Assembly: GCF_023703775.1 (NCBI RefSeq)
Contig: NZ_CP098514.1
Coordinates: 372,001 to 436,000, forward strand
Direction of reading: 5' to 3'
DNA from: Haloplanus sp. GDY1
GTDB lineage: Archaea > Halobacteriota > Halobacteria > Halobacteriales > Haloferacaceae
Length of the DNA: 64,000 bases
Shown in pieces: positions 1-64,000 of the stretch. Within the stretch, counting starts at the first letter, position 1; each line of letters starts with the position of its first letter. The position numbers and the translations under genes were made by a program. The notes under the pieces were generated by a model. It did no database searches, had not been told where the DNA came from, and was given only the letters and a program-made list of their open reading frames with translations.

Positions 1-23
1 GGGACGAGTATCGCGTCGTACAT
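1..23 (-). CDS. universal stress protein, N-terminus only (cut by window edge)
   Basis: Reading leftwards from an ATG at 23-21, the only visible codons give MYDAILV. This is the usual opening of archaeal UspA proteins, the first beta strand before the ATP-binding Asp. The start lies 77 bases after the kinase-FtsZ stop on the same strand, so the two may be co-transcribed. Only seven residues can be seen, so the assignment is an inference from a short but characteristic N-terminus. Confidence 0.5.
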
Positions 24-99
24 GATCGTTCGTTGGATGCGGGATCACTTGAAACGAGGCGGCCCCGGCAGGGCGCGTTCGCGCGACCACCGATCCCCG

Positions 100-2058
100 T
101 CACGCGGGCGTTCCGTCGATCCCGGTCAGGAGCACGTAGAGACGGGTCTTTCCTTCGTACGCCGGCCGCCGTTCGGCGCCCCAGACTACCGATCCGCCCG
201 GATCCACCCGGTCGGCGATCTCGTTCACGAGGTCCCGCGCCTCGCCGGCCGTGAGGTCGGGACCGCCGGTGACGTGGACGAGCGCCGCCGATGCCTTCCG
301 GTAGTCGGCGTCGACGAGGGGATGCTTCAGCGCATCGTCCACGGCTCCGGTCTCGTCCCCGTTCTCGGTCTCGCCGACGAAGATCGCGGCCTCGCCGTCA
401 TCCTGCAGCACCGTCGCCACGTCCGAGAGATCCAGTTCGACGAGCGAGGTCTGGGCGACGGCTCCGCCGACGTCCCTGACCGTCTCCGCGATGATCTGAT
501 CCATCACGGACCGAGCCCTGTCGGTCGACAGGTCGGGCACGTGCTCGATCAGGTGGTCGTCGTCGAGTACGACGAGCGAATCGACTTCCGAGCGGAGTTC
601 CGTGACCCCTCTCCGTGCCACCTCGTCGCGGTCGGCGTCGAGCGGCGTCGACGCCACCCCGACGACGAGGGCATCCTGTTCGTTCGCGATTTCGGCCACG
701 GTCGGGGCGGTACCGGTGCCGGTCCCCCCGCCCATCCCGACGGTGACGAACACGAGGTCCGTCCCGTCGAGGACGTTCTCGATCGTCTCCCGAGCCAACT
801 CGGCCGAGCGTTCGCCCACGGACGGCTCCCCGCCGGCGTCGCTCCCCCGCGTGAGCGACTTGCCGACGGGGAGTTTCGCGTCGGCATCGATCGTCTGCAG
901 GTGCTGTTTGTCGGTGTTGATCGCGACCGTCTCGACGCCGTCGACGCCCATGTTGTCCAGCCGATCGACCGTGTTGCTGCCGGCATCGCCGACGCCGACG
1001 GTCGTGATGGTGGTGTCGGACGGGGATACCGCCGACCCGGCGTCCCGGTCCCGGTCCCGGTGGGTCGACACCGACCCGCCGGCGGCGCCCCCCGATGGCT
1101 CCGATCCGTCGCTGTCGAAGTTCGGAAGGAATCGATCCGGCCGGTTCCCCGTTCGAATGGCCCGGAGCGCGTCCGCGAAGTTCTCGACCGACCGGTATCG
1201 GGCGGTCTTGTCGCGTTCGAGCGCGTGGAGGACCGCGGCGTCCATCGCCGCCGTGACGTCTTCCCTGTGGGCACTCGGCGGCGGCGGCGCTTCGGATCCG
1301 ACGACGTCCCGAAGTACGCCGAGTCGGGTGCCGGTGTACGGCGGGTCGCCCGTGAGCATCGCGTACAGAAGGGTCCCGATCTGGTACACGTCGGTCAGGG
1401 TATCGGGATCGCCGAAGTCCGCGGGTTCGAACTGTTCGGGTGCCGCATACGTGACCGAGAGGCCGTCCGTCGCTCCGCTCTGCTCCGCGAGGACGCGAGC
1501 GAGCCCCCAGTCGGCGACTTTCGGCACGTCCCAGGAGTCCCCGGGGGTCTCGCGGAAGAGCACGTTCGCCGGCTTGAGGTCCAGATGAGCGATCCCGTAT
1601 CCGTGGGCGACCGCCACACCGCGACAGACACATTCACCGATCCAGAGCGCCTTCTGCAGTGGGAGCCCGTCGGGCGCGGATTCCAGCCGGCCGTCGAGGC
1701 TCCCCCCGTCCATGTACTCCAGTGCGATCCAGGGCCGACTCTCCCCCGTGTCGATCACGCCGACGACGTGTTCGAACTCCGACCAACGGGGCTTCCGTCG
1801 CTCCCGCGAGTCCACGGTCTCCCACCGTTCGGCCTCCGCGAGGAACTCCTCGACCGCGTCGACGGTCACCGTCTCCGGTGACAGTGGCTCCTTGAGTGCG
1901 ATCCGCTCCGGCGGATCGCCCCCGACGACGTCGGCTCTCGAAACGACGGCCTCTCCCCCGTGCCCGATCCGCTCGACGATCTCGATGTCTTCGTAGGTGA
2001 GTTCCCTACGTGGTGGACTCGACACTGTCGAGAGATCCGGTACCCGCGAATCCGTCAT
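100..2058 (-). CDS. Ser/Thr protein kinase fused to an FtsZ2-like tubulin-superfamily domain
   Basis: The 652-residue protein has two complete domains. Residues about 22-300 are a Hanks-type kinase: Gly loop IGHGGEAVV 31-39, ATP-anchoring Lys56, catalytic loop HLDLKPAN with Asp160, metal-binding DWG 183-185 and APE 206-208. HLD replaces HRD, making it a non-RD kinase. After a disordered acidic linker (about 305-348), residues 350-648 align with archaeal FtsZ2: G1 loop GVGDAGSNT 355-363, NTDKQHLQ 381-388, tubulin signature GGGTGTG 443-449, T7 loop ELDLSD 541-546, and the C-terminal domain ending [10 protein letters not shown]. The T7 Asn of NxDxxD is Glu541, G1 carries Asp358 in place of Gly, and no tail follows. 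There is no signal peptide or membrane segment, so it is cytoplasmic. The ATG start is supported by a TATA box 26 bases upstream. By inference it couples phosphorylation to a cytoskeletal or GTP-sensing module; the substrate is unknown. Confidence 0.95.
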
Positions 2059-2083
2059 GGGGTCGTCGTTCGCGGTCGTGGCG

Positions 2084-2091
2084 TATTAATT
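2084..2091 (-). promoter_or_regulatory. TATA box of the kinase-FtsZ gene
   Basis: AATTAATA on the minus strand lies 26 bases before the ATG at 2058. This spacing fits a leaderless haloarchaeal transcript and decides the start. Confidence 0.55.
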
Positions 2092-2153
2092 CCGTCGCGG
2101 TCTCCGTGTGTGGCCGTAACGTACATGACGGTGCCCCGCACTCATGCGCACGT

Positions 2154-2309
2154 ATGCCGAGCTGTCAGAACTGTGGCGCCTTCGTCACCGACGACTACGT
2201 CCGGGTGTTCGCCCCGACCGGCATGACCGAACCGCGTGTCTGTCCGAACTGTGAGGATCTGGTCCGCGACGGCGCGGACGTGCGACAGGCACGCGCGAGA
2301 CGCACCTGA
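2154..2309 (+). CDS. small zinc-ribbon protein (DUF7563-like)
   Basis: This 51-residue protein starts MPSCQNCGAFV and carries two CxxC knuckles, CQNC near the N-terminus and CPNC near residue 28, predicting one bound Zn. It matches a small haloarchaeal family that I recall as DUF7563. The function is unknown; proteins of this shape may bind nucleic acid or a partner protein. It is divergent from the kinase-FtsZ gene, with a 95-base gap that holds the kinase TATA box, and is followed closely by dphB. Confidence 0.8.
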   Translation: MPSCQNCGAFVTDDYVRVFAPTGMTEPRVCPNCEDLVRDGADVRQARARRT

Positions 2310-2336
2310 TTTATTCGCCCGCGTCCCACGGCCCGT

Positions 2337-3131
2337 ATGCTCACCTTCGTCGGCCTCGGCCTCTACGACGAGCGGTCGATCACGGTCGAGGGACGCGACG
2401 CCCTCCGCGCGGCCGACCGCGCGTTCGCCGAGTTCTACACCAGTCGCCTCGTCGGCACCAGCGTCGAGGCCCTCGAAGCCCACCACGGCGTCGACATCGA
2501 GGTGCGGGACCGAGCGGGCGTCGAGCGGGACCCCGCGCCCATCCTCGACGCCGCCGAGTCGGACGACGTCGTCTTCATGACCGCCGGCGACGCCATGATC
2601 TCGACCACCCACGTCGACCTCCGCCTGCGCGCGGTCGACCGGGGAATCGACACCCGAGTGGTCCACGGCGTCACCGCGCAGTCCGCCGCCAGCGGCCTCA
2701 CCGGCCTCCAGAACTACCGCTTCGGCAAGGCCGTCACCCTCCCCTTCCCGCGCGCCCACGGCGGCGACGACGTGCCGGCCTCCGTCGTCGACGCCGTCGA
2801 GGCCAACCGGGAGCGCGGCCTCCACACCCTCGTCTACCTCGACATCAAGGTCGACGACGGCCGGGGGGCGGACGCGGGCGAGACGTTCATGACCGCCGAC
2901 GTCGCCGCCGACCTGCTGGCCGGGGAGTGGCCCGACTCCCTCGGCGTGGCCGTGGCCCGCGCGGGGAGTCCCGACCCCGTCGTCGTCGCCGACCGCCTCC
3001 GGGCGCTCGCGGATCGGGACTTCGGTTCCCCCTTGCACCTGCTGGTGTTGCCGGGCGAGGTCCACCACGTCGAGGCCGACGCGCTCCGGACGCTCGCGGG
3101 GGCGCCGCCCGACCTGCTTCCGGACGCGTGA
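2337..3131 (+). CDS. dphB: diphthine synthase
   Basis: This is an S-adenosylmethionine-dependent methyltransferase that methylates the modified histidine of elongation factor 2 during diphthamide synthesis. The 264 residues are the normal family length. The N-terminus MLTFVGLGLYDERSIT is the usual tetrapyrrole-methylase-fold opening. The internal segments FMTAGDAMISTTH and HGVTAQSAASGLTGLQNYRFG, and the late LHLLVLPGEVHHVEADAL, are typical of archaeal Dph5/DphB. The start is unambiguous, 27 bases after the zinc-ribbon gene. Confidence 0.95.
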   Translation: MLTFVGLGLYDERSITVEGRDALRAADRAFAEFYTSRLVGTSVEALEAHHGVDIEVRDRAGVERDPAPILDAAESDDVVFMTAGDAMISTTHVDLRLRAVDRGIDTRVVHGVTAQSAASGLTGLQNYRFGKAVTLPFPRAHGGDDVPASVVDAVEANRERGLHTLVYLDIKVDDGRGADAGETFMTADVAADLLAGEWPDSLGVAVARAGSPDPVVVADRLRALADRDFGSPLHLLVLPGEVHHVEADALRTLAGAPPDLLPDA

Positions 3132-3432
3132 TCCGAGACGGTCCGGACCGTTCGACAGTTGCTGGAACAAATCGTGACGATCGTAGAAATATAACGAAAA
3201 TAGGCGACATTCATGTGTTCGGTCCCCGGTAATTTAGTAAAAATTTAAATATTTCAACCCGGACGTCCCCACTGGGGAGACGGACGGGGTCGGCAGGCGC
3301 TGATGCCGGGTGACACCCGTCGCCGCGACATGCCATATCGCGATCAGGAACTTTCACCCTGCCCACGAAAGCGTTGTATCCGTCTCCCTCTTTTCCGACG
3401 TGGTCGGTGTGACCCCCTCGCCGGGACCCGTC
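3132..3432. other. intergenic gap between convergent genes with an AT-rich core
   Basis: The 301 bases lie between the 3' ends of dphB and artA. About 3171-3255 is very AT-rich for this genome and includes AATTTAAATATTT, which could act as a TATA box in either direction. I see no convincing ORF and no recognisable RNA. An unannotated small transcript starting near 3280 is possible but unsupported. Confidence 0.4.
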
Positions 3433-4377
3433 TCAGTCCGCGCCCGGACCGACCTCGCTTCGCTCGGGCAGGTCGAGCGCCTCCCGGAGGTCGTACTCCT
3501 CGCGGGTGACGACGTAGAGGACGTCCTCGACGACGGTCAGGAGTTCGGGCAGTTCGCGCACGACGAGGTAGGTGACGCCGATCAGCGCGACCACCGCGAG
3601 CACCTGGCTGATGACGCGATCCGAGAGGTAGAAGGACACCTTGTACGGGTCGGTCCCTCCGAACAGGAACAGGACCTCGTCGACGAACCACTGCATGTAC
3701 TGCTTGCCGAACATCAGGCCGATGAACGTCGTCCGCGCGATGTTGAGGACGTAGATGATCGGCACGGCGATGGCGAGCGCCCGGAGTTTCCGACCCAGGG
3801 GGGCGTCGACGGCGGCGATGAGGCCGACGAAGATGGAGATGCTCCCGATGCCGGTACACGCGAGGATGAGCGAGAAGAGGATCACGTGTCCGCCGTCGGT
3901 GACGAACTTGAACGTGTTGAGGTAGCCCTGGTCGCCCTCGACGAGCGTCGGCGAGTAGCCAAGCGTCTCCATCACCCACATCGTCTGGTCGGTGACGACG
4001 GCGATGAGCGCGTGACGGGGCGAGGGGAGCGCGAGGCCGCCGACCGTGAGCGCCGGAATCGTCTCGAAGGGGAGATACACCACGCCCATGACGGCGACGG
4101 CCTTCGACAGGACGAACAGCGAGTCCCGGCCGTCGTGGAGGAGCCAGCCGACGTACAGCGACGCGGGGACGGCCGCAAGCGAGAGGAAGCCCTCGACGAA
4201 GCTCTTCTGTTCGAACGCGAAGTGGGGAACGAGCGCGGCCCAGAAGGCGGCGAAGACCGCCCACGCGGCGACCGTCACCGCCCGGGCGCCCGACCGCTCC
4301 CGACTCCGGAGGAGGGCACCGGCGAGGAAGAGACCGACGACGACCCACGCGAGGGCGTCGGTGAAGGGGCCTGCCAT
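3433..4377 (-). CDS. artA: archaeosortase A
   Basis: ArtA is a polytopic membrane transpeptidase-like enzyme. It processes S-layer glycoprotein and other PGF-CTERM proteins, removing the C-terminal helix so the protein can be lipid-anchored. The 314-residue protein has about eight hydrophobic segments. The catalytic triad is visible: Cys174 in ACTGIGS, Arg215 in NIARTTF and Arg254 in SDRVISQ. The spacing of 41 and 39 residues equals that of the characterised Haloferax enzyme (Cys173, Arg214, Arg253). The tail after about residue 275 is a soluble acidic extension. No PGF-CTERM substrate is obvious nearby. Confidence 0.95.
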   Translation of the reverse strand: MAGPFTDALAWVVVGLFLAGALLRSRERSGARAVTVAAWAVFAAFWAALVPHFAFEQKSFVEGFLSLAAVPASLYVGWLLHDGRDSLFVLSKAVAVMGVVYLPFETIPALTVGGLALPSPRHALIAVVTDQTMWVMETLGYSPTLVEGDQGYLNTFKFVTDGGHVILFSLILACTGIGSISIFVGLIAAVDAPLGRKLRALAIAVPIIYVLNIARTTFIGLMFGKQYMQWFVDEVLFLFGGTDPYKVSFYLSDRVISQVLAVVALIGVTYLVVRELPELLTVVEDVLYVVTREEYDLREALDLPERSEVGPGAD

Positions 4378-4426
4378 GGTCGGGACAAGGGCGCGGATCG
4401 ATAAATCCCTTGCCGTTACGACGCGA

Positions 4427-5506
4427 TCAGGGGACGCGGACCGTCACGTCGGGCATGCCGCCCATCAGGCCGCCGAAGGCCGTCTCGTACCCCTCGTGTC
4501 GGGCGGTCTGTGGCTGGACCGTCACCGAGACGGTGAGGGTGTCGCCCGACTGGACGCCGTCGACGACCGCGCCGTAGTGATAGCCGAGGTCGGGGTCGAG
4601 CGTCCGGTCGAGCGGTCCCGCGTACACCGTTTCGCCGTCGCGTTCGAGGCGACCGGACAGCCCCATCGCCGGGATCACCATGCGGTTGTACGGCGTGCGT
4701 GCCGACACCGCGAGGTAGGTGCCCTCGGCGTCGACGCCCGCAGGCGGCGACTCCAGAGCCGTCACGACCAGCCGGGCGTCGTTGCTCGTCCCCGACCCGA
4801 GGACCCGTCCCGGCAGGTTCGATTCGAGCGGCGCGAACGACGAGGGCAGCATCTCCATCGGCATCGGGTCGACCGCGCCGGACGTGGCGACCCGTTCCTC
4901 GTCGAGGGTGCGGAAGCTGATCTCCTCTTTCGCCGACTGGCTGTACTCGAAGGGAATCGACAGGGTCGCGGGCTCCGCGAACCGGCCGGCGAACGCGCCC
5001 GTCCGCCGCGTGGCCATCGCCCCGACGCTCAGCCTGACCTCGTAGGTCCCATCGCCCTCCAGCCCGAAGTTCGCCCCGTAGTGAAAGCCCATCGGCTGGG
5101 AGAGCATGGGGTAGATGGCCTCCTGGGAGACGAGCGACCCGTCGCGGTAGATCTCCGCCGACAGCCCGGTGTCCGGGAGGACCTGCTCCGTCTCGGGGTC
5201 CCAGACGCTCGCCATCAGGTGGACGGCGTCGTCGCTCTCGATGTCGGTTCGCGAGACGTCCTCCCCGGTGACGTTCCAGAACCGGTGGGGGTAACTGTAC
5301 ATGAGCCCCGCCGCGTAGTCGCCGCTCGTCGCGGTCCCCACCATCGACATCCCCTCGACGTGACTCGGGTAGTAGACGCCGTCGGGGCGGCCCTCCGGGA
5401 CGGGCGGCACCCCCACGGCCCGCGTCTCGACCAGGCTGGAACAGCCCGACAGCGAGAGCGCCCCCGTCAGGGCGGCCCCCGTTCGGAGCAGTTCGCGGCG
5501 CTTCAT
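4427..5506 (-). CDS. Tat lipoprotein, P19/Tp34-like metal-uptake type
   Basis: The 359-residue protein begins with a twin-arginine signal (KRRELLRTGAALTG) ending in the lipobox LSGC, so it should be Tat-exported and lipid-anchored on the outside. The mature part, about residues 45-190 and 200-355, looks like two related beta-rich domains. Each has YHYG/FHYGA-type segments and several Met and His residues (SHVEGMSMVG, YSYPHRFW, PMGFHYGANF). This recalls periplasmic Fe/Cu-binding P19/Tp34 proteins. The family link is by inference. It lies 58 bases downstream of the DyP-like gene on the same strand, which suggests a shared extracellular metal-handling role. Confidence 0.6.
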   Translation of the reverse strand: MKRRELLRTGAALTGALSLSGCSSLVETRAVGVPPVPEGRPDGVYYPSHVEGMSMVGTATSGDYAAGLMYSYPHRFWNVTGEDVSRTDIESDDAVHLMASVWDPETEQVLPDTGLSAEIYRDGSLVSQEAIYPMLSQPMGFHYGANFGLEGDGTYEVRLSVGAMATRRTGAFAGRFAEPATLSIPFEYSQSAKEEISFRTLDEERVATSGAVDPMPMEMLPSSFAPLESNLPGRVLGSGTSNDARLVVTALESPPAGVDAEGTYLAVSARTPYNRMVIPAMGLSGRLERDGETVYAGPLDRTLDPDLGYHYGAVVDGVQSGDTLTVSVTVQPQTARHEGYETAFGGLMGGMPDVTVRVP

Positions 5507-5564
5507 ACCCCCGCTCGGGGCTCGCCGGGAAAACCGGTTCTGGTCCGGTCGTCGAACGCCGCCC

Positions 5565-6854
5565 TCACGCCGGGCGCGGCGTCGGCAGCGCCCGGTGTCG
5601 ACGCGGCGGGAGGAGGAAGTACCCCCGACGGCGGACGAAGATGTACTCCAGGATGCCGTTGTTGACGCGCTGGCGCACCGCCGGCGTCACCTCCGTCACG
5701 TCCGTTCCGTTCATCGCGCGGCGGACCTCCTCGAACGCCGAGATGCGTCGCTGGAGCGACGGGAAATGCAGGCTCGCGACCGCCTGCTCCGAGCCGATGT
5801 CGTCGGTCGACTCGAAGTGCCGGCGGAGCAGGCGCACGTTCCCCTCGTCGTCGCGGTTCGCCCGCGCCGCCTTCTGGGCGTGGCCGACGCGGCCGTACTC
5901 CCGGGCGTGGTCGGCGACGTCGTCGACGAACCGGTCGATCCCGCTCGACGACCCGAGGTTGCTTCCGACCCCCTCGACGAGGCCCTCCGCGGCGTGGCCC
6001 GGGCTGAACAGCTCCATCACCCGCTCCTCGTAGGACTGCTCGCCGTACCAGTCGGCCAGCCGTTGCCGGAGGTTGGCGATCACCTCGGTCGTCCCGCCCG
6101 CGAACGGCCCGGAGTCGATGGTGACGTACGACTCGGTCGCCTGGTTGCCCCGGAACCCCGCCTCGAACCCCATGAACAGCGGCGACGCCTCGGGGACGGG
6201 CTTCGAGTCCGGAATCCCCGCGGCGTCCTGGTGTTCGGCGGGCAGTCCCGCGCCGACGAAGCCCGTCCGCCGGGAGGCCACCGTCGCCACCTCGGTGAGC
6301 GGTGGGACGGACACGCCGTTTGCCGACGCCCGCTCCCCCCGGAGCGCCCGGTCGGCCGCGAGGACGACGTCGGCCCGGTCGCTCGCCAGGTGGAGCACCG
6401 CGTCCTGCCGGTCGAAGGTCGGCGACTCGAACGGCGACAGCGCCGTCGGCTCCGGGAGGTCGATCCCCTCGGGCAGCGACTCGTCGAACCGGTCGAAGTA
6501 GGCCGGCGAGTAGGCCATCGAGTGGAGGAGCCCCTCGTGGCTCCACGCGTAGGCTCGGTCCAACGCGTCGAGCGACGCCGCGAGCGCCGCCCGGTCGTCG
6601 GCGTTCGGCGGCCCGTCGAACGGCAGGTCGAGGTACAGGAGGATCTGGTGGGCTGGAAGCTGCGTGTTGCCGTGTTCGTCGTGGCGGACGTACTCGCGCC
6701 AGGCGTGCTGGCTCGACGGCTTGGCTTCGGGGTCACCGGTCGGCACCGGATCGTCGCCGGCGCGGTCCAGACAGGCGCTCAGGGCGCTCGCGCCGCCCAT
6801 CGCGACGGCGGCCTTCAGGACGGCCCGTCGCGAGCGGTCGCCTTCGGGGGACAT
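5565..6854 (-). CDS. Tat-exported DyP/EfeB-like peroxidase homologue (DUF7405-like)
   Basis: The 429 residues open with RSRRAVLKAAVAMGGASALSAC, a Tat signal with a lipobox Cys at 28, predicting an extracellular lipoprotein. The body is all alpha/beta. Segments such as FMGFEAGFRGNQATESYVTI, RVMELFSPGHA and GRVGHAQKAARAN echo dye-decolourising peroxidases, including a possible haem His in GHAQKAA. I do not see a clean GxxDG motif, so peroxidase activity is uncertain. Together with the downstream P19-like lipoprotein it resembles an EfeO/EfeB-like iron module without the permease. The C-terminus is unusually Arg/Pro-rich. Confidence 0.6.
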   Translation of the reverse strand: MSPEGDRSRRAVLKAAVAMGGASALSACLDRAGDDPVPTGDPEAKPSSQHAWREYVRHDEHGNTQLPAHQILLYLDLPFDGPPNADDRAALAASLDALDRAYAWSHEGLLHSMAYSPAYFDRFDESLPEGIDLPEPTALSPFESPTFDRQDAVLHLASDRADVVLAADRALRGERASANGVSVPPLTEVATVASRRTGFVGAGLPAEHQDAAGIPDSKPVPEASPLFMGFEAGFRGNQATESYVTIDSGPFAGGTTEVIANLRQRLADWYGEQSYEERVMELFSPGHAAEGLVEGVGSNLGSSSGIDRFVDDVADHAREYGRVGHAQKAARANRDDEGNVRLLRRHFESTDDIGSEQAVASLHFPSLQRRISAFEEVRRAMNGTDVTEVTPAVRQRVNNGILEYIFVRRRGYFLLPPRRHRALPTPRPA

Positions 6855-6908
6855 CCATCGCCACTACGGCCCTCGGCGGGAAGCGGATTGTGGTTCGGCT
6901 CTCGAAGG

Positions 6909-7424
6909 CTACTCCTCCGAGACGAGGCCGTCCACCAGCCGCGTGAACCGGTCGACGAGCCGTTCCGGGAGGGTGGGTTCGACCTCCCGCAGCGCCCGGG
7001 CGGTCGCCTCGGGGCGCGAGAGCCCGAGCGTCACGCGGTCGCGGTCGTCGCGGCGCTTCTCGACGAGGTCCTGTTCGATCAGGTGATCGAGGTGCCACTC
7101 CAGCGTGCTCCGGGCGATTCCGAGGTCGTCGGCGACCGTCCCCGGCGGACCGGGCCCCTCGTCGATCAGGTGGAGCAACACGTCCCGCGCCGTCTCGCGG
7201 CGCAGGACGGCGATGGCGCCCCGCTCCGCCGCGTCGTACTCGGGCGTGTAGTAGTGGGTGCGGCCGTACAGCGGTTCCGCGACCACGTCGTCCGCCCGCC
7301 GGAGCGTCTTGAGGTGGTGCTGGACCTGCCCCGTCGCCAGGTCGAGTTCGCGGGCGAGTTCGTTGAAGTGGACGCCCGGGTTGGCGGCGACGTGGTGGCG
7401 GATGCGCTCGCGCTGCCTCGTCAC
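6909..7424 (-). CDS. two-domain winged-helix transcriptional regulator
   Basis: The 171-residue protein has two winged-helix units: residues 1-60 (HFNELARELDLATGQVQHHLKTL) and about 78-140 (GTVADDLGIARSTLEWHLDHLIEQDLVEKRR). Family length and domain start favour the GTG at 7424, whose last bases overlap the stop of the membrane-protein gene (GTGA). That implies translational coupling. Such pairs of small membrane protein and HTH regulator are common in haloarchaea. The ligand and targets are unknown. Confidence 0.8.
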   Translation of the reverse strand: MTRQRERIRHHVAANPGVHFNELARELDLATGQVQHHLKTLRRADDVVAEPLYGRTHYYTPEYDAAERGAIAVLRRETARDVLLHLIDEGPGPPGTVADDLGIARSTLEWHLDHLIEQDLVEKRRDDRDRVTLGLSRPEATARALREVEPTLPERLVDRFTRLVDGLVSEE

Positions 7425-7759
7425 GACGCCGACACCTCCCGGCGGACGGTCCGGGCGTAGTACACCGCCGCGACCACCAGCGCCACCAGCACCACGTCGA
7501 GGCCGTGTTCGAAGAGGTGGTGGTTCGTCGGCGAGAGGACGCCGAGCATGCTCACCCCGAGGACGGCCGAGCGGCCGAGCAACGCGGCGAAGGCGGCGAC
7601 GATCAGGAGGTAGGGTCGGGACCGTCGCTGCACGAAGGCGGCAAAGGAGAGCCCGAGGAGGACGGCGGCCCCCAGGGCGGCGACGGCGACGACGGCGAGG
7701 AGACCGACCGACGCGACGCCGCCCGCGACGGCGTGTAACGACACGAACGGGAGCGACAT
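7421..7759 (-). CDS. small membrane protein (DUF7471-like)
   Basis: The 112-residue protein has about three to four hydrophobic helices: SLHAVAGGVASVGLLAVVAVAAL, YLLIVAAFAALLGRSAVLG and VVLVALVVAAVYYAR. A conserved-looking NHHLFEHGLDV stretch sits before the last helix. It is translationally coupled to the downstream regulator and probably modulates it or senses a membrane signal. The function is not known. Confidence 0.7.
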   Translation of the reverse strand: MSLPFVSLHAVAGGVASVGLLAVVAVAALGAAVLLGLSFAAFVQRRSRPYLLIVAAFAALLGRSAVLGVSMLGVLSPTNHHLFEHGLDVVLVALVVAAVYYARTVRREVSAS

Positions 7760-7905
7760 GCCCGCCCGTTCGGGCCGTAGCCACCTGAACGCTTCGTCGG
7801 CGCGGCCGCTCGCGACGTTGCGTCGGGAGAAGTTGTGCGTGGGTGATGTCCCGAACGGGAATCACCTGCATCCGTCGGCGCTCGCGTTCGCTCGCGCCGA
7901 TGCGA

Positions 7906-7990
7906 TGCGTGGGACCGGATTTGAACCGGCGGACCCCTATGGGACAGCGCCCTCAACGCTGCGCCGTTGGCCTAGCTTGGCTACCCACGC
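7906..7990 (-). tRNA. tRNA-Leu(GAG)
   Basis: The minus strand folds as a class II tRNA of 85 bases. The acceptor GCGTGGG pairs with CCCACGC plus discriminator A. The anticodon stem CAGCG/CGCTG encloses loop TTGAGGG with anticodon GAG. A long variable arm CCC-ATA-GGG and a T arm with GTTCAAAT follow. The CCA is not encoded. An inverted repeat GTGGTA-N4-TACCAC lies at 8004-8019 just upstream. Confidence 0.95.
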
Positions 7991-8150
7991 TCGCACGGGT
8001 TCTGTGGTACGCATACCACCGTTGTCGGGGGTATTTGAAATGGCTTTCCTTTTCCCCGTCGCTCCCGCCTCCGGTCGCCCGCCGTCGGTCGACGGGCGCC
8101 GGCCGCCGGAACCCGCTGCCGTTTTGTGGCTCGCCGGCCCAAGGTCGCCC

Positions 8151-8711
8151 ATGGCGCTACGAGCCCGGAACCGCGTGCCGGAACTCACGGCGGTCCTGAC
8201 CGTCGCGTCGCTCGCGCTGGTGTTCGGCGCGGCGCTCGGTGCCATCCCCCGGGGTGCGATTCCGCGCGCCCCCGAGACGGTGCTGGCGGTCATCCCCCAC
8301 GTCAACGCCGTCGTCAGCACCGTCGCCGTCGGTACTATCCTCGCCGGCGTGGTCTTCGCTCGCCGGCGCGAGTTCGCGAAACACCGCGCGATGATGCTGT
8401 CCTCGGCCGCCCTGTTCGCCGCCTTCCTCGCGCTCTACCTCTACAAGGTGATCCTAGAGGGACCGGCCCCGTTCCCCGGCCCCGAGGCCGTCTACACGTG
8501 GGTGTATCTCCCCCTCCTCGCCGTCCACGTCCTCCTCGCGATGGTCTGCATCCCGCTGCTGTACTACGTCCTCCTCCTCGCGACGACCCGCCCCGTCTCG
8601 GCGCTCGTCGACACGCCCCACGCCCGCGTCGGCCGCGTGGCGGCGAGCCTCTGGCTGGTCTCGTTCGTCCTCGGCAACGCCGTCTACGCCCTGCTGTACG
8701 TGCTCTACTGA
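8151..8711 (+). CDS. DUF420 family membrane protein
   Basis: The 186-residue protein has five predicted membrane helices with conserved histidines at helix ends: IPHVNAVVSTVAVGTILAG, FAKHRAMMLSSAALFAAFLALYLYK and LLAVHVLLAMVCIPLLYY. This is the DUF420 layout. Family members are found near terminal oxidases and are linked to cytochrome oxidase assembly. No oxidase subunit is adjacent here. The ATG at 8151 is chosen because upstream codons run into the tRNA region. Confidence 0.85.
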   Translation: MALRARNRVPELTAVLTVASLALVFGAALGAIPRGAIPRAPETVLAVIPHVNAVVSTVAVGTILAGVVFARRREFAKHRAMMLSSAALFAAFLALYLYKVILEGPAPFPGPEAVYTWVYLPLLAVHVLLAMVCIPLLYYVLLLATTRPVSALVDTPHARVGRVAASLWLVSFVLGNAVYALLYVLY

Positions 8712-8756
8712 GCGGCGGCGTGACCCATAAGGCGGCGGTGGCACAATCGGTGGCCG

Positions 8757-10247
8757 ATGACCGACGACACGGACCCGACCCCGTCGGCGCTGGCCGATCG
8801 GCTCTCGTCGCCGGAGGCCGCGACCCGCCGCGACGCGATGGACCGCCTCGCCTCGCTGGCCGAGACCCGTCCGCGCCACGTCGCCCGGGAGGCGTCGGCG
8901 ATCCGTGACCGCCTCGGCGACGACGACCCCGCCGTCCGGGCGGCGGCGTGTCGGCTGGTCGCCACCCTCGGCCTCGTCGACGCCGAGGGCCGCCTCGGCG
9001 ACCTGCGACTCGACGACGACCCCGCGGTGAGCGAGGCCGCACGCGAGGCGCTCTCGGCCCTCGACGGCGCGACCCCGGTCGACCCCGCGCCGGCCGACGA
9101 GCGAGTCGCCCCCGACCGTCGGTCCGAGGCGGCGTCCGAGTCGACGGCCGAGGCGACGCCGTCGCCCGCGCCCGGCACGGCGTCGCCACCCGCCGGGACG
9201 TGGCCCGCGTGGCGCTTCGACGCGCGGAACACGGGATACGCCCCGGAGGGGGCGGGACCGACCGGCGACGTCGCCGGCCGGTGGCGCGTCGCGCTCACCG
9301 GCGGGCACCGCGGGGTGGAGGCGTCCCCGACGTTCGCGGAGGGGACGGTCCACTTCGGCGACGGCGGGACGGTCGTGGCCGCCGACGCGGCCGACGGGAG
9401 CGCGCGGTGGACGGTCGAGACCGGGGGCGACGTGACGCCGACCCCGACGGTGGTCGACGGCACCGCCTACGCCCCGAGTCCGGACGGCGTGCTCGCCCTG
9501 GACGCGGCCGACGGCGGCCGCGAGTGGACGGCGGCGACGCCGGACGCGGTCTTTGGTCCGCCGGCGGTGGACGGGGGCGTCGTCTACGCCACCGACGAGG
9601 CGGGGACGGTGGTCGCCGTCGACGCGGCCGACGGGAGCGAGCGCTGGCGGACCGAGGTCGGGGCCGGGGCGCCCGTGTGCGGCCCGCCGGCGGTGGCCGA
9701 CGGGCGCGTCTTCGCCACGGTCTCGAACGGCGCGGTCGTCGCCCTGGACGCGGCCGACGGCGCCGAACGCTGGCGGTTCGAGATGGCTCACCGGTCCCTG
9801 ATTCCGCCGGCCGTGGTCGACGGCGTCGTCTACGCGGCCTGTCGCGGCGCCGTCAGCGCCCTGGACGCGGCCGACGGGACGACGTCGTGGACGGCGGAGA
9901 CGGCGGGGGGCGTGGGCGGGGCGCCGGCGGTGGCGGACGGGACCGTCTACGTCGGGATGGGCGAACGCCTGTGTGCGCTGGACGCTGCCGACGGAAGCGA
10001 GCGGTGGGCGTTCGAGACGTCCCGGTCGCCCGGGGCGCCGGCGGTGGCGGGCGATACCGTCTACGTGGGCACCGCCGGAACGCTCGATCCGACGGCCGGG
10101 AGCCTCCACGCCCTGGACGCGGCCGACGGGAGTTCACGGTGGACCTTCGACGTCGAGGCGACGGGATTCGGCGCGCTGGCGGTGGCGAACGGGGGCGTCT
10201 ACGCCGTGGGCGACGACGGCCTCTACGCGCTCGGCGACCCCGAGTGA
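8757..10247 (+). CDS. HEAT-repeat plus PQQ beta-propeller protein
   Basis: In the 496 residues, 8-105 are armadillo/HEAT-like helices (EAATRRDAMDRLASLAETR, DPAVRAAACRLVATLG, DDPAVSEAAREALSAL). Residues 106-145 are a Pro/Ala/Ser linker. Residues 146-494 are a seven- to eight-bladed propeller with repeated VAxDAADGSxRW and GTVYxG motifs, as in PQQ/BamB-like proteins. There is no signal peptide or membrane segment, so it should stay in the cytoplasm, unlike most PQQ proteins. Both halves are protein-binding scaffolds. No enzymatic quinoprotein residues are recognised. Confidence 0.85.
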   Translation: MTDDTDPTPSALADRLSSPEAATRRDAMDRLASLAETRPRHVAREASAIRDRLGDDDPAVRAAACRLVATLGLVDAEGRLGDLRLDDDPAVSEAAREALSALDGATPVDPAPADERVAPDRRSEAASESTAEATPSPAPGTASPPAGTWPAWRFDARNTGYAPEGAGPTGDVAGRWRVALTGGHRGVEASPTFAEGTVHFGDGGTVVAADAADGSARWTVETGGDVTPTPTVVDGTAYAPSPDGVLALDAADGGREWTAATPDAVFGPPAVDGGVVYATDEAGTVVAVDAADGSERWRTEVGAGAPVCGPPAVADGRVFATVSNGAVVALDAADGAERWRFEMAHRSLIPPAVVDGVVYAACRGAVSALDAADGTTSWTAETAGGVGGAPAVADGTVYVGMGERLCALDAADGSERWAFETSRSPGAPAVAGDTVYVGTAGTLDPTAGSLHALDAADGSSRWTFDVEATGFGALAVANGGVYAVGDDGLYALGDPE

Positions 10248-10252
10248 GGGCG

Positions 10253-10528
10253 TCACTCGGCGTACAGGGAGTAGACGATGACTGCGAACCCGACGAGCGT
10301 GAGGCCGCTCTCGATGACGACGGAGGAGGCCAGCGACAGCGCGGTGAACTGGTGGCCGACGCCGGCGAGGAGCGCGCCGACGGTGACCAGCCCGAAGCCG
10401 ATGGCGAGCGCGCGAAGCGAGGACGCGCCCGTCCGCCGATACGCCTTCAGGGAGAGGTAGGTGATGAGGCTCCCGAGCAGGAGCGTGCCGGTCTTGACGG
10501 CCACGAGCGCGATGTCGAGGTGGTTCAT
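10253..10528 (-). CDS. small membrane protein (DUF7521-like)
   Basis: The 91-residue protein has three hydrophobic helices (LDIALVAVKTGTLLLGSLITYLSL, LRALAIGFGLVTVGALLAGVGHQF, SSVVIESGLTLVGFAVIVYSLY). The start at 10528 is chosen because its ATG overlaps the TGA of the upstream regulator as ATGA, giving translational coupling. An extension of eight codons into the regulator is unlikely. This is a second regulator and membrane-protein couple in the window. Confidence 0.75.
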   Translation of the reverse strand: MNHLDIALVAVKTGTLLLGSLITYLSLKAYRRTGASSLRALAIGFGLVTVGALLAGVGHQFTALSLASSVVIESGLTLVGFAVIVYSLYAE

Positions 10529-10902
10529 GTCTCCTTGCGCACCTCCCCCCACAGCGACGCGAGCCGTTCGTCGGCGGTGCGGGACGGTCGGTCGATGGTC
10601 ACGTCGAGTTCCCGGTCCTCGGTCAGTCCGATGGCGACGGCGTCGAAGTCGACTTCGTACCGGGTCGCGTGGTGGCCGTCGGGTCTGATCTCCGTCCCCT
10701 CGGCGAGCAGCGACGCCTCGGTCAGCAGGTCGAGCTTTCTGTAGGTCGTAGACATGGGGATGTCACACTCCTCCGACACCTCGGTGGCCGTCATCGGCTC
10801 GTCGAGGTGCTGGATGATGGTCCGGCAGTCGGCGTCGTCGAGCGCGTCAAGCACCGACTGCAGGTCGGGCGGGTCGTCGCCCGACAGCGGATCGCGCACC
10901 AT
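10525..10902 (-). CDS. ArsR-like winged-helix transcriptional regulator
   Basis: The 125 residues include a winged helix at about 15-75: SVLDALDDADCRTIIQHLDEPMTATEVSEECDIPMSTTYRKLDLL. A short beta-rich C-terminus follows (RYEVDFDAVAIGL). The ATG at 10902 is preferred over a GTG eight codons upstream. It is coupled to the following DUF7521-like gene. Its promoter region faces that of the MoaD-like gene. Confidence 0.8.
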   Translation of the reverse strand: MVRDPLSGDDPPDLQSVLDALDDADCRTIIQHLDEPMTATEVSEECDIPMSTTYRKLDLLTEASLLAEGTEIRPDGHHATRYEVDFDAVAIGLTEDRELDVTIDRPSRTADERLASLWGEVRKET

Positions 10903-10972
10903 ACCGACCCTCGCCGAGGGAGTCACTTAGGCCCGCCGGTGCGGACGGCGCGAGCGCCGCTCACACCCCCGT

Positions 10973-10984
10973 CGAACATGTTCG
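10973..10984. promoter_or_regulatory. CGAA-N4-TTCG site upstream of the MoaD-like gene
   Basis: CGAACATGTTCG is a perfect palindrome 41 bases before the ATG at 11026. It matches the CGAA-N4-TTCG motif associated with NarO-dependent denitrification promoters in Haloferax. Regulation of this gene by oxygen or nitrate is inferred. Confidence 0.6.
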
Positions 10985-11025
10985 GACACAGGTTTTCGGT
11001 GGATGAGCGCGTACTGACAGTCGTC

Positions 11026-11430
11026 ATGAGCACGACCACGGAGTCGGAGCGCCGAGCCGAACCGCACACGACGACGGTCCACCTGCGCGCGACGGGGCAC
11101 GTCCGCGACGCCATGGAGCGACCCCACCAGGAGTTCACGTTCGAGGGCGACACCCTCCGTGACCTGCTGGAGGCCTTCTTCGACGACCACCCGGAGCTGG
11201 CGGAGATGCTGATCGCGGAGACGGAGGCCGAGGCGACGACGGACGGGTGGGCGAAACCGCCAGAGAACCTCCCCGGCACGTGGCACAAGAACCCGGAGGG
11301 CGAGCAGACCAAACCCTACGCCCGGGTGCTGGTCAACGGGAAGTTCAACGAGGTCCTCGACGGCTTCGACACGAAGATCGAGGACGGCGACCGCGTGAGC
11401 TTCGTCTACCCCTTCATCTTCTGTTGCTGA
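11026..11430 (+). CDS. MoaD/ThiS-like ubiquitin-fold protein with a Cys-Cys C-terminus
   Basis: The 134 residues show a beta-grasp pattern: TTVHLRATGHVRDAM, then FEGDTLRDLLEAFFDDHPEL, a long insert about 65-95 (EAEATTDGWAKPPENLPGTWHKNPEG), then YARVLVNGKFNEVLDGFDTKIEDGDRVSFVYPF. MoaD, ThiS and archaeal SAMP proteins normally end in Gly-Gly for adenylation and thiocarboxylation. This one ends FIFCC and is longer than usual. The NarO-type site upstream and nirK downstream suggest an anaerobic or denitrification role. Whether it can be activated as a modifier is doubtful. Confidence 0.8.
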   Translation: MSTTTESERRAEPHTTTVHLRATGHVRDAMERPHQEFTFEGDTLRDLLEAFFDDHPELAEMLIAETEAEATTDGWAKPPENLPGTWHKNPEGEQTKPYARVLVNGKFNEVLDGFDTKIEDGDRVSFVYPFIFCC

Positions 11431-11523
11431 CGCGGCGGGTTCTCGCGGCGGTTCGGTGTCGGTGGCTCACCCGTCGGTGTGGCCGTCTCCGCCCTCGCGT
11501 CCCCTGCCTTTTTCCGTGCGACC

Positions 11524-11535
11524 CGAACCGGTTCG
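11524..11535. promoter_or_regulatory. CGAA-N4-TTCG site upstream of nirK
   Basis: CGAACCGGTTCG, a perfect 12-bp palindrome, lies 79 bases before the nirK ATG. It is the second copy of the motif in 560 bases. It fits the haloarchaeal NarO-type anaerobic activator site. Confidence 0.6.
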
Positions 11536-11614
11536 CCCACGGACCCACCCCACAGGAATCGGGTCGGCGGTTGATACCCGTGGCCTGCCATCCTCCGAAT
11601 AGAGGTGACACCCA

Positions 11615-12709
11615 ATGTTCGAAACCACCCGTCGCCGGGCGCTTCAGGCGCTCGGTGTCGGCGGTGCGGCGGCGGCGGCAGGGTGTACCGTTCGGGCGCC
11701 CACGGCGGACGCCGAGAAACAGCGCGACCGCGTTGAGCAGCAGTCCACGCCGAGCGTCGACCGGATCGCGGCCGACCCGACGGACATCCCGGAGCCGATC
11801 GACCGGAGCGAACCCGCGGAGGTCGACGTGACGCTCCGCCCCGAGGAGGTGACCGCCGAGATCGAACCCGGCGTCACGTTCGACTACATGACCTACAACG
11901 GGCAGGTGCCGGGGCCGATGATCCGGGTCCGGAAGGGCGACACGGTGAACCTCACCTTCGAGAACCCCTCGAACAACGCCCTGCCGCACAACGTCGACTT
12001 CCACGCGGCCGCGGGTCCCGGCGGCGGCGCCGAGGCGACGATGACCGCACCCGGGGAGACGGCCCACCTGCGGTTCAAGGCCACCTACCCCGGCGCGTAC
12101 ATCTACCACTGCGCCGTCCCGAACCTCGACATGCACATCAGCGCCGGCATGTTCGGGATCATCCTCGTCGAACCCGAGGAGGGGATGCCGTCGGTCGACC
12201 ACGAACTCTACCTCGGCCAACACGAGATCTACACCGACGGCCAACCCGGACAGGAGGGCACCCACAGCTTCGACATGGCGGCGATGAAGCGGGAGGACCC
12301 GACCTACGTCGTCATGAACGGCGAGAAGTACGCCATGACGCCGAGCGTCCACGGGTCGGCGGCGACGGTGTCGACCGGCGACACCGCGCGGGTCTACTTC
12401 GTCACCGGCGGCCCGAACCTCACCAGCAGCTTCCACCCCATCGGCAACGTCTGGGAGGAGTTCTGGCCCCAGGGGTCGCTCACCACCGAGCCCCAGACCC
12501 ACATCCAGACCTCGCCGGTCGCCCCCGGGAGCACGTGCATCGCGACGATGACCTTCCCCGTCCCGGGCAACTTCAAGCTCGTCGATCACGCGCTGAGTCG
12601 GGTCGCCCGCCGCGGCTGTCTGGCCATCGTCACCGCCGAGGGCGAGGAGCGCCCCGACGTCTTCGATCCGGACCCGCAGAGCGGGGAGGGTGGGACGGCG
12701 AGCGCCTGA
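11615..12709 (+). CDS. nirK: copper-containing nitrite reductase
   Basis: NirK reduces nitrite to nitric oxide outside the membrane in denitrification. The 364-residue precursor has a Tat signal (TTRRRALQALG) and a lipobox-like Cys24. Two cupredoxin domains follow. Type 1 copper ligands are His125, Cys166, His174 and Met179 (HCAVPNLDMHISAGM). Type 2 ligands are His130, His165 and His325. The catalytic Asp128 (HNVDFH) and His274 (SFHPIGNVW) are both present. All key residues are intact, so it should be active. A CGAA-N4-TTCG site lies 79 bases upstream, and a halocyanin gene 0.8 kb away could supply electrons. Confidence 0.97.
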   Translation: MFETTRRRALQALGVGGAAAAAGCTVRAPTADAEKQRDRVEQQSTPSVDRIAADPTDIPEPIDRSEPAEVDVTLRPEEVTAEIEPGVTFDYMTYNGQVPGPMIRVRKGDTVNLTFENPSNNALPHNVDFHAAAGPGGGAEATMTAPGETAHLRFKATYPGAYIYHCAVPNLDMHISAGMFGIILVEPEEGMPSVDHELYLGQHEIYTDGQPGQEGTHSFDMAAMKREDPTYVVMNGEKYAMTPSVHGSAATVSTGDTARVYFVTGGPNLTSSFHPIGNVWEEFWPQGSLTTEPQTHIQTSPVAPGSTCIATMTFPVPGNFKLVDHALSRVARRGCLAIVTAEGEERPDVFDPDPQSGEGGTASA

Positions 12710-12790
12710 CGGGACCGGGCGCGACGCCCCGGTCGCGCCGTCGGCGGCCGAGCCGAGGGCATATAACCCCTCGGCGGTCTACCGAGAGCC

Positions 12791-13450
12791 ATGCCCACGG
12801 CTCGACTCGCGGTGACGCTCCCCGAGGACGTCTGGATCGCCGACCTCTCCTCGCGGTATCCGGACGCGACCTTCCGCGTCCTCGCAGCGCTCCCCGACGA
12901 CGAGACGGGCGTCGGCCTGGTCGAAATCACGGCCGCCGACCTCGAGGCCGTCCTCTCGCGGCTCGATCGGACCGCTGGCGTCCGGGTGTTCGAGGTGCTC
13001 CACCGCGGCGACGACCGGGCGCTGGTCCAGTTCGAGACGGACGACCCGCTGCTTCTCCTCTCGGTTCGCAACTCGCGGGCGCCGTTCGAACCGCCCGTCA
13101 CCATCGTCGACGGCGTCGCGGACCTCGAAATCACCGCCTCCCGGGATCGGCTGTCGTCGCTCGCGGAGCAGTTCCGCACCTTCGGGCTGGAGTTCGACGT
13201 GCGGTCGGTCCGCACCTCGATGGACCCCGAGTCGGTCGTGAGCGACCGCCAGCGCGACCTGCTCGAGACGGCGGTCGAGCTGGGCTACTACGACACGCCG
13301 AGAACGTGTACGCTGACGGCGCTCGCGGAGCATCTCGGCATCGCGAAGTCGACGGCCAGCGAACGGCTCCACCGGGCCGAGAGCGCCATCGTCCGGGCGT
13401 TCGTCTCCGACGCGAGCGTCGTCGACGAGCGCGCCCACAGTACCGAGTGA
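12791..13450 (+). CDS. Bat-type (HTH_10) transcriptional regulator
   Basis: The 219-residue protein has an N-terminal ligand-like domain (about 1-150) found in haloarchaeal bacterio-opsin-activator relatives and a C-terminal HTH_10 at about 155-208: VVSDRQRDLLETAVELGYYDTPR followed by LAEHLGIAKSTASERLHRAE. There are no N-terminal cysteines, so it is not itself an obvious oxygen-sensing NarO. Its position after nirK suggests control of nitrogen-oxide metabolism, by inference. Confidence 0.85.
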   Translation: MPTARLAVTLPEDVWIADLSSRYPDATFRVLAALPDDETGVGLVEITAADLEAVLSRLDRTAGVRVFEVLHRGDDRALVQFETDDPLLLLSVRNSRAPFEPPVTIVDGVADLEITASRDRLSSLAEQFRTFGLEFDVRSVRTSMDPESVVSDRQRDLLETAVELGYYDTPRTCTLTALAEHLGIAKSTASERLHRAESAIVRAFVSDASVVDERAHSTE

Positions 13451-13516
13451 ACGCCACTCAACACGGATCTGACGACGTACTGCGATCGGACGTGTGACCC
13501 GTTTCGATCGCTACTC

Positions 13517-14296
13517 TCAGTCCTCGTGGCTCGGATCGCCGTGCTCGACGCCCGACTCCTCCGGGCTGGCGCCGCCCGCGTTCCTGAGCATCAACACGAT
13601 GCCGAAGACGACGGGCGAGAGGAACGCGGCGACGAGCGACCCGCCGATCGTCAGGGACATGATCCGGCCGCCCGCGCCCATGCCGCCGTCGCCCGAGCCG
13701 CTGGTGCTCCCCTCGCCGCCGGAGCCGCCGGAGCCGCCGGAGCTACCACTTCCGCCTCCGGAGCCGCTTCCGGAGCCGCCACCGCCCCCGCCCCCGCCAC
13801 CGCCGACGACTTCGGCACCCTCGGGGACGGCGTCGCCGACGACGACCACGCCCTTCATCCCGAGCGCGCGGTGGGGCTGACAGAAATACTGTACCACGCC
13901 CTCGGATTCGAAGGTGTGTTCGAACGTGAAGCCGGCCTCCTGGGTGAGTTCGCTCTCGAAGTCGCCGCCGGACTCGGCGACGACGTTGTGGAGGTTGCCC
14001 TCGCCCGTCCACTCCCAGACGACGGTCGTGCCGGTGTCGACCTGGATGGCCGCCGGCCCGAACCCGTACGCGGCGTTGTTGGCCTGGACGCCGACGTCGA
14101 CGGTCACTTCGCCGGAACCGGTCATGTCGACGACGCCATCGTAGTTGCTCACGTCGCTCATCCAGCCGCCGAACGGTCCGGACTGTGCCGCCGCGGGGCC
14201 GGCCGCTCCCGCACCGACCAGCCCGGCTCCGACGGCACCGGCGCCCGCCCGCAACAGCCGCCGTCGCCCCAGCCGCACGTTCCGTTCCTCGCTCAT
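13517..14296 (-). CDS. membrane-anchored halocyanin
   Basis: Halocyanins are small type 1 blue copper electron carriers facing the outside. The 259 residues comprise a Tat signal (GRRRLLRAGAG), a cupredoxin domain at about 55-155 with copper ligands His103, Cys139, His142 and Met147, a Gly/Ser-rich spacer at about 165-208, and one C-terminal membrane helix (SLVAAFLSPVVFGIVLML) with a short acidic tail. The flexible tether would let the domain shuttle electrons, plausibly to NirK or a terminal oxidase. A direct-repeat pair sits in the promoter. Confidence 0.9.
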   Translation of the reverse strand: MSEERNVRLGRRRLLRAGAGAVGAGLVGAGAAGPAAAQSGPFGGWMSDVSNYDGVVDMTGSGEVTVDVGVQANNAAYGFGPAAIQVDTGTTVVWEWTGEGNLHNVVAESGGDFESELTQEAGFTFEHTFESEGVVQYFCQPHRALGMKGVVVVGDAVPEGAEVVGGGGGGGGGGSGSGSGGGSGSSGGSGGSGGEGSTSGSGDGGMGAGGRIMSLTIGGSLVAAFLSPVVFGIVLMLRNAGGASPEESGVEHGDPSHED

Positions 14297-14331
14297 GGTC
14301 GCCTGCCCCTACACACGACCCCTTCAAAAAT

Positions 14332-14361
14332 ATTGCCGGTTTCGCGTCCAATTGCCGGTTT
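14332..14361. repeat. 11-bp direct repeats at the halocyanin promoter
   Basis: ATTGCCGGTTT occurs at 14332-14342 and 14351-14361, a period of 19 bases, 36-65 bases before the halocyanin ATG. The first copy abuts the AT-rich AATATTTTT box. The arrangement suggests a regulator binding next to or over the BRE/TATA element. Confidence 0.45.
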
Positions 14362-14390
14362 TTCGGTCAGTTCGGTGACTCGACGGCGGA

Positions 14391-15869
14391 TCAGTCGTCC
14401 GCCGGCGCGGACTCGCTCCCGACGACGGGCCGGGAGACGTCGCGGTCCGTCCGCTCGCCCTCGATGTCGTAGGGGTACTCGCCGGTCACACAGCCGAGAC
14501 AGAGGTCGCCCCGAGAGCGGTCGAGGACGCCGGCGATGGCGTCGATGGAGAGATACGAGAGGCTGTCGGCGCCGATGGCCTCGCGGATGTCGTCGACGCT
14601 CCGATCGGCGGCGATGAGTTCGTCGCGACTCGCCATGTCGATGCCCATGTAGCAGGGGGCGACGATGGGCGGGGCGCCGATGCGGACGTGGACCTCCTCG
14701 GCGCCGGCGTCGCGGATCAGGTCGACCAGTTGCGTCGAGGTGGTGCCCCGGACGATGCTGTCGTCGATGATGGTGACCGTCTTCCCCTCGACGGTGCTGC
14801 GGATCGGGTTGAGCTTCAGCCGCACCGCGCGCTCGCGTTCGTCCTGTGTCGGCATGATGAACGTTCGGCCGACGTAGCGGTTCTTCATCAGTCCCTCCGC
14901 GAACTCGACGTCGGCGCCGTCGTCGTTCGCGGCCTCGGCGTAACCGGAGGCGAAGGAGCGCCCGGAGTCGGGGACCGGCATCACCACGTCCGTCTCGATG
15001 CCGCTCTCGGTCCAGAGTTCGCGCCCGAGGTTCCGGCGCACCTCGTAGACGAGGCCGTCGTCGATGACCGAGTCCGGGCGGGCGAAGTAGACGTGTTCGA
15101 AAAAGCAGTGGGCCGTGGCGTCGCGGTCGACGAGTTGATAGGAGTCGAAGCCGGAGCCGTCGGGTTCGAGGACGATCAGTTCCCCCGGTGCCACGTCGCG
15201 AACGAGTTCGCCGTCGAGCGTGTCGATGGCCGCCGACTCCGAGGCCAGCACGTAGCCGTCGTCGAGTTTCCCGATGCACAGCGGCCGGTTCCCCTCCGGA
15301 TCCCTGACCCCGAGCACCGCCTCGTCGTGCATGATCGTCAGGGCGTAGGAGCCGTGGATGCGGCTCATCGTTCGCTTGACCGCCCGGACGAGGTCCTCCT
15401 CCAGTAAGTTGCGCGCGAGGTCGTGGGCGATCACCTCGGTGTCACCGTTGGAGGTGAAGGCGTGGCCGAGCGACTCCAGTTCCGCCCGGATCTCCGCGGC
15501 GTTGACGAGGTTGCCGTTGTGTGCGAGGCCGAGCGATCCCGACTTGAACGAGACGGAGAACGGCTGGGCGCAACAGGCGTTGACGCCGCCCGAGGTGGGG
15601 TAGCGGACGTGACCGATCCCCGCCGCCCCGTTCAACTGCCCGAGGTCGTCGGCGTCGAAGACGTCCCCCACCAGACCCATCTCCACGTGGCTGTGTTGCT
15701 GGAATCCGTCGTGAGTCACGATGCCGGCCGACTCCTGTCCCCGGTGCTGGAGCGCGTACAGCGAGTAGTACAGGGGACGAGCGGCGTCGCGGTCGGCGAG
15801 CGAAATCCCGACGACGCCACACTTCTCGGTCATCCCGTCCGGGGTCCGGTGGTCCCGCCCGTTTGCCAT
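14391..15869 (-). CDS. purF: amidophosphoribosyltransferase
   Basis: PurF makes phosphoribosylamine from PRPP and glutamine, the first committed step of purine synthesis. The 492-residue protein has an N-terminal glutaminase domain whose nucleophile Cys17 lies in KCGVVG. The preceding residues would be a short propeptide if the first ATG is used; an internal ATG gives MTEKCGVVG. The Ntn motifs GHVRYPTSG and HNGNLVN are present. The PRPP-binding loop is TIIDDSIVRGTTS. DLCLGCVTGEYP near the end is the usual C-terminus. It is cytoplasmic and probably a single-gene transcript. Confidence 0.96.
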   Translation of the reverse strand: MANGRDHRTPDGMTEKCGVVGISLADRDAARPLYYSLYALQHRGQESAGIVTHDGFQQHSHVEMGLVGDVFDADDLGQLNGAAGIGHVRYPTSGGVNACCAQPFSVSFKSGSLGLAHNGNLVNAAEIRAELESLGHAFTSNGDTEVIAHDLARNLLEEDLVRAVKRTMSRIHGSYALTIMHDEAVLGVRDPEGNRPLCIGKLDDGYVLASESAAIDTLDGELVRDVAPGELIVLEPDGSGFDSYQLVDRDATAHCFFEHVYFARPDSVIDDGLVYEVRRNLGRELWTESGIETDVVMPVPDSGRSFASGYAEAANDDGADVEFAEGLMKNRYVGRTFIMPTQDERERAVRLKLNPIRSTVEGKTVTIIDDSIVRGTTSTQLVDLIRDAGAEEVHVRIGAPPIVAPCYMGIDMASRDELIAADRSVDDIREAIGADSLSYLSIDAIAGVLDRSRGDLCLGCVTGEYPYDIEGERTDRDVSRPVVGSESAPADD

Positions 15870-16027
15870 GGGCGTTCGTAGTGTACCGCGGGGTAAAAAG
15901 CCACGCTATTGCGCCCGTTCGGGCGATCGGCATCGAAATCGCCGACCGGCCGTTCGAGGGCGTCTACTACCGCCGAACGGCACGCGAGGTCCGGAGAAGG
16001 AGAGGGAAAGACGCGGTCGGACCGACG

Positions 16028-16201
16028 CTACTCGCCGGCCTTGCTCTGCCACTCGTAGTCGCGGCGCTTGGCCGATTTGCCGAAGCCACACGACGAGCAG
16101 ACCTTCTTCCGGACGTGGTAGGATTTCTCACCGCAGCGTCGACACTTGACGTGGGTCGTCTTGTTCTTCTTGCCCTGACTCGGCGTTCCTGCTCCCGTCA
16201 T
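16028..16201 (-). CDS. rpl37e: 50S ribosomal protein L37e
   Basis: The 57-residue basic protein begins [20 protein letters not shown] and has a zinc ribbon formed by CRRC and CSSC (Cys20, Cys23, Cys35, Cys38). It matches archaeal L37e in length and sequence. Its ATG overlaps the Lsm stop codon, forming the usual archaeal lsm-rpl37e operon. Confidence 0.97.
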
Positions 16202-16431
16202 GTACTTATCGTCACGACGTTGTCGCCGCGTATAATGGTTGTGTTGTCGACCTGCTCGACGTCCGGATCGCCGAGGGCGCCCTCGTCGATCTCGTCGCCA
16301 GGTTCGAGCACGACGTTCATGTGCTGGTCGTACCCGCCGAGGACGCCCTGGAACGCACGGCCGTCCTTGAGATACACCATCACGTCCTCGTCCAACGAGG
16401 CCTCCAGCACGTCGAGGGGTCGTCCGCCCAT
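16198..16431 (-). CDS. Sm-like (Lsm) RNA-binding protein
   Basis: The 77-residue Lsm protein, starting [19 protein letters not shown], has Sm1 ([25 protein letters not shown]) and Sm2 ([13 protein letters not shown]) motifs. It forms heptameric rings that bind U-rich RNA. The start at 16431 is chosen over a GTG two codons upstream from family length. It overlaps rpl37e by four bases. Confidence 0.96.
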
Positions 16432-16539
16432 GCACACAAAGGCCGAGGGTCGGAATAATAAACGTACCGAAGGTCACACCGTATCGCCCGCACGAGGCCC
16501 CGTCGGAGCGCTTATTCCGCCGTCCGGCGTATCACCCCT

Positions 16540-16959
16540 ATGACCTTTCGCGTCCTCGTCCCGGTCGACGACTCGGAGATGGCCGCCGGCGCCCTCCGGT
16601 ACGCGCTCGAGACGTTCGACGACGCCGAGATAACGGTCCTCCACGTCGGCGGCGGCCCGTCGCCGATGATGGGGGCGGCGACGGACCTCGCGCTCGCCGA
16701 CGACGTGCAGGCGGCCGCGGAGGAGCGCGCGAGCGAGGCTCTCGACCGCGCCCGCGACGTCGCAGCCGAGTACGGCGTCGACGTCGACACCGAGGTGCGA
16801 CTCGGACATCCGGCCCGAACCATCGTCGAGCGTGCCGTGGACTTCGATACGGTCGTGATCGGCTCGCACAGCGGCAGCCTGTCCGATCGGCTGTTCATCG
16901 GCAACGTCGCCGAGAAGGTCGTCCGCGGATCGCCCGTCCCGGTGACCGTCGTTCGGTGA
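16540..16959 (+). CDS. UspA-family universal stress protein
   Basis: The 139-residue single-domain UspA protein starts MTFRVLVPVDDSEMAAGAL, with the ATP-binding Asp in VPVDDS. Its late Gly-rich nucleotide loop is GSHSGSLSDRLFIGNVAEKVVRGSPVPVTVVR. It probably binds ATP and dimerises. The role is unassigned. It is divergent from lsm and convergent with the DUF4396 gene. Confidence 0.92.
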   Translation: MTFRVLVPVDDSEMAAGALRYALETFDDAEITVLHVGGGPSPMMGAATDLALADDVQAAAEERASEALDRARDVAAEYGVDVDTEVRLGHPARTIVERAVDFDTVVIGSHSGSLSDRLFIGNVAEKVVRGSPVPVTVVR

Positions 16960-17046
16960 CCCCGGGTCCAGGTACCGTGTGACCACCGGCGGACGGCGCC
17001 GAGAACCGCTCGGGTCCGACGAGCGAGCGGCGGCGCGTCGGATCAC

Positions 17047-17781
17047 TCAGTCGGCCGTCGCCCCCGACCGGCCGTCGGCGTCCATCTCCGCGGGGTTCTT
17101 CATCCCCTCCTTGACGCCGAGGTGGACGAGGACGACGTTCACGGGGAAGGCGGCGAGGAAGCCGAGCGAGAGCGAGAGCGCCAGCGCCATCCAGAACAGC
17201 GGCTGTCCCATGTGGGTGTCGGCCGCGAGCAGGAGGTCGGCTCCGATGGCGACCACCTCCATGACCGTGATCGACGGCGTCTCGCTGTACAGCGCGTCGG
17301 CCATCGCCTCGCGGAACCCGACGCCCTCCTGCATCAGGGGGCCGACGGTGAGCCCGAAGCCGAAGAGGTACGCGAACCCGAAGGTGACGGCGGCGACCCA
17401 CCCGACCGCGAGGGCGAGGATGCCCTGTGCCAGCGTGATGCCGACGACTTCGCCGGCGCCACACCCCGAGTAACAGTGCGCCGTCGAGCGGACGCCCCGG
17501 CGCCACAGCGAGTCGTGGCTGATCCCCGTCCGGCCGGCGTACCAGTAGAGCAGCAGGCCGAACGGTCCGGAGTACAGCACGACGAGCGCCCAGACGCCCT
17601 TCATCAGCGAGGGCAGCGCCCGGCTGTGCCGGCGGAGGTCCCACAGGAGGACGGCGACGGACGTGACGATCAGGAGCGCCCAGACGCCGATCACCAGCGG
17701 GTCCGACAGCACCGGCCGCAGTAGCTCACGAACCGGCTCGAACGATCGCTCGATCCACGTGAGAACGCGTGCCAGTGGCAT
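17047..17781 (-). CDS. DUF4396 membrane protein
   Basis: The 244-residue polytopic protein has about six helices. A cysteine/histidine motif HCYSGCGAGE lies at about 102-111 at the start of a helix, and a conserved-looking TPSITVMEVVAIGADLLLAADTHM follows. DUF4396 proteins are often beside copper genes; here it directly follows copZ on the same strand and is near copA. A copper-related membrane role is inferred, not shown. Confidence 0.82.
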   Translation of the reverse strand: MPLARVLTWIERSFEPVRELLRPVLSDPLVIGVWALLIVTSVAVLLWDLRRHSRALPSLMKGVWALVVLYSGPFGLLLYWYAGRTGISHDSLWRRGVRSTAHCYSGCGAGEVVGITLAQGILALAVGWVAAVTFGFAYLFGFGLTVGPLMQEGVGFREAMADALYSETPSITVMEVVAIGADLLLAADTHMGQPLFWMALALSLSLGFLAAFPVNVVLVHLGVKEGMKNPAEMDADGRSGATAD

Positions 17782-17823
17782 GATTGCTCCGTGTGCGTGG
17801 CGGGGGACTGCCCGTCGATCCGC

Positions 17824-18039
17824 TCAGTGCGCCGAGAACGAGGGTGGCGACGCCTCGTACCCCGCGTCCTCCACGGCGGCGACGAGCGCGCCCCGACCCA
17901 CGTTCCCGTCGACGGTCGCCGACGCGGCGTCGGCGTCGGCCGTCGCGACCGTGACGCCGTCGACCGCTTCCAGAGCGCCCTCGACCGTCCGTTCGCAACT
18001 CGCGCAGGCCATCCCGTCGACGGTGATCGTTCGCGACAT
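17824..18039 (-). CDS. copZ: copper chaperone (heavy-metal-associated domain)
   Basis: The 71-residue HMA protein starts MSRTITVDGMACASCERTVEGAL. The metal motif is GMACASC with Cys12 and Cys15, and the fold ends [13 protein letters not shown]. It should bind Cu(I) and hand it to CopA, encoded divergently 224 bases away. It leads a probable two-gene unit with the DUF4396 gene. Confidence 0.92.
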   Translation of the reverse strand: MSRTITVDGMACASCERTVEGALEAVDGVTVATADADAASATVDGNVGRGALVAAVEDAGYEASPPSFSAH

Positions 18040-18176
18040 CCCGACGGGAGATAGGGGGTGACACTCTTTGTGAGTTGCCGTTTCGAGTGCAAGCCCGCCG
18101 CGGACCGCGGCGACCGATCCGTCCGTCGCTCCGACGGCCGCTCCGCGCGGCGACGCCTGCCCGCCAGCGCGAGCCG

Positions 18177-18191
18177 CTTTCGAATCGAAAG
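18177..18191. promoter_or_regulatory. palindrome in the copZ-copA divergent promoter region
   Basis: CTTTCGA-A-TCGAAAG is a perfect 7-bp inverted repeat around one base. It lies 73 bases upstream of copA, beyond a weak TATA-like AACTAAGAG near 18231. A copper-responsive operator is plausible. The whole 18040-18263 gap holds no other gene. Confidence 0.4.
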
Positions 18192-18263
18192 TCGACAGGG
18201 GGAGACATCACCGCAGTCGAAGTCGCAACCGAACTAAGAGAGCAGCCCCTACCGTGAACAACC

Positions 18264-20924
18264 ATGGAGGCTCGCACCGCACGCTTCGACGTCACGGGGA
18301 TGTCCTGTGCCGACTGCTCGGCGACGGTCGAGGACGCCCTGTCGGCGCTCGACGGCGTGTCCGGAGCGACCGTCAACTTCGCCACCGACGAGGGGACCGT
18401 CGAGTACGACCCCGAGGCGGTGTCGCTTCGCGAGATCGTCGCCGCCGTGGAGGACGCGGGGTACGGCGTGGTCACCGAGTCGGTGACCGTCGGCATCGCG
18501 GACATGTCGTGTGCGAACTGCGCGGAGACCACCGAGGCGGCACTCGACGCCGTCCCCGGCGTCGTCGACGCCGACGTGAACTACGCCACCGACGAGGCAC
18601 GGGTCACCTACCTCCCCGGGGAGACCGACCGCGACGCGCTCTACGCCGCCGTGGAGGACGCGGGGTACTCGCCGGTTCGCGAGGACGCGGACGCGGGCGG
18701 GGACGACGCCCGCGACGTCGCGCGCCGGGACGAGATCCGCAGGCAGTTCCGGCTGACCGCCTTCGGCGCCGCGCTCGCCGCTCCGCTGTTGCTCCTCCTC
18801 GGGGAGAAACTCCTGCTCGGCGGCGGCGTCGTCCCCGACCGGCTCCTCGGCGTCCGGTTCGGCTGGGTCGAGTTCCTGCTCGCCACGCCCGTCCAGCTCG
18901 TCCTCGGGCGGCCGTTCTACAGGAACTCCTACACGGCGCTCGTGCGGAACGGCCGCGCCAACATGGACGTCCTCATCGCGCTGGGGTCGACGACGGCGTA
19001 CGTCTACTCCGTGGCCGTCCTCCTCGGGCTGGTCGCCGGTGGCCTCTACTTCGACACCGCGGCGCTCATCCTCGTGTTCATCACGCTCGGGAACTACCTC
19101 GAAGCCCGGTCGAAGGGGCAGGCCGGCGACGCGCTGCGGGAACTGCTGGAGATGGAGGCCGAGACGGCCACCCTCGTCCGCGAGGACGGCACCGAGGAGG
19201 AGGTCCCCCTGGAGGACGTCGCCGTCGGCGACCGGATGAGGGTCCGCCCGGGCGAGAAGGTCCCGACGGACGGCGTCGTCGTCGAGGGGTCGAGCGCCGT
19301 CGACGAGTCGATGGTCACCGGGGAGTCCGTCCCCGTCGGGAAGGGCGAGGGCGACGAGGTGATCGGCTCGACGATCAACGAGAACGGCGTCCTCGTCGTC
19401 GAAGCGACGAAGGTGGGTGCGGACACGGCGATCCAGCGGATCGTGCGGACGGTCGAGGAGGCCCAGTCCCGACAGCCGGAGATCCAGACCCTCGCGGACC
19501 GCATCTCGGCGTACTTCGTGCCCGCGGTCATCGCCAACGCCCTCCTGTGGGGGGTCGCCTGGTTCCTCTTCCCCGCGACGCTCGCCGGCGTCGTCGAGTG
19601 GCTCCCGCTGTGGGGGTTGGTCGCCGGCGGTCCCGCCGTCGCCGGCGGCTCGGTCTCGGGGTTCGAGTTCGCCGTCGTCGTCTTCGCCTCGGCGGTCCTC
19701 ATCGCCTGTCCCTGTGCTCTGGGGCTGGCGACGCCCGCGGCGACGATGGTGGGGACGACCATCGGCGCCCGGAACGGCGTCCTGTTCACGGGCGGCGACG
19801 TCCTCGAACGCGCCAAGGACGTCGATACGGTCGTCTTCGACAAGACGGGGACGCTGACCGAGGGCGAGATGGAACTGACCGACGTCGTCGCGTTCGAGGG
19901 CGACGGACCGGTCCCCGACGCCGCCGCCGACGGCGGACGGCTGGCGGCCCGCGGCGGCCGAACCGAGGCGGACGTCCTCCGCGTCGCCGCGACGGCCGAG
20001 CGGGGGAGCGAACACCCCCTCGCCCGGGCCGTCGTCGAGGGCGCCCGGGACCGCGGCGTCGAGGTCGACGACCCCGCCGACTTCGAGAACGTGCCCGGAC
20101 ACGGCGTCCGGGCGACGGTGGAGGGCGACGAACTGTTCGTCGGCAACAGGAAGCTCCTCCGCGACGCGGGGATCGACCCCTCGCCGGCCGCCGAGGTGAT
20201 GGAACGCCTCGAACGCGAGGGGAAGACGGCGATGCTGGTCGCCCGCGTGCCCGCGGACGGCGAGGGCGAACTGCTCGGCGTCGTCGCCGCCGCCGACACG
20301 GTCAAGCCGAGCGCGAGGGAGGCGGTGAGGGCGCTCCGCGAGCGGGGCATCGACGTGATGATGCTCACCGGCGACAACGAGCGCACCGCTCGCGCGGTGG
20401 CCGAGCGGGTGGGCATCGACCCCGAAAACGTCCGTGCGGAGGTGCTCCCCGAGGACAAGTCGGACGCCGTCGAGGCGATTCAGGCGGAGGGTCGCGCGGC
20501 GATGATGGTCGGGGACGGCGTCAACGACGCCCCCGCCCTCGCCGTCGCCGCCGTCGGCTGTGCCATCGGCTCGGGCACCGACGTCGCCATCGAGGCGGCG
20601 GACGTGACGCTGATGCGCGACGACCCGCTGGACGTCCTGAAGGCCGTCCGGGTCTCGGAGGCGACCCTCGCGAAGGTCGAGCAGAACCTCGTCTGGGCGC
20701 TCGGCTACAACACCGCGATGATCCCGCTGGCCTCGCTGGGCCTGCTCCAGCCAGTCCTCGCGGCGGGTGCGATGGCCCTCTCCAGCGTCTCGGTGCTTTC
20801 CAACAGCCTGCTGTTCCGGCGGTACGTCCCGGACCACGACTACCGGCTCCTCGGTCGGCTCCGCGGCGTCGCGACCCGCGAACGGAACACCGATATGGGA
20901 GACTCCCGAACCGCCGGCCGATGA
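18264..20924 (+). CDS. copA: Cu(+)-exporting P1B-type ATPase
   Basis: The 886 residues begin with two HMA domains: CADC with Cys15/Cys18 and CANC with Cys83/Cys86. Eight predicted membrane helices follow. The transport motif is CPC at 482-484, the phosphorylated Asp526 lies in [12 protein letters not shown] occurs in the actuator domain ([11 protein letters not shown]), and the hinge is [13 protein letters not shown]. The late helix pair contains YNTAMIP and [13 protein letters not shown], the Cu(I)-site residues of CopA. It exports Cu(I) using ATP. Its TGA overlaps the start of the DUF5797-like gene. Confidence 0.96.
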
Positions 20925-21412
20925 CGCTGTCCCCGGAGGAACGCGACCGACTGGCGGATATCGTCCGCCTCCAGCCGACGAAGAACAAGGAGTTACAGGA
21001 GCGCTGGGGACTCGACAGCGGCAGCGAGGTCCACGGCTACCTGGAGGACCACCTGAGCGACTACTACTACCGCAACGACGACAGTTACATCTGCGCGACC
21101 CCCGAGGCGGCCGAACTCACCGGCGTCGAACCCGGCATGGAGGGCGGCGAGGACGGCCCGCAGGTGATCCGCGTCCCGGAACTCGAAGCGTGGGTGTTCG
21201 AGGTGGTCGCCGGCCCCGACGAACGCTCCGAGAGCGTCGTGAGCGTCCTCGAGAAGGTCCGCGAGTCGTTCGACGCCGACCCCGAGGTGGACGCGGTTCG
21301 CGAGGCGCTCCAGAGCCTCCGGCGCAAGGGCGTCGTCGAGGTGGTGTACCGCACGGTGCCCACCTTCAAGCTCGCGGTGGCGCGCGACGACGTCGACGTG
21401 GAGGTCGTCTAG
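20921..21412 (+). CDS. DUF5797-like protein (predicted DNA-binding)
   Basis: The 163-residue acidic protein starts [45 protein letters not shown], which reads like a winged helix. A second segment follows at about 85-160 ([36 protein letters not shown]). The ATG overlaps the copA stop as ATGA, so it is co-translated with CopA. It matches a haloarchaeal family that I recall as DUF5797. A role in regulating copA is possible but unproven. Confidence 0.8.
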
Positions 21413-21425
21413 TGGCGGTCGCGTT

Positions 21426-22445
21426 TCAGTCGCTACCGTAGCGCCGCCGTCGCCGCCGTCGCCGCGCCAGCAGCCGCCGAATCGCCTTCCCGGGGCCGCC
21501 CCCGATGGGCCACCCGCGGGTGCGCCAGGCCGGCGGTTCGGGCTGGAACTCCGGACACGACCCCGAACACTCGGCGGCGGTCTGGTGGCACTCCTTGGCC
21601 ACGCACCAGGGGACGAACGCCCCCGAGCGCTCCCGGAGTTCGAACCACCGACAGTCGGGGCGCATCGTGTCGACGTAGGACCGCCAACCGGACCCGTAGG
21701 CGCGCTCGGCGAGTTCGAGCCGCCTGTCGGCCTTCTCGTCGGCCGACAGGGACGTGTCCGCGTCCGGATCGAGCGACGCGGGGTGCCACACCACCGCCGC
21801 GTCGGGGACGCGGCCGTCCCCGTCCCCGCACGCTCCCTCGAAGTCGAGAGCCAGCACGCCCGCCTCGACGGGCAGGTCCTCCAGCAGGACGGGTTCGACC
21901 GTCTCGCCCGTGGCGGCGGTGGCGACCCACACCTCGTCGGCGAGGGCCGTCTCCACGTCGTGTGTCACCTGGTCGGCGAGCGCCCGCGCCGCGCTCGCGT
22001 CCAGGTCGGGCTTGTTCTCGACGGCGACGATCCGGCGCACCCAGTCGGGGTAGGGGGCGATCCGTCTGATCTCGATCCGGTTGCCCGACCGCCGCTTCTC
22101 GACGACGCCCCGGTCGGCGGCGCGGTGGACCGCCGCGCGCACGTAGCGCCACGGGTAGCCGGGGTGGGGGAGGGCGTCGCGGTACCACGCCCACTCCGCG
22201 GGGGCGTGACGGACGACGTGGAGCAGGTCGGCGTCGAGCGTGTCCGCCCCGAAGGCGGCGCGGGCGGCGAGCCCCTCGGGGTCGGCCTCGACCACGACGG
22301 TGTCCCAGCGGCGCCGCCGGGTGCCGAGTTGGCGGGCGACGACCGGCACGGCGTCGGCCTCGCGGTCGGGGGGCCAGGCGCGTTCGGCCCACCGACAGGT
22401 GACGAGTTCGAAGCCGAACTCGGCGTCGCCGGGGTAGCCGGTCAC
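21426..22445 (-). CDS. DUF5787-like protein, possible PD-(D/E)XK fold with Cys cluster
   Basis: The 339-residue protein's central part has a candidate nuclease core, RIVAVENKPDLDASAARALADQVTHD, with the E-x-K dyad after a hydrophobic strand. Upstream helices around 70-120 look like a winged helix (YPWRYVRAAVHRAADRGVVEKRRSGNRIEI). Near the C-terminus, cysteines in WCVAKECHQTAAECSGSC could bind Fe-S or Zn, recalling Cas4/AddB-like nucleases. The very Arg-rich tail may bind nucleic acid. Nuclease activity is inferred only from pattern. Confidence 0.65.
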   Translation of the reverse strand: MTGYPGDAEFGFELVTCRWAERAWPPDREADAVPVVARQLGTRRRRWDTVVVEADPEGLAARAAFGADTLDADLLHVVRHAPAEWAWYRDALPHPGYPWRYVRAAVHRAADRGVVEKRRSGNRIEIRRIAPYPDWVRRIVAVENKPDLDASAARALADQVTHDVETALADEVWVATAATGETVEPVLLEDLPVEAGVLALDFEGACGDGDGRVPDAAVVWHPASLDPDADTSLSADEKADRRLELAERAYGSGWRSYVDTMRPDCRWFELRERSGAFVPWCVAKECHQTAAECSGSCPEFQPEPPAWRTRGWPIGGGPGKAIRRLLARRRRRRRRYGSD

Positions 22446-22497
22446 GGCCGTGACTGGGCGGTCGGGGGGCTAAGGCGTGTCGGTGACGACGGCGCGG

Positions 22498-22962
22498 TCA
22501 CCCGAGGTACGTCCGCTCGCCCTCCTCGGCCTCGGCCTCGGCCGCGAGTTCGTCGAGATAGTCGTGGGCCTGTTCGAGAATCTCGCGGGGGCCGTCCTGT
22601 GTGATCGTGTTGATCGCCTGCTCGTAGTCCCGCCACTGGAGGTCGCGGTGCTCGTTCGAGAGCTCCGCGCTCGCCTCGAACGAGCGGGCGATGAACAGGT
22701 GGACCGTCTTGTGGATGGTGTTGCCGCCGGCCTCGAACACGTAGTCGTACTCCTCGCGGAAGCCGTCGATGAGCCGGAAGTCCTCGATCCCGGCCTCCTC
22801 GGTGACCTCTCTGATCGCAGTCTGCTGAAGCTCCTCGTCCCCCTCGACCCCGCCTTTGGGGAACTCCCAGTCCCCCGGTCGGCTCTTCAGGAGCAGGTAC
22901 TCCCGGTGGCCACGGGTGTCGCGGAAGAGGATGGCTCCAGCACTGGTCGCTTCGACCGTCAT
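22498..22962 (-). CDS. Nudix hydrolase, Ap4A-hydrolase type
   Basis: The 154-residue protein's Nudix box runs GGVEGDEELQQTAIREVTEEAGI (about 41-63) with the REVTEEAG core intact. The N-terminus TVEATSAGAILFRDTRGHREYLLLKS and WEFPKGG are typical of bis(5'-nucleosyl)-tetraphosphatases. It probably cleaves diadenosine polyphosphates or another capped nucleotide. The ATG at 22962 fits the domain start; longer upstream readings add no homology-like sequence. Confidence 0.9.
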   Translation of the reverse strand: MTVEATSAGAILFRDTRGHREYLLLKSRPGDWEFPKGGVEGDEELQQTAIREVTEEAGIEDFRLIDGFREEYDYVFEAGGNTIHKTVHLFIARSFEASAELSNEHRDLQWRDYEQAINTITQDGPREILEQAHDYLDELAAEAEAEEGERTYLG

Positions 22963-23071
22963 TGCCGGCAGTAAACGGTCACGGGTTAATAGAATGTCGG
23001 ACGGGGGCGAACGGGCCGCGGGGACGGACGGGTGCGTTTTTGAGTCTCGGGCGCACACGGGCGTAGTAACG

Positions 23072-23404
23072 ATGGCCTTCGTCACCAAACTCAGCTTTCA
23101 GAGCGGCGACCGGGAGGTCCTGGAGTCGCTCGTCACGGATCTGAAGGAGATGGTCGAACGCAAGGGCGCCCAGTGCAAGGGCCCCCACTCGTCGCCGCCG
23201 GAACGGCTCACGGTCCCGCAGTATCGCACCCTCGGACCCGGCGAGCAGTTCGACCCCTGGGAGTACACCAGTTACTCCCGGCGGCTGGAGATCCACGGCA
23301 GCGACGAGGTGGCCCGACGGGTGGGGCACATGGACTTCCCCGAGAGCGTCCACGTCGAGATCGAAGTCGACCGCAAGAAGCCGCTGGGCCACCGAACCGA
23401 GTAG
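23072..23404 (+). CDS. uS10-like ribosomal protein paralogue
   Basis: The 110 residues start MAFVTKLSFQSGDREVLESLVTDLKEMVERKGAQCKGPHS. The fold follows uS10: a beta strand, a helix, a loop with KGP, and a late YSRRLEIHGSDEVARRVGHM resembling the RLIDI segment. It differs strongly from canonical S10 at the tip loop (PPERLTVPQYRTLGPGEQFDPWEY). It stands alone, away from ribosomal operons. It could be an alternative S10 or a stand-alone RNA-binding protein. Confidence 0.75.
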   Translation: MAFVTKLSFQSGDREVLESLVTDLKEMVERKGAQCKGPHSSPPERLTVPQYRTLGPGEQFDPWEYTSYSRRLEIHGSDEVARRVGHMDFPESVHVEIEVDRKKPLGHRTE

Positions 23405-23407
23405 CGG

Positions 23408-23668
23408 TTACGTCTCCGCGTCGACGACGCCCAGCAACTCGCCCGTTCCCGTCGACTCGGCGTCGTCGAACGCCGTCACCCGCAGTCGGACGAGCGTATC
23501 GGTCAGCCCCCGATCCGCGTCGGGGAGGGTGATGATCGTGTCGCCGACCCGCACCTGCGCGACGCCGTCGGCGTAGCCGGTGACGAACGCGGTGAGTTCG
23601 TCCCCCGCCGCGTACGTCGGCCGGTTGGTCCGGAACGTCCAGCCCTCGAAGAACTTGCCGACGTTCAT
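23408..23668 (-). CDS. small beta-rich protein (DUF7513-like)
   Basis: The 86-residue protein starts MNVGKFFEGWTFRTNRPTYAAGDELTAFVTGY. It resembles an OB/TRAM-like barrel with GVAQVRVGDTIITLPDA. Its ATG overlaps the stop of the antiporter gene, so it is translationally coupled to it. TRAM-like folds bind RNA, but the function here is unknown. Confidence 0.75.
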   Translation of the reverse strand: MNVGKFFEGWTFRTNRPTYAAGDELTAFVTGYADGVAQVRVGDTIITLPDADRGLTDTLVRLRVTAFDDAESTGTGELLGVVDAET

Positions 23669-25203
23669 ACGCGGGCCACCTCCTCGCTCTGGCGGTCGGG
23701 GACGTACTCGAGTCCGTAGCCGGTCCCCGCCGCGACGAGGAAGACGGCGACGAGGAACCAGCCGTGGAAGACGTACGGCCAGACCGCGGCGGGGTTGGCG
23801 AGCATCGCCTCGGTGAACCAGTCGAACTGCTGGGGCAACTGCGTCATCGCCGCGTAGCCCGCCAGCACGCCGCCGCCCCACGGGAAGATGTACCCCAGCG
23901 CGGAGGTGTTGGCGTCGAGGATGTTGGCCCGGCGGTAGCCGTTGATGTTGAACCGCTGGCCGAGCGTGCGGATGAAGGGCGCGATGGCGATCTCCGCCGC
24001 CGTGTTGATCGTGATGGTGGCGTTGACGATGGCGGTGCCGATGACCATCGTCCCCTCCGCGCGCCGGACGGTGGTCGCGACGTTCTCCAGCAGCCACTCC
24101 TCGATGGCGGCGAAGCCGCCGCCGGCCCGCATCACCTGCGCGGCGCCGACGATGAGGAGGACGAGGACGATCAGCGGGAAGAAGCCGAGCGCCCCGGTGT
24201 AGAGGCTGCCGCCCACCGCCGCCGAGGCGTCGGGCGACACCTCGATCACCGCACCGACGACGGGCAGGCCGTCGAGCGTCGCGGCGACCCCCGACTCGGC
24301 CGACGACCGGAAGACGAGCATGGCGGAGGCGGGCGCGAGGCCGAGCAGGAGGTTCAGGACGACGGAGACGATCAGCCCCCACGAGATGGCCTCGATGATG
24401 TGACGCCCCTGTATCGCGGTGCCGATGACGACGGCGATGGCGAGCAGGTGGACGAGGCCGAGGGGGCCGGTCCCCGCGCCGGCCGTCGCACCCACGTCGA
24501 GGGGCTCGCCGGCCATCGCACTCCCGGCGACGACGTAGCTCGCGAGCGCGAGGACGGCCGCCACGACGGCGTACTTGAACCGCGAGGCGACGACGCCCCC
24601 GATGTCGGCGTCCTGGGTCACCGCGCTCACGATGGTGGTGTCGGAGACGGGTGCGAGGTTGTCGCCGAAGACGGCGCCCGAGAGGATGGCGCCGAACATG
24701 AGGACGGGGTCGGCCCCGAGCAGGATCCCCGCGGGGTAGACGAGGCTAGTGAAGGCGACGGCGGTGCCGTAGCCGGTGCCGATGCCAGTCGCCAGCAGGG
24801 CGGCGAAGATGAACGTGAGCGCCGGGAACAGCGCCGAGCCGACGTTCGCGGCGCTCGACGCCCACACGAGGCCGTCGACGAAGCCGCCGGCCTGGATGGT
24901 GTCGGCGAACATGCCGGCCCAGAGCCAGGCCACCACCGCGGTGGCGGCCACGCGCTGGGTCATCCCGTCGAAGATGACGTCCGCGTAGGTCTTCCAGTCG
25001 CCCCTCACGAACAGCATGCCGACGATCAGGCCGACGAGCATGCCGATGACGAGGCCGGAGGTGTCGCCGATGCCGAGCAATCCGCTCTGGACGACGGCCC
25101 AGACGATGAAGACCGCGAGGGGGAGGGCGCTCATCGCCCGGCCGCCGTAGAACTCGATGCGCGAGTCCGTCGGTGGACCGTCGGGGAGGTCGGGGTCGCT
25201 CAT
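23665..25203 (-). CDS. nhaC: NhaC-family Na+/H+ antiporter
   Basis: The 512-residue protein has about twelve membrane helices. NhaC features include GIGTGYGTAVAFTSLVYPAGILLGADP, SGAVFGDNLAPVSDTTIVSA and the late RRANILDANTSALGYIFPWGG. It would extrude Na+ or exchange an organic cation. The ATG at 25203 lies 29 bases after a TTTTAATC box (25232-25239), supporting a leaderless start there; an ATG at 25227 would add eight residues. It forms an operon with the DUF7513-like gene. Confidence 0.92.
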   Translation of the reverse strand: MSDPDLPDGPPTDSRIEFYGGRAMSALPLAVFIVWAVVQSGLLGIGDTSGLVIGMLVGLIVGMLFVRGDWKTYADVIFDGMTQRVAATAVVAWLWAGMFADTIQAGGFVDGLVWASSAANVGSALFPALTFIFAALLATGIGTGYGTAVAFTSLVYPAGILLGADPVLMFGAILSGAVFGDNLAPVSDTTIVSAVTQDADIGGVVASRFKYAVVAAVLALASYVVAGSAMAGEPLDVGATAGAGTGPLGLVHLLAIAVVIGTAIQGRHIIEAISWGLIVSVVLNLLLGLAPASAMLVFRSSAESGVAATLDGLPVVGAVIEVSPDASAAVGGSLYTGALGFFPLIVLVLLIVGAAQVMRAGGGFAAIEEWLLENVATTVRRAEGTMVIGTAIVNATITINTAAEIAIAPFIRTLGQRFNINGYRRANILDANTSALGYIFPWGGGVLAGYAAMTQLPQQFDWFTEAMLANPAAVWPYVFHGWFLVAVFLVAAGTGYGLEYVPDRQSEEVARV

Positions 25204-25322
25204 TCCGGTCGGCGGGTCATCATTCATGATGATTAAAACGCCCGAAACGCGCCCGGCCCGCCGCGCCACCGCGAACACCGTGTGGGGGACCACTTATGCC
25301 CGCCGCCGGCCATCTGGTGGAC

Positions 25323-26615
25323 ATGAGCGTAGACGGCCCCGAGTACGAGTCGCTACTGGACCTGCGCCGTGACCTCCACCGACACCCCGAACCGGGCTGG
25401 CGCGAGTTCTACACCACGGCCCGCCTCGTCGACGAACTGGAGACCCGACCGCTCGACGAACTCCACGTCGGCCCGGAAGTCCTCGCCGAGGAGCGCCGCG
25501 GCGTGCCGGACGACGCCGAACTCGACGAGTGGGCCGAGCGGGCCGTCGACGCCGGCGCCCGCGCCGACGTCGTGGATCGGCTGGCGGGCGGCTACACCGG
25601 CCTCGTGGCGGTCCTCCGGCGGGGCGAGGGGCCGACCGTCGGCCTCCGGGTCGACATCGACGCCCTCCCGATCACGGAGGCCGACGAGGCGCCCCACCGC
25701 CCCGCGGTCGAGGGCTTCCGCTCCGAGAACGAGGGGTTCATGCACGCCTGCGGGCACGACGCCCACGCGACGATCGGGGTGGGCGTCCTCGACGCCGTCG
25801 CCGCGAGCGACTTCGAGGGGACGCTCAAGGTGTTCTTCCAGCCGAGCGAGGAGACCATCGCCGGCGGCGAGCCGATGGCGAAGGGCGGCCACCTCGACGA
25901 CGTGGACTACCTGCTCGCGCTCCACGTGGGGCTCGATCACCCCACCGGCGAGGTGGTCGCGGGCGTCGACGGCTTCCTCGCGGTGAGTCACTTCCGCGCC
26001 GAGTTCGCGGGCGCCTCGGCCCACGCCGGCGGCCACCCCGAGCGCGGGCGCAACGCCGTCCAGGCGATGGCGGCGGCGGTGCAGAACCTCTACGGCATCC
26101 CGCGACACCACGACGGCGCCACGCGCGTCAACGCCGGCCTCGTCGGCGGCGGCACCGCCTCGAACATCGTCCCCGAATCGGCGTTCGTCGAGGGCGAGGT
26201 GCGCGGCGAGACGACCGAGTTGATGGAGTACATGGACGACCACGCGGCCCGCGTGCTCCGCGCGGCCGCGGAGATGCACGACTGCGAGGTGGAGATCCAC
26301 GACGAGGGTCGGGCACCGGGCGGCGAGAGCGACGACGAACTCGCCGCCGTCGTCGGCGCCGTCGCCGCCGAGACGGCCGGCGTCGAGTCGGTTCTCGACA
26401 GCGACCAGTTGGGGGGCAGCGAGGACGCCACCTACCTGATGCGACACGTCCAGGAGCGGGGCGGCCTCGCCGCCTACGTCGGCGTCGGCACCGACCACCC
26501 GGGCGGCCACCACACGCCCACCTTCGACGTGGACGAGGAGACGATCCGAATCGGGGTCGACGTGCTGTCGGAGGCCATCGAGCGGATCGGGGCCGAGCGA
26601 CCCGGGTCGGCGTGA
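25323..26615 (+). CDS. M20 family amidohydrolase (AbgB/IAA-amino-acid hydrolase type)
   Basis: The 430-residue protein's metal-binding motifs are HACGHDAHAT at about 140-149 and SEETIAGGEP. The lid domain contains ASAHAGGHPERGRNAVQAM, and a late His occurs in GVGTDHPGGHHTP. It should hydrolyse an N-acyl or aminobenzoyl amino acid in the cytoplasm. A segment at about 40-75 rich in acidic residues is longer than in many relatives, as in AbgB. ATG 25323 is chosen because a CTTATG box sits 30 bases upstream. Confidence 0.9.
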   Translation: MSVDGPEYESLLDLRRDLHRHPEPGWREFYTTARLVDELETRPLDELHVGPEVLAEERRGVPDDAELDEWAERAVDAGARADVVDRLAGGYTGLVAVLRRGEGPTVGLRVDIDALPITEADEAPHRPAVEGFRSENEGFMHACGHDAHATIGVGVLDAVAASDFEGTLKVFFQPSEETIAGGEPMAKGGHLDDVDYLLALHVGLDHPTGEVVAGVDGFLAVSHFRAEFAGASAHAGGHPERGRNAVQAMAAAVQNLYGIPRHHDGATRVNAGLVGGGTASNIVPESAFVEGEVRGETTELMEYMDDHAARVLRAAAEMHDCEVEIHDEGRAPGGESDDELAAVVGAVAAETAGVESVLDSDQLGGSEDATYLMRHVQERGGLAAYVGVGTDHPGGHHTPTFDVDEETIRIGVDVLSEAIERIGAERPGSA

Positions 26616-26639
26616 CGACGGGCGCGGACGCCGCCGGAG

Positions 26640-27344
26640 CTACTCCAGCAGTACCGAGAACCCCCACCGTGCCGACGACTCCGGCTCCGCCGCGTCGGAG
26701 ACCACGGCGACGGTCGTCTCGAAGCGATACTCCCCGACCGGAAGACAGCCGTCCCCGTCGGGCGTCGCGTAGAGGTCGACCGGACGGCTACTCGACCCGC
26801 CGGCGGTCACCTCGAACGTCCGGTACTCCTCGGTGACGGCGACGCCCTCGGTGAGCCGCCAACAGTCGGGATCGGCGGGGTAGTCGCGCCCGGGCTCGCC
26901 CGGGAGCAGTACGAGCGCGCCCGAGTCGTCCGTGACGTACTCGAAGTGGACCGCGCGCCCCTCGCCGACGCGAACCGGCTCGTCGCCCGCGTTCGCGAGC
27001 CGCGTCCGGAGTCGGGGCGGATGCTCGGGCGTCGCGGCCTCGCGGACGATCTCGACGGCCGGTCGGATCGGGAGGGCCGGACAGTCGTCGACGGCGACGA
27101 GGGTCACGCCCGGGCCGCCGGTCCCCGCCGGTCGAGTCTCGGCGACGGCGTCGCCACAGGAACGGACGCCGTCGGCGTCCGGCCCCGGCGACCCGTTTTC
27201 GTCGATCGATCCCGTCGGCGTGGCCGGATCGTCGGCACCGTCGGTCGGCGCGGGGTCCTCGCCGGCACAGCCGGCGAGACCGGCTAGGAGTGCGGGGCCG
27301 ACGCCGCCGACGCCGCGGAGATACCACCGTCGTGTCTGGCGCAT
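26640..27344 (-). CDS. secreted lipoprotein of unknown function
   Basis: The 234-residue protein has a Tat-like signal RRWYLRGVGGVG and lipobox LAGC. A disordered Asp/Pro/Gly stretch spans about 28-55. The mature domain holds paired cysteines near CGDAVAET, DDCPALP, PDCWRL and GDGCLP, and a beta-sandwich pattern (LRTRLANAGDEPVRVGEGRAVHFEYV). It looks like an extracellular immunoglobulin-like domain. I do not recognise the family. Confidence 0.7.
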   Translation of the reverse strand: MRQTRRWYLRGVGGVGPALLAGLAGCAGEDPAPTDGADDPATPTGSIDENGSPGPDADGVRSCGDAVAETRPAGTGGPGVTLVAVDDCPALPIRPAVEIVREAATPEHPPRLRTRLANAGDEPVRVGEGRAVHFEYVTDDSGALVLLPGEPGRDYPADPDCWRLTEGVAVTEEYRTFEVTAGGSSSRPVDLYATPDGDGCLPVGEYRFETTVAVVSDAAEPESSARWGFSVLLE

Positions 27345-27388
27345 ACGTGACAAAGTATCCACAGGTACGTAACGCTGTCCGCCGGGGC

Positions 27389-28750
27389 CTAGTACTTCGG
27401 GTCCGCGCCCGTCGTCTCGTACACCCGGTCCATCAGGTCGTCGCGCTCGGCCTGCCAGGCGTCGAGGCCGGCGGGGTCCGACGGGTAGGAGTCGTACCGG
27501 TCCATCAACTCCTCGGCGAGCTTCTTCGTCCGGTAGAAGTTCAGGATCGTGCCCCAGTAGCCGAAGCTCCTGATCGCGCTTTTGAGCTTGAGGCCGAGAC
27601 CCATGGAGGTCGACCCCGAGTACAGCGCCTCGGCGAGTTTCTCGCCCGGGAGCGCCGCCAGCAGGCCCATCAGGTCGTCCACGTCCACGGCCGTCGAGAG
27701 CACGTTGTACACGTCGAGGCCGGCGTACCGCCCGCCGAAGTGATCCATGACGCGCTCGTTGTACTCCCAGAGCGCCGCCTCGGTGGGGTCGTCGAGGGCG
27801 TCGACGATGGCCTCGGCGGCGTAGGTGCCGGCGTAGGCGGCGCCCGCGATGCCCCCGCCGGTCGTCGGGTTGACGTGGCCGGCGGCGTCGCCGACGGCGA
27901 CGAACCCCGGCGCGACCGCCGAGTCGTAGGGGCGCCGGGTGGGCAGCGCAGCGCCGAGTTTGTCCCGCACCTCGGCGCCCGCGAACTCGGGGCGGTCCTG
28001 CAGGTCCGCCCGGAGGTCCTGGACCAGTTTCATGGGTTCCTCGTTCATCTGGAAGCCCAGGCCGGCGTTGATCGTCGTGCTCGTCCGCGGGAAGTACCAG
28101 AGGTAGCCCGCCGCACGCTGGGTGGGCTTGAACACGAGGGCGTCGTCCCACTCGACCGCCTCGGGCACCTCGACGATCTCGCGGTAGGCCGAGCAGAACT
28201 GCGAGTAGGAGACGTTGGTGTCGAAGGTGGCGTCCGCCAGGTCGGCCTTGTCCTGCAGGATCGAGAGGGCGCCGGCGGCGTCGACGGTGACCGCCGCCTC
28301 GTAGGTGACGGGATCGCCCTGCCGGACGGCGCGGACGCCGGTGATCCGACCGCCGTCCTGACGGACGTCCTGCACGACGGTGTCGTAGTGGAAGTCGGCG
28401 CCGGCGCTCTCGGCGCCGTCGATGATCCGCCGGCCGTACTCGTGGCGGTCGATGACGGCCAGTTCGCCCGGGACCGGGATATCGAGGACCGTGTCGTGCT
28501 CCGGGAGTTCGAACCGGCCGTGATCGACGCCCGTGTTGGTGAAGGAGGCCTCGATCCGCGACTTCGGGATGGCGTCCGGGAAGGCGTCGGCGCCCTTCAG
28601 GGCGTCGCCGCAGGCGATGTGCCCCGCCTCCGCCTCGTCCTTCCGCTCGACGACGACGACGTCGAGGCCGTCGCGGGCGAGGCTGGCCGCGGCGTAACAG
28701 CCGGCCGTCCCCGCCCCGACGACGACGACGTCGCACTCGTGGGTGGTCAT
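27389..28750 (-). CDS. geranylgeranyl reductase family flavoprotein
   Basis: The 453-residue protein has an FAD-binding N-terminus VVVVGAGTAGCYAAASLARDG and the conserved GDAAGHVNPTTGGGIAGAAYAG at about 288-309. These define the family that saturates isoprenoid chains of archaeal lipids or related polyprenyl compounds. Conserved segments TNVSYSQFCSAYREI and GYLWYFPR line the substrate pocket in relatives. It may act on membrane lipids, menaquinone tails or dolichol; several paralogues per genome are usual, so the substrate is open. A TATA-like CATAAAG is at about 28782-28788. Confidence 0.9.
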   Translation of the reverse strand: MTTHECDVVVVGAGTAGCYAAASLARDGLDVVVVERKDEAEAGHIACGDALKGADAFPDAIPKSRIEASFTNTGVDHGRFELPEHDTVLDIPVPGELAVIDRHEYGRRIIDGAESAGADFHYDTVVQDVRQDGGRITGVRAVRQGDPVTYEAAVTVDAAGALSILQDKADLADATFDTNVSYSQFCSAYREIVEVPEAVEWDDALVFKPTQRAAGYLWYFPRTSTTINAGLGFQMNEEPMKLVQDLRADLQDRPEFAGAEVRDKLGAALPTRRPYDSAVAPGFVAVGDAAGHVNPTTGGGIAGAAYAGTYAAEAIVDALDDPTEAALWEYNERVMDHFGGRYAGLDVYNVLSTAVDVDDLMGLLAALPGEKLAEALYSGSTSMGLGLKLKSAIRSFGYWGTILNFYRTKKLAEELMDRYDSYPSDPAGLDAWQAERDDLMDRVYETTGADPKY

Positions 28751-28795
28751 TGGTGAGGTGTCGCGCCCGCGGTGGGAAAACTCTTTATGGAAGTT

Positions 28796-28840
28796 GCAAG
28801 GCTAAAACCCCGCCCTTCAGGGTGGGGAGGATGTCAATCC
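28796..28840 (+). mobile_element. solo IS200/IS605-type right-end remnant with hairpin
   Basis: The plus strand carries a perfect 8-bp hairpin, CCCCGCCC-TTCA-GGGTGGGG (28808-28827, one G-T pair), preceded by GGCTAAAA and followed by AGGATGTCAAT. This is the arrangement I know from the right ends of haloarchaeal TnpB-bearing elements, where the omega RNA scaffold ends and the guide begins. No tnpA or tnpB remains in the gap 28751-28897. On the minus strand the hairpin is followed by TTTT, so it could now end transcription from the phosphohexomutase gene. Confidence 0.55.
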
Positions 28841-28897
28841 CGTTTCGTCGCCGGTGATCCGACGGAACGCGCGTTCGGCGTGCGACACCCGACGCGC

Positions 28898-30274
28898 TCA
28901 CGACGCCGCCTCGACCGCCGCCTCGACGACCGCGCGTGCCTCGGCGACGAGTTCGTCGACCGCGTCGCTCTCGGCGTAGAGGCGGACGTACGGTTCGGTG
29001 CCGCTCGGCCTGACCAGCAGCCACGAGCCGTCGGGTCGTTCGAGGCGGACCCCGTGGGCGGTGTCGACGCTCGCCTCGGGGAACGCCTCCGGGAGCGCCG
29101 TTCCCAGGCGCTCCATCGCCGCGGCCTTCGCCCCGTCGGGGCAGGGGACGCTCACCTTCCGGTAGGGGCGTTCCGTCACCGGCTCCCGAAGCGCGGGGAG
29201 CCCCGCCGCGGCGACGAGGCGAGCGATCACGGCGGCGCTGACCACGCCGTCGATCCACCCGCCGAAGTCGGGGTGGACGTGCTTCCACGGTTCGGCCGCG
29301 AAGGCGACCGTTCCGCCCGCCGCCCGCACGCGAGCGATCCCCTCGTGGAGGGCGCCGAGGGCGATGCGTTCGGTCCGCCCGCCGGCCGCGGCGACCCGTT
29401 CGTCGATCCGGGCGGAGGCGTTGGGCGTCGTCACGACGACCGGATCGGTCGCGTCGCTCGCCCGGACGTAGCGCTCGGCGACGACGGCAAGCACCGTGTC
29501 CTCGTGGACCACCTCCCCCTCGCCGTCGACGACGACGATCCGGTCGGCGTCGCCGTCGTGACCGATCCCCAGTTCCGCGTCGCCGTCGGCGACGAACCGC
29601 CGGAGGCCGGCGAGGGAGTCGGGCGTCGGCTTGCTCCCCCGGCCCGGGAAGTGGCCGTCGACGTTCGCGTGCAGGGTGACGACGCTCGCGCCGAGTTCGC
29701 GGAGGACCGTCGGCGTGGCGAGGGCGGCCACGCCGTTGCCACAGTCGACGGCGACCCGCAGGCCGTCTAGGGAGGCGCCGAACCCGCGGGCGTAGTCGAC
29801 GACCGCTTCGCGGTAGGCGGGGAGCGGGGACGCCTCCCGGCGCTCGCCCCACGCGTCCCACGCGACCGGCCCTTCGCCGGCCTCGACCCGCCGTTCCACC
29901 CCCCGCTCGGCGTCGCCGTCGTACTCCACGCCGTCGACGAAGGCCTTGATGCCGTTGTCGCCGGGCGGGTTGTGCGACGCGGTGAGCATCACGCCGCGCC
30001 GCCCCCGCGAGGCGAAGGCGAGCGTCGGGGTGGGGACGACGCCGATCCGTCGAACCGAGGCGCCGCCCGAGAGGACGCCCGCCTCGACGGCGGCGGCGAG
30101 GCCCGCGCCGGTCGTCCGGCCGTCGCGACCGATCACCACTTCGGGGTCCTCCGCCGTCGCCGCCGTCCCGTCGACCGCGTCGCGGCCGACCGCCCGCCCG
30201 ACCGCCACCGCGAGTTCCGGCGTCACGTCCGTCTCCACGCTGCCGCGGATGCCCGCCGTCCCGAACAGGTCCAT
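28898..30274 (-). CDS. phosphohexomutase (phosphoglucomutase/phosphomannomutase/GlmM type)
   Basis: The 458-residue protein has the four alpha-PHM signatures: the start FGTAGIRG, the phosphoserine loop LTASHNPPGDNG (Ser100), the Mg loop GHDGDADRI at about 232-240, and the phosphate-binding VRPSGTEPYVRLYAE near the end. It interconverts 6- and 1-phosphates of a hexose or glucosamine. The exact sugar cannot be read from sequence. A role in supplying nucleotide sugars for glycosylation fits with agl23 next door. Confidence 0.92.
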   Translation of the reverse strand: MDLFGTAGIRGSVETDVTPELAVAVGRAVGRDAVDGTAATAEDPEVVIGRDGRTTGAGLAAAVEAGVLSGGASVRRIGVVPTPTLAFASRGRRGVMLTASHNPPGDNGIKAFVDGVEYDGDAERGVERRVEAGEGPVAWDAWGERREASPLPAYREAVVDYARGFGASLDGLRVAVDCGNGVAALATPTVLRELGASVVTLHANVDGHFPGRGSKPTPDSLAGLRRFVADGDAELGIGHDGDADRIVVVDGEGEVVHEDTVLAVVAERYVRASDATDPVVVTTPNASARIDERVAAAGGRTERIALGALHEGIARVRAAGGTVAFAAEPWKHVHPDFGGWIDGVVSAAVIARLVAAAGLPALREPVTERPYRKVSVPCPDGAKAAAMERLGTALPEAFPEASVDTAHGVRLERPDGSWLLVRPSGTEPYVRLYAESDAVDELVAEARAVVEAAVEAAS

Positions 30275-30356
30275 ACCGACCCTCCGGGAGCCACCGGTTT
30301 GTATCGGTCGGTGGCGGTATCGAAAGCTTCACCGGCGCCCCGGCGGATGGACCGGT

Positions 30357-31985
30357 ATGTCAGCGGCCGCGCCGCCGGACGGCTGGAGGGCACGGGTCGA
30401 CCGCGTCGCCCTCGCCGTCCTCGCCCTCACCGTCGTCGCCCTGGTCGCCCGTCTCGTCGGCCTCGACGCCCGCTCGTTCCACTGGGACGAGGCCCGCGTC
30501 GGCTACTGGAGCCTCCGATTTCTCGACTCCGGACGCTTCGCGTACCGCCCGGTGGCGGGCGGTCCCTTCCTCTACGTCGTCGACCGATTCGTCTTCTCGC
30601 TCGTCGGGGCGACGGACGCCACCGCCCGCGCCGCCGTCGCGGTGATCGGCGGGCTCTCGCCCCTCGTGGCCCTGCTCTACCGGTCGCGCCTCGACGACGC
30701 CGAGACGGTGGCCGTCGCCGCCCTGTTGGCCGCCAGCCCCGTGCTCCTCTACTACGGCCGCTTCCTCCGCGGCGACGTCCCTCTCGCCGTCTTCGGCCTC
30801 GTCGTCGTCGGGTGTGCGGTCCGGCTGCTGGACGGGGGAAGCCCGCGCTACCGGTACCTCGGCGCCGCCGCCCTCGGCCTCGCGGTGGCGTCGTCGGGGT
30901 TCGTCGTCGGCTACCTCGGCTGCTGGCTGGCCGCGGCGGCGCTCACCCTGGACCACCACCGCCTCGTCGGCGAGGGGGCCTCCGCCCGCCGGGCGCTCGA
31001 ACGGGCCGTCGACCGCCTCCGCGGGTCGACCCGTTCCGCGTTCGGCGCGCTCGGCGTCCTGCTGGCGGTCCACCTGTTCTTCTACGCGCCCCGTGCGGGC
31101 GGGGCGATCCGCCCCTCGGTCGCGACGGTGGAAGCGGCCTTCCTCGGATCGGTTCGGAGGTTCTATCGCGTGCGCGTGGTCGGCCGGCGGCAGGGCGGCG
31201 AACACGAACTCCTCCCGTATCTGAGCGCCCACGCGGAGACGCTGCTCGCGGCCTCGGGCGTCGTCGTCGCGCTCGCGCTCGTGGGCTTTCTCGCCGACCG
31301 CTACGGCCGCGGGCCGTCCCGCCCCGTCGTCGCCTTCCACGCCTACTGGGCGGGCGCGTCGCTGCTCGTCTTTCCCGTCGTCACCGAGGAGAGCGGGGCG
31401 TGGCTGGCCGTCCACACCGTCGCCCCGCTGCTCGTCCCCGCGGCGGTGGCCGTCGGCATGCTCGTCCGGTACGGCTCGCGCGCGCTCGACCGCTCGGACG
31501 CGACGGGCGTCGCCGTCGCCGCACTGATCGGCGTCGCCGTCGTGGGACAACTCGGCGTCGCCGTCGCGGGCACCGCCTACGGGCCGACGAGTGCGGCGAA
31601 CCCGCTCGTCCACGACGCCCAGCCGGCGGACGACCTCGACCCCTTCGTCGCCGACGTGTCGGCCGCCATCGAGGGCAACGAGGGGACCGACGTGCTGTTC
31701 TACGGCTCGACGTTCGTCCCCCCGGGCGAGACGGACTTCGACCGGCCGCCGGTGGGCGACACGTGGGGGAATCGCCTCCCGCTGTCGTGGTATCTCGAAC
31801 GGCTGGATGCGGAGACCGACGGCGTCCGCGGCGTGGACGAACTGGCGGACGTCGAGCGGCCGCCGCCGGTCGTGATCGCCGACGCTGACCAGCGCTCGAC
31901 GGTCGCGTCACACCTCGACGGCTACGAAACGAGCACGTATCGCCTGTCGCTCTGGAACCGAGACGTCGTCGTGTTCGTCCGCTAG
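30357..31985 (+). CDS. Agl23-type membrane protein (TIGR03663 family)
   Basis: The 542-residue protein has about eleven membrane helices. The first extracellular loop contains [11 protein letters not shown], matching the acidic DE motif of family 39/dolichyl-phosphate-mannose glycosyltransferases. A soluble C-terminal domain follows from about residue 410 ([27 protein letters not shown]). The family has been tied to flipping or transfer of dolichol-linked sugars (Agl23). The ATG at 30357 starts just before the first helix. It overlaps the tfb stop by four bases, tail to tail. Confidence 0.85.
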
Positions 31986-32935
31986 CGGAAGCCCATCGCC
32001 TCGATCTGTTCCTGATACCGGTTGCGGATGGTGACCTCGGTCACCTGGGCGACGTCGGCCACCTCGCGCTGGGTCTTCTTCTCGTTGCAGAGCAGGGAGG
32101 CGGCGTAGATGGCCGCCGCGGCGAAGCCGGTGGGCGACTTGCCCGACAGCAGCCCCTGTTCGGCCGAGACGTCGATGATCTCCGTCGCCTTCGCCTGGAC
32201 CTCCTCGGAGAGGTCGAGGGCGGAGGCAAAGCGGGGGACGAACTGCTTGGGGTCGACCGGCTTGAGTTCCAGGCCGAGTTCCTGGGAGATGTAGCGGTAG
32301 GTCCGACCGATCTCCTTCTGCGGAACGCGTGACACCTCGGCCACCTCGTCGAGCGATCGGGGGATGCCCTCCTGTCGGCAGGCGGCGTAGAGGGCGGCCG
32401 TGGCGACGCCCTCGATGGAGCGCCCGCGGATGAGGTCCTCGTTGAGCGCGCGCCGGTAGATGACCGAGGCGACCTCCCGGACCGAGCGCGGAACGCCGAG
32501 CGCCGAGGCCATGCGGTCGATCTCCGAGAGCGCGAACTGGAGGTTGCGCTCGCCCGCGTCCTTCGTCCGAATCCGCTCCTGCCACTTGCGCAGGCGGTGC
32601 ATCTGCGAGCGCTTCTCGGAGGAGAGCGACCGCCCGTAGGCGTCCTTGTCCTTCCAGTCGATGGTCGTCGTCAGCCCGCGGTCGTGCATCGTCTCGGTGA
32701 TCGGCGCGCCGACCCGGGACTTGCTCTGTCGCTCCGAGTGGTTGAACGCCCGCCACTCCGGCCCGCGGTCGATCTGTCGTTCGTCGATGACGAGCCCGCA
32801 GTCGTCACAGACGAGTTCCCCCTGGTCCGCGTCCGTGACGATGTTGTCGGATCCACACTCGGGGCAGTCAACGGATTCGTCCGCTTCCTGTTCGGTTTCT
32901 TGGCTCCGCTGACGTTGGCGGCTCGGACGTTCCAT
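31982..32935 (-). CDS. tfb: transcription initiation factor IIB
   Basis: The 317-residue TFB has a zinc ribbon at about 22-45 ([19 protein letters not shown]), then a B-finger/linker ([12 protein letters not shown]), then two cyclin folds at about 115-205 and 215-310. The second ends in the helix-turn-helix that reads the BRE ([18 protein letters not shown]). It recruits RNA polymerase to TATA/TBP. A TATA box AATTAAATA at 32959-32967 gives a leaderless start. Haloarchaea carry several TFBs; which one this is cannot be told here. Confidence 0.96.
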
Positions 32936-33280
32936 TATAAGTGTCGTGGCGAACCTCCTATTTAATTCTTTGGCTGATTGTAGAGATCGCGCCCGGATCG
33001 GCCGACTCCGTGGGGCGGCGACCGCTCGCGACCGCCGTTCGGCGGGACTCGGGTCGGCGTGACCGGACGCGTTCGAGCACTGCCTCGGTCGTCGGTTCGC
33101 GTTGTGACGGCTCCGTTCGACGGCGTTCCGGCTTCCGGGCGTTCGTACCGGATCGGGGGGTCGAAGCGGTGGCGGGTCGGCCGCAGTCGCGCCGGAAATC
33201 GCACCGGTCGCTCGGGGCGCGACGAGCGACCACCGCGTTCATAACGCCTCGGGAGTAGACCCGCATAGAGGATTCGAGCA
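32936..33280. other. divergent promoter region between tfb and a histidine kinase
   Basis: The 345 bases without a gene contain the tfb TATA box (AATTAAATA on the minus strand, 32959-32967). On the plus strand GTTCATAACG near 33238-33247 may serve the kinase. The remainder is GC-rich with short random ORFs only. Confidence 0.5.
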
Positions 33281-34918
33281 ATGGCGTTCGTAGCCACTCT
33301 GGGCGCACTCGCTCTCAACGCCGGGGCGGTCGGCCTCCTCGGCTGGCTGACCTGGACGGCGTTCCAGTCCCGGGAGCAACCGAGCGCCGAACCGTTCGTC
33401 GCGCTCCTCGCCACCCTGACGCTGTGGGCCGCCCTCGCGTTCGGGGCGAATCTCCCCTGGCTGTCCCACGGCAGTTTGCTCGCTACGATCCTGGGGCTGG
33501 GCCAGTTCGGGACCGCCCTCGTCATCCCCGGCATCTGGACGGTGTACGCACTCAGTTACACCGGCCGCGGAACCGGGCTCACGTGGCGACGGATCGCTCT
33601 GCTGGCCGGGATCGCGCTCCCGGTTCTCGTGATCGCCGTCGTCATCGCGGTCGGTCCCGCCGAATCGGTCGTCGAGTACGTGGCCGCGTCGATGCTCGGC
33701 ACCGAGATTCTCTACCTGTCGGCGCTCTCACTCTACGGGACGTACCTCCTGGCCGACCTCGGCGGCAGCCACGCCCGCGTGTCCAACACCCAGATCGCGG
33801 TGCTGACGGTCGGCGTCGCCGCCCCCTACCTCGTCGGTCTGCTGGGCAACAACTCCGGCCTCGCGAACGGCGCGGCGGTCGGGCTCGTCCTCTCCGGTGG
33901 CCTCCTGGCGCTCGCCATGCGGCGGTATCCGGTGATGACTGGCTTTCCGAAGGCCGACTACGTCGCGCGGAGCCGCGTCGTCGAAACCCTCCAGGAGCCC
34001 GTCGTGGTGCTCGACTGGGACGATCACATTCTCGACCTCAACGAGGCGACCGTGGCGTTGTTCGACCGCTCCGCGGCGGAGCTGATCGGCGAGCCGGTCC
34101 GATCGGTCATCGACGGCCTCGATCGGACCGAATTTCCCGTCGACGCCACGGGCACGGTGACCCTCCAGACGACGAAGGGCCGCCGCCAGTTCCAGTTCAG
34201 CGTCTCCGCCGTCGACGAAGGGGGATCCGACGAGGTCGCCAGAACGGTGCTCTTCCGGGACGTGACCGACCGGCAGACCCGAGAGCAGCGGCTCACGGTT
34301 CTCAACCGGGTGCTCCGCCACAACGTGCGCAACGATCTGGACGTGGTGCTCTCGTACGCCGACCACATCGACGACGACGACGTTCGGACCGGCATCCGGG
34401 AGAGGGCGACCGACCTGCTCGAACTCAGCAGCAAGGCCAGGGACGCCGAAGACGTCATGACCGCGAGTACCGACCCGCCGGAGCCGGTCGATATCGCGGA
34501 CGTCGCAGCCTCCGTGGTCGAGCAGTTCCGGACCGACGACTACTCCGGTAACATCACGCTCGACTGCCCCGACGAGGTGCGGATCTCCTCGCACCGCACC
34601 GTGATCCGACGGGTTCTCTCCGAACTGGTCGAGAACGCACTCGTCCACTCGGACGCGGACACGCCGCAGGTCGACGTCCGGGTCCGAGACGGTCCGGACG
34701 CGGCAGCCGAACTCGTCGTGGCGGACGACGGGCCGGGACTCCCCCAACGGGAACAGGAGATCCTCGCCGCCGGAACCGAGACGCAGCTCAAACACGGACG
34801 GGGACTCGGACTCTGGTTCGTCAACTGGGCCGTCACGCAGCTCGGCGGCGACCTTCAGTTCCGGGGGAACGATCCCGGTAGCGTCGTCACGGTCCGCCTG
34901 TACGGGACGTCACCGTAG
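33281..34918 (+). CDS. membrane histidine kinase (7TM sensor, PAS, HATPase)
   Basis: The 545-residue protein has seven membrane helices (about 5-215) of the archaeal histidine-kinase N-terminal type. A PAS domain at about 225-330 (VVETLQEPVVVLDWDDHILDLNEATVALFDR) follows, then a dimerisation helix with the phosphoaccepting His in LRHNVRNDLDVVLSYA (about 348), then a HATPase domain with N box ELVENALVHS, G1 DDGPGLP and G2 HGRGLGLWFV. It autophosphorylates in response to a membrane-level signal. Its partner may be the HalX response regulator at 38.4 kb. Confidence 0.92.
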   Translation: MAFVATLGALALNAGAVGLLGWLTWTAFQSREQPSAEPFVALLATLTLWAALAFGANLPWLSHGSLLATILGLGQFGTALVIPGIWTVYALSYTGRGTGLTWRRIALLAGIALPVLVIAVVIAVGPAESVVEYVAASMLGTEILYLSALSLYGTYLLADLGGSHARVSNTQIAVLTVGVAAPYLVGLLGNNSGLANGAAVGLVLSGGLLALAMRRYPVMTGFPKADYVARSRVVETLQEPVVVLDWDDHILDLNEATVALFDRSAAELIGEPVRSVIDGLDRTEFPVDATGTVTLQTTKGRRQFQFSVSAVDEGGSDEVARTVLFRDVTDRQTREQRLTVLNRVLRHNVRNDLDVVLSYADHIDDDDVRTGIRERATDLLELSSKARDAEDVMTASTDPPEPVDIADVAASVVEQFRTDDYSGNITLDCPDEVRISSHRTVIRRVLSELVENALVHSDADTPQVDVRVRDGPDAAAELVVADDGPGLPQREQEILAAGTETQLKHGRGLGLWFVNWAVTQLGGDLQFRGNDPGSVVTVRLYGTSP

Positions 34919-34922
34919 CCGC

Positions 34923-35381
34923 TCAGTCGCTGACGACGGTCGTTCCGGCCAGCCTGTCGCCGAGACGCTGCCGTCGATCCGACAGAACCATCCCGGCGAT
35001 CCCGACGAGGTACAGGCTGGGCAACCAGTCGACGAGACGCGCGACGTTTCGGATCAGCGCAGCCCCGAGCGACGGCGCCGAGCCGTCGGTACTCGCCACG
35101 CGGATGTTCACGAGCGCTTTCCCGATCGTCTTCCCGAATCGCCACTCGCAGAGGGCGTGGTATCCGAGCGTCAGTACGACCCACAGGCCAAGCGCTATCG
35201 ACCCGGGAGTCCCGCTCAGGCTCGTGTGTACTCCCTGCGCCCCGGTTTCGACTTGTCCGGTGACCACCCCCGTAACGGTGATCGCCACGAACAGGAGGGC
35301 GAACCAGACGAACGAGTCGATTCCGATAGCCACACCTCGAATACCGATCCCGCAGTATTCGGCACGGTCCGTCGCTGCCAT
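34923..35381 (-). CDS. RDD family membrane protein
   Basis: The 152-residue protein starts MAATDRAEYCGIGIRGVAIGIDSFVW, with the R..D pattern of RDD proteins. Three helices and the conserved FGKTIGKALVNIRV and RRQRLGDRLAGTTVV follow. The function is unclear; some relatives affect ion transport. A GTTTATCC box at 35407-35414, 26 bases upstream, supports this start over longer readings. It is convergent with the kinase gene, four bases from its stop. Confidence 0.88.
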   Translation of the reverse strand: MAATDRAEYCGIGIRGVAIGIDSFVWFALLFVAITVTGVVTGQVETGAQGVHTSLSGTPGSIALGLWVVLTLGYHALCEWRFGKTIGKALVNIRVASTDGSAPSLGAALIRNVARLVDWLPSLYLVGIAGMVLSDRRQRLGDRLAGTTVVSD

Positions 35382-35740
35382 ACCTACCCGAAAGGTCGAC
35401 GATCGGGGATAAACATCCGAGAGCAGCGTTTCTGCCCCAGACATACGCCGCCCGTCGCGACGGCTCGTGGACCGTCCGTTCGACGTGGGGACGACGCCCG
35501 TCGACCCGCGGACTGCCCTGCGTGCCCACGCCCGTTCCGAGCGGCTTCGCCCCCGATCCGACGGGGAAGAACGCGGCCACCCTGTTTCCGAGTCGGAAGC
35601 GGCAAGCAACACTAAACCAGTCTCCGACCTACCGTGACGGTATGCGCGGATACCACAACCCTTCCGGTCGTCGGCGTGGGAAACAGTCACCGCGATGGGT
35701 GCACACTCGCTGCGAGGCCACCGGAGGTCGATGAGGGACG
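35382..35740. other. divergent intergenic region between RDD and histidine kinase genes
   Basis: The 359 bases hold the RDD TATA box (GTTTATCC, minus, 35407-35414). The right side, 35600-35740, has a weak AAACAACACT/AACACTAAACC-like A-rich patch but no clear promoter or ORF. I see no RNA or repeat. Confidence 0.4.
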
Positions 35741-36745
35741 ATGACCGACGAGCATAGGGCGGCGATCACGTTCGACGGCTACCCCGATCCGCTCCTGGCC
35801 TACGCCGTCGAGGGCGACGAGCCCCGTATCACGGCGACGAACGACGCCTTCCAGGCGGCTTTCGACGGTCCCTCGGCCGGTCAGCCGGTCGGCGTGGTGT
35901 TCGAGCGATGTCGCGTCGTCGATTCGACCGGCGACGCGGATCCCGTGACGCATCTCCGCCGGGGCGACTGCGCGGGCATCTATCTCGACGGCGTCGGGGA
36001 GGTGGGTCCCTTCTTCGCTCGGATCGTCCCGTCCGACGACGATACTGGACGCGTCGTCTTCTCGGACGTGAGCGACTGCCCCGAAATCGCGGACTCCCCT
36101 GCGATCGACCGGGTCGGGAGCGTGATCAGCCACGACCTCCGTAACCCGCTCGACGTCGCCGAGGCACACCTCCGGGCCGCCCGAGAGACCGGGGACGCGG
36201 AACACTTCGATGCGGTAGCCGCCGCCCACGACCGGATGGAGCGGATAATCCGGGACGTCCTCACGATCACGCGCAACCGTACCGCCGTGGATCCCTCGGA
36301 CGACGTCGCTATCGACGTCGCCGCCACGGACGCGTGGGAGTCCGTCGACACCGGGCGAGCCACTCTCGAGGTGGCGAACGAACTCCCGACCGTCACCGCC
36401 GACTCGGACCGCGTTCGACGACTGTTCGAGAACCTGTTCCGGAACGCGGTGGAACACGGACCGGCCGTCGACGACCGGTCCGCGGAACGGGAGCGGGAGG
36501 CGACCCCGGAGAGCGGGGTCCACGTTACCGTCGGCGCGTTGGAGGACGGCTTCTGCGTCGCCGACGACGGGGCGGGCATCCCGCCGGACGAGCGGGGGGC
36601 CGTGTTCGACCCGGGCTACTCGACCCGGGACGACGGAACGGGACTCGGTCTCGCGATCGTCGAGCGGATCGTGGCGGCCCACGACTGGACGATCACCCTC
36701 ACCACGGCCACGGACGGTGGTGCGCGGTTCGAGATCCGTTTCTAG
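35741..36745 (+). CDS. soluble histidine kinase (PAS-like sensor, HATPase)
   Basis: The 334-residue protein has an N-terminal PAS-like sensor at about 1-120 (YPDPLLAYAVEGDEPRITATNDAFQAAF). The H box is SVISHDLRNPLDVAEAHL (His about 131). The HATPase domain has N box ENLFRNAVEHG, G1 DDGAGIPP and G2 DDGTGLGLAIV. No membrane segment is present, so it senses a cytoplasmic or diffusible signal. It lies 66 bases upstream of a Bat-type regulator on the same strand, with which it may be co-transcribed. Confidence 0.9.
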   Translation: MTDEHRAAITFDGYPDPLLAYAVEGDEPRITATNDAFQAAFDGPSAGQPVGVVFERCRVVDSTGDADPVTHLRRGDCAGIYLDGVGEVGPFFARIVPSDDDTGRVVFSDVSDCPEIADSPAIDRVGSVISHDLRNPLDVAEAHLRAARETGDAEHFDAVAAAHDRMERIIRDVLTITRNRTAVDPSDDVAIDVAATDAWESVDTGRATLEVANELPTVTADSDRVRRLFENLFRNAVEHGPAVDDRSAEREREATPESGVHVTVGALEDGFCVADDGAGIPPDERGAVFDPGYSTRDDGTGLGLAIVERIVAAHDWTITLTTATDGGARFEIRF

Positions 36746-36811
36746 CACCGATGCCCGAACCTGTCACCGGAACCGACAGACCATTGTCGACCGAACACCC
36801 TCCGATCACCC

Positions 36812-38353
36812 ATGGATGACCGGCTTCGGCGCGCGCCCATCGGTGTACTCGACGTCTCGCCGGACGGGACCGTCACCGGCGTGAACGAGGTCGCTCGGTC
36901 ACTGATCGGGGTTTCGGACGACGCCCTCGGAGCCCCTCTCGCCGAGGTCGTTCCTCGCTCGGTCGAAGATTCGCTCCTGATCGCCTTCGAGGGGGACTCC
37001 GTCACCGACACGTCCTTCGAGGAGTACTATCCCGACCTGGAGCGGTGGCTCGACGTCTCGGTCGTTCCCGGTGACGACGGCGTCGCCGTCTACGTGCAGG
37101 ACGTGACGGAACGGCGCCGTCACGAGCAGTCACTCGGACGGCTACGGCAAGAGCGGAAGCGAACGGCCGTCATCGAGGACGTGCTTTCGGAACTCCTCGC
37201 GAACCTCGTCGGCGCCGTCTCCCGCGAGGAGATCGCCGAGACGGTCTGTCGGGAACTCGGCGACACGGACCTGTACGAATTCGCCTGGGTCGGGGAGCGC
37301 GATATCGGCAGCGACGAGCTTGTCATCCACGCCGTGGCGGGTGAGACGGGTGAGACCTTCGCGGCCATCCGCGACGCGCTCGCGGACGATACGGCGACCA
37401 CGCCCGAGGAGCGGGCGGTCGAAACCGGCCGGCTCCGGACCGCACAACCCCTGGCGGACGACGCTCACGTTCCCGAGTCGGTTCAGTTGGCCGGGTTTGC
37501 TGACGGCGTCCAATCCGCGCTGGCGATTCCACTCTCGTACGGCACGAACGTACACGGCGTGGTCGGCGTGTACGCGAGCGGAACGGCGGCGTTCTCGGAT
37601 CGCGAGCGAACCAGCTTCGAGACGCTGGGCGACGTCGCTGGCTTCGCGATCACCGCCGCCCGCAACCGGAATTTGCTGCTCTCCGACACCGTCGCGGAGC
37701 TCACCTTCGAGGTCGGTGACAGCTCGGTCCTGTCCCGGCTCAGTCGGGCGCTCGATTCGACGGTGCGGCTGGACGGATCGGTCCCCCTCGGGGACGACGC
37801 GTTGCTCTGTTTCGTCTCGGTCGAGGGAGCCGACGCCGACGCCGTCGCGGCCGCTGCCGACGACATCGACGGTATCGGCGACGTCAGAGCCATCAGCGGG
37901 TCCGATTCGGGGAGTACCGTCGAACTCTCGGTACTGGGGTCGACTCCGCTGCTCGCCGTCTCGTCCCTCGGTGGAACCGTTCGGCGTGCGACCTTCGAGC
38001 GGGGAACCGGACAGCTCGTCGTCGAGCTTCCGCCCGACGGCGACGTGCGGCGGATTGCGGATACCGTCAGCCGCGACTACGATCTGGAGTTCGTCGCGAA
38101 GGCGGAACGGGAGCGGTCGGTCACGACCGCCCGCGAGTTCCGGGACGCGCTGGACGACCGGCTGACCGACCGACAGCGGACCGTCCTCCGGACCGCCTAC
38201 CTCGCTGACTACTTCGAATCCCCCAGGGGCAGCACGGCGGAGGAAGTCGCAGCCTCGCTCGACATCGCTGGCTCGACGCTCCTGCACCACCTCCGCGCCG
38301 GACAGCGAAAGCTACTCGACGCGTATCTCGACGAGAGTGCAGGCGCCGACTGA
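36812..38353 (+). CDS. PAS-GAF-bacterio-opsin-activator HTH regulator
   Basis: In the 513 residues, a PAS domain spans about 3-100 (RRAPIGVLDVSPDGTVTGVNEVARSLIG) and ends in a DVTERRRHEQSL linker. A GAF domain spans about 120-285. A Bat-associated domain spans about 290-445. A C-terminal HTH_10 spans about 455-505 (LTDRQRTVLRTAYLADYFESPRGSTAEEVAASLDIAGSTLLHHLRAGQRK). It is a one-component sensor and transcription factor, probably co-expressed with the kinase just upstream. Confidence 0.9.
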   Translation: MDDRLRRAPIGVLDVSPDGTVTGVNEVARSLIGVSDDALGAPLAEVVPRSVEDSLLIAFEGDSVTDTSFEEYYPDLERWLDVSVVPGDDGVAVYVQDVTERRRHEQSLGRLRQERKRTAVIEDVLSELLANLVGAVSREEIAETVCRELGDTDLYEFAWVGERDIGSDELVIHAVAGETGETFAAIRDALADDTATTPEERAVETGRLRTAQPLADDAHVPESVQLAGFADGVQSALAIPLSYGTNVHGVVGVYASGTAAFSDRERTSFETLGDVAGFAITAARNRNLLLSDTVAELTFEVGDSSVLSRLSRALDSTVRLDGSVPLGDDALLCFVSVEGADADAVAAAADDIDGIGDVRAISGSDSGSTVELSVLGSTPLLAVSSLGGTVRRATFERGTGQLVVELPPDGDVRRIADTVSRDYDLEFVAKAERERSVTTAREFRDALDDRLTDRQRTVLRTAYLADYFESPRGSTAEEVAASLDIAGSTLLHHLRAGQRKLLDAYLDESAGAD

Positions 38354-38412
38354 CGGCCCCCGGATCGGACCCGCGCCGGCCCCGCGGCTTCGGGAGCGTC
38401 GGCCCCCGTCGC

Positions 38413-38991
38413 TCAGACCACTTCGCGCTCGATTCGGTCGAACTGCGCGAGGATGCTGTCGTCGGACAACAGCCGCTGGGCCCGTCGTTCGAGTTGCTCC
38501 GCTCGCTCCGCGACCTCCGCATACCCCTCGTGGTCGCGACGCCTCTCCGAACTCGTCTCCGCTTCGAGCACCGCGCGTTTGGCTTCGGCGCTGAAGAACT
38601 CGCCGAGCGTTTCGTACGCGAGGATCTGGCGTTGCTGATCCACCACGGCGCGCACGTCCTCGCGGTCGACCGGTTTACACAGGTAGTCGTCGAAGGGCAA
38701 CTCGAGGACCTCGAACCCGGGATCGACCGCGGTCACCATCACGACGCGCCCGTAGAACCCCCGCTCGACCAGTTCCGTGAGGACGTCGTCACCCGACATG
38801 CCCGGCATGTGCCGGTCCAGGAGGACGACGTCGATCGGTACGTCGTCGACGAGCGACAGCGCCTCCTCGCCGCCGTATGCGGTTTCGACCTCACAATGTC
38901 CCCGCAGCCGCAACGCGTACGCGTCCGCCACTTCCTTTTCGTCGTCGACGACGAGCGCACGTACGCGCTCCGCGCCATCGTTTCCGGGCAT
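38413..38991 (-). CDS. HalX-domain response regulator
   Basis: In the 192 residues, a receiver domain spans about 10-125 with an acidic pair in VVDDEKEVAD, phosphoacceptor Asp in VVLLDRHMPGMSG, and the signalling Lys in DYLCKPVD. The C-terminal HalX helix runs about 130-190 (EAKRAVLEAETSSERR). HalX proteins lack a DNA-binding domain and signal through partners. The ATG at 38991 fits the family; an upstream ATG adds 14 unrelated residues. It is a likely partner for the kinases at 33.3 and 35.7 kb. Confidence 0.9.
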   Translation of the reverse strand: MPGNDGAERVRALVVDDEKEVADAYALRLRGHCEVETAYGGEEALSLVDDVPIDVVLLDRHMPGMSGDDVLTELVERGFYGRVVMVTAVDPGFEVLELPFDDYLCKPVDREDVRAVVDQQRQILAYETLGEFFSAEAKRAVLEAETSSERRRDHEGYAEVAERAEQLERRAQRLLSDDSILAQFDRIEREVV

Positions 38992-39143
38992 CTGTGTCGC
39001 TGGCTCGGGCGGGCGTTGTGGCCGAATCCACATAACTGATGCCTTTCGCCTCTCGGGACGTCTGCACTCCTAGAGTTTGCTCTGCAGGAACGTCTGCATA
39101 GCTAGCATCGGTGTCCAGGGGGACGGAGGGCGTCCCAAACGGT

Positions 39144-39482
39144 ATGTCCGTTCACCCCGCGATCCCCGAGTCGAAGCGGTCGACCGACGACCTCACGAAG
39201 GCCGAGCTACTCGATCTCTTCGGCGACGAGTACACCCGGCGCGTCTACGAGGCCATCGCCGAGCGACCACGGAGCGGCCGTGACGTTGCCGACGCTGCCG
39301 ACGTCTCGAGATCGACCGCCTATCGCCGGCTCAACGACCTTCGCGACGCTGGCCTCGTCCGAACCGAGCTGACGATCTGCGAAGACGGCCACCACCGGGA
39401 GCGGTTCGAGGCCGTCGCCACCTCGCTCACGATCACCCTCGACGACGGCGACATGGCTGCGCGAGTCAGCGTCGCGGACTGA
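39144..39482 (+). CDS. small winged-helix transcriptional regulator
   Basis: The 112-residue protein has an ArsR-like winged helix at about 22-75: LLDLFGDEYTRRVYEAIAERPRSGRDVADAADVSRSTAYRRLNDL. A short beta tail follows (FEAVATSLTITLDDG). It belongs to the common haloarchaeal one-domain regulators associated with Bat-type signalling genes. GACGTCTGCA/AACGTCTGCA direct repeats lie upstream near 39059-39101. Confidence 0.85.
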   Translation: MSVHPAIPESKRSTDDLTKAELLDLFGDEYTRRVYEAIAERPRSGRDVADAADVSRSTAYRRLNDLRDAGLVRTELTICEDGHHRERFEAVATSLTITLDDGDMAARVSVAD

Positions 39483-39502
39483 GGCCGCGCCCACCGCGCG
39501 AC

Positions 39503-39904
39503 TCACCCCTCGGCGGGCCGTGTCGTCTCGGCGGCCTCGTACTTGTCCTCGAACTCCTGGATGAGTTGGCCCATCTTGGCGTACCAGTCGTTGAGCATGC
39601 GCTGCATGTCGTCGGCGATCTTCGAGGGATCGGTCGGCGAGTAGACGTGATAGTAGCCGCCCTGGTCGTAGTTGACCTGCTCTTTCCCGATGAATCCCGT
39701 CTGGAGCAGGCGCTGGACGGCGCGGTAGGCCGTGGACCGTTCCCGGTCGACCGCCTCCGCGATCTCGTCGACGGTCATGGGCTCCTCGGCCTCGACGAGG
39801 GCCTGGAAGCACGCCCTGTCGAGCTGTTTGAGTCCGTGGAAACACTCCAACAGCCCCTCACACTCCATATCCCGCTGGAGTTGCTCGGCCATCGAATCCG
39901 GCAT
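39503..39904 (-). CDS. winged-helix regulator with C-terminal coiled helix
   Basis: The 133-residue protein's HTH spans about 25-80 (LDRACFQALVEAEEPMTVDEIAEAVDRERSTAYRAVQRLLQTGFI), followed by a wing with YYHVYSP. A helical tail spans about 92-128 (DDMQRMLNDWYAKMGQLIQEFEDKYEAAE) and should dimerise. It is related to TrmB/PadR-like haloarchaeal regulators. The target is unknown. It is tail to tail with the preceding regulator. Confidence 0.85.
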   Translation of the reverse strand: MPDSMAEQLQRDMECEGLLECFHGLKQLDRACFQALVEAEEPMTVDEIAEAVDRERSTAYRAVQRLLQTGFIGKEQVNYDQGGYYHVYSPTDPSKIADDMQRMLNDWYAKMGQLIQEFEDKYEAAETTRPAEG

Positions 39905-40023
39905 TGGTCTCCCCGGACGGTAGACGCCGCGCGGTTAAAATGTTTGTGCAGAGATGACACAATTTCGCGGCGAGACCGCCGGCGGCACAAAGGTATTAGT
40001 TCCGACCGTCCGTCGCCCCGGCC

Positions 40024-40416
40024 ATGCAGGACGCCGTCAACTCGCTCGTCGAGCGCTACCAAGGGGTCGCACCGGATCGGCTCCGGGTGGCACTCTGGTA
40101 CGAGGGCGACCAGCACGAAGTCGTCTACGCCCGGGACGACGTGGTCGAGATGTACTCGCCGGAGGAGTTCGACGCGAAGGTCGAACAGCTGGTGGTCGAG
40201 GGGCTCGGCGATCAGCCGAATCAGGAGCAGTTTCGGCTCTACGGCGAGATGAACGTCGTCATCCGGCGGTTCGACAAGGCGATCATGCTCCACTTCCCGC
40301 GCGAGGAGTTCACCGGCGTCGCCGTGACGTTCGACAGCGCCGCCGCCCCCTCGCTCGACACCCTCGCCGACGTCGGCCTCGACGCGCTGTCCGGGGGCGG
40401 CGCGAGCGATCAGTAG
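40024..40416 (+). CDS. conserved haloarchaeal protein (DUF7522-like)
   Basis: The 130-residue acidic protein starts MQDAVNSLVERYQGVAPDRLRVALWYEGDQHEVVYARDDV, with alpha/beta content and no membrane segment. I recall similar haloarchaeal proteins of unknown function next to RecA-like DUF7504 genes, which is the arrangement here: it overlaps the next gene's 3' end by seven bases, tail to tail. No catalytic motif is seen. Confidence 0.75.
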   Translation: MQDAVNSLVERYQGVAPDRLRVALWYEGDQHEVVYARDDVVEMYSPEEFDAKVEQLVVEGLGDQPNQEQFRLYGEMNVVIRRFDKAIMLHFPREEFTGVAVTFDSAAAPSLDTLADVGLDALSGGGASDQ

Positions 40417-41045
40417 GACCGCCAGCCGGCGGCGCGGCCGCCGAGGCCCCGCAGGCGGAGTTCACAGTCCTCGTCGGTCTCCCGCGTCTCGACCACGCCG
40501 TCGATCAACTGCGTGAGGATGCTCTGCTCCCGGTCGGTCGGCGAGTCGACGACGAACACGCCCAGCCCGCCGACGCTCTCGATCTGTCCGGTCAGCACGT
40601 GCAACATTCGGTAGACGCGCTGGAGGTCGTGGTACATCAGGAACGTCGACAGCGAGTGGACGCCGAACCGAATCGGCCGGTCCGAGGCGTGGGCTCGGCG
40701 GAACTGTCCCGAGAGTTCGATGCTGAGGCCGGTCATGTCGTGCGGCGAGGAGAGATAGGAGGTGGTCTCCGTCTCGCGGACGGTCCCGAGGCCCCGCGTC
40801 TTGGTCACGCAGTCGACGACGTGCAACAGTCCGGGCTGTCGGTCGCCGTTCCACTCGCGGAAGCGTTCCAATAGTTTGCCCGCACCGAGTTTCGTCGTCA
40901 CCATGATCGTCTCCTCGTCCGGGTCGCCACCGAGGAGGCGGATCATGAGTTCCCGCTTGCGCGTGAGCGGCGGTCCAGAGATGAGCAGGGAGGTACCGGG
41001 GGCAAATTCGTCGACCGGCAACACCTCCGGAGTCGAATATGCCAT
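40410..41045 (-). CDS. KaiC/RAD55-like protein with degenerate P loop (DUF7504-like)
   Basis: The 211-residue protein has a RecA/KaiC-like fold: GTSLLISGPPLTRKRELMIRLL in place of a Walker A, IMVTTKLGAGKLLERF, and a Walker B-like GGLGVFVVDSP at about 162. The P loop lacks the usual GxxGxGKT, having GPPLTRKR, so ATP binding may be weak or altered. Such proteins accompany sensors and archaellum-type systems in haloarchaea. It is divergent from the pilus ATPase gene. Confidence 0.75.
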   Translation of the reverse strand: MAYSTPEVLPVDEFAPGTSLLISGPPLTRKRELMIRLLGGDPDEETIMVTTKLGAGKLLERFREWNGDRQPGLLHVVDCVTKTRGLGTVRETETTSYLSSPHDMTGLSIELSGQFRRAHASDRPIRFGVHSLSTFLMYHDLQRVYRMLHVLTGQIESVGGLGVFVVDSPTDREQSILTQLIDGVVETRETDEDCELRLRGLGGRAAGWRSY

Positions 41046-41165
41046 CTGGGGTGGGCAACGCCGCGCCGCGCCTTCAAACTGGGGTTGTCCGCGTCCGCCG
41101 GCCCCCGAACGGCCGATCACGCGGGCGCACGTTTAAGGCGGTGCCTCGCATAGCGCCGACGAACG

Positions 41166-42791
41166 ATGTCAGGGGACGCGGCGTCGGGAACCGAGGGGGC
41201 GCTCGACGAACTCCGGCGACGGGTCGTCCGCACCTACGAGATGCTCCGCGGATCGACGATCGACGCCCGTCCCTTTCGTCCGGGCGAGGACGGCCCGCTC
41301 GCGACGTTCGACGTCCCCTCGGGACACGAGGAACTCGACCGCTACTGGGTGAACGCCCCCTTCGCGTACGTCGTCGTCACGCACGACTCCGAGGAGAGCG
41401 CGAACAGGTACCACGCGGTCGAACCCGACCTGGACGCCTTCGAGGAGTCCCTCCTGGAGCGGGTCCGGGAGGACATCCGCGACCCGCTCCTGTTCCGCAC
41501 CGAGGCGGACGAACCCACCGACGAGTCGGTGCTCGAAGCCGAACTCGAATCACTCCTCGAGGAGTACGGCGTGGAGGTGGACATGCACACGTTCCACAAA
41601 CTCCGTTACTACCTGATCCGGGACTTCGACGGGTTCGGTCGTCTCGACCCCCTCATGCACGACGGGCACATCGAGGACGTGTCGTGTGACGGCTACGACC
41701 TGCCGATCTTCGTCTATCACGACCAGTACACCGACATCCAGACGAACGTGATCTTCGAGGATCCCGACGAACTCGACAACTACGTGGTCAGACTCGCCCA
41801 GCAGTCCGGCCGTCACATCAGCGTCGGCGACCCCGTCGTCGGGACGACCCTCCCCGACGGCTCCCGCGTCGAACTCGCGCTCGGCGAGGAGGTGACCCCG
41901 CGGGGGTCGGCCTTCACCATTCGCCAGTACGCCGACGACCCGTTCACGCCCGTCGACCTCGTCGAGTACGGCACCTTCAACGTCGAACAGATGGCGTACC
42001 TCTGGCTCGCCATCGAGAGCAACAAGTCGCTCATCTTCGCCGGCGGCACGGCGTCGGGCAAGACCACCTCGATGAACGCGGTGTCGATGTTCATCCCGCC
42101 GCGCTCGAAGGTGCTCTCCATCGAAGACACCCGGGAACTGTCGCTGTACCACGACAACTGGCTCTCCAGCGTCACCCGCGAACGCATGCACGAGGGCGCC
42201 GACATCGACATGTACGACCTGCTGCGCTCGGCGCTCCGTCACCGCCCGGAGTACATCATCGTCGGCGAGGTTCGGGGCGACGAGGCGGTGACGCTGTTCC
42301 AGGCGATGAACACGGGTCACACGACGTTCTCGACGATGCACGCCGACAGCATCGAGACGGTGATCAACCGACTGGAGAACGAGCCGATCAACGTGCCCCG
42401 GGCGATGATCCAGTCGCTGGACCTGCTCTGTGTCCAGCGGCTCACCCGCCTCGACGGCGAGCGGGTGCGACGGTCCAACGCCATCAGCGAAATCGGTGGC
42501 ATCGACCAGCGAACCGGCGAACTCGACTACTCGAACGCCTTCCGGTGGGAGCCGGACACGGACACCTTCGACCGGCAGGACAGCTCCCTCCTCGACGAGA
42601 TCCAGGACGAGCGCGGCTGGTCGCGGACCGAACTGCTGCGGGACCTGCGTGACCGGCGCCGCTTCCTCACCGCCCTCCGGGAGCAGGGGATCACCGACTA
42701 CCGGCAGTTCACCGCCCTCGTCAACGAGTATTACGCGGATTCGGAACGGGTGCTCGAACGACTCGACGGGCTGACGGACTCGGAGTCGTGA
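41166..42791 (+). CDS. type II/IV secretion (archaeal pilus) ATPase, TadA/PilB-like
   Basis: The 541-residue hexameric ATPase powers type IV pilus assembly. The N-terminal domain spans about 1-200. Walker A is FAGGTASGKTTSMNAV (about 292-307), the Asp box lies in LSIEDTRELSL, and Walker B is EYIIVGEVRGDEA. The His box is GHTTFSTMHADS. It is followed by an overlapping TadC-like gene, so the pair forms the core motor. No pilin is nearby. The layout resembles the PilB3/PilC3 pair. Confidence 0.94.
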   Translation: MSGDAASGTEGALDELRRRVVRTYEMLRGSTIDARPFRPGEDGPLATFDVPSGHEELDRYWVNAPFAYVVVTHDSEESANRYHAVEPDLDAFEESLLERVREDIRDPLLFRTEADEPTDESVLEAELESLLEEYGVEVDMHTFHKLRYYLIRDFDGFGRLDPLMHDGHIEDVSCDGYDLPIFVYHDQYTDIQTNVIFEDPDELDNYVVRLAQQSGRHISVGDPVVGTTLPDGSRVELALGEEVTPRGSAFTIRQYADDPFTPVDLVEYGTFNVEQMAYLWLAIESNKSLIFAGGTASGKTTSMNAVSMFIPPRSKVLSIEDTRELSLYHDNWLSSVTRERMHEGADIDMYDLLRSALRHRPEYIIVGEVRGDEAVTLFQAMNTGHTTFSTMHADSIETVINRLENEPINVPRAMIQSLDLLCVQRLTRLDGERVRRSNAISEIGGIDQRTGELDYSNAFRWEPDTDTFDRQDSSLLDEIQDERGWSRTELLRDLRDRRRFLTALREQGITDYRQFTALVNEYYADSERVLERLDGLTDSES

Positions 42792-44881
42792 TCGCTCCCC
42801 TCCTCCCCCTGGTCGTCGTGGCCGTTCTCGCGCTTCCAGTCCTGCTCTCGCCGGTGAGCCGGCGAGCGGACCTGCTGCTCTCGCGACTGGCCGTCCCCCT
42901 CTTCGGCGACTACGTGGGGGGGAGTGCCCGTCGCTCCTGGCAGGTCAGGCGACTGCGAGCCACCCACGTCGGCACCACCCACCGGGTGTTCGCCTCGCGG
43001 ACGCTGTTCGTCAGCGGCCTCGCGGGCGTCGTCGGCGCCATCCTCGGCGTCTACGCCGCCGTCTGGCTGGTCGACGTCTTCTCGATCAGTCGGGCCGCCA
43101 TCCTCGCGGTCGTTCCGCCGCCGCTCTCCTTTCTCGCCGGCCTGACGCGCCTGCAGGACCTGACCCTGCTCGGCCTGTTCGTCCTCTTCCTGTTCTTCGG
43201 GGCGACCCTGGGATCGGTGCTGGCGCTCGGCACCTACTGGGCGCGGTGGGCGTATCTCGGCCAACTGGCCGAAGCGCGGGCGAGCGAGATCGAAGCGACG
43301 CTCCCCCGGACCATCGCGTTCGTCTACGCGCTCTCGCGGAGCGGGATGCCCTTCCCGTCCGTGCTGGACACCCTCGCCCGCAACGACGACATCTACGGCG
43401 AGGCCGCCCGCGAGGTCGGGGTCGCGGTGCGGGACATGAACGCCTTCTCGACGGACATCCTGACCGCGCTCCGGCACACCGCCGACCGGACGCCCAGCGA
43501 GGGGCTGGAGGAGTTCGCCGACAACCTGGCGAGCGTCCTCGGCAGCGGCCGGAACCTCTCCTCCTTTCTCCGCGAGCAGTACGAACGCTACCAGGAGGAG
43601 GCGGAGGCCCAGCAGGCGCAGTATCTCGAACTCGTCTCGACGCTGGCGGAGGTGTACGTCACGCTGCTGGTCGCCGGGCCGCTCTTTCTCATCACCGTCC
43701 TCGTGGTCATCGGCCTCGTCATCGAGGACACGCTCACCGTCGTCCGCATCGTGGGCTACGCCGGCATTCCGCTCGCGTCGGCGGCCTTCGTCGTCTACAT
43801 CGACAGCCTCACGCAACACGACACCGCCCTGACGAACGTTCGCGACGACGTCGCCGCGGCCGTGGGCGTCGGCGCGTCGGACGGCAGACCGTCGACGCCC
43901 CGCTCCGACGGCGGGGCGGCGATGGCGGCACAGCGCCGGAACGCGGAGCGACTCGCGGCCTACGACCGGTTGCACGCGCTCCGCGAGTCGCTCCGGGATC
44001 CGGTGCGGAGCGTCCTCGAACGACCCTGGATCAGCTTCGTGGTGACCGTCCCGCTCGGCGTCGGCTGGGTGCTGTACCGGGCCGTCCCCATCCCGCTCGG
44101 ACCGTCGGCGCTCGGCACCCTCGACCACCCGGTCGTCGAGGCCTCGGTGTTCGTCATGGCCGTCTTCGCCCTCCTTCACGAGACGCACAAGCGCCGGATC
44201 CGGCGCATCGAGCGCGCCGTGCCGGACTTCCTCGACCGTCTGGCGAGCGTCAACGAGGCGGGGATGACCGTCGTTGAGAGCATCGAACGCGTCGCCGGCA
44301 CCGACCTCGGGGGGCTGGAGGAGGAGGTCGACCGCACCTGGCGGGACATCCGCTGGGGGGCGGACGCCGCCGACGCCCTCCGCCGACTCGCCGTCCGGAC
44401 CCGCGCCCGGATGGTCTCCCAGGCGGTCACGCTGATCACGAACGCCATGAACGCGAGCGGCGACATCGCGCCGGTGCTGCGCATCGCCGCCGACGAGGCC
44501 CAGGAGACGCGACGCCTCCGCCGGGAGCGCCGCCAGGAGATGCTCACCTACATCCTCGTCATCTACATCTCCGTGTTCGTCTTCCTCGGCATCATCGCCG
44601 CGCTGACCGTCGCCTTCATCCCCGCCGTCCAGCAGGCCGCGGGCCCGTCGGTGACGACGCCGTCGAACGCCCCCAGCGTCGGCCTGACGGGCGCGTTCAC
44701 GGGGACCGAGGTGAACACCGGCGCGTACGAACTCCTCTTCTTCCACATCTCCGCCATCCAGGCGGTCTGTTCGGGGCTCATCGCCGGCCAACTCGCGGAG
44801 GGCGGGATCGCCGACGGCGTCAAACACGCGACGGGACTGCTCGCGCTGACGTACCTCGTGTTCGCGCTCGCGCTGCTCTGA
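42788..44881 (+). CDS. type II secretion system F family membrane platform, TadC/PilC-like
   Basis: The 697-residue protein has two T2SSF domains (about 145-310 and 455-610) separated by membrane helices, roughly nine in all. Typical elements are LPRTIAFVYALSRSGMPFPSVLDTLARN and FLDRLASVNEAGMTVVESIERVAG. The GTG start overlaps the ATPase stop as GTGA, giving translational coupling. It anchors the ATPase and pilins in the membrane. Confidence 0.93.
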   Translation: MIAPLLPLVVVAVLALPVLLSPVSRRADLLLSRLAVPLFGDYVGGSARRSWQVRRLRATHVGTTHRVFASRTLFVSGLAGVVGAILGVYAAVWLVDVFSISRAAILAVVPPPLSFLAGLTRLQDLTLLGLFVLFLFFGATLGSVLALGTYWARWAYLGQLAEARASEIEATLPRTIAFVYALSRSGMPFPSVLDTLARNDDIYGEAAREVGVAVRDMNAFSTDILTALRHTADRTPSEGLEEFADNLASVLGSGRNLSSFLREQYERYQEEAEAQQAQYLELVSTLAEVYVTLLVAGPLFLITVLVVIGLVIEDTLTVVRIVGYAGIPLASAAFVVYIDSLTQHDTALTNVRDDVAAAVGVGASDGRPSTPRSDGGAAMAAQRRNAERLAAYDRLHALRESLRDPVRSVLERPWISFVVTVPLGVGWVLYRAVPIPLGPSALGTLDHPVVEASVFVMAVFALLHETHKRRIRRIERAVPDFLDRLASVNEAGMTVVESIERVAGTDLGGLEEEVDRTWRDIRWGADAADALRRLAVRTRARMVSQAVTLITNAMNASGDIAPVLRIAADEAQETRRLRRERRQEMLTYILVIYISVFVFLGIIAALTVAFIPAVQQAAGPSVTTPSNAPSVGLTGAFTGTEVNTGAYELLFFHISAIQAVCSGLIAGQLAEGGIADGVKHATGLLALTYLVFALALL

Positions 44882-44926
44882 GCGACGACACCACGGCCTT
44901 ATCCTCGTCCACGTACAGGGGCGCGT

Positions 44927-45562
44927 ATGGACCGCCCCGATCCGCGGCACACCTACGACCGCATCGCGGACCACTTCGCCGCGACGCGGGAGCATCCGTG
45001 GCCGGAGATCACGTCCTTCGTCGACGAGGCGCCGGCGGTCGACCTGGCGCTCGACGTCGGCTGCGGGAACGCCCGGCACGCCGAGGTGCTCGCCGAGGCC
45101 GCCGACCGCGTGGTCGGCCTCGACGCCAGCCGCGGCCTCCTGCGGACGGCGCGCCGACGGGCGGTCGAGCGCGGCTTCGACGCCGACCTGTGCCAGGGCG
45201 ACGCGGCACGTCTCCCGGTCCGTCCCGACCGGGTCGACCTCGCGGTGTACGTCGCGACGCTCCATCACCTCCGCCCGCGGGCGACGCGGGTCGCCAGCCT
45301 CGACGAACTCGCGCGGGTGCTCGCTCCGGGGGGTCGGGCGCTCGTCGGCGTCTGGAGTACGACCCACGACCGCTTCGACGCGACGACGGGGTTCGACACG
45401 GCCGTCGACTGGACGCTGCCGGACGGCGAAACCGTCCCGCGATACTACCACATCTACGACCCCGACGAGTTCGACGCCGACCTGGGGGAGAGCGACCTGA
45501 CCGTCCACGAGCGGTTCGAGTCGAGCGGCAACTGCTACGCGGTGGTCGGCCCCGGCGGGTGA
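44927..45562 (+). CDS. class I SAM methyltransferase, Trm9-like
   Basis: The 211-residue protein has SAM motif I LALDVGCGNARHAEVLAE, motif II VVGLDASRG, and a YVATLHHLRPRATRVASLDELARVLAPGGRALV stretch typical of the Trm9/ABH8 methyltransferase group that modifies wobble uridines. The N-terminus RHTYDRIADHFAATREHPWPEI is also typical. tRNA as substrate is inferred. Confidence 0.85.
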   Translation: MDRPDPRHTYDRIADHFAATREHPWPEITSFVDEAPAVDLALDVGCGNARHAEVLAEAADRVVGLDASRGLLRTARRRAVERGFDADLCQGDAARLPVRPDRVDLAVYVATLHHLRPRATRVASLDELARVLAPGGRALVGVWSTTHDRFDATTGFDTAVDWTLPDGETVPRYYHIYDPDEFDADLGESDLTVHERFESSGNCYAVVGPGG

Positions 45563-45628
45563 GCGGTCGGGACGGGAGCGCGCACAGACGTGGTGGACTT
45601 AACCCCCCGGCGGGGGTAGTGGGCCACG

Positions 45629-46657
45629 ATGACCGAAACCGACTACGACGTCGCGGTCGTCGGCGGCGGGCCGGCCGGCCTGACCGCCGCACTCTACACC
45701 ACCCGCCTCGGGCTGGACACCGTCGTCGTGGACCGCGGCGGCGGCCGCGCGGCGATGATGCAGGACACGCACAACGTCATCGGCGTCACCGAGGACGTCT
45801 CCGGCGTCGAGTTCCTCCGGACCGCCCGCGAGCAGGTGCAGGCCTACGGCGCGACCTACCACCGCGGGTTCGTCTCCGCCATCGGCGACGGCGACGACCG
45901 ACGGTTCGCCCTCGACGCCGACGACGCGACGTTCGGTGCCGACCGGGTCGTCCTCGCGACCGGCTTCTCCGACGCGAAACCCGACCCGCCGCTCCCCCCG
46001 ACCGGCCGCGGCCTCCACTACTGCCTCCACTGCGACGCCTACATGTTCGTCGACGAGTCGGTGTACGTGATGGGTCACGGCGACAGCGCCGCCTACGTCG
46101 CCATGATCATGCTCAACTTCACCGACGAGGTCGACCTGCTCACCCGCGGCGACGACCCCACATGGGGCGACGAGACCGACCGCATGCTCCGCGCCCACCC
46201 CGTCGACGTGATCCACGAGGACGTGACGGGCGTGAACCGCGGCCCCGACGGCTGGCTGGAGAGCTTCGAGTTCGAGGACGGCACCGTCCGCGAGTACCGC
46301 GGCGGCTTCCCGATGTACGGGTCCGAGTACAACAACGACCTCGCGGCCGACCTCGGCTGTGACCTGAACGACGACGGCACCGTCGTCGCCGACGACCACG
46401 GCCGGACGAGCGTCGACGGGGTCTACGCCGTCGGCGACCTGGTGCAGGGCCACAACCAGATTCCCGTGGCCATGGGTCAGGGCGCGAAGGCCGGCATCGC
46501 GATCCACATGGACCTCCGTCCGTTCCCCCGGAGCGTCGACGACATCGAGGCGGCGGGTCCGGTCGACGCCGACGAGGTGCCGGCGATGTCCGAGTCGCTG
46601 CGGGAGACCGCGCGGGCGTTCCGGGAGGCAGCCACCGAGGCGGCCGCGGACGACTGA
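45629..46657 (+). CDS. thioredoxin reductase-like FAD/NAD(P) oxidoreductase
   Basis: The 342-residue protein's FAD site is VVGGGPAGLTAALYTTRLG, and the second dinucleotide site near MGHGDSAAYVAMI is less perfect. A CxxC pair, YCLHCDAY (about 131-138), sits where thioredoxin reductase has its redox-active CATCD. The C-terminal FAD motif is DGVYAVGDLVQGHNQIPVAMGQGAKAG. It probably reduces a thioredoxin-like or ferredoxin partner. A C-terminal helical extension of about 40 residues is unusual. It lies just upstream of the tRNA-Gly island boundary. Confidence 0.88.
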   Translation: MTETDYDVAVVGGGPAGLTAALYTTRLGLDTVVVDRGGGRAAMMQDTHNVIGVTEDVSGVEFLRTAREQVQAYGATYHRGFVSAIGDGDDRRFALDADDATFGADRVVLATGFSDAKPDPPLPPTGRGLHYCLHCDAYMFVDESVYVMGHGDSAAYVAMIMLNFTDEVDLLTRGDDPTWGDETDRMLRAHPVDVIHEDVTGVNRGPDGWLESFEFEDGTVREYRGGFPMYGSEYNNDLAADLGCDLNDDGTVVADDHGRTSVDGVYAVGDLVQGHNQIPVAMGQGAKAGIAIHMDLRPFPRSVDDIEAAGPVDADEVPAMSESLRETARAFREAATEAAADD

Positions 46658-46706
46658 CGGCGGCAAACGTAACTGCCTTATTCCGCGACCCTGAAGCGAC
46701 GCCTGG

Positions 46707-46777
46707 GCGCCGGTGGTCTAGTGGTAGGACCTGAGCCTTCCAAGCTCATGGCCCGGGTTCAAATCCCGGCCGGCGCA
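46707..46777 (+). tRNA. tRNA-Gly(TCC)
   Basis: The 71-base tRNA has acceptor GCGCCGG pairing with CCGGCGC plus discriminator A. The anticodon stem TGAGC/GCTCA encloses loop CTTCCAA with anticodon TCC. The T arm is CCCGG-GTTCAAAT-CCGGG-like. Its 3' half is the left boundary repeat of the island that follows. Confidence 0.95.
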
Positions 46778-46779
46778 CT
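46737..46779 (+). repeat. left attachment-site copy within tRNA-Gly
   Basis: The 43 bases from the anticodon loop of tRNA-Gly to two bases past its end recur at 54350-54392 with two mismatches. This is the classical footprint of site-specific integration into a tRNA gene that leaves the tRNA intact. Confidence 0.8.
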
Positions 46780-47162
46780 ACGACCTTTTACTGCGCTCGC
46801 TTCGCTCGCTTGTAAAAGCTCGATCAAAAGCCTTCGAGTCTCTCGATGGTCGACTCTCGGCCCGCTCGCTCACTCCGTTCGCTCGCGGTACTCGGACTCA
46901 ACCTACCCAACGATTCATCGAGGCTTCCTGTGAGGCTTCGAAGAAACGAACGAGTCCAGCCGCGAGTTCCAGATCGCCGCGATGATGGTTGGCGTCGATC
47001 TTTTCCTCGCTTCCACGGGAGTTGCGTACAATCCCGCATTCAAGCGAACGAGGTTCGTGATGAACACCGGAAGCAAAGTCGTCCTCTATCGCCTTCGCTA
47101 CGTCTGTGGGAACGAGTCGTAGCCCGCGCGGCGAACGCGAACGGTGTGAGCAGAACGACCGT

Positions 47163-47183
47163 GGTTCGAATCCGGCCGGCGCA
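47163..47183 (+). repeat. internal remnant of the tRNA-Gly 3' end
   Basis: GGTTCGAATCCGGCCGGCGCA resembles the T arm and acceptor of tRNA-Gly(TCC), with one substitution and one missing C. It may be a third, degenerate attachment site, implying a nested or composite insertion. Confidence 0.5.
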
Positions 47184-47370
47184 TCCGCAGACCGGCGTCT
47201 TCTGGTTGGTTTCCGGCTTCTACAGCAAGAACGGAAGCAAAGCAGAGTACGGCCTCGAAAACGACGAAGACGAAACGAAGGAACTCGGGTGTCCGTTCTG
47301 CAGCGTATCGAATCCGTCCGGACACAGTGGATGCGTTGAATTGACCTCTCGACCGATTCCATCCCTTACC

Positions 47371-47380
47371 TATTTAAATT
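47371..47380 (+). promoter_or_regulatory. TATA box of the MNT-HEPN-like operon
   Basis: TATTTAAATT, 29 bases before the ATG at 47409, is a near-consensus archaeal TATA box. It supports the ATG rather than the GTG at 47394. Confidence 0.6.
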
Positions 47381-47408
47381 CAAGTCACTCACAGTGACTC
47401 GTGTCTCT

Positions 47409-48077
47409 ATGAGTGACGAAAAAGAGTGGGGTGTCGTTCTCACGATGCCGTTGCCGGAGGAACAGGTGTTCCGGTACCGGGCAACCGGTGACGTCCTCGA
47501 ACTACTTTACCGAAACCCGCATCGTGAGTTCGCAGTGACGGAGCTCCGAGAGGTCACGGGTCACGGCGGTAAGTCGGTCGACAACGCGATAAAAACGCTG
47601 GATGGCCTCGGTCTCATCGAGAGAAAAACCGACGGGAGAAAAACCCTGATTCGGATCGACCACTCGCGTATCGAGAAACCGGACGATGAGTACCTCGAGA
47701 TACCACAACGAGCGTTCAGAGAGCCGGTACGGGAATTCGTACGGGAAGCCAGAGATCGGCAGGGAGAGAACTTGGTCGGCATCGTCCTGTTCGGAAGCGT
47801 CGCCCGCGGGAACGCAGACAGGGCTAGCGACATCGACATTCAAGTCATAGTAGCGGACGATCTCACGGCGGCCCGGCGTGACCTCCAAGACGTTCGGCAG
47901 GATATCGAGAAACGGAAATTCGACGGCGAACGATACGAACTACAGGTCCTCGTCGAGTCCACAAGAAGCGCCACGAGCTACGGCGAAAAGCTTCGAGAGA
48001 TCTTCTCGGAAGGGATCGTACTGCACTCGACGGACGAACTCGACGGCGTACGGGAGGCGGTCTTCGGTGGAAGATAG
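47409..48077 (+). CDS. HTH-nucleotidyltransferase (MNT) protein, probable antitoxin
   Basis: In the 222 residues, a winged helix spans about 22-85 (TGDVLELLYRNPHREFAVTELREVTGHGGKSVDNAIKTLDGLGLIERK). A minimal nucleotidyltransferase domain with GSVARGNADRASDIDIQVIV at about 126-145 carries the GS...SDID catalytic motif. MNT partners of HEPN toxins neutralise them by AMPylation. The fused HTH may give autoregulation. It overlaps the next gene by eleven bases. Confidence 0.85.
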   Translation: MSDEKEWGVVLTMPLPEEQVFRYRATGDVLELLYRNPHREFAVTELREVTGHGGKSVDNAIKTLDGLGLIERKTDGRKTLIRIDHSRIEKPDDEYLEIPQRAFREPVREFVREARDRQGENLVGIVLFGSVARGNADRASDIDIQVIVADDLTAARRDLQDVRQDIEKRKFDGERYELQVLVESTRSATSYGEKLREIFSEGIVLHSTDELDGVREAVFGGR

Positions 48078-48561
48078 CGATATAGCGGACATTCTCGACG
48101 ACGTGCAGACCCTCTTCGAAAGACCTGGCGATAGTTTCGAGGAGGCGCTCGACGTAGACGATGCCACGCTCCTACAGCTACGGAAAGCCTGTAGATTGAT
48201 CGACGCAGCACAGTTCCTCCGAGAAGAAGACGGATACTACACCGTGATCGTCGAGGCTTCCTTCGCTGCGATAGAGCGAACGATCCAGTTCTACCTGCTC
48301 GACAACGACCTTCTCCACGAGGACGAGTATATCGACCACGAGAACGTCTACAGCCGAGGCGTGAATGCAGGTCTCTACGACGAGGAACTCGCCGGGAAGC
48401 TCACGAACCTCTGGCGGAACAACCGTTCAGACACGTATTACCGAGAAGGCATAGCTACCGAGGCCCGAGCCGAGAAGATGCTCGAACTGGCCGAAGGGAT
48501 TCACCACTACGTCCTCCAACTCGCAGGAGAGGGCCACGAATGCGTCTGTACACTATCATAA
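48067..48561 (+). CDS. HEPN-like protein, probable toxin partner of the MNT protein
   Basis: The 164-residue all-helical acidic protein begins at a GTG inside the MNT gene (VEDSDIADILDDVQTLFERPG). Helices about 30-60 and 65-90 carry YTVIVEASFAAIERTIQFYLLDND. The segment WRNNRSDTYYREG near 120-132 sits where HEPN RNases have R-x4-6-H, but Tyr replaces the His. It may be a HEPN variant. The fused gene order strongly suggests a toxin-antitoxin or similar pair. Confidence 0.65.
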   Translation: MEDSDIADILDDVQTLFERPGDSFEEALDVDDATLLQLRKACRLIDAAQFLREEDGYYTVIVEASFAAIERTIQFYLLDNDLLHEDEYIDHENVYSRGVNAGLYDEELAGKLTNLWRNNRSDTYYREGIATEARAEKMLELAEGIHHYVLQLAGEGHECVCTLS

Positions 48562-48580
48562 CAACTCAGTGAACGCAGAA

Positions 48581-51076
48581 CTACACCTCCTCACGATCGA
48601 ATTGAGCTTTAGGACGGAGACGCACCAATAGATCGAGATCATATTGACGTATTCGTTCCCAGAGCAACACTGCAGGCGGGAGTGCGATCACCGCCGCCAA
48701 GAACGAATAGGTGACGCTCAAGCCAATCAGGACACCGAAGTTGCCGAGAATCGGGGTAATGGCTAGTGCGAGCGCGCCCGTCCCCAGAGCGGTTGTCAGC
48801 ATACTTCCGAATAGTGCGCCGCCGGTTCCAGTCAGCGTTACCATCATCGCTTCGTGTGCGCCTGTCGTCGCATCGTATTCGTCAATAAATCGGTGGGTCG
48901 TATGGACCGAGTAGGCGATTCCAACCCCCACTGAGATAGAGAGGATCGTTGCTGTCAGTGCGTTCAGCGTGATGCCCATATATCGCATCGTCCCGACCAA
49001 GAATGCGATTGCAATCAGGATCGGGAAGACATTAACCACTCCGAGCAGTGGTTTCCGTTCCAAGACACCGTAGATGATCACGAGGAACCCAGCAGTCAAT
49101 CCGACCGCTATGACGAGTCCCTGAATTGCCGACTGGAAGATACGATCCATCACCGCCGCAAGGACGACGACGCTCCCCGTGGCCGTCGCTTCGAACTGGA
49201 GCCTGTCTGCTAATGTAGACCCATCAGTTGTCACCTCTGTCTGTAAGGCATCGGGGTCAGTCTGATATTCGACCTGTGCGGACCGGTAATCCTCGGTCAG
49301 GTATTGCTTGGCCCGTTCACTCGCCGAGGAGGTGAACAGTTCGTCGTAAATTCGTTCGAGATTCCGGTCGGGAATCCCGTTGTCGTTCTGGTCGTTCCGG
49401 GCGACCAAGGCGGCGAACTCTTCGTTTCGATTCGCGTGGGATCTGATGACGGTCACGATGCTCTGTGTCTCTGCCTGCCCGCCGGGTCCAACTGCAAGTG
49501 ACTCCGGAGGATTGTCGTTCGGAGCGGCGAGGGCTTCGAGGGCGTGATCCTGTTTGAAGTTCCCTTCGACATATATCGTCACAGTGTCACTCTGGCCGCT
49601 CCCAAAGTCGTCGTTGAGCAAGTTGATCGTCGACGTGATGGTATACTCACCTGGACTAACGGCCTCAGGTAACTCCGTGAGGTAGGCTGGAATCTCCTCG
49701 GGCGGAAGGAAGTCCTCGTTTTCGAACGAGGTGCCGACGCCGGACCCATACGCACCCATGATACCACCTGACAGGAGTAGTCCGACGACGATGACCGTCG
49801 GAGCGTACTGGCTCACCTGTGCGGGAAACGCTAGCACTCGTCCGAGGACGGAGTCCTCAGACGCAATCGGGGTGGAGTTGAACTCCGGAACCCCGAGACG
49901 CGTACGGACGTCATCGCTCACCAACTTGGCCGCGGGGAGGAACACTCCGAAGATGAAGAATGTGAAGAGAATACCAACTGCTGAAGCGATGCCCAAGTTC
50001 CGAATCGGTGTCAGGGTAGAGATAACGTTCGCACCGAATCCGAACACTGCAGTCACGGTGACGATAATGAACGCGACGATGAGCTGGTTGTTCGCTTCTC
50101 GCATCGCTTCAACCGCTTCGAACCCGCGTTCTGTCTCTTCTCGATAGCGATTGATGATGTGAATACCGAAGTCGACGCCAACAGCAAGCAGTAACACCGG
50201 GACCGAGATCATCTGTTGGCTGAACGGGATCCCTGCGTATCCGAGGAATCCGAACGTCCAGATGATCGTCATCACGAGCGCGACCAGTCCCAGCAGTACG
50301 TCGATGGGATCACGGTATGCGACCACCAAGAAGAACAGTAACAGTAGTATCACTACTGGCATCACGATCAGAAGCGAATCGGACATCGATTGCCGTATCT
50401 CCGCTTCGGTAGTCCCCGACCCGAACGCACGAACGTCGCCCGGCATATCGTTAGCAACCGCTTGGAGACCCGTCTGGACGGCAGTCAGATCGTCGAAACT
50501 CTCGGGGAAGTCATGCGAGATCGTCGTGATCGATGCAGACGCCGAGACGCTGGTCGGATTGAAATCGTTTGAGACCAATCCGGTAAGTCGGGACTCCCCT
50601 TCGAGCTCTCGAACAGCCTGTCTGATTTCGGACGGGGACGCACCTTCGAGCGTTCGCCGGTACGCTTCCGGCGTTGTCGCTGACGGATTTAGATGCTGTG
50701 CAATGATCGGAGCCGGGCCACGAGCCGATTCCATCCGAAGGTCATCACGTTCCGCAACGCGCTCGAGAAGGCGTGCGTCACGGACGAGTGCTCCTTTGGT
50801 CAGGACGTTGCTGTCCGTCCGAATGAGTTGTGTCGTGTCCTGCGTGTCAGCCTGAAACGCCCCCTCGAACTTCTCGGTGACTTCGTCTTCGGCCTCCTGT
50901 TCCGGTAGTCCTTCGGTGAACGAGTCGAGGCCGCCGGCGCTCACTTGTACAGACCCTAAGCCGCCGATGAAGACCCCCGTAACAAGCAGAAATACGACGA
51001 TAACCGCTCGTGGTCGGTCCACGATTGTCGTGTTGAGGCGTTCTGTCGCCGTTTCAACCTCGTCCGCCAGTGACAT
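48581..51076 (-). CDS. RND-superfamily (MmpL/HpnN-like) exporter
   Basis: The 831-residue protein has two repeats, each with one leading membrane helix, a large external domain and five or so helices. GVDFGIHIINRYREE and GVGIAYSVHTTHRFIDEYD are the paired helix-4 motifs of RND/SSD proteins. Such archaeal RND pumps move lipids or hydrophobic compounds. Its ATG overlaps the upstream COG1361-like gene stop by one base (TGATG), forming a two-gene operon under the 52733 operator. Confidence 0.92.
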   Translation of the reverse strand: MSLADEVETATERLNTTIVDRPRAVIVVFLLVTGVFIGGLGSVQVSAGGLDSFTEGLPEQEAEDEVTEKFEGAFQADTQDTTQLIRTDSNVLTKGALVRDARLLERVAERDDLRMESARGPAPIIAQHLNPSATTPEAYRRTLEGASPSEIRQAVRELEGESRLTGLVSNDFNPTSVSASASITTISHDFPESFDDLTAVQTGLQAVANDMPGDVRAFGSGTTEAEIRQSMSDSLLIVMPVVILLLLFFLVVAYRDPIDVLLGLVALVMTIIWTFGFLGYAGIPFSQQMISVPVLLLAVGVDFGIHIINRYREETERGFEAVEAMREANNQLIVAFIIVTVTAVFGFGANVISTLTPIRNLGIASAVGILFTFFIFGVFLPAAKLVSDDVRTRLGVPEFNSTPIASEDSVLGRVLAFPAQVSQYAPTVIVVGLLLSGGIMGAYGSGVGTSFENEDFLPPEEIPAYLTELPEAVSPGEYTITSTINLLNDDFGSGQSDTVTIYVEGNFKQDHALEALAAPNDNPPESLAVGPGGQAETQSIVTVIRSHANRNEEFAALVARNDQNDNGIPDRNLERIYDELFTSSASERAKQYLTEDYRSAQVEYQTDPDALQTEVTTDGSTLADRLQFEATATGSVVVLAAVMDRIFQSAIQGLVIAVGLTAGFLVIIYGVLERKPLLGVVNVFPILIAIAFLVGTMRYMGITLNALTATILSISVGVGIAYSVHTTHRFIDEYDATTGAHEAMMVTLTGTGGALFGSMLTTALGTGALALAITPILGNFGVLIGLSVTYSFLAAVIALPPAVLLWERIRQYDLDLLVRLRPKAQFDREEV

Positions 51077-52725
51077 CAGTTGCGCCTCCAGTAGACGACA
51101 CCACCGAAGACGATCACCAACGAACCCAACCCCAGGAAGAGTGGGATGGGCAGCCCCCCGCCGCTCTGAGGGGCCGCATCGAGCGGCTTCCTGAACGTAT
51201 CCGATAGGTGAGTATTGCCATCAGTATCCGTGTACCGGAAGTCGAACGAGATCGGATACGTGCTCCCCGCTGTCGCGGAGGACGCCGCCGTCACTTGGAA
51301 AGCCAGCGTCGCAGACTCACCGGGTTCCAGTGACTCGATATAGCTCGTGTCCGAGGCACCGGCGCTGAGTGGGTCGTCGGCAAACAGCCGCGCCTCGATG
51401 TCGGTGACCGTTTCATCGAGGTTGTTTGTTACCTCGACCGAGACGGTCCGTGAGTTCCCCACGGTAATCGTCCGGTCCGAAACTGCGAGTTCGAATTCGT
51501 CCCGGGCCGGTTCGATAGTGCCCGAGAGGTCGAGTTTGTCGTAGGTCCGTCGATCCCCGTCCCCGTCCCGATACTGAACATCTACGTTGAGTAGTTTCGC
51601 TCCGACTTGGGCTTCACTGGTAATCTCCAGCGGGAGCCGGAAGGATTTGGACTCACCGGGATCGAGAGGTCCAACGGCAGTGGAATCCTCGCTTGGGATG
51701 ACTGACTCCGGATTGTCGACGGGACGAATCGCCACACTCCGTACTGTGTTGGGGCCCGTATTCTCGATAGTGCCAGTGATTGCTCCGTCTTCGCCCACTC
51801 GGAGCGACGAGGAAACGTCCGAGAAGGCGAACGACTGCTCGGGAATCGACTGGACAGTCGTCGTGATCGGGTCGGATGTACGACCAATCCCATCAGTGTC
51901 GTCGTAATTCACCGTCAAATCCAGTGAGTATGCGCGGACGGCGGAGCCGGAACCAAGCGCGGCATTGTACGTGATAGTCCGGTTCTCGCCTGGTTCCCAG
52001 TCACCGACGGATGCCGTCGAGGACGTGTCGCCGGATTCGAAAGTCAAGGAACTACTCTTGGACTCTGCATTCACGCTCGCACCTCTCGCAACGTCCGAGC
52101 CAGTATTTCGGAGCGTGAACGAAATATCGCTGTCGTCTCCGACCTGGGTCGCCGCGTTCGTTTCGACGATTTCGAACCGAGCGTCTTCCTTGATTTGGAT
52201 CGTTATCGAGTCCGTCTTCGTTCGCGTAGAATCACTTCCCTCGGTGGGTCCGCTGGGGCCATAGCGAACGTGACGGGTGTGCGAATACTCATACTCGACG
52301 GGGAGTCGGTACGTTCCCGGTTCGGCATCTTCTGGAACGGTGATCGAGAGTGTTTTTTCCGTACTCCCTGGTGGGAAGTTTCCAACGGATACCTGTCCGG
52401 TTTGGACGTCGATTGGTGCATTCTCGTCATCGACTTCGAAAGTTAACCCTCTCGCAGTCATCACCTCGTCTTCGTACTGCGATGGACCGTGCTTGATGAT
52501 CAAGCCACGATTGACGACCGAAATCGTGAGTTCGTCAGTAGTGCCAGCCGAAAGCGTCCCGGACGAAGCTGCAAACGTGATCTCCGGGTGCCCAACGACA
52601 TCTCCGGACTGTGATGCCTGAGCAGTTGCAATAGCTGGGATCGCACCGACAACGAAGCCCATGACGAGAACAGTGGTGAGAGCGACGGCCAACGACCGTG
52701 AGTTACGAGATGTATTCCGTGTCAT
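51076..52725 (-). CDS. secreted COG1361/CARDB-like repeat protein with C-terminal anchor
   Basis: The 549-residue protein starts MTRNTSRNSRSLAVALTTVLVMGFVVGAIPAIATAQA, a Sec-type signal. Several Ig-like NEW3/CARDB repeats follow (SAGTTDELTISVVNRG, VGDDSDISFTLRNTGSDVARG, RVGEDGAITGTIENTGPNTVRS, TVGNSRTVSVEVTNNLDET). It ends with one membrane helix, PLFLGLGSLVIVFGGVVYWRR. It may act as an external partner or adaptor of the RND exporter encoded downstream. Confidence 0.85.
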   Translation of the reverse strand: MTRNTSRNSRSLAVALTTVLVMGFVVGAIPAIATAQASQSGDVVGHPEITFAASSGTLSAGTTDELTISVVNRGLIIKHGPSQYEDEVMTARGLTFEVDDENAPIDVQTGQVSVGNFPPGSTEKTLSITVPEDAEPGTYRLPVEYEYSHTRHVRYGPSGPTEGSDSTRTKTDSITIQIKEDARFEIVETNAATQVGDDSDISFTLRNTGSDVARGASVNAESKSSSLTFESGDTSSTASVGDWEPGENRTITYNAALGSGSAVRAYSLDLTVNYDDTDGIGRTSDPITTTVQSIPEQSFAFSDVSSSLRVGEDGAITGTIENTGPNTVRSVAIRPVDNPESVIPSEDSTAVGPLDPGESKSFRLPLEITSEAQVGAKLLNVDVQYRDGDGDRRTYDKLDLSGTIEPARDEFELAVSDRTITVGNSRTVSVEVTNNLDETVTDIEARLFADDPLSAGASDTSYIESLEPGESATLAFQVTAASSATAGSTYPISFDFRYTDTDGNTHLSDTFRKPLDAAPQSGGGLPIPLFLGLGSLVIVFGGVVYWRRN

Positions 52726-52732
52726 CTTGAAT

Positions 52733-52752
52733 TTGACTGAGTATTCAATCAA
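52733..52752. promoter_or_regulatory. palindromic operator of the exporter operon
   Basis: TTGACTGAGT-ATTCAATCAA is a near-perfect 20-bp palindrome eight bases before the ATG at 52725, fitting a repressor site over the start region. A matching site is at 54011-54030. The TetR-like gene lies between them and is its likely reader. Confidence 0.65.
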
Positions 52753-52954
52753 AAACTGAGTGGACGGATTAGTGTATCGGTTTCGATCAGCAGAATGCGT
52801 GGCCATGCAGGGGAGAGCTAGTCGGGTCAGACACGGCTTTCGGCTCCCGGAGGTGGATATCTCCGCCACGGAGACGGCCAGATGGGCTCAACCGCGACAC
52901 CCAAGTGATTCAGATAGGGCAATCGCTAATTAGGAGCAAGAGAAATCAGGCAGT

Positions 52955-53602
52955 ATGGAAAATCGGGGCCCGCTCTTTGTCGATGAGCCTGACGATACCA
53001 AGATAGCGATCTTGAAAGCTACGTTTGATGCCCTTGCCGAACACGGATATGCTGACCTCACGATTGACCGAATCAGCCAGCATTTTTCCAAGTCTGAAGG
53101 ACTAGTCTTCTACCACTATGATGGAAAGGACGACGTTCTTTTGGATCTTCTTGACTACCTACTTGAACGGTTCGTACAGGTTGGAATGCCAGTTTCTAAC
53201 GATGGAGATCCAGAAACCCGACTCCGAAACCTCCTCGATCAGGTCATCCCCGAAACTACCGAACAACAAAGCCGAGATTATGAAAGGGTACTGACTGAAT
53301 TGCGGATGCGGGCAGCACAAGACGAAGAATTTCGAGAGTGTTTCAATCAGTCTCAAGACGTTTTCCGTGAAACGATACAGGAAATAATACGAGATGGCAT
53401 CGAATCCGGTGATTTTAGAGAGACGGATCCGGAACTGGTCGCAGACTTTCTGATAACACTCATTAGTGGCGGAATATTTGATCGGGTGACGGCAGGCATC
53501 TCTCGACCGATTCAATCAGAGCTGGATAACTATATCCAGTACCGACTCTTGCGCGACGAGGAGCACGGGCATAATGGAGACGAGTCAGACGACACCTCTT
53601 GA
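52955..53602 (+). CDS. TetR/AcrR-family transcriptional regulator
   Basis: The 215-residue protein's N-terminal HTH spans about 14-60 (DTKIAILKATFDALAEHGYADLTIDRISQHFSKSEGLVFYHYDGKDDVLLDLLDYLLERF), the TetR DNA-binding pattern. A helical ligand domain follows (about 70-200), ending in a short acidic tail. It is divergent from the exporter operon and probably represses it in the absence of the exported compound. It may be autoregulated. Confidence 0.9.
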   Translation: MENRGPLFVDEPDDTKIAILKATFDALAEHGYADLTIDRISQHFSKSEGLVFYHYDGKDDVLLDLLDYLLERFVQVGMPVSNDGDPETRLRNLLDQVIPETTEQQSRDYERVLTELRMRAAQDEEFRECFNQSQDVFRETIQEIIRDGIESGDFRETDPELVADFLITLISGGIFDRVTAGISRPIQSELDNYIQYRLLRDEEHGHNGDESDDTS

Positions 53603-53736
53603 AGTACTTCGTAGTCTCCGTAGCTACCCCATCGCTCAACTTACCGGCGATCAAGAGACGGACCAGTATCGGTCACATTACGACGACCGGTTCCACCTTC
53701 TCTCACGAAGCCTCTGTGTTCTCGGAACGGAACTGA

Positions 53737-54003
53737 CTATTCCCCGGCGGAGTCCGCGTGATCCTCGACGAGGACATCCACACCCTCCGGTGACACCTCA
53801 AGACGAATCCCTTCGACGGTAACCTGGACGGCGATATCCCCATCTACTGACGCCAACAGTTGTTCGAGCGCCTCTGCATCAACGTACTCATAGAGCTGAT
53901 AGGTGTCGTCTTCGATTCCACACGCATCCAAAGTCTCGGTAATCTCGACGAGGATGGCATCTGGCTCATTCGAACAACCGGTTGAGGGGGAATTCCGTGT
54001 CAT
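53737..54003 (-). CDS. HalOD1 output-domain protein
   Basis: The 88-residue protein matches HalOD1 (about 15-80): ILVEITETLDACGIEDDTYQLYEYVDAEALEQLLASVDGDIAVQVTVEGIRLEVSPEGVDVLV. HalOD1 is a haloarchaeal output module without known catalysis. The start MTRN and its upstream 70 bases copy those of the exporter operon, including the operator, so it appears to be in the same regulon. Confidence 0.85.
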   Translation of the reverse strand: MTRNSPSTGCSNEPDAILVEITETLDACGIEDDTYQLYEYVDAEALEQLLASVDGDIAVQVTVEGIRLEVSPEGVDVLVEDHADSAGE

Positions 54004-54010
54004 CTCGTAT

Positions 54011-54030
54011 TTGACTGAGTGCTTAGTAAA
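54011..54030. promoter_or_regulatory. second copy of the TetR-type operator
   Basis: TTGACTGAGT-GCTTAGTAAA shares its first half exactly with the 52733 operator; the second half is conserved at 7 of 10 palindromic positions. It lies eight bases before the HalOD1 start, the same geometry as at the exporter operon. Confidence 0.6.
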
Positions 54031-54349
54031 TTACAAAGCGGCTATATTAGTGCATCGGTCACAGGTCGCGGAACCCGTGGCTTGTGGAGTGGACGAACAA
54101 CAGTGTACGAAATGAACTGTGTGTGTTTTCACTCCGAAAACGGCTGGTTCGATGACTATGTGCCCGAGGTTCAGTGTACGGATTTTTATAAAGAAAGACT
54201 AGTACTATGGGAATTCGGGAGCACCCCCGCTAAATCGGATAAATGCGGGAGATAGAAGCTAGGATGTCCGGTCACAAGTTCGGTTCAGGATCACGATCTT
54301 GGAATAATTTCCACGCGATGTCAAATATCGTATTTTTGATAGTTGGTGG
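54031..54349. other. AT-rich non-coding right arm of the island
   Basis: No gene is supported in these 319 bases. TTTTTATA at 54183-54190 is a good TATA box on the plus strand, but the following ATG opens only a nine-codon ORF. The stretch ends at the right attachment copy. Confidence 0.45.
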
Positions 54350-54392
54350 CTTCCAAGCTCATGGCCCGGATTCAAATGCCGGCCGGCGCACT
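54350..54392 (+). repeat. right attachment-site copy (partial tRNA-Gly)
   Basis: The 43 bases match 46737-46779 except for G to A and C to G changes in the T arm. It is not a functional tRNA. It marks the right end of the island; GC-rich native sequence resumes immediately. Confidence 0.8.
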
Positions 54393-54490
54393 CGTCGTCC
54401 GCCGACCGACGTCCCCCTCGCTCGGTTCGTTCGCTCGCCGGACGCCCGGCCACTCGCCTCGCACACGCGAACCGTCACCGAACGACGCGA

Positions 54491-56368
54491 TCACCCGCTC
54501 GACTCCTCGCCTGCCCCGTCGACGTCGTACAGTTCGAAGCGCGCGCCGCCCGCCCGACTCTCGACGATGCGCACGCGCCACCCGTGGGCCTCGACGATGC
54601 GCATGAGCGTCGCCAGGCCGAATCCTGTCCCGTCGTCCTTCGTCGAGTATTCGGGCTCGAACACCACGTCCCGTCGGTCGGGTGGGATCCCGGGTCCGTC
54701 GTCAGCGACGTAGAAGCCGCTGTCCTCGGGCAGGGTGCCGATGCGCACCGAGACGTCGTCGGGGCCGTGTTCGATGGCGTTGCGTAACAGGTTCTCGAAG
54801 GCCTGTTGGAGGCGACTGGCGTCCGCCTCGACGGTCGTCGTTCCCTCGACGGTCAGCGTCGCGTCGCCGCTCCGCAGCAGCGACCACGCGTCGTCCGCGA
54901 CGGCGGCGATCTCGACCGATTCACACTGGCACAGGCTGATCCGCTCGCCCGTCTGGGCGAGGGTGAGGACGTCGGTGATCAGGCTGTCGATCCGGGCGAG
55001 TGCCTGCTCGGCCGTCTCGAAGTGTTTCTCGTCGCCCGTCCGGTGGAGGGCTTCGAGGCGCCCCTTCGCGACGGTCAGGGGGTTCCGGAGGTCGTGCGAG
55101 AGGCGCTCGGCGACGTGTTCGAGTCTCCGGATCCGTTCGTCGTCCCGTTGTTCCGCGGCGTCGGTGAAGAGGGCGTACGCGGTGGTGGCGGTGTCGCCGT
55201 CGGTGGCCACCGGCACGGCCCGGTGATGGAACGTCCGGGGACCGTCGGCGGTCCTGCATCGAAGCTCGGTTTCGACGCGCTCCCCACGTCTCACCCGCCG
55301 GGAGATGGAGCGGATCTCGTCGCACCCCTCGTGCGGGGCGATGGCCGCTTCGAGCGGTTCGCCGACGACGCTCCCCGCGTCGAAGCCGAAGGCGTCCTCG
55401 AACGTGGCGTCGACCTCGCGGACGACCGGTTCGTCGCCGTCGAACTCACAGTAGACGACGGCGTCCGTCGTGTTCCGGCGGAGGGTCGCGAGCCGGTCCG
55501 GTTCGTTCCGCTGGCCGTCCGCGGCGTTCTCGCGTTCCGAGACGTCCGTGATGAACCCCTCCAGCGCGGTCACGTCGCCGTCCTCGTCGTACAGGCCGCG
55601 GCCACGCTCCCAGACCACCCTCTCGTCGCCGTCGTCGGTGACGATGCGGTAGGTGAGTTCGAAGGGCTCGTTCGTTTCGAGTGCCTCCTGTGCGGTCTCC
55701 CAGACGACGCCGCGGTCGTCCGGGTGGATCACGTCGTCGCCGAACGACACCTCGCCGCGTTCGAGCGCCGCCGGGGGGTAGCCGATGATCTCCTCGCACT
55801 CGCCCTCGACGTTCGTCATCGGCCATCCCCGCTCGTTCGCACAGCGGTACACCATCCCCGGGAGGTTGCTGATGAGCGTCTCCAGCCGTCGGCCCCGCTC
55901 CGCGGCGGCGGACTGGAACCGGTAGCCCTCGACGACGTTCTCGATGCGGTTGGCCAGTATCTCGTACTGTTCGGTCCCCGACCCCTTCTGCATGTAGTCG
56001 GTTACGCCGGCGGAGACGGCGTCGCTGGCGACCTCCTCGCTTCCCTTGCCGGTAAACAGGATGAACGGCAGACGGGGGTCGTCCTCGCGGACGGCCCTGA
56101 GGAACTCGATGCCGTTCGTGCCCGGCATCTGGAAGTCGCTGACGATGCAGTCTACCGACGCGGTTCCGTCCAGCCGGTCGAGCGCGTCGGCGGCGCTCGT
56201 CTCGACGACGACCTCCAGCCGTTCGCTCGTCCGTTCGAGGAACGTGGCGGTCAGCTCCGCGAATTCGGTGTCGTCGTCGACGTGGAGGACGGTGACCGGC
56301 CGCGGATCGACGTGCGATTCGAGATCGATATCCAGCGCCAGGACGTCGCTCTGTGAGGGATCGGACAT
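54491..56368 (-). CDS. hybrid histidine kinase (receiver-PAS-PAS-HATPase)
   Basis: In the 625 residues, a receiver spans about 22-145 (VTVLHVDDDTEFAEL, phospho-Asp in CIVSDFQMPGTNG). PAS 1 spans about 163-280 with EGFITDVSERE, and PAS 2 about 292-410. The H box is AERLSHDLRNPLTVAKG (His about 428). The HATPase has N box ENLLRNAIEHG, G1 DDGPGIPP and G2 DDGTGFGLATL. It is soluble. A HalOD1 double protein and a MEDS-Bat regulator lie upstream on the same strand, suggesting one signalling unit. Confidence 0.92.
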   Translation of the reverse strand: MSDPSQSDVLALDIDLESHVDPRPVTVLHVDDDTEFAELTATFLERTSERLEVVVETSAADALDRLDGTASVDCIVSDFQMPGTNGIEFLRAVREDDPRLPFILFTGKGSEEVASDAVSAGVTDYMQKGSGTEQYEILANRIENVVEGYRFQSAAAERGRRLETLISNLPGMVYRCANERGWPMTNVEGECEEIIGYPPAALERGEVSFGDDVIHPDDRGVVWETAQEALETNEPFELTYRIVTDDGDERVVWERGRGLYDEDGDVTALEGFITDVSERENAADGQRNEPDRLATLRRNTTDAVVYCEFDGDEPVVREVDATFEDAFGFDAGSVVGEPLEAAIAPHEGCDEIRSISRRVRRGERVETELRCRTADGPRTFHHRAVPVATDGDTATTAYALFTDAAEQRDDERIRRLEHVAERLSHDLRNPLTVAKGRLEALHRTGDEKHFETAEQALARIDSLITDVLTLAQTGERISLCQCESVEIAAVADDAWSLLRSGDATLTVEGTTTVEADASRLQQAFENLLRNAIEHGPDDVSVRIGTLPEDSGFYVADDGPGIPPDRRDVVFEPEYSTKDDGTGFGLATLMRIVEAHGWRVRIVESRAGGARFELYDVDGAGEESSG

Positions 56369-56477
56369 CGGTGAGGGACGGAGGGGAGAACGCAGTGGGG
56401 GAGCGGGTGCTTCGCGAACGATGCGGGGGTCACCGGTTCGGTCGGGGCTGCCGACCCCGGGCGTCGGATCGTGACGG

Positions 56478-57074
56478 TCACGATCCGCTCTCCGTGAACT
56501 CCCGACGGTCGTGCGCGATGGTGATGAGTCCGCACGCCGACACGGTGGCGATGAACCCGCGGAAGGAGAAGGTCAGCCACCCCGACTCCCGGCGGACGTC
56601 CCCGTCGACCGGTCGGAAGACCCGGTCGAGCGCGTCCGGATCGACCACCTCCAGGAGCAGTTCCTGCCGGGAGCCCGTATCCGGAACGTCGTCGACGGCC
56701 AGCAGGAGGGACGACGAGAGGGTCCTGCCGGCGTCCCAGTCGTGCCGGGTCCGATGGACGCCCTCCGACGACGACCGGTTCGGTGGCCGGAACCCCCTGT
56801 CGTCGTCGCTCGCGACCACCCAGTCGTCGTCGCGAACCGCGACCCACCCGCTTCTCATCGGGAAGACGATGCGACCGGTTCCGTCCCGGTCGCGCTCCGA
56901 TGGGTGGGCGAAGAGCCGACCGAGCGCGTCGGGATCGACGGCTTCGTACAGCGACTCGATCTCGGTCACGTCCCTCCCGTGGAGGTCGGCGACGGCCGAC
57001 GCGACGACGGTCGGCGTTTCTCTCCCCGTCTCGACTCGCCGTCGGATCGAACGGGTGCTGTGCATCGGTCCCAT
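56478..57074 (-). CDS. tandem HalOD1-domain protein
   Basis: The 198-residue protein holds two HalOD1-like domains. One spans about 14-90 (VVASAVADLHGRDVTEIESLYEAVDPDALGRLFAHP) and the other about 112-190 (SLLLAVDDVPDTGSRQELLLEVVDPDALDRVFRPVDGD). Each ends with the strand pattern WVAVRDDDWVVA or FIATVSACGLITI. The ATG is either 57074 or 57065. It is probably an output or interaction partner of the adjacent kinase. Confidence 0.75.
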   Translation of the reverse strand: MGPMHSTRSIRRRVETGRETPTVVASAVADLHGRDVTEIESLYEAVDPDALGRLFAHPSERDRDGTGRIVFPMRSGWVAVRDDDWVVASDDDRGFRPPNRSSSEGVHRTRHDWDAGRTLSSSLLLAVDDVPDTGSRQELLLEVVDPDALDRVFRPVDGDVRRESGWLTFSFRGFIATVSACGLITIAHDRREFTESGS

Positions 57075-57236
57075 TCTCCGAGAGAGTGGCGCCGACCGAA
57101 AGTCGGTTGGCACTACGTGGGACGTTCCTTGGCCAGCCGACATTCTACATTCGTAAGCCCGTGGCCGCACGGCGCGTGCCGACCCCGGAACGGGGATCGG
57201 CCTGCCGGCACCCCGAGACTCCGCCACGACGGCGGG

Positions 57237-59546
57237 TCACGGCTCCGCGAAGAGTTCCGCGAACACCTTGCGCTGGGCCTCGCGGAGGTGACGGCTGATG
57301 GTGGGGTGGGTCACGTCGAGCATCTCCGCGATCTCCTGGGTGGTGCTGTCCCGGGGCCACTCGAAGTAGCCGCCGTAGTACGCGGTCTTCAGGGTCTCCA
57401 GCTGCCGGTCAGAGAGGTCGGCTGTGAGGTCGGCCCTGAAGTCGGTTCGGGTTCGAATCTCCCGTTCGCGGTCGTTCTTCGCGACGAGTTCGGCGTCGGG
57501 ATACTTCTCGAAGAACGCCTCCGTGAACTCGCCGAGTCGTTTCTCGCCCGGCACGTCGAGGACGACGTGTGCGGTGTCGCCCGCCGCCGTCAGCGACCGT
57601 GGAACGACGTTGTGTTCGAGGAGGACGTCGAGGAAACACGCGTCGGTGATCGCACACTCGTAGAGGAACTCGCCGTCGTGTTCGGTGACGAGTTCCACCG
57701 AGTCGACGGCCGGCGTCCGCTTGCCGACCTCCCGAACCCGTTCCGGAGGAGCGTCGATGGTGGCGAAGGCGTGGAACGAATCGTCGACGGCCGGGACCAA
57801 CCCCTCGAGTTCGAACCGACAGTCCAGTTCGGAGACGAGCCGGATCGCGGCGTGGTCCGTGTCGTGGAGCCTGATCTCCAGTTCCGTCACCCGGCCCCCG
57901 ACGAGCGTTCGCTTCCGTTCGATCCCGTTCATCGTCCGGCCTGCCAGCCGGGCGATGCGCCCCAGCGCGTCCTCGACGTCGTCCTCGAAGCAGCCGGGTC
58001 GGCCGACGTAGGCGGTCAGGACGCCGTACAGTTCGCCGTCGTCCCGGAGCGGGAGGCTCAGGATGGACTGCACGCCCCGCTTCAGCGCCTCCCCGGCCCA
58101 CCGTTCCGCCGGCGTCCTCGAACGGACGTCGTCGACGACCTGTCGCTCCCGCGTCTCGGCCGCCGTCCGGGTCGGCTCGCTGCCGGCCATCGCCCGCTCC
58201 CGACCGATGGCGTCGAAGTAGCCGGACGGATCGCCGGTCGCGTACACCCGCTCCAGCGAGCCGCTGGCACGGTCGTAGGTGCCGGTCCAGACGAACTCGA
58301 CGTCGCCGAGCGTCTCGACCGCCCGGCAGACGGCGCGCTGGATCTCGGCTCGCGTGCCGGCCGTCGCGAGCGCGTCACAGACCCGGTCGAAGACCTCGGT
58401 GAGCCGTTCGAGGCGGTCGAGGCGCTCGGTCCGGCGTTGCAGTTCCGCCTCCCGGTCTTGGAGGTCGATCCCCCGCGATCGGCGGTCGAGCGCCAGTTCG
58501 ACGACCCCGGCTAGCGTATCGAACACGTCGCGGTCGGTCCCGGGGACGGTCCGTTCGGGGTCGGCGGCCACGAGCAACACGCCGTGGGACCCGAGCGGGA
58601 GCACGACGCCGTCGAGCCCGTGGGCCTCGCCGGTCGCGTTCGTGAGTCGATCGACGGTCTTCCGACGGCCCTCTGTGAAGGCGCTCCAGAGGGTGTCGGC
58701 GAGCGAGTCGGTGAGCGGAACCTCCGCGAACCGCGGATCCGACGCCGCGTCCGCGAGGGGTTCGAGGCTGCCCGTCTCCTCCGTGTAGGTCCACACCGCG
58801 ACCGCCGACACGTCCAGCGAGTCCGTCAGTACTCCGAGGGCGTCCCGCAACGCGTCGTCCCGGGTGACCTGCTCGATCGTCCGATCGATGGCCGCGAGAC
58901 GCCGCTCGCGTTCGTTCAGCGAGCGTTCCCGCGATCGGTGCCGGGAGAGCGACCGCAGCTTCCGATCGAGCGCGTCGGCGTCGGCGGTCGGCCCCGACGA
59001 CCCGGTCCCCGGCTGGTAGTAGGCGTTCGGTCCCACCGCCGCACCGTCCACGTGCTTCGGGTGCGCACGGAGCGTCTCGGAGAGCACCGCCGCGGAGAAT
59101 CGGGATCGATCGTACAGACAGAGACCCCGCACGGGGTGGTCTCGGTAGAGCCTGTTCACCCGCCGCTCGTACTCACACCACTCGTCCACGTCCACGTCGT
59201 GTTCGGGAATCCACGCCGTCTCGGCCGCGACACACAGCCCGTCGTACCCCTGTTCGACCGCCTCGTCGATCAGTCGCTCGAACCCCTCGATGGTGGCCTC
59301 CACGCCGAACTCGCCCCCCCGGAGATACACCCGCTCCGCGGAACGGACGGAGACGTCGGTGGAATCGACGCCGACGTCCGACAGCGCGTCGACGAGGGTG
59401 CCGTCCCGCCCGTCGGCTGTGACGTAGAGACACTTCCTGTTCGAATCGAGTGCCCGTCGGAAGTACGGACCGAGCGAGTCGGCCAGTTCGGACGCCGACT
59501 CGTAGACGAGAGTCGAGTGCTCGTGCGTGTGGTGTTCGGTAGCCAT
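57237..59546 (-). CDS. MEDS-GAF-GAF bacterio-opsin-activator-type regulator
   Basis: In the 769 residues, an N-terminal MEDS domain, the DcmR-like sensor, spans about 5-165 (EHSTLVYESASELADSLGPYFRRALDSNRKCLYV). Two GAF-type domains lie at about 215-360 and 385-535. A Bat-associated domain spans about 540-690, and HTH_10 about 700-760 (LSDRQLETLKTAYYGGYFEWPRDSTTQEIAEMLDVTHPTISRHLREAQRK). It is a one-component regulator. A 21-bp palindrome lies 97 bases upstream of its start. Confidence 0.9.
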   Translation of the reverse strand: MATEHHTHEHSTLVYESASELADSLGPYFRRALDSNRKCLYVTADGRDGTLVDALSDVGVDSTDVSVRSAERVYLRGGEFGVEATIEGFERLIDEAVEQGYDGLCVAAETAWIPEHDVDVDEWCEYERRVNRLYRDHPVRGLCLYDRSRFSAAVLSETLRAHPKHVDGAAVGPNAYYQPGTGSSGPTADADALDRKLRSLSRHRSRERSLNERERRLAAIDRTIEQVTRDDALRDALGVLTDSLDVSAVAVWTYTEETGSLEPLADAASDPRFAEVPLTDSLADTLWSAFTEGRRKTVDRLTNATGEAHGLDGVVLPLGSHGVLLVAADPERTVPGTDRDVFDTLAGVVELALDRRSRGIDLQDREAELQRRTERLDRLERLTEVFDRVCDALATAGTRAEIQRAVCRAVETLGDVEFVWTGTYDRASGSLERVYATGDPSGYFDAIGRERAMAGSEPTRTAAETRERQVVDDVRSRTPAERWAGEALKRGVQSILSLPLRDDGELYGVLTAYVGRPGCFEDDVEDALGRIARLAGRTMNGIERKRTLVGGRVTELEIRLHDTDHAAIRLVSELDCRFELEGLVPAVDDSFHAFATIDAPPERVREVGKRTPAVDSVELVTEHDGEFLYECAITDACFLDVLLEHNVVPRSLTAAGDTAHVVLDVPGEKRLGEFTEAFFEKYPDAELVAKNDREREIRTRTDFRADLTADLSDRQLETLKTAYYGGYFEWPRDSTTQEIAEMLDVTHPTISRHLREAQRKVFAELFAEP

Positions 59547-59642
59547 CCAAATGATACGAAGTTGTCATCTCTCGCGTCCCCGTGCCGCCGAGTCCGCGAG
59601 GTACCGAGTGTACTCGACGGCCGGACAGGAACGCTTGGGTTT

Positions 59643-59663
59643 ACACTTGAACACTTCAAGTGT
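59643..59663. promoter_or_regulatory. perfect inverted repeat upstream of the MEDS-Bat gene
   Basis: Arms ACACTTGAA and TTCAAGTGT (9 bp, perfect) flank CAC. It lies in the gap 59547-59704, upstream of the MEDS-Bat regulator and downstream of the small Bat gene, both on the minus strand. It fits an operator for a dimeric regulator. Confidence 0.55.
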
Positions 59664-59704
59664 GATCGGGGCGTCGTCCGCCCGGAGCGGTTCGGTCGCT
59701 ACTG

Positions 59705-60346
59705 TCACTCGGTGGAAAGGATCGTCCGCCGTATCAGGTTGGAGACGCCCCGGCGGAGGCGCCCGCTCACCGCCGTCGGGGAGAGGTCCATCTCCGCGGC
59801 CAGTTCCTCGACGGTCAGCTTCCGGGGCTCCTCGAAGTGTCCCTCCTCCTCGGCACGGATCAGCGTCCGTCGCTGGACCGGGGTCAGCCCGTAGTCCTCC
59901 TCGGTCGGCCGCCTCAACGAGTGGACGTACTGGAGTTCGAACGACAGTCCGAGTTCCGAGCAGCGGTCCGAGAACGCCGTCAGGGAGTCGCGCTCGTCGA
60001 ACACGATTTCGAACTCCCAGTGATCCTCGCCCGCGGCGCTCCTGAGCAGCGCGTCGCTGGCGCGGACGGCGCTCAGGAGGCCGCGACCCGTGGGCCGCCA
60101 CTCGGTGCGGTACAGGCGGCTGCGTTCGAGGGCGTCCACCTCGGAGAGGTCACGTATCGCCGGCTCCCCGCGTACGGCGTCTTCGAAGCCGTCGAACGAC
60201 GACCCCCGGACCCAGCAGTAGGGTACGACCCCGGCCCGCGACGGGACGTTGCAGACGAACTCGATGCGCTCGACGCCGTCACGCCGTAACGCGTCGCCCA
60301 GGGCGAACGCCTCCGGGGGGAAGGCGAACTCCGCCACCAGACCCAT
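59705..60346 (-). CDS. small Bat-type (HTH_10) transcriptional regulator
   Basis: The 213-residue protein starts MGLVAEFAFPPEAFALGDALRRDGVERIEFVCNVPSRAG, the usual N-terminal domain of small haloarchaeal Bat homologues. HTH_10 spans about 158-208 (LTPVQRRTLIRAEEEGHFEEPRKLTVEELAAEMDLSPTAVSGRLRRG). The start at 60346 is chosen by this N-terminus. Three CGGTTAG copies lie in its upstream region. Confidence 0.88.
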   Translation of the reverse strand: MGLVAEFAFPPEAFALGDALRRDGVERIEFVCNVPSRAGVVPYCWVRGSSFDGFEDAVRGEPAIRDLSEVDALERSRLYRTEWRPTGRGLLSAVRASDALLRSAAGEDHWEFEIVFDERDSLTAFSDRCSELGLSFELQYVHSLRRPTEEDYGLTPVQRRTLIRAEEEGHFEEPRKLTVEELAAEMDLSPTAVSGRLRRGVSNLIRRTILSTE

Positions 60347-60714
60347 ATCGGCTGTATGGGTGAACGGGCGGAAGTGCTTTCGGGCCGTTCGGTAGCGGTT
60401 AGATACGTTGGTTCCACGCGACGGCGAACGCTCGGAATCGGTGTTCGGCGATACTCGGTCGGCGTGACTAACCGTACGTGAACATCGGTTAGTCCGTCGT
60501 TTTACGGAAGGGACGTAGTATCGGCATCGACGACGGCGTAGTTCGAGTCGTGCGCGGACACGACCGTCGGCGCCGAGGGAACTGTCAGAACGACATGATT
60601 TCTGCCGAGGGATATTCGCATATGCGTTTTTTGGCCGATAAAAACTCTCTACGTGGATTTTAGGCTCGTAAAACAACACAGATTTATTACATATCCGTCC
60701 GTAGTGGCTCGTGT
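60347..60714. other. divergent promoter region with CGGTTAG repeats and an AT-rich promoter
   Basis: The 368 bases have no gene. CGGTTAG occurs at 60396-60402 and 60486-60492, and its complement at 60468-60474. GACTAACCG (60466-60474) and CGGTTAGTC (60486-60494) form perfect 9-bp arms around 11 bases. The right part is AT-rich, with CGCATATGCG at 60617-60626 and the TATA box TTTATTA at 60683-60689 for the NifU-like gene. Confidence 0.6.
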
Positions 60715-61041
60715 ATGAGCGCTCAAAGCCTCGAACGACGGACGCGGAACTACCTGAGCAACAACGTCCCGCAGATTCAGGAACACGGTGGCCACTTCGA
60801 GATCGAGGACGTCGATCACGAGACCGGCGAGGTGACCGTCGCCATCGGCGGCGCCTGTTCCGGTTGCGGGATCGCTCCGATGACGATGAAGGCCATCGAG
60901 CGGCGACTCCCGGACGAACTCGACGAGGTGTCGTCGGTGACGGTTCGGCGGGCGGGCGGACCGCGTGCCGCCGTCATGCCGGACAAGACCGACGAGATGG
61001 AGGAGATGGACGAGTACGAGGACTACTCGCCGCCGTTCTGA
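60715..61041 (+). CDS. NifU-like (Nfu domain) iron-sulphur scaffold protein
   Basis: In the 108 residues, the Nfu core spans about 5-80 (RTRNYLSNNVPQIQEHGGHFEIEDVD) with the cluster-binding CSGC at 48-51 and MTMKAIERRLPDELDEV. An acidic tail follows (MPDKTDEMEEMDEYEDYSPPF). It would carry or transfer a [4Fe-4S] cluster. A TATA box TTTATTA sits 26-32 bases upstream, matching a leaderless ATG. Confidence 0.92.
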   Translation: MSAQSLERRTRNYLSNNVPQIQEHGGHFEIEDVDHETGEVTVAIGGACSGCGIAPMTMKAIERRLPDELDEVSSVTVRRAGGPRAAVMPDKTDEMEEMDEYEDYSPPF

Positions 61042-61101
61042 GCGGTCGCTCCCGATCCCTTCGGCGGACCACGCACCCGGCCGTGGATCCGTCGCGACGT
61101 T

Positions 61102-61117
61102 TTTAGGCTAGCCGAAA
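61102..61117. promoter_or_regulatory. iron-box-like palindrome
   Basis: TTTAGGCT-AGCCGAAA is a 16-bp palindrome with one mismatch, of the type bound by archaeal DtxR/SirR/IdeR-like repressors. A related half-type TTTAGGTAGGCC follows at about 61130-61141. It lies between the NifU-like gene and the DtxR-like gene. Confidence 0.5.
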
Positions 61118-61233
61118 AACCTATTCCGGTTTAGGTAGGCCCCATTCAGTATGGCCGGAGTAGTCACGGCGAGGCGCATCGCGCGCTGTCACACGACGGA
61201 TCGGGGGCTGGCGCCCGGGGTGGATTCGTGGCC

Positions 61234-61359
61234 ATGACCGGGCCACGTCGCCGACGGGCGCGGCTATGGGCGGGGCTCTACGTCGGCGTGTTCGACGTGG
61301 GGCGTGAGGATGTGGACGACGAGGGGACGGCCTCGGACCGGAACGGGGAGCGGGAGTAG
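61234..61359 (+). CDS. possible small ORF upstream of the DtxR-like gene
   Basis: The 41 codons read MTGPRRRRARLWAGLYVG and then FDVGREDVDDEGTASD. It sits between the iron-box-like site and the regulator, ten bases before the latter's start. The basic N-terminus and acidic C-terminus are unlike random frames, but I do not recognise it. It may be leader sequence only. Confidence 0.25.
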   Translation: MTGPRRRRARLWAGLYVGVFDVGREDVDDEGTASDRNGERE

Positions 61360-61369
61360 CGCCCGGTCG

Positions 61370-61759
61370 ATGAGTGGCGCCGCCCGGTACCTCCTCGCGC
61401 TCTATATCGTCGAACAGCGACGCGATCCCCCGGTCTCCTCCGGCGACGTCGCCGACCTCGTCGGCCGGTCACAGGCGACGGCGACCCAGATGCTTCAGGG
61501 GCTCGCAGCCGACGGACTGGTCACCTACGAACCGTACGAGGGCGCGGCGCTCACCGAGGCAGGACGCGACCGCGCGGCCGACCTCCACGAGACCTACGTC
61601 ACCCTCTCGTGGTTCTTTCGGGACGTTCTGGACCTGGAGGACTACGAGGCCGAGGCGATGGAGATGGCCGGGCTGATCGACCCGGAGGTCGCGAACCGGC
61701 TCACGGCCTTGCTTCCCTACGAGGCCGAGTCGACGTCGGTGTCGACCGACGACGGGTGA
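61370..61759 (+). CDS. DtxR/SirR-family metal-dependent regulator
   Basis: The 129 residues start MSGAARYLLALYIVEQRRDPPVSSGDVADLVGRSQATATQMLQGLAADGLVTYEPYEGAALTEAGR, a DtxR-type HTH. The dimerisation part follows, LHETYVTLSWFFRDVLDLEDYEAEAMEMAGLIDPEVANRL, where His and Glu residues form the metal site. It lacks the C-terminal SH3/FeoA domain. It probably senses Fe or Mn and may bind the iron-box-like site upstream, next to an Fe-S scaffold gene. Confidence 0.88.
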   Translation: MSGAARYLLALYIVEQRRDPPVSSGDVADLVGRSQATATQMLQGLAADGLVTYEPYEGAALTEAGRDRAADLHETYVTLSWFFRDVLDLEDYEAEAMEMAGLIDPEVANRLTALLPYEAESTSVSTDDG

Positions 61760-61824
61760 GCGGACCGGTGGCGTGGTCGTCCCCGGTCGGCGTCACCGGC
61801 CGACGGCCCGGAGCACTCGATGCC

Positions 61825-61950
61825 TCAGCGAGGCACGTATCGACACGCCTCGTCGCGGCCGTCCTCGCAGAGTCGTTCGAGCGTCTCACAGGCCCGGTCG
61901 TTTCCGTCGCTGCACTCGTCGCGGAGTAGCGCCATGTCCTCTCGTTTCAT
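61825..61950 (-). CDS. four-cysteine microprotein
   Basis: The 41 residues, starting MKREDMALLRDECSDGND, contain two near-repeats: CSDGNDRAC (13-21) and CEDGRDEAC (28-36), a C-x7-C-x6-C-x7-C spacing. The pattern recalls a Sel1-type helical pair or a zinc-binding microprotein. It is acidic and reads cleanly in haloarchaeal codon style. The spacing of repeats and clean start and stop argue that it is real. Function unknown. Confidence 0.6.
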   Translation of the reverse strand: MKREDMALLRDECSDGNDRACETLERLCEDGRDEACRYVPR

Positions 61951-62065
61951 CCGTGTTTCCTCGTGCACTGGTAACGCGTACCACTGGATTCATAATTAGT
62001 GATGAGGCAACGCTCGCCAGTGTCGGTGACGGGGACGCCGCTCCGTGGGAGAACGGGTACGAATG
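61951..62065. other. short gap before the SRP RNA 3' end
   Basis: Nothing is recognised apart from an AT-rich GGATTCATAATTAGTGATG stretch at about 61987-62005. On the minus strand this could hold the promoter of the four-cysteine microprotein. Confidence 0.3.
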
Positions 62066-62373
62066 TGGACGACGGGATTGCCCGGCGTTCCGGGTCGGGG
62101 AGTCCCAGTCGCCTCCTCCACCCCGCGATCCTTCGAGCGACCGGCGTCCGGCGATGGGCTGCTCGCTTCCGCGCCTGACCCGGTGCCGCCGACGAACCAC
62201 GACGGAGCGTCCCTGCAGACGCGCGCCGTGGACCGCTGTCCCCGAAGGACGAGGCTTCCACGTTGGCTTCCGGGGCCCGATCCGGTCTGACCGGACGCCC
62301 CCGGGTTCGGTCCCCGCTGAAGACCGTAGTGCGGGCGGAGGAGCAGGGCCTAACTGCCCGACCTAGTCCGTCC
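62066..62373 (-). ncRNA. 7S signal recognition particle RNA
   Basis: On the minus strand the apical SRP domain is explicit: GGTCAGG, then CGC-GGAA-GCG, then AGCAGCC (62157-62180). It has the GGAA tetraloop and the symmetric CAGG/AGCA loop bound by SRP54. The 5' GGACGG...CGGG pairs with the 3' CCCG...TCGTCC to close helix 1, giving about 308 bases, normal for haloarchaea. Upstream CTTAAG near 62391-62397 could be the TATA box. The ends are approximate. It scaffolds SRP19 and SRP54 for co-translational membrane targeting. Confidence 0.88.
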
Positions 62374-62435
62374 GATCCTATGCCGGTTCCTCTTAAGGGC
62401 CTTTCGACTCCGGGTCCTCGAGGGCCGTCGGTCGG

Positions 62436-62846
62436 TCAGGCCAGCGTGGCCCGAGCGTAGAGTGCGGCCGCGGCGGCGACGACCCCCGCGGCGGCGACGA
62501 CGACCCACCGGAAGTCCCTGATCCACGACGCCGGGAAGCCAAAGAGGGGATCGAGTGGTGCCATGAACGCCCACGAGAGCGCGACGAGGAGAGCGACGAC
62601 GCCGAGAGGGACGGCGATGCCGGCCGCGGTCGTCGGATCGGTTCGGCCGCGAGCGCCCGCGAGGAAGACGACGATGCCCACGAGCGCGAACGCGAGGACG
62701 GCGCCGACGCCGAGGGGGCCGCTCGTGTAGTACTGGGCCAGTTCCGCCCCCCACCCCGGGAAGAGGGCGAACGGGAGGGCGAGTGCGACGACGACGGCGA
62801 GGCAGCCGGCGATGCCAAGCGCGGGGGCGGCCTGCTCGGTGCGCAT
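62436..62846 (-). CDS. four-helix membrane protein (DUF7548-like)
   Basis: The 136 residues start MRTEQAAPALGIAGCLAVVVALALPFALFPGWGAELAQYYTSG. Four hydrophobic helices (about 8-30, 44-62, 75-95, 115-133) have short connecting loops. No charged active-site pattern is seen. It is a haloarchaeal protein of unknown function. The ATG at 62846 is chosen from the first helix; upstream codons look like the divergent promoter of the NYN gene. Confidence 0.75.
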   Translation of the reverse strand: MRTEQAAPALGIAGCLAVVVALALPFALFPGWGAELAQYYTSGPLGVGAVLAFALVGIVVFLAGARGRTDPTTAAGIAVPLGVVALLVALSWAFMAPLDPLFGFPASWIRDFRWVVVAAAGVVAAAAALYARATLA

Positions 62847-62940
62847 GTCGGCTCCTGTCGCCGCCGCCGGGTTAAATCGCTCGTATCGTCGCCGCGGGAT
62901 GAGCAAGGAATTTAGTCGCACGCGTTCACTGTCCACCAAC

Positions 62941-63438
62941 GTGACCGACATCCACGCCAACCAGCGCGTCGCCATGCTCGCGGACGCGCAGAACCTCTAT
63001 CACTCCGCTCAGAGCCTCTACTCTCGGAACATCGACTACTCGGCGCTGCTCTCGAAGGGCGTCGCCGACCGCGAACTCGTCCGGGCCATCGCCTACGTCA
63101 TCCGCGCGGATTCGCCCGAGGAGGAACGGTTCTTCGAGGCGCTGGAGGACATCGGCTTCGAGCGGAAGATCAAGGACATCAAGACGTTCGGCGACGGGAC
63201 GAAGAAGGCCGACTGGGACGTCGGCATCAGCCTCGACGCCGTCACGCTCGCGAACCACGTCGACGTGGTCGTGCTTTGTACCGGCGACGGCGACTTCTCC
63301 CGGCTCTGCTCGCACCTCCGCCACGAGGGCGTTCGCGTCGAGGTGATGGCCTTCGGCTCCTCGACGGCGGACGAACTCGTCGACGCCGCCGACTCCTTCA
63401 TGGATCTCTCCGAACGAGAGGAGACGTTCCTGCTGTAG
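62941..63438 (+). CDS. LabA-like NYN-domain protein (predicted RNase)
   Basis: The 165-residue NYN/PIN-like protein has acidic metal-site residues in RVAMLADAQNLYHS, TKKADWDVGISLDAV and VVVLCTGDGDFSRLC. The late ASTADELVDAADSFMDL-type helix is also typical. It probably cleaves RNA. The GTG at 62941 is preferred because a TTTAGTC box lies 24-30 bases upstream and family members begin near this point; an ATG at 62899 would add 14 residues. Confidence 0.85.
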   Translation: MTDIHANQRVAMLADAQNLYHSAQSLYSRNIDYSALLSKGVADRELVRAIAYVIRADSPEEERFFEALEDIGFERKIKDIKTFGDGTKKADWDVGISLDAVTLANHVDVVVLCTGDGDFSRLCSHLRHEGVRVEVMAFGSSTADELVDAADSFMDLSEREETFLL

Positions 63439-63439
63439 C

Positions 63440-64000
63440 CTACCACTCGTCGTCGAGGACTCGCTCCTCGACCGACCGTCCGTTCCGGCGGTAGAACGCG
63501 GTGGCGTAGGTCAGCCGGAAGGCGACGAACGCCGCCGTCGCCGCCACCGAGACGAGCGAGAGCGCCACCACCTCCGGCGTCGAGAGGCCGAGCCCCGGCC
63601 CGGCACCGCTCGCGAGGGCGTCGGCCAACTGCGGCGTGCCACCGCTGCCGTTCGCGGCGCCGCCCCCGGGGGTCATCCCCCCGCCGATCGGCCCCGGAGC
63701 GTCGCCCGCCGACCCGGGGTCGGTGGTGGCGAACTGGTAGGCCGCGACGCCCGCCACCGGGAGGGACGCGAGGCCGCCGAGCAGGACCGTCACGACGGAG
63801 AACCCGAGCGTACTGACCAGGTTCGAGCGCACGAAGCCGACGCTCTCGGTGACGGCGTCGACGGGACCGGCGTCCTCGACGACGACGACGACGGGGTAGA
63901 ACTGGACGAGAAAGAGGACGGCGACGTACGCGAGCAAGGCCAGGAGGAGGACGCCGCCGCCGACGAGGGCGGCGGGGCCGGCGCTTCCGACCCCCACCAG
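63440..64000 (-). CDS. polytopic membrane protein, 5' end beyond the window
   Basis: 186 codons are visible, continuing past base 64000. They show hydrophobic helices (AALVGGGVLLLALLAYVAVLFLVQFYPVVVVV, STLGFSVVTVLLGGLASLPVAGVAAYQF, VVALSLVSVAATAAFVAFRLTYATAFYRR) and a Gly/Pro/Ala-rich loop. The segment AVTESVGFVRSNLVSTLGFS resembles DUF7847/glycerophosphodiester-type membrane domains. Function unknown. Confidence 0.75.
   Translation of the reverse strand: MVGVGSAGPAALVGGGVLLLALLAYVAVLFLVQFYPVVVVVEDAGPVDAVTESVGFVRSNLVSTLGFSVVTVLLGGLASLPVAGVAAYQFATTDPGSAGDAPGPIGGGMTPGGGAANGSGGTPQLADALASGAGPGLGLSTPEVVALSLVSVAATAAFVAFRLTYATAFYRRNGRSVEERVLDDEW

Follow-up and report, generated by a model that had tools for sequence, protein, structure and literature searches.

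A haloarchaeal Ser/Thr kinase of a modular family joined in one gene to an apparently degenerate FtsZ2-like domain

Introduction

A single gene of Haloplanus sp. GDY1 encodes a Hanks-type serine/threonine kinase followed by an FtsZ domain, and the fusion is confirmed as genuine, in one open frame of 652 amino acids. The reading that best fits the evidence, to which a probability of roughly 0.45 may be attached, is that the protein is a one-off member of a modular family of haloarchaeal Ser/Thr kinases, and that its second module, a degenerate FtsZ2-like domain, would serve for targeting, oligomerizing or sensing. The fusion offers a direct handle on the possible control of archaeal division by a kinase, and it draws attention to a large and little-studied haloarchaeal family in which one kinase domain is combined with many borrowed modules. 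These modules include copies of core-machinery proteins, and the reuse of housekeeping proteins as the sensors or baits of kinases is consequently an idea that can be tested.

The fusion gene and its locus

The window is the whole 64,000-nucleotide stretch of DNA that was analysed, and the features discussed here are collected in Table 1. The frame runs on the minus strand from an ATG at 2058-2056 to a stop codon at 102-100 and contains no internal stops, in agreement with an earlier sequence-only reading, which had placed an uninterrupted gene at 100-2058, giving no strand, and whose quoted residues (K56, D160, DWG 183-185 and GGGTGTG 443-449) are all correct in the translation. The Pfam matches all exceed the curated cut-offs (Pkinase 1.4e-21, Tubulin GTPase 1.6e-32, FtsZ_C 3.3e-19), and NCBIfam and PDB searches with the protein return a Ser/Thr kinase and then FtsZ. 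The G+C content at the three codon positions is coding-like in both the kinase half (0.73/0.49/0.83) and the FtsZ half (0.74/0.46/0.88), which resemble each other, and the TATA-like element stands at the distance from the ATG that is expected for a leaderless haloarchaeal gene.

Table 1. Features at the fusion locus, in coordinates of the window
Feature	Coordinates	Strand	Extent or position	Basis or remark
Kinase-FtsZ fusion gene	100..2058	minus	652 aa, ATG start, TGA stop	Single open frame and Pfam matches in both halves
Hanks-type Ser/Thr kinase domain	1135..1986	minus	about aa 25-308	Intact motifs, Pfam, AlphaFold2
Linker, Asp/Ser/Gly-rich	1024..1134	minus	aa 309-345	Disorder predicted for 315-349 (AlphaFold2)
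Probable degenerate FtsZ2-like domain (GTPase half and FtsZ_C)	115..1023	minus	aa 346-648	Pfam, alignment, fold
Tubulin signature GGGTGTG (T4), conserved	712..732	minus	aa 443-449	
T7 loop ELDLSD	421..438	minus	aa 541-546	Invariant Asn replaced by Glu541, both Asp retained
TATA-like ttaatac	2083..2089	minus	25-31 nt 5' of the fusion ATG	Sequence; putative leaderless-type promoter
uspA-side conserved element CACTTGAAACGA	46..57	plus	Left edge of the inserted segment	Alignment to empty sites of sister species
DUF7563-side conserved element GGCCGTAACGTACAT	2112..2126	plus	Right edge of the inserted segment	Alignment to empty sites of sister species
DUF7563 small zinc-ribbon gene	2154..2309	plus	Divergently oriented neighbour	Conserved in all sister species
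TP_methylase family gene (dph5-like)	2337..3131	plus	Conserved neighbour	Synteny anchor

The corresponding site is empty in the sister species. In nine of 11 of these, the gap between uspA and the DUF7563-dph5 pair measures 87-181 bp and contains no homologue of the fusion; of the remaining two genomes, one has a contig that ends near the site and the other has no uspA nearby. The fusion gene fills precisely this gap, between the two conserved elements, and inspection by eye revealed no flanking repeats of note at the inserted segment. Since the syntenic site is empty in the sister species, the fusion is a gained gene, and not two resident genes that have run together; its loss in all of the other sister species is less likely. 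An ordinary ftsZ1 lies elsewhere in the genome, beside secE and spt5 (neighbours assigned by Pfam), and a separate ftsZ2 and further tubulin-family genes are also present away from the fusion. The artefact for which the sequence-only reading had allowed, a frameshift joining two genes, is ruled out, as is a join made in assembly, by the single frame, the separate ftsZ1 and ftsZ2, and the empty syntenic site.

The empty site also bears on the possibility that the gene is a recent chance fusion which has little or no function and is heading towards decay. The presence of the fusion in only one genome and the very long branch of its FtsZ half (see below) are consistent with this explanation as well, but the 652-codon frame is intact and retains all of the kinase motifs, GGGTGTG and both T7 aspartates, and it has a coding-like composition in each half and a promoter-like TATA element, so that a decaying gene of this kind is considered quite unlikely.

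Other regions also yielded observations. The G+C content of the window drops from about 0.69 to 0.53-0.62 at 46000-54000, which suggests a foreign or mobile segment. Elsewhere in the same genome (C1, 60-62 kb; L142:4404-5618 and 5204-6805), two adjacent, divergent genes of the tubulin/FtsZ family stand in tandem, one a frame of 405 aa and the other inside a frame of 534 aa; neither is FtsZ1 or FtsZ2.

The kinase half and its family

The Gly-rich loop, the VAIK lysine (K56), the HRD-type aspartate and asparagine (D160 and N165, in HLDLKPAN), the DFG-type aspartate (D183, in DWG) and APE (206-208) are all intact, and with every catalytic motif present and a clear Pfam match the Hanks-type kinase is as complete as it had appeared to be in the sequence-only reading. 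AlphaFold2 predicts a well-folded domain, with block pLDDT values mostly of 75-97.

The domain belongs to a modular haloarchaeal family: it is 40-62% identical to 30 relatives with diverse partners, the values being 52-62% for the nearest relatives and 40-48% for the paralogues in its own genome, where the family has 12 members. Members of the family also cluster on Halomicrobium replicons, and the catalytic motifs are invariant across the members compared. The partners of the nearest kinases are a winged helix combined with a 2Fe-2S ferredoxin, a PQQ propeller, or DUF7527, and those of more distant members are HEAT repeats, plastocyanin, laminin-G, or Hsp70 with GrpE; none of the other family members examined has an FtsZ partner. 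Since kinases as close as the nearest relatives carry different partners, the exchange of partner modules beside a constant kinase domain is the rule in this family, and FtsZ is one more such partner.

Three of the relatives may be described individually. In the genome that carries the fusion, a kinase of the same family is joined in one frame to the C-terminal part of Hsp70 and a GrpE-like segment, which makes it a fusion of chaperone and kinase (C1, about 1.23 Mb; L127:1-2310), and another is fused to a plastocyanin-like domain (L120:1456-3045). A Halomicrobium plasmid encodes a fusion in which the partner is a 2Fe-2S ferredoxin combined with a winged helix (L090:1336-3516). The ferredoxin- and plastocyanin-fused proteins are possibly redox-sensing kinases.

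The FtsZ half

The description of the second half as FtsZ2-like is favoured by its identity, which is 53% to haloarchaeal FtsZ2 and 41% to FtsZ1. Haloarchaeal FtsZ2s are at least 81% identical among themselves, and archaeal FtsZ2s from outside the class are 56-75% identical to the FtsZ2 that is resident in the genome of the fusion. A quick tree of 84 rows groups the FtsZ half with haloarchaeal FtsZ2, and in a tree of 44 rows its placement has a support of 64.7 with alternatives that are not rejected; because the branch is very long in both trees, the phylogenetic position of the fusion is not firmly fixed. A plasmid of Haloarcula sinaiiensis, pHsi204, encodes an FtsZ that is about 50% identical to the FtsZ half (L214:3917-5107).

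The fold was predicted separately from that of the kinase half, using AlphaFold2, with a pLDDT of 78 for the domain and mostly above 85 for its GTPase half, and it has a TM of 0.89 to the FtsZ of M. jannaschii (2vap). The Tubulin GTPase and FtsZ_C domains and the GGGTG[T/S]G signature place the protein in the FtsZ/tubulin superfamily, while its score with the TIGR00065 ftsZ model, 276.7 bits, falls just under the equivalog cut-off of 295.2 for a division FtsZ.

Conserved positions are altered throughout the domain. Changes affect 23 of the 81 positions that are invariant across archaeal FtsZ1 and FtsZ2, and, in the part that begins at H7 and runs to the C-terminus, 45 of 101 invariant positions. 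Among the phosphate loops, T2 is unchanged (0 of 8 positions) and T1, T3 and T4 are changed at 2 of 8, 4 of 10 and 1 of 12 positions respectively; the most altered loops are T5 (6 of 8), which is remodelled and contains a deletion, T6 (6 of 10) and T7/H8 (9 of 16). Particular substitutions include G358D in T1, at what may be, as a lead only, the position of tubulin Gln11; N500D in T6 and F516R in H7 (a conserved Phe), at positions which presumably contact guanine in FtsZ; and N541E in T7. As a result of the last of these, the T7 loop has the form ExDxxD, in which D543 and D546 are retained, and not the form NxDxx[D/E] of the FtsZ motif for GTP hydrolysis (PMC12583498).

The protein stops four residues past the FtsZ fold and has no C-terminal tail or peptide. 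All haloarchaeal FtsZ2s inspected have a tail of 23-75 aa, and a conserved DV[IV][RK] peptide lies at its end or just beside it; nearly all of their termini read (N)G[LV]DVIR. SepF, a membrane anchor, and FtsZ2 interact (PMC8187382), in Odinarchaeota through the C-terminal tail of FtsZ2 (PMC12583498), and since the fusion lacks this tail, its FtsZ module should not be anchored to the membrane by that route.

Taken from its sequence, then, the FtsZ half is probably best regarded as a degenerate FtsZ2-like domain. Where the sequence-only reading had seen a full-length FtsZ with a complete C-terminal domain, the globular core is indeed complete, but it is not followed by the C-terminal tail and peptide that FtsZ2 has, and the completeness does not extend to the active site, in which several catalytic or guanine-pocket positions are altered. 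The same reading had envisaged kinase activity placed on, or controlled by, a GTP-driven polymer or dimer. A self-standing polymer of this kind is something that the predicted full core fold, the largely retained phosphate loops and the presence of D543 and D546 would allow. With the hydrolysis motif broken, the further substitutions N500D, F516R and G358D, T5 to T7 the most altered of the loops, T5 remodelled with its deletion, so many invariant positions changed from H7 onwards, and the anchor tail and its peptide gone, however, such a polymer is highly improbable.

A domain of this kind could instead be the output of the kinase, which would phosphorylate it in cis and thereby switch an inhibitor of division whose effect is to poison or cap the filaments of FtsZ2. 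A tail-less and altered FtsZ that is still predicted to fold could have this effect, and bacterial kinases regulate FtsZ (PMC6052341, PMC12747378, PMC9823044), but the second modules of the family (propeller, HEAT, ferredoxin) have the look of inputs or scaffolds, and not of kinase substrates, which leaves this arrangement very unlikely.

Distribution of the fusion

The sequence-only reading had proposed a domain-architecture search over archaeal proteomes; the genome searches made here find the fusion once and do not find it conserved in the samples covered. No second full-length kinase-FtsZ fusion was detected in 12 genomes of the genus and 170 of the family, in 146 and 125 genomes of other families, in 391-392 genomes at the level of order and class, in 393 of the phylum, among the best 80 GTDB contig loci, or among the plasmids and viral contigs searched, these being overlapping samples in which the large runs scored only a few best candidates per genome, so that rare or very divergent fusions could escape. 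An earlier description of such a protein was likewise not found in the literature searched, and the covalent joining of a Ser/Thr kinase to FtsZ is apparently undescribed, as far as these searches reach.

A different frame that includes FtsZ was encountered elsewhere in the phylum, in four genomes that belong to one other family (f25), where a domain of the D-aminoacyl-tRNA deacylase DTD2 (PF04414) precedes FtsZ1, with a long region between them, in a single frame of 881-925 aa (L240:100-2874, L241:2452-5118, L242:501-3143 and L243:507-3278; domains assigned by Pfam on L197:1452-4001). Since the four genomes represent three genera and the frame is conserved among them, this is apparently a true fusion.

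Proposed role of the FtsZ module

If the protein is a modular kinase with a borrowed FtsZ domain, as is preferred here, the module would no longer serve division and would instead provide targeting or oligomerization. It might dock on or co-assemble with FtsZ filaments, or with itself, in a manner that may or may not depend on nucleotide, and docking would place kinase domains side by side and lead to their activation in trans. The activated kinase would then phosphorylate proteins of the division ring or report the status of the ring, and division proteins would be its likely substrates. The conserved residues that the module has lost on its longitudinal face could equally have abolished assembly with FtsZ.

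It is conceivable, though somewhat doubtful, that the protein is a division-sensing or guard kinase, in which an FtsZ2-derived bait or docking module reads the state of the ring, or detects an attack on FtsZ, and signals by phosphorylation. It would then be one of several kinases whose sensors are copied from housekeeping proteins (FtsZ, Hsp70-GrpE, ferredoxin, cupredoxin). In the pure guard version, the module would be a decoy for viral or competitor factors that attack FtsZ, and the binding of an attacker would activate the kinase. Related kinases do carry copies of other housekeeping proteins, among them the Hsp70 with GrpE of the same genome and the ferredoxin of L090; the FtsZ module has lost its tail and is altered at catalytic positions; the gene is patchy across genomes; inactive-enzyme decoys and rare FtsZ-superfamily domains have been proposed in conflict systems (PMC7159879); and the integrated decoys of immune receptors provide a parallel. 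The neighbours of the fusion, however, are housekeeping genes, with no obvious functional partner found among them and no defence island seen adjoining the gene, and the PADLOC matches reflect generic kinase similarity only, so that a guard kinase by analogy with these systems is judged unlikely.

Comparison with known systems

Among known proteins, haloarchaeal FtsZ2 is nearest to the FtsZ half by identity, and it shares the fold, GGGTGTG and both T7 aspartates. The fusion differs from it in the N-terminal kinase, in the altered T1, T5, T6, T7 and H7, and in the absence of the C-terminal tail and peptide, and a genuine ftsZ2 is present besides in its genome.

A link between a Ser/Thr kinase and FtsZ is also found in bacteria, where RqkA of Deinococcus radiodurans phosphorylates FtsZ (PMC6052341) and PrkC of Bacillus subtilis is reported to do so too (PMC12747378). 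The bacterial kinases are separate proteins, as the sequence-only reading had noted and as the RqkA precedent bears out, whereas the fusion is archaeal and its substrate is putative.

The predicted NTP-dependent conflict systems, which come mostly from multicellular prokaryotes, contain FtsZ/tubulin, FtsK or MinD domains, some of them predicted to be inactive (PMC7159879). The fusion resembles these in that division domains occur as effectors or decoys and kinases are present, but their core parts are not seen beside the gene.

The modular kinases of haloarchaea have in common with the fusion the kinase domain, the HLDLKPxN and DWG motifs, and the plan of a kinase plus a partner, and they differ from it in the identity of the partner, which in no other member examined is FtsZ, and in order: in several of them the partner precedes the kinase, and in the fusion FtsZ follows it. 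The possible new system of the sequence-only reading is not supported: the fusion has been seen once, and its kinase half is one of a family in which partner domains are exchanged. It is best classed as a known kind of modular kinase in which the combination of domains is new, and not as a new cytoskeletal system.
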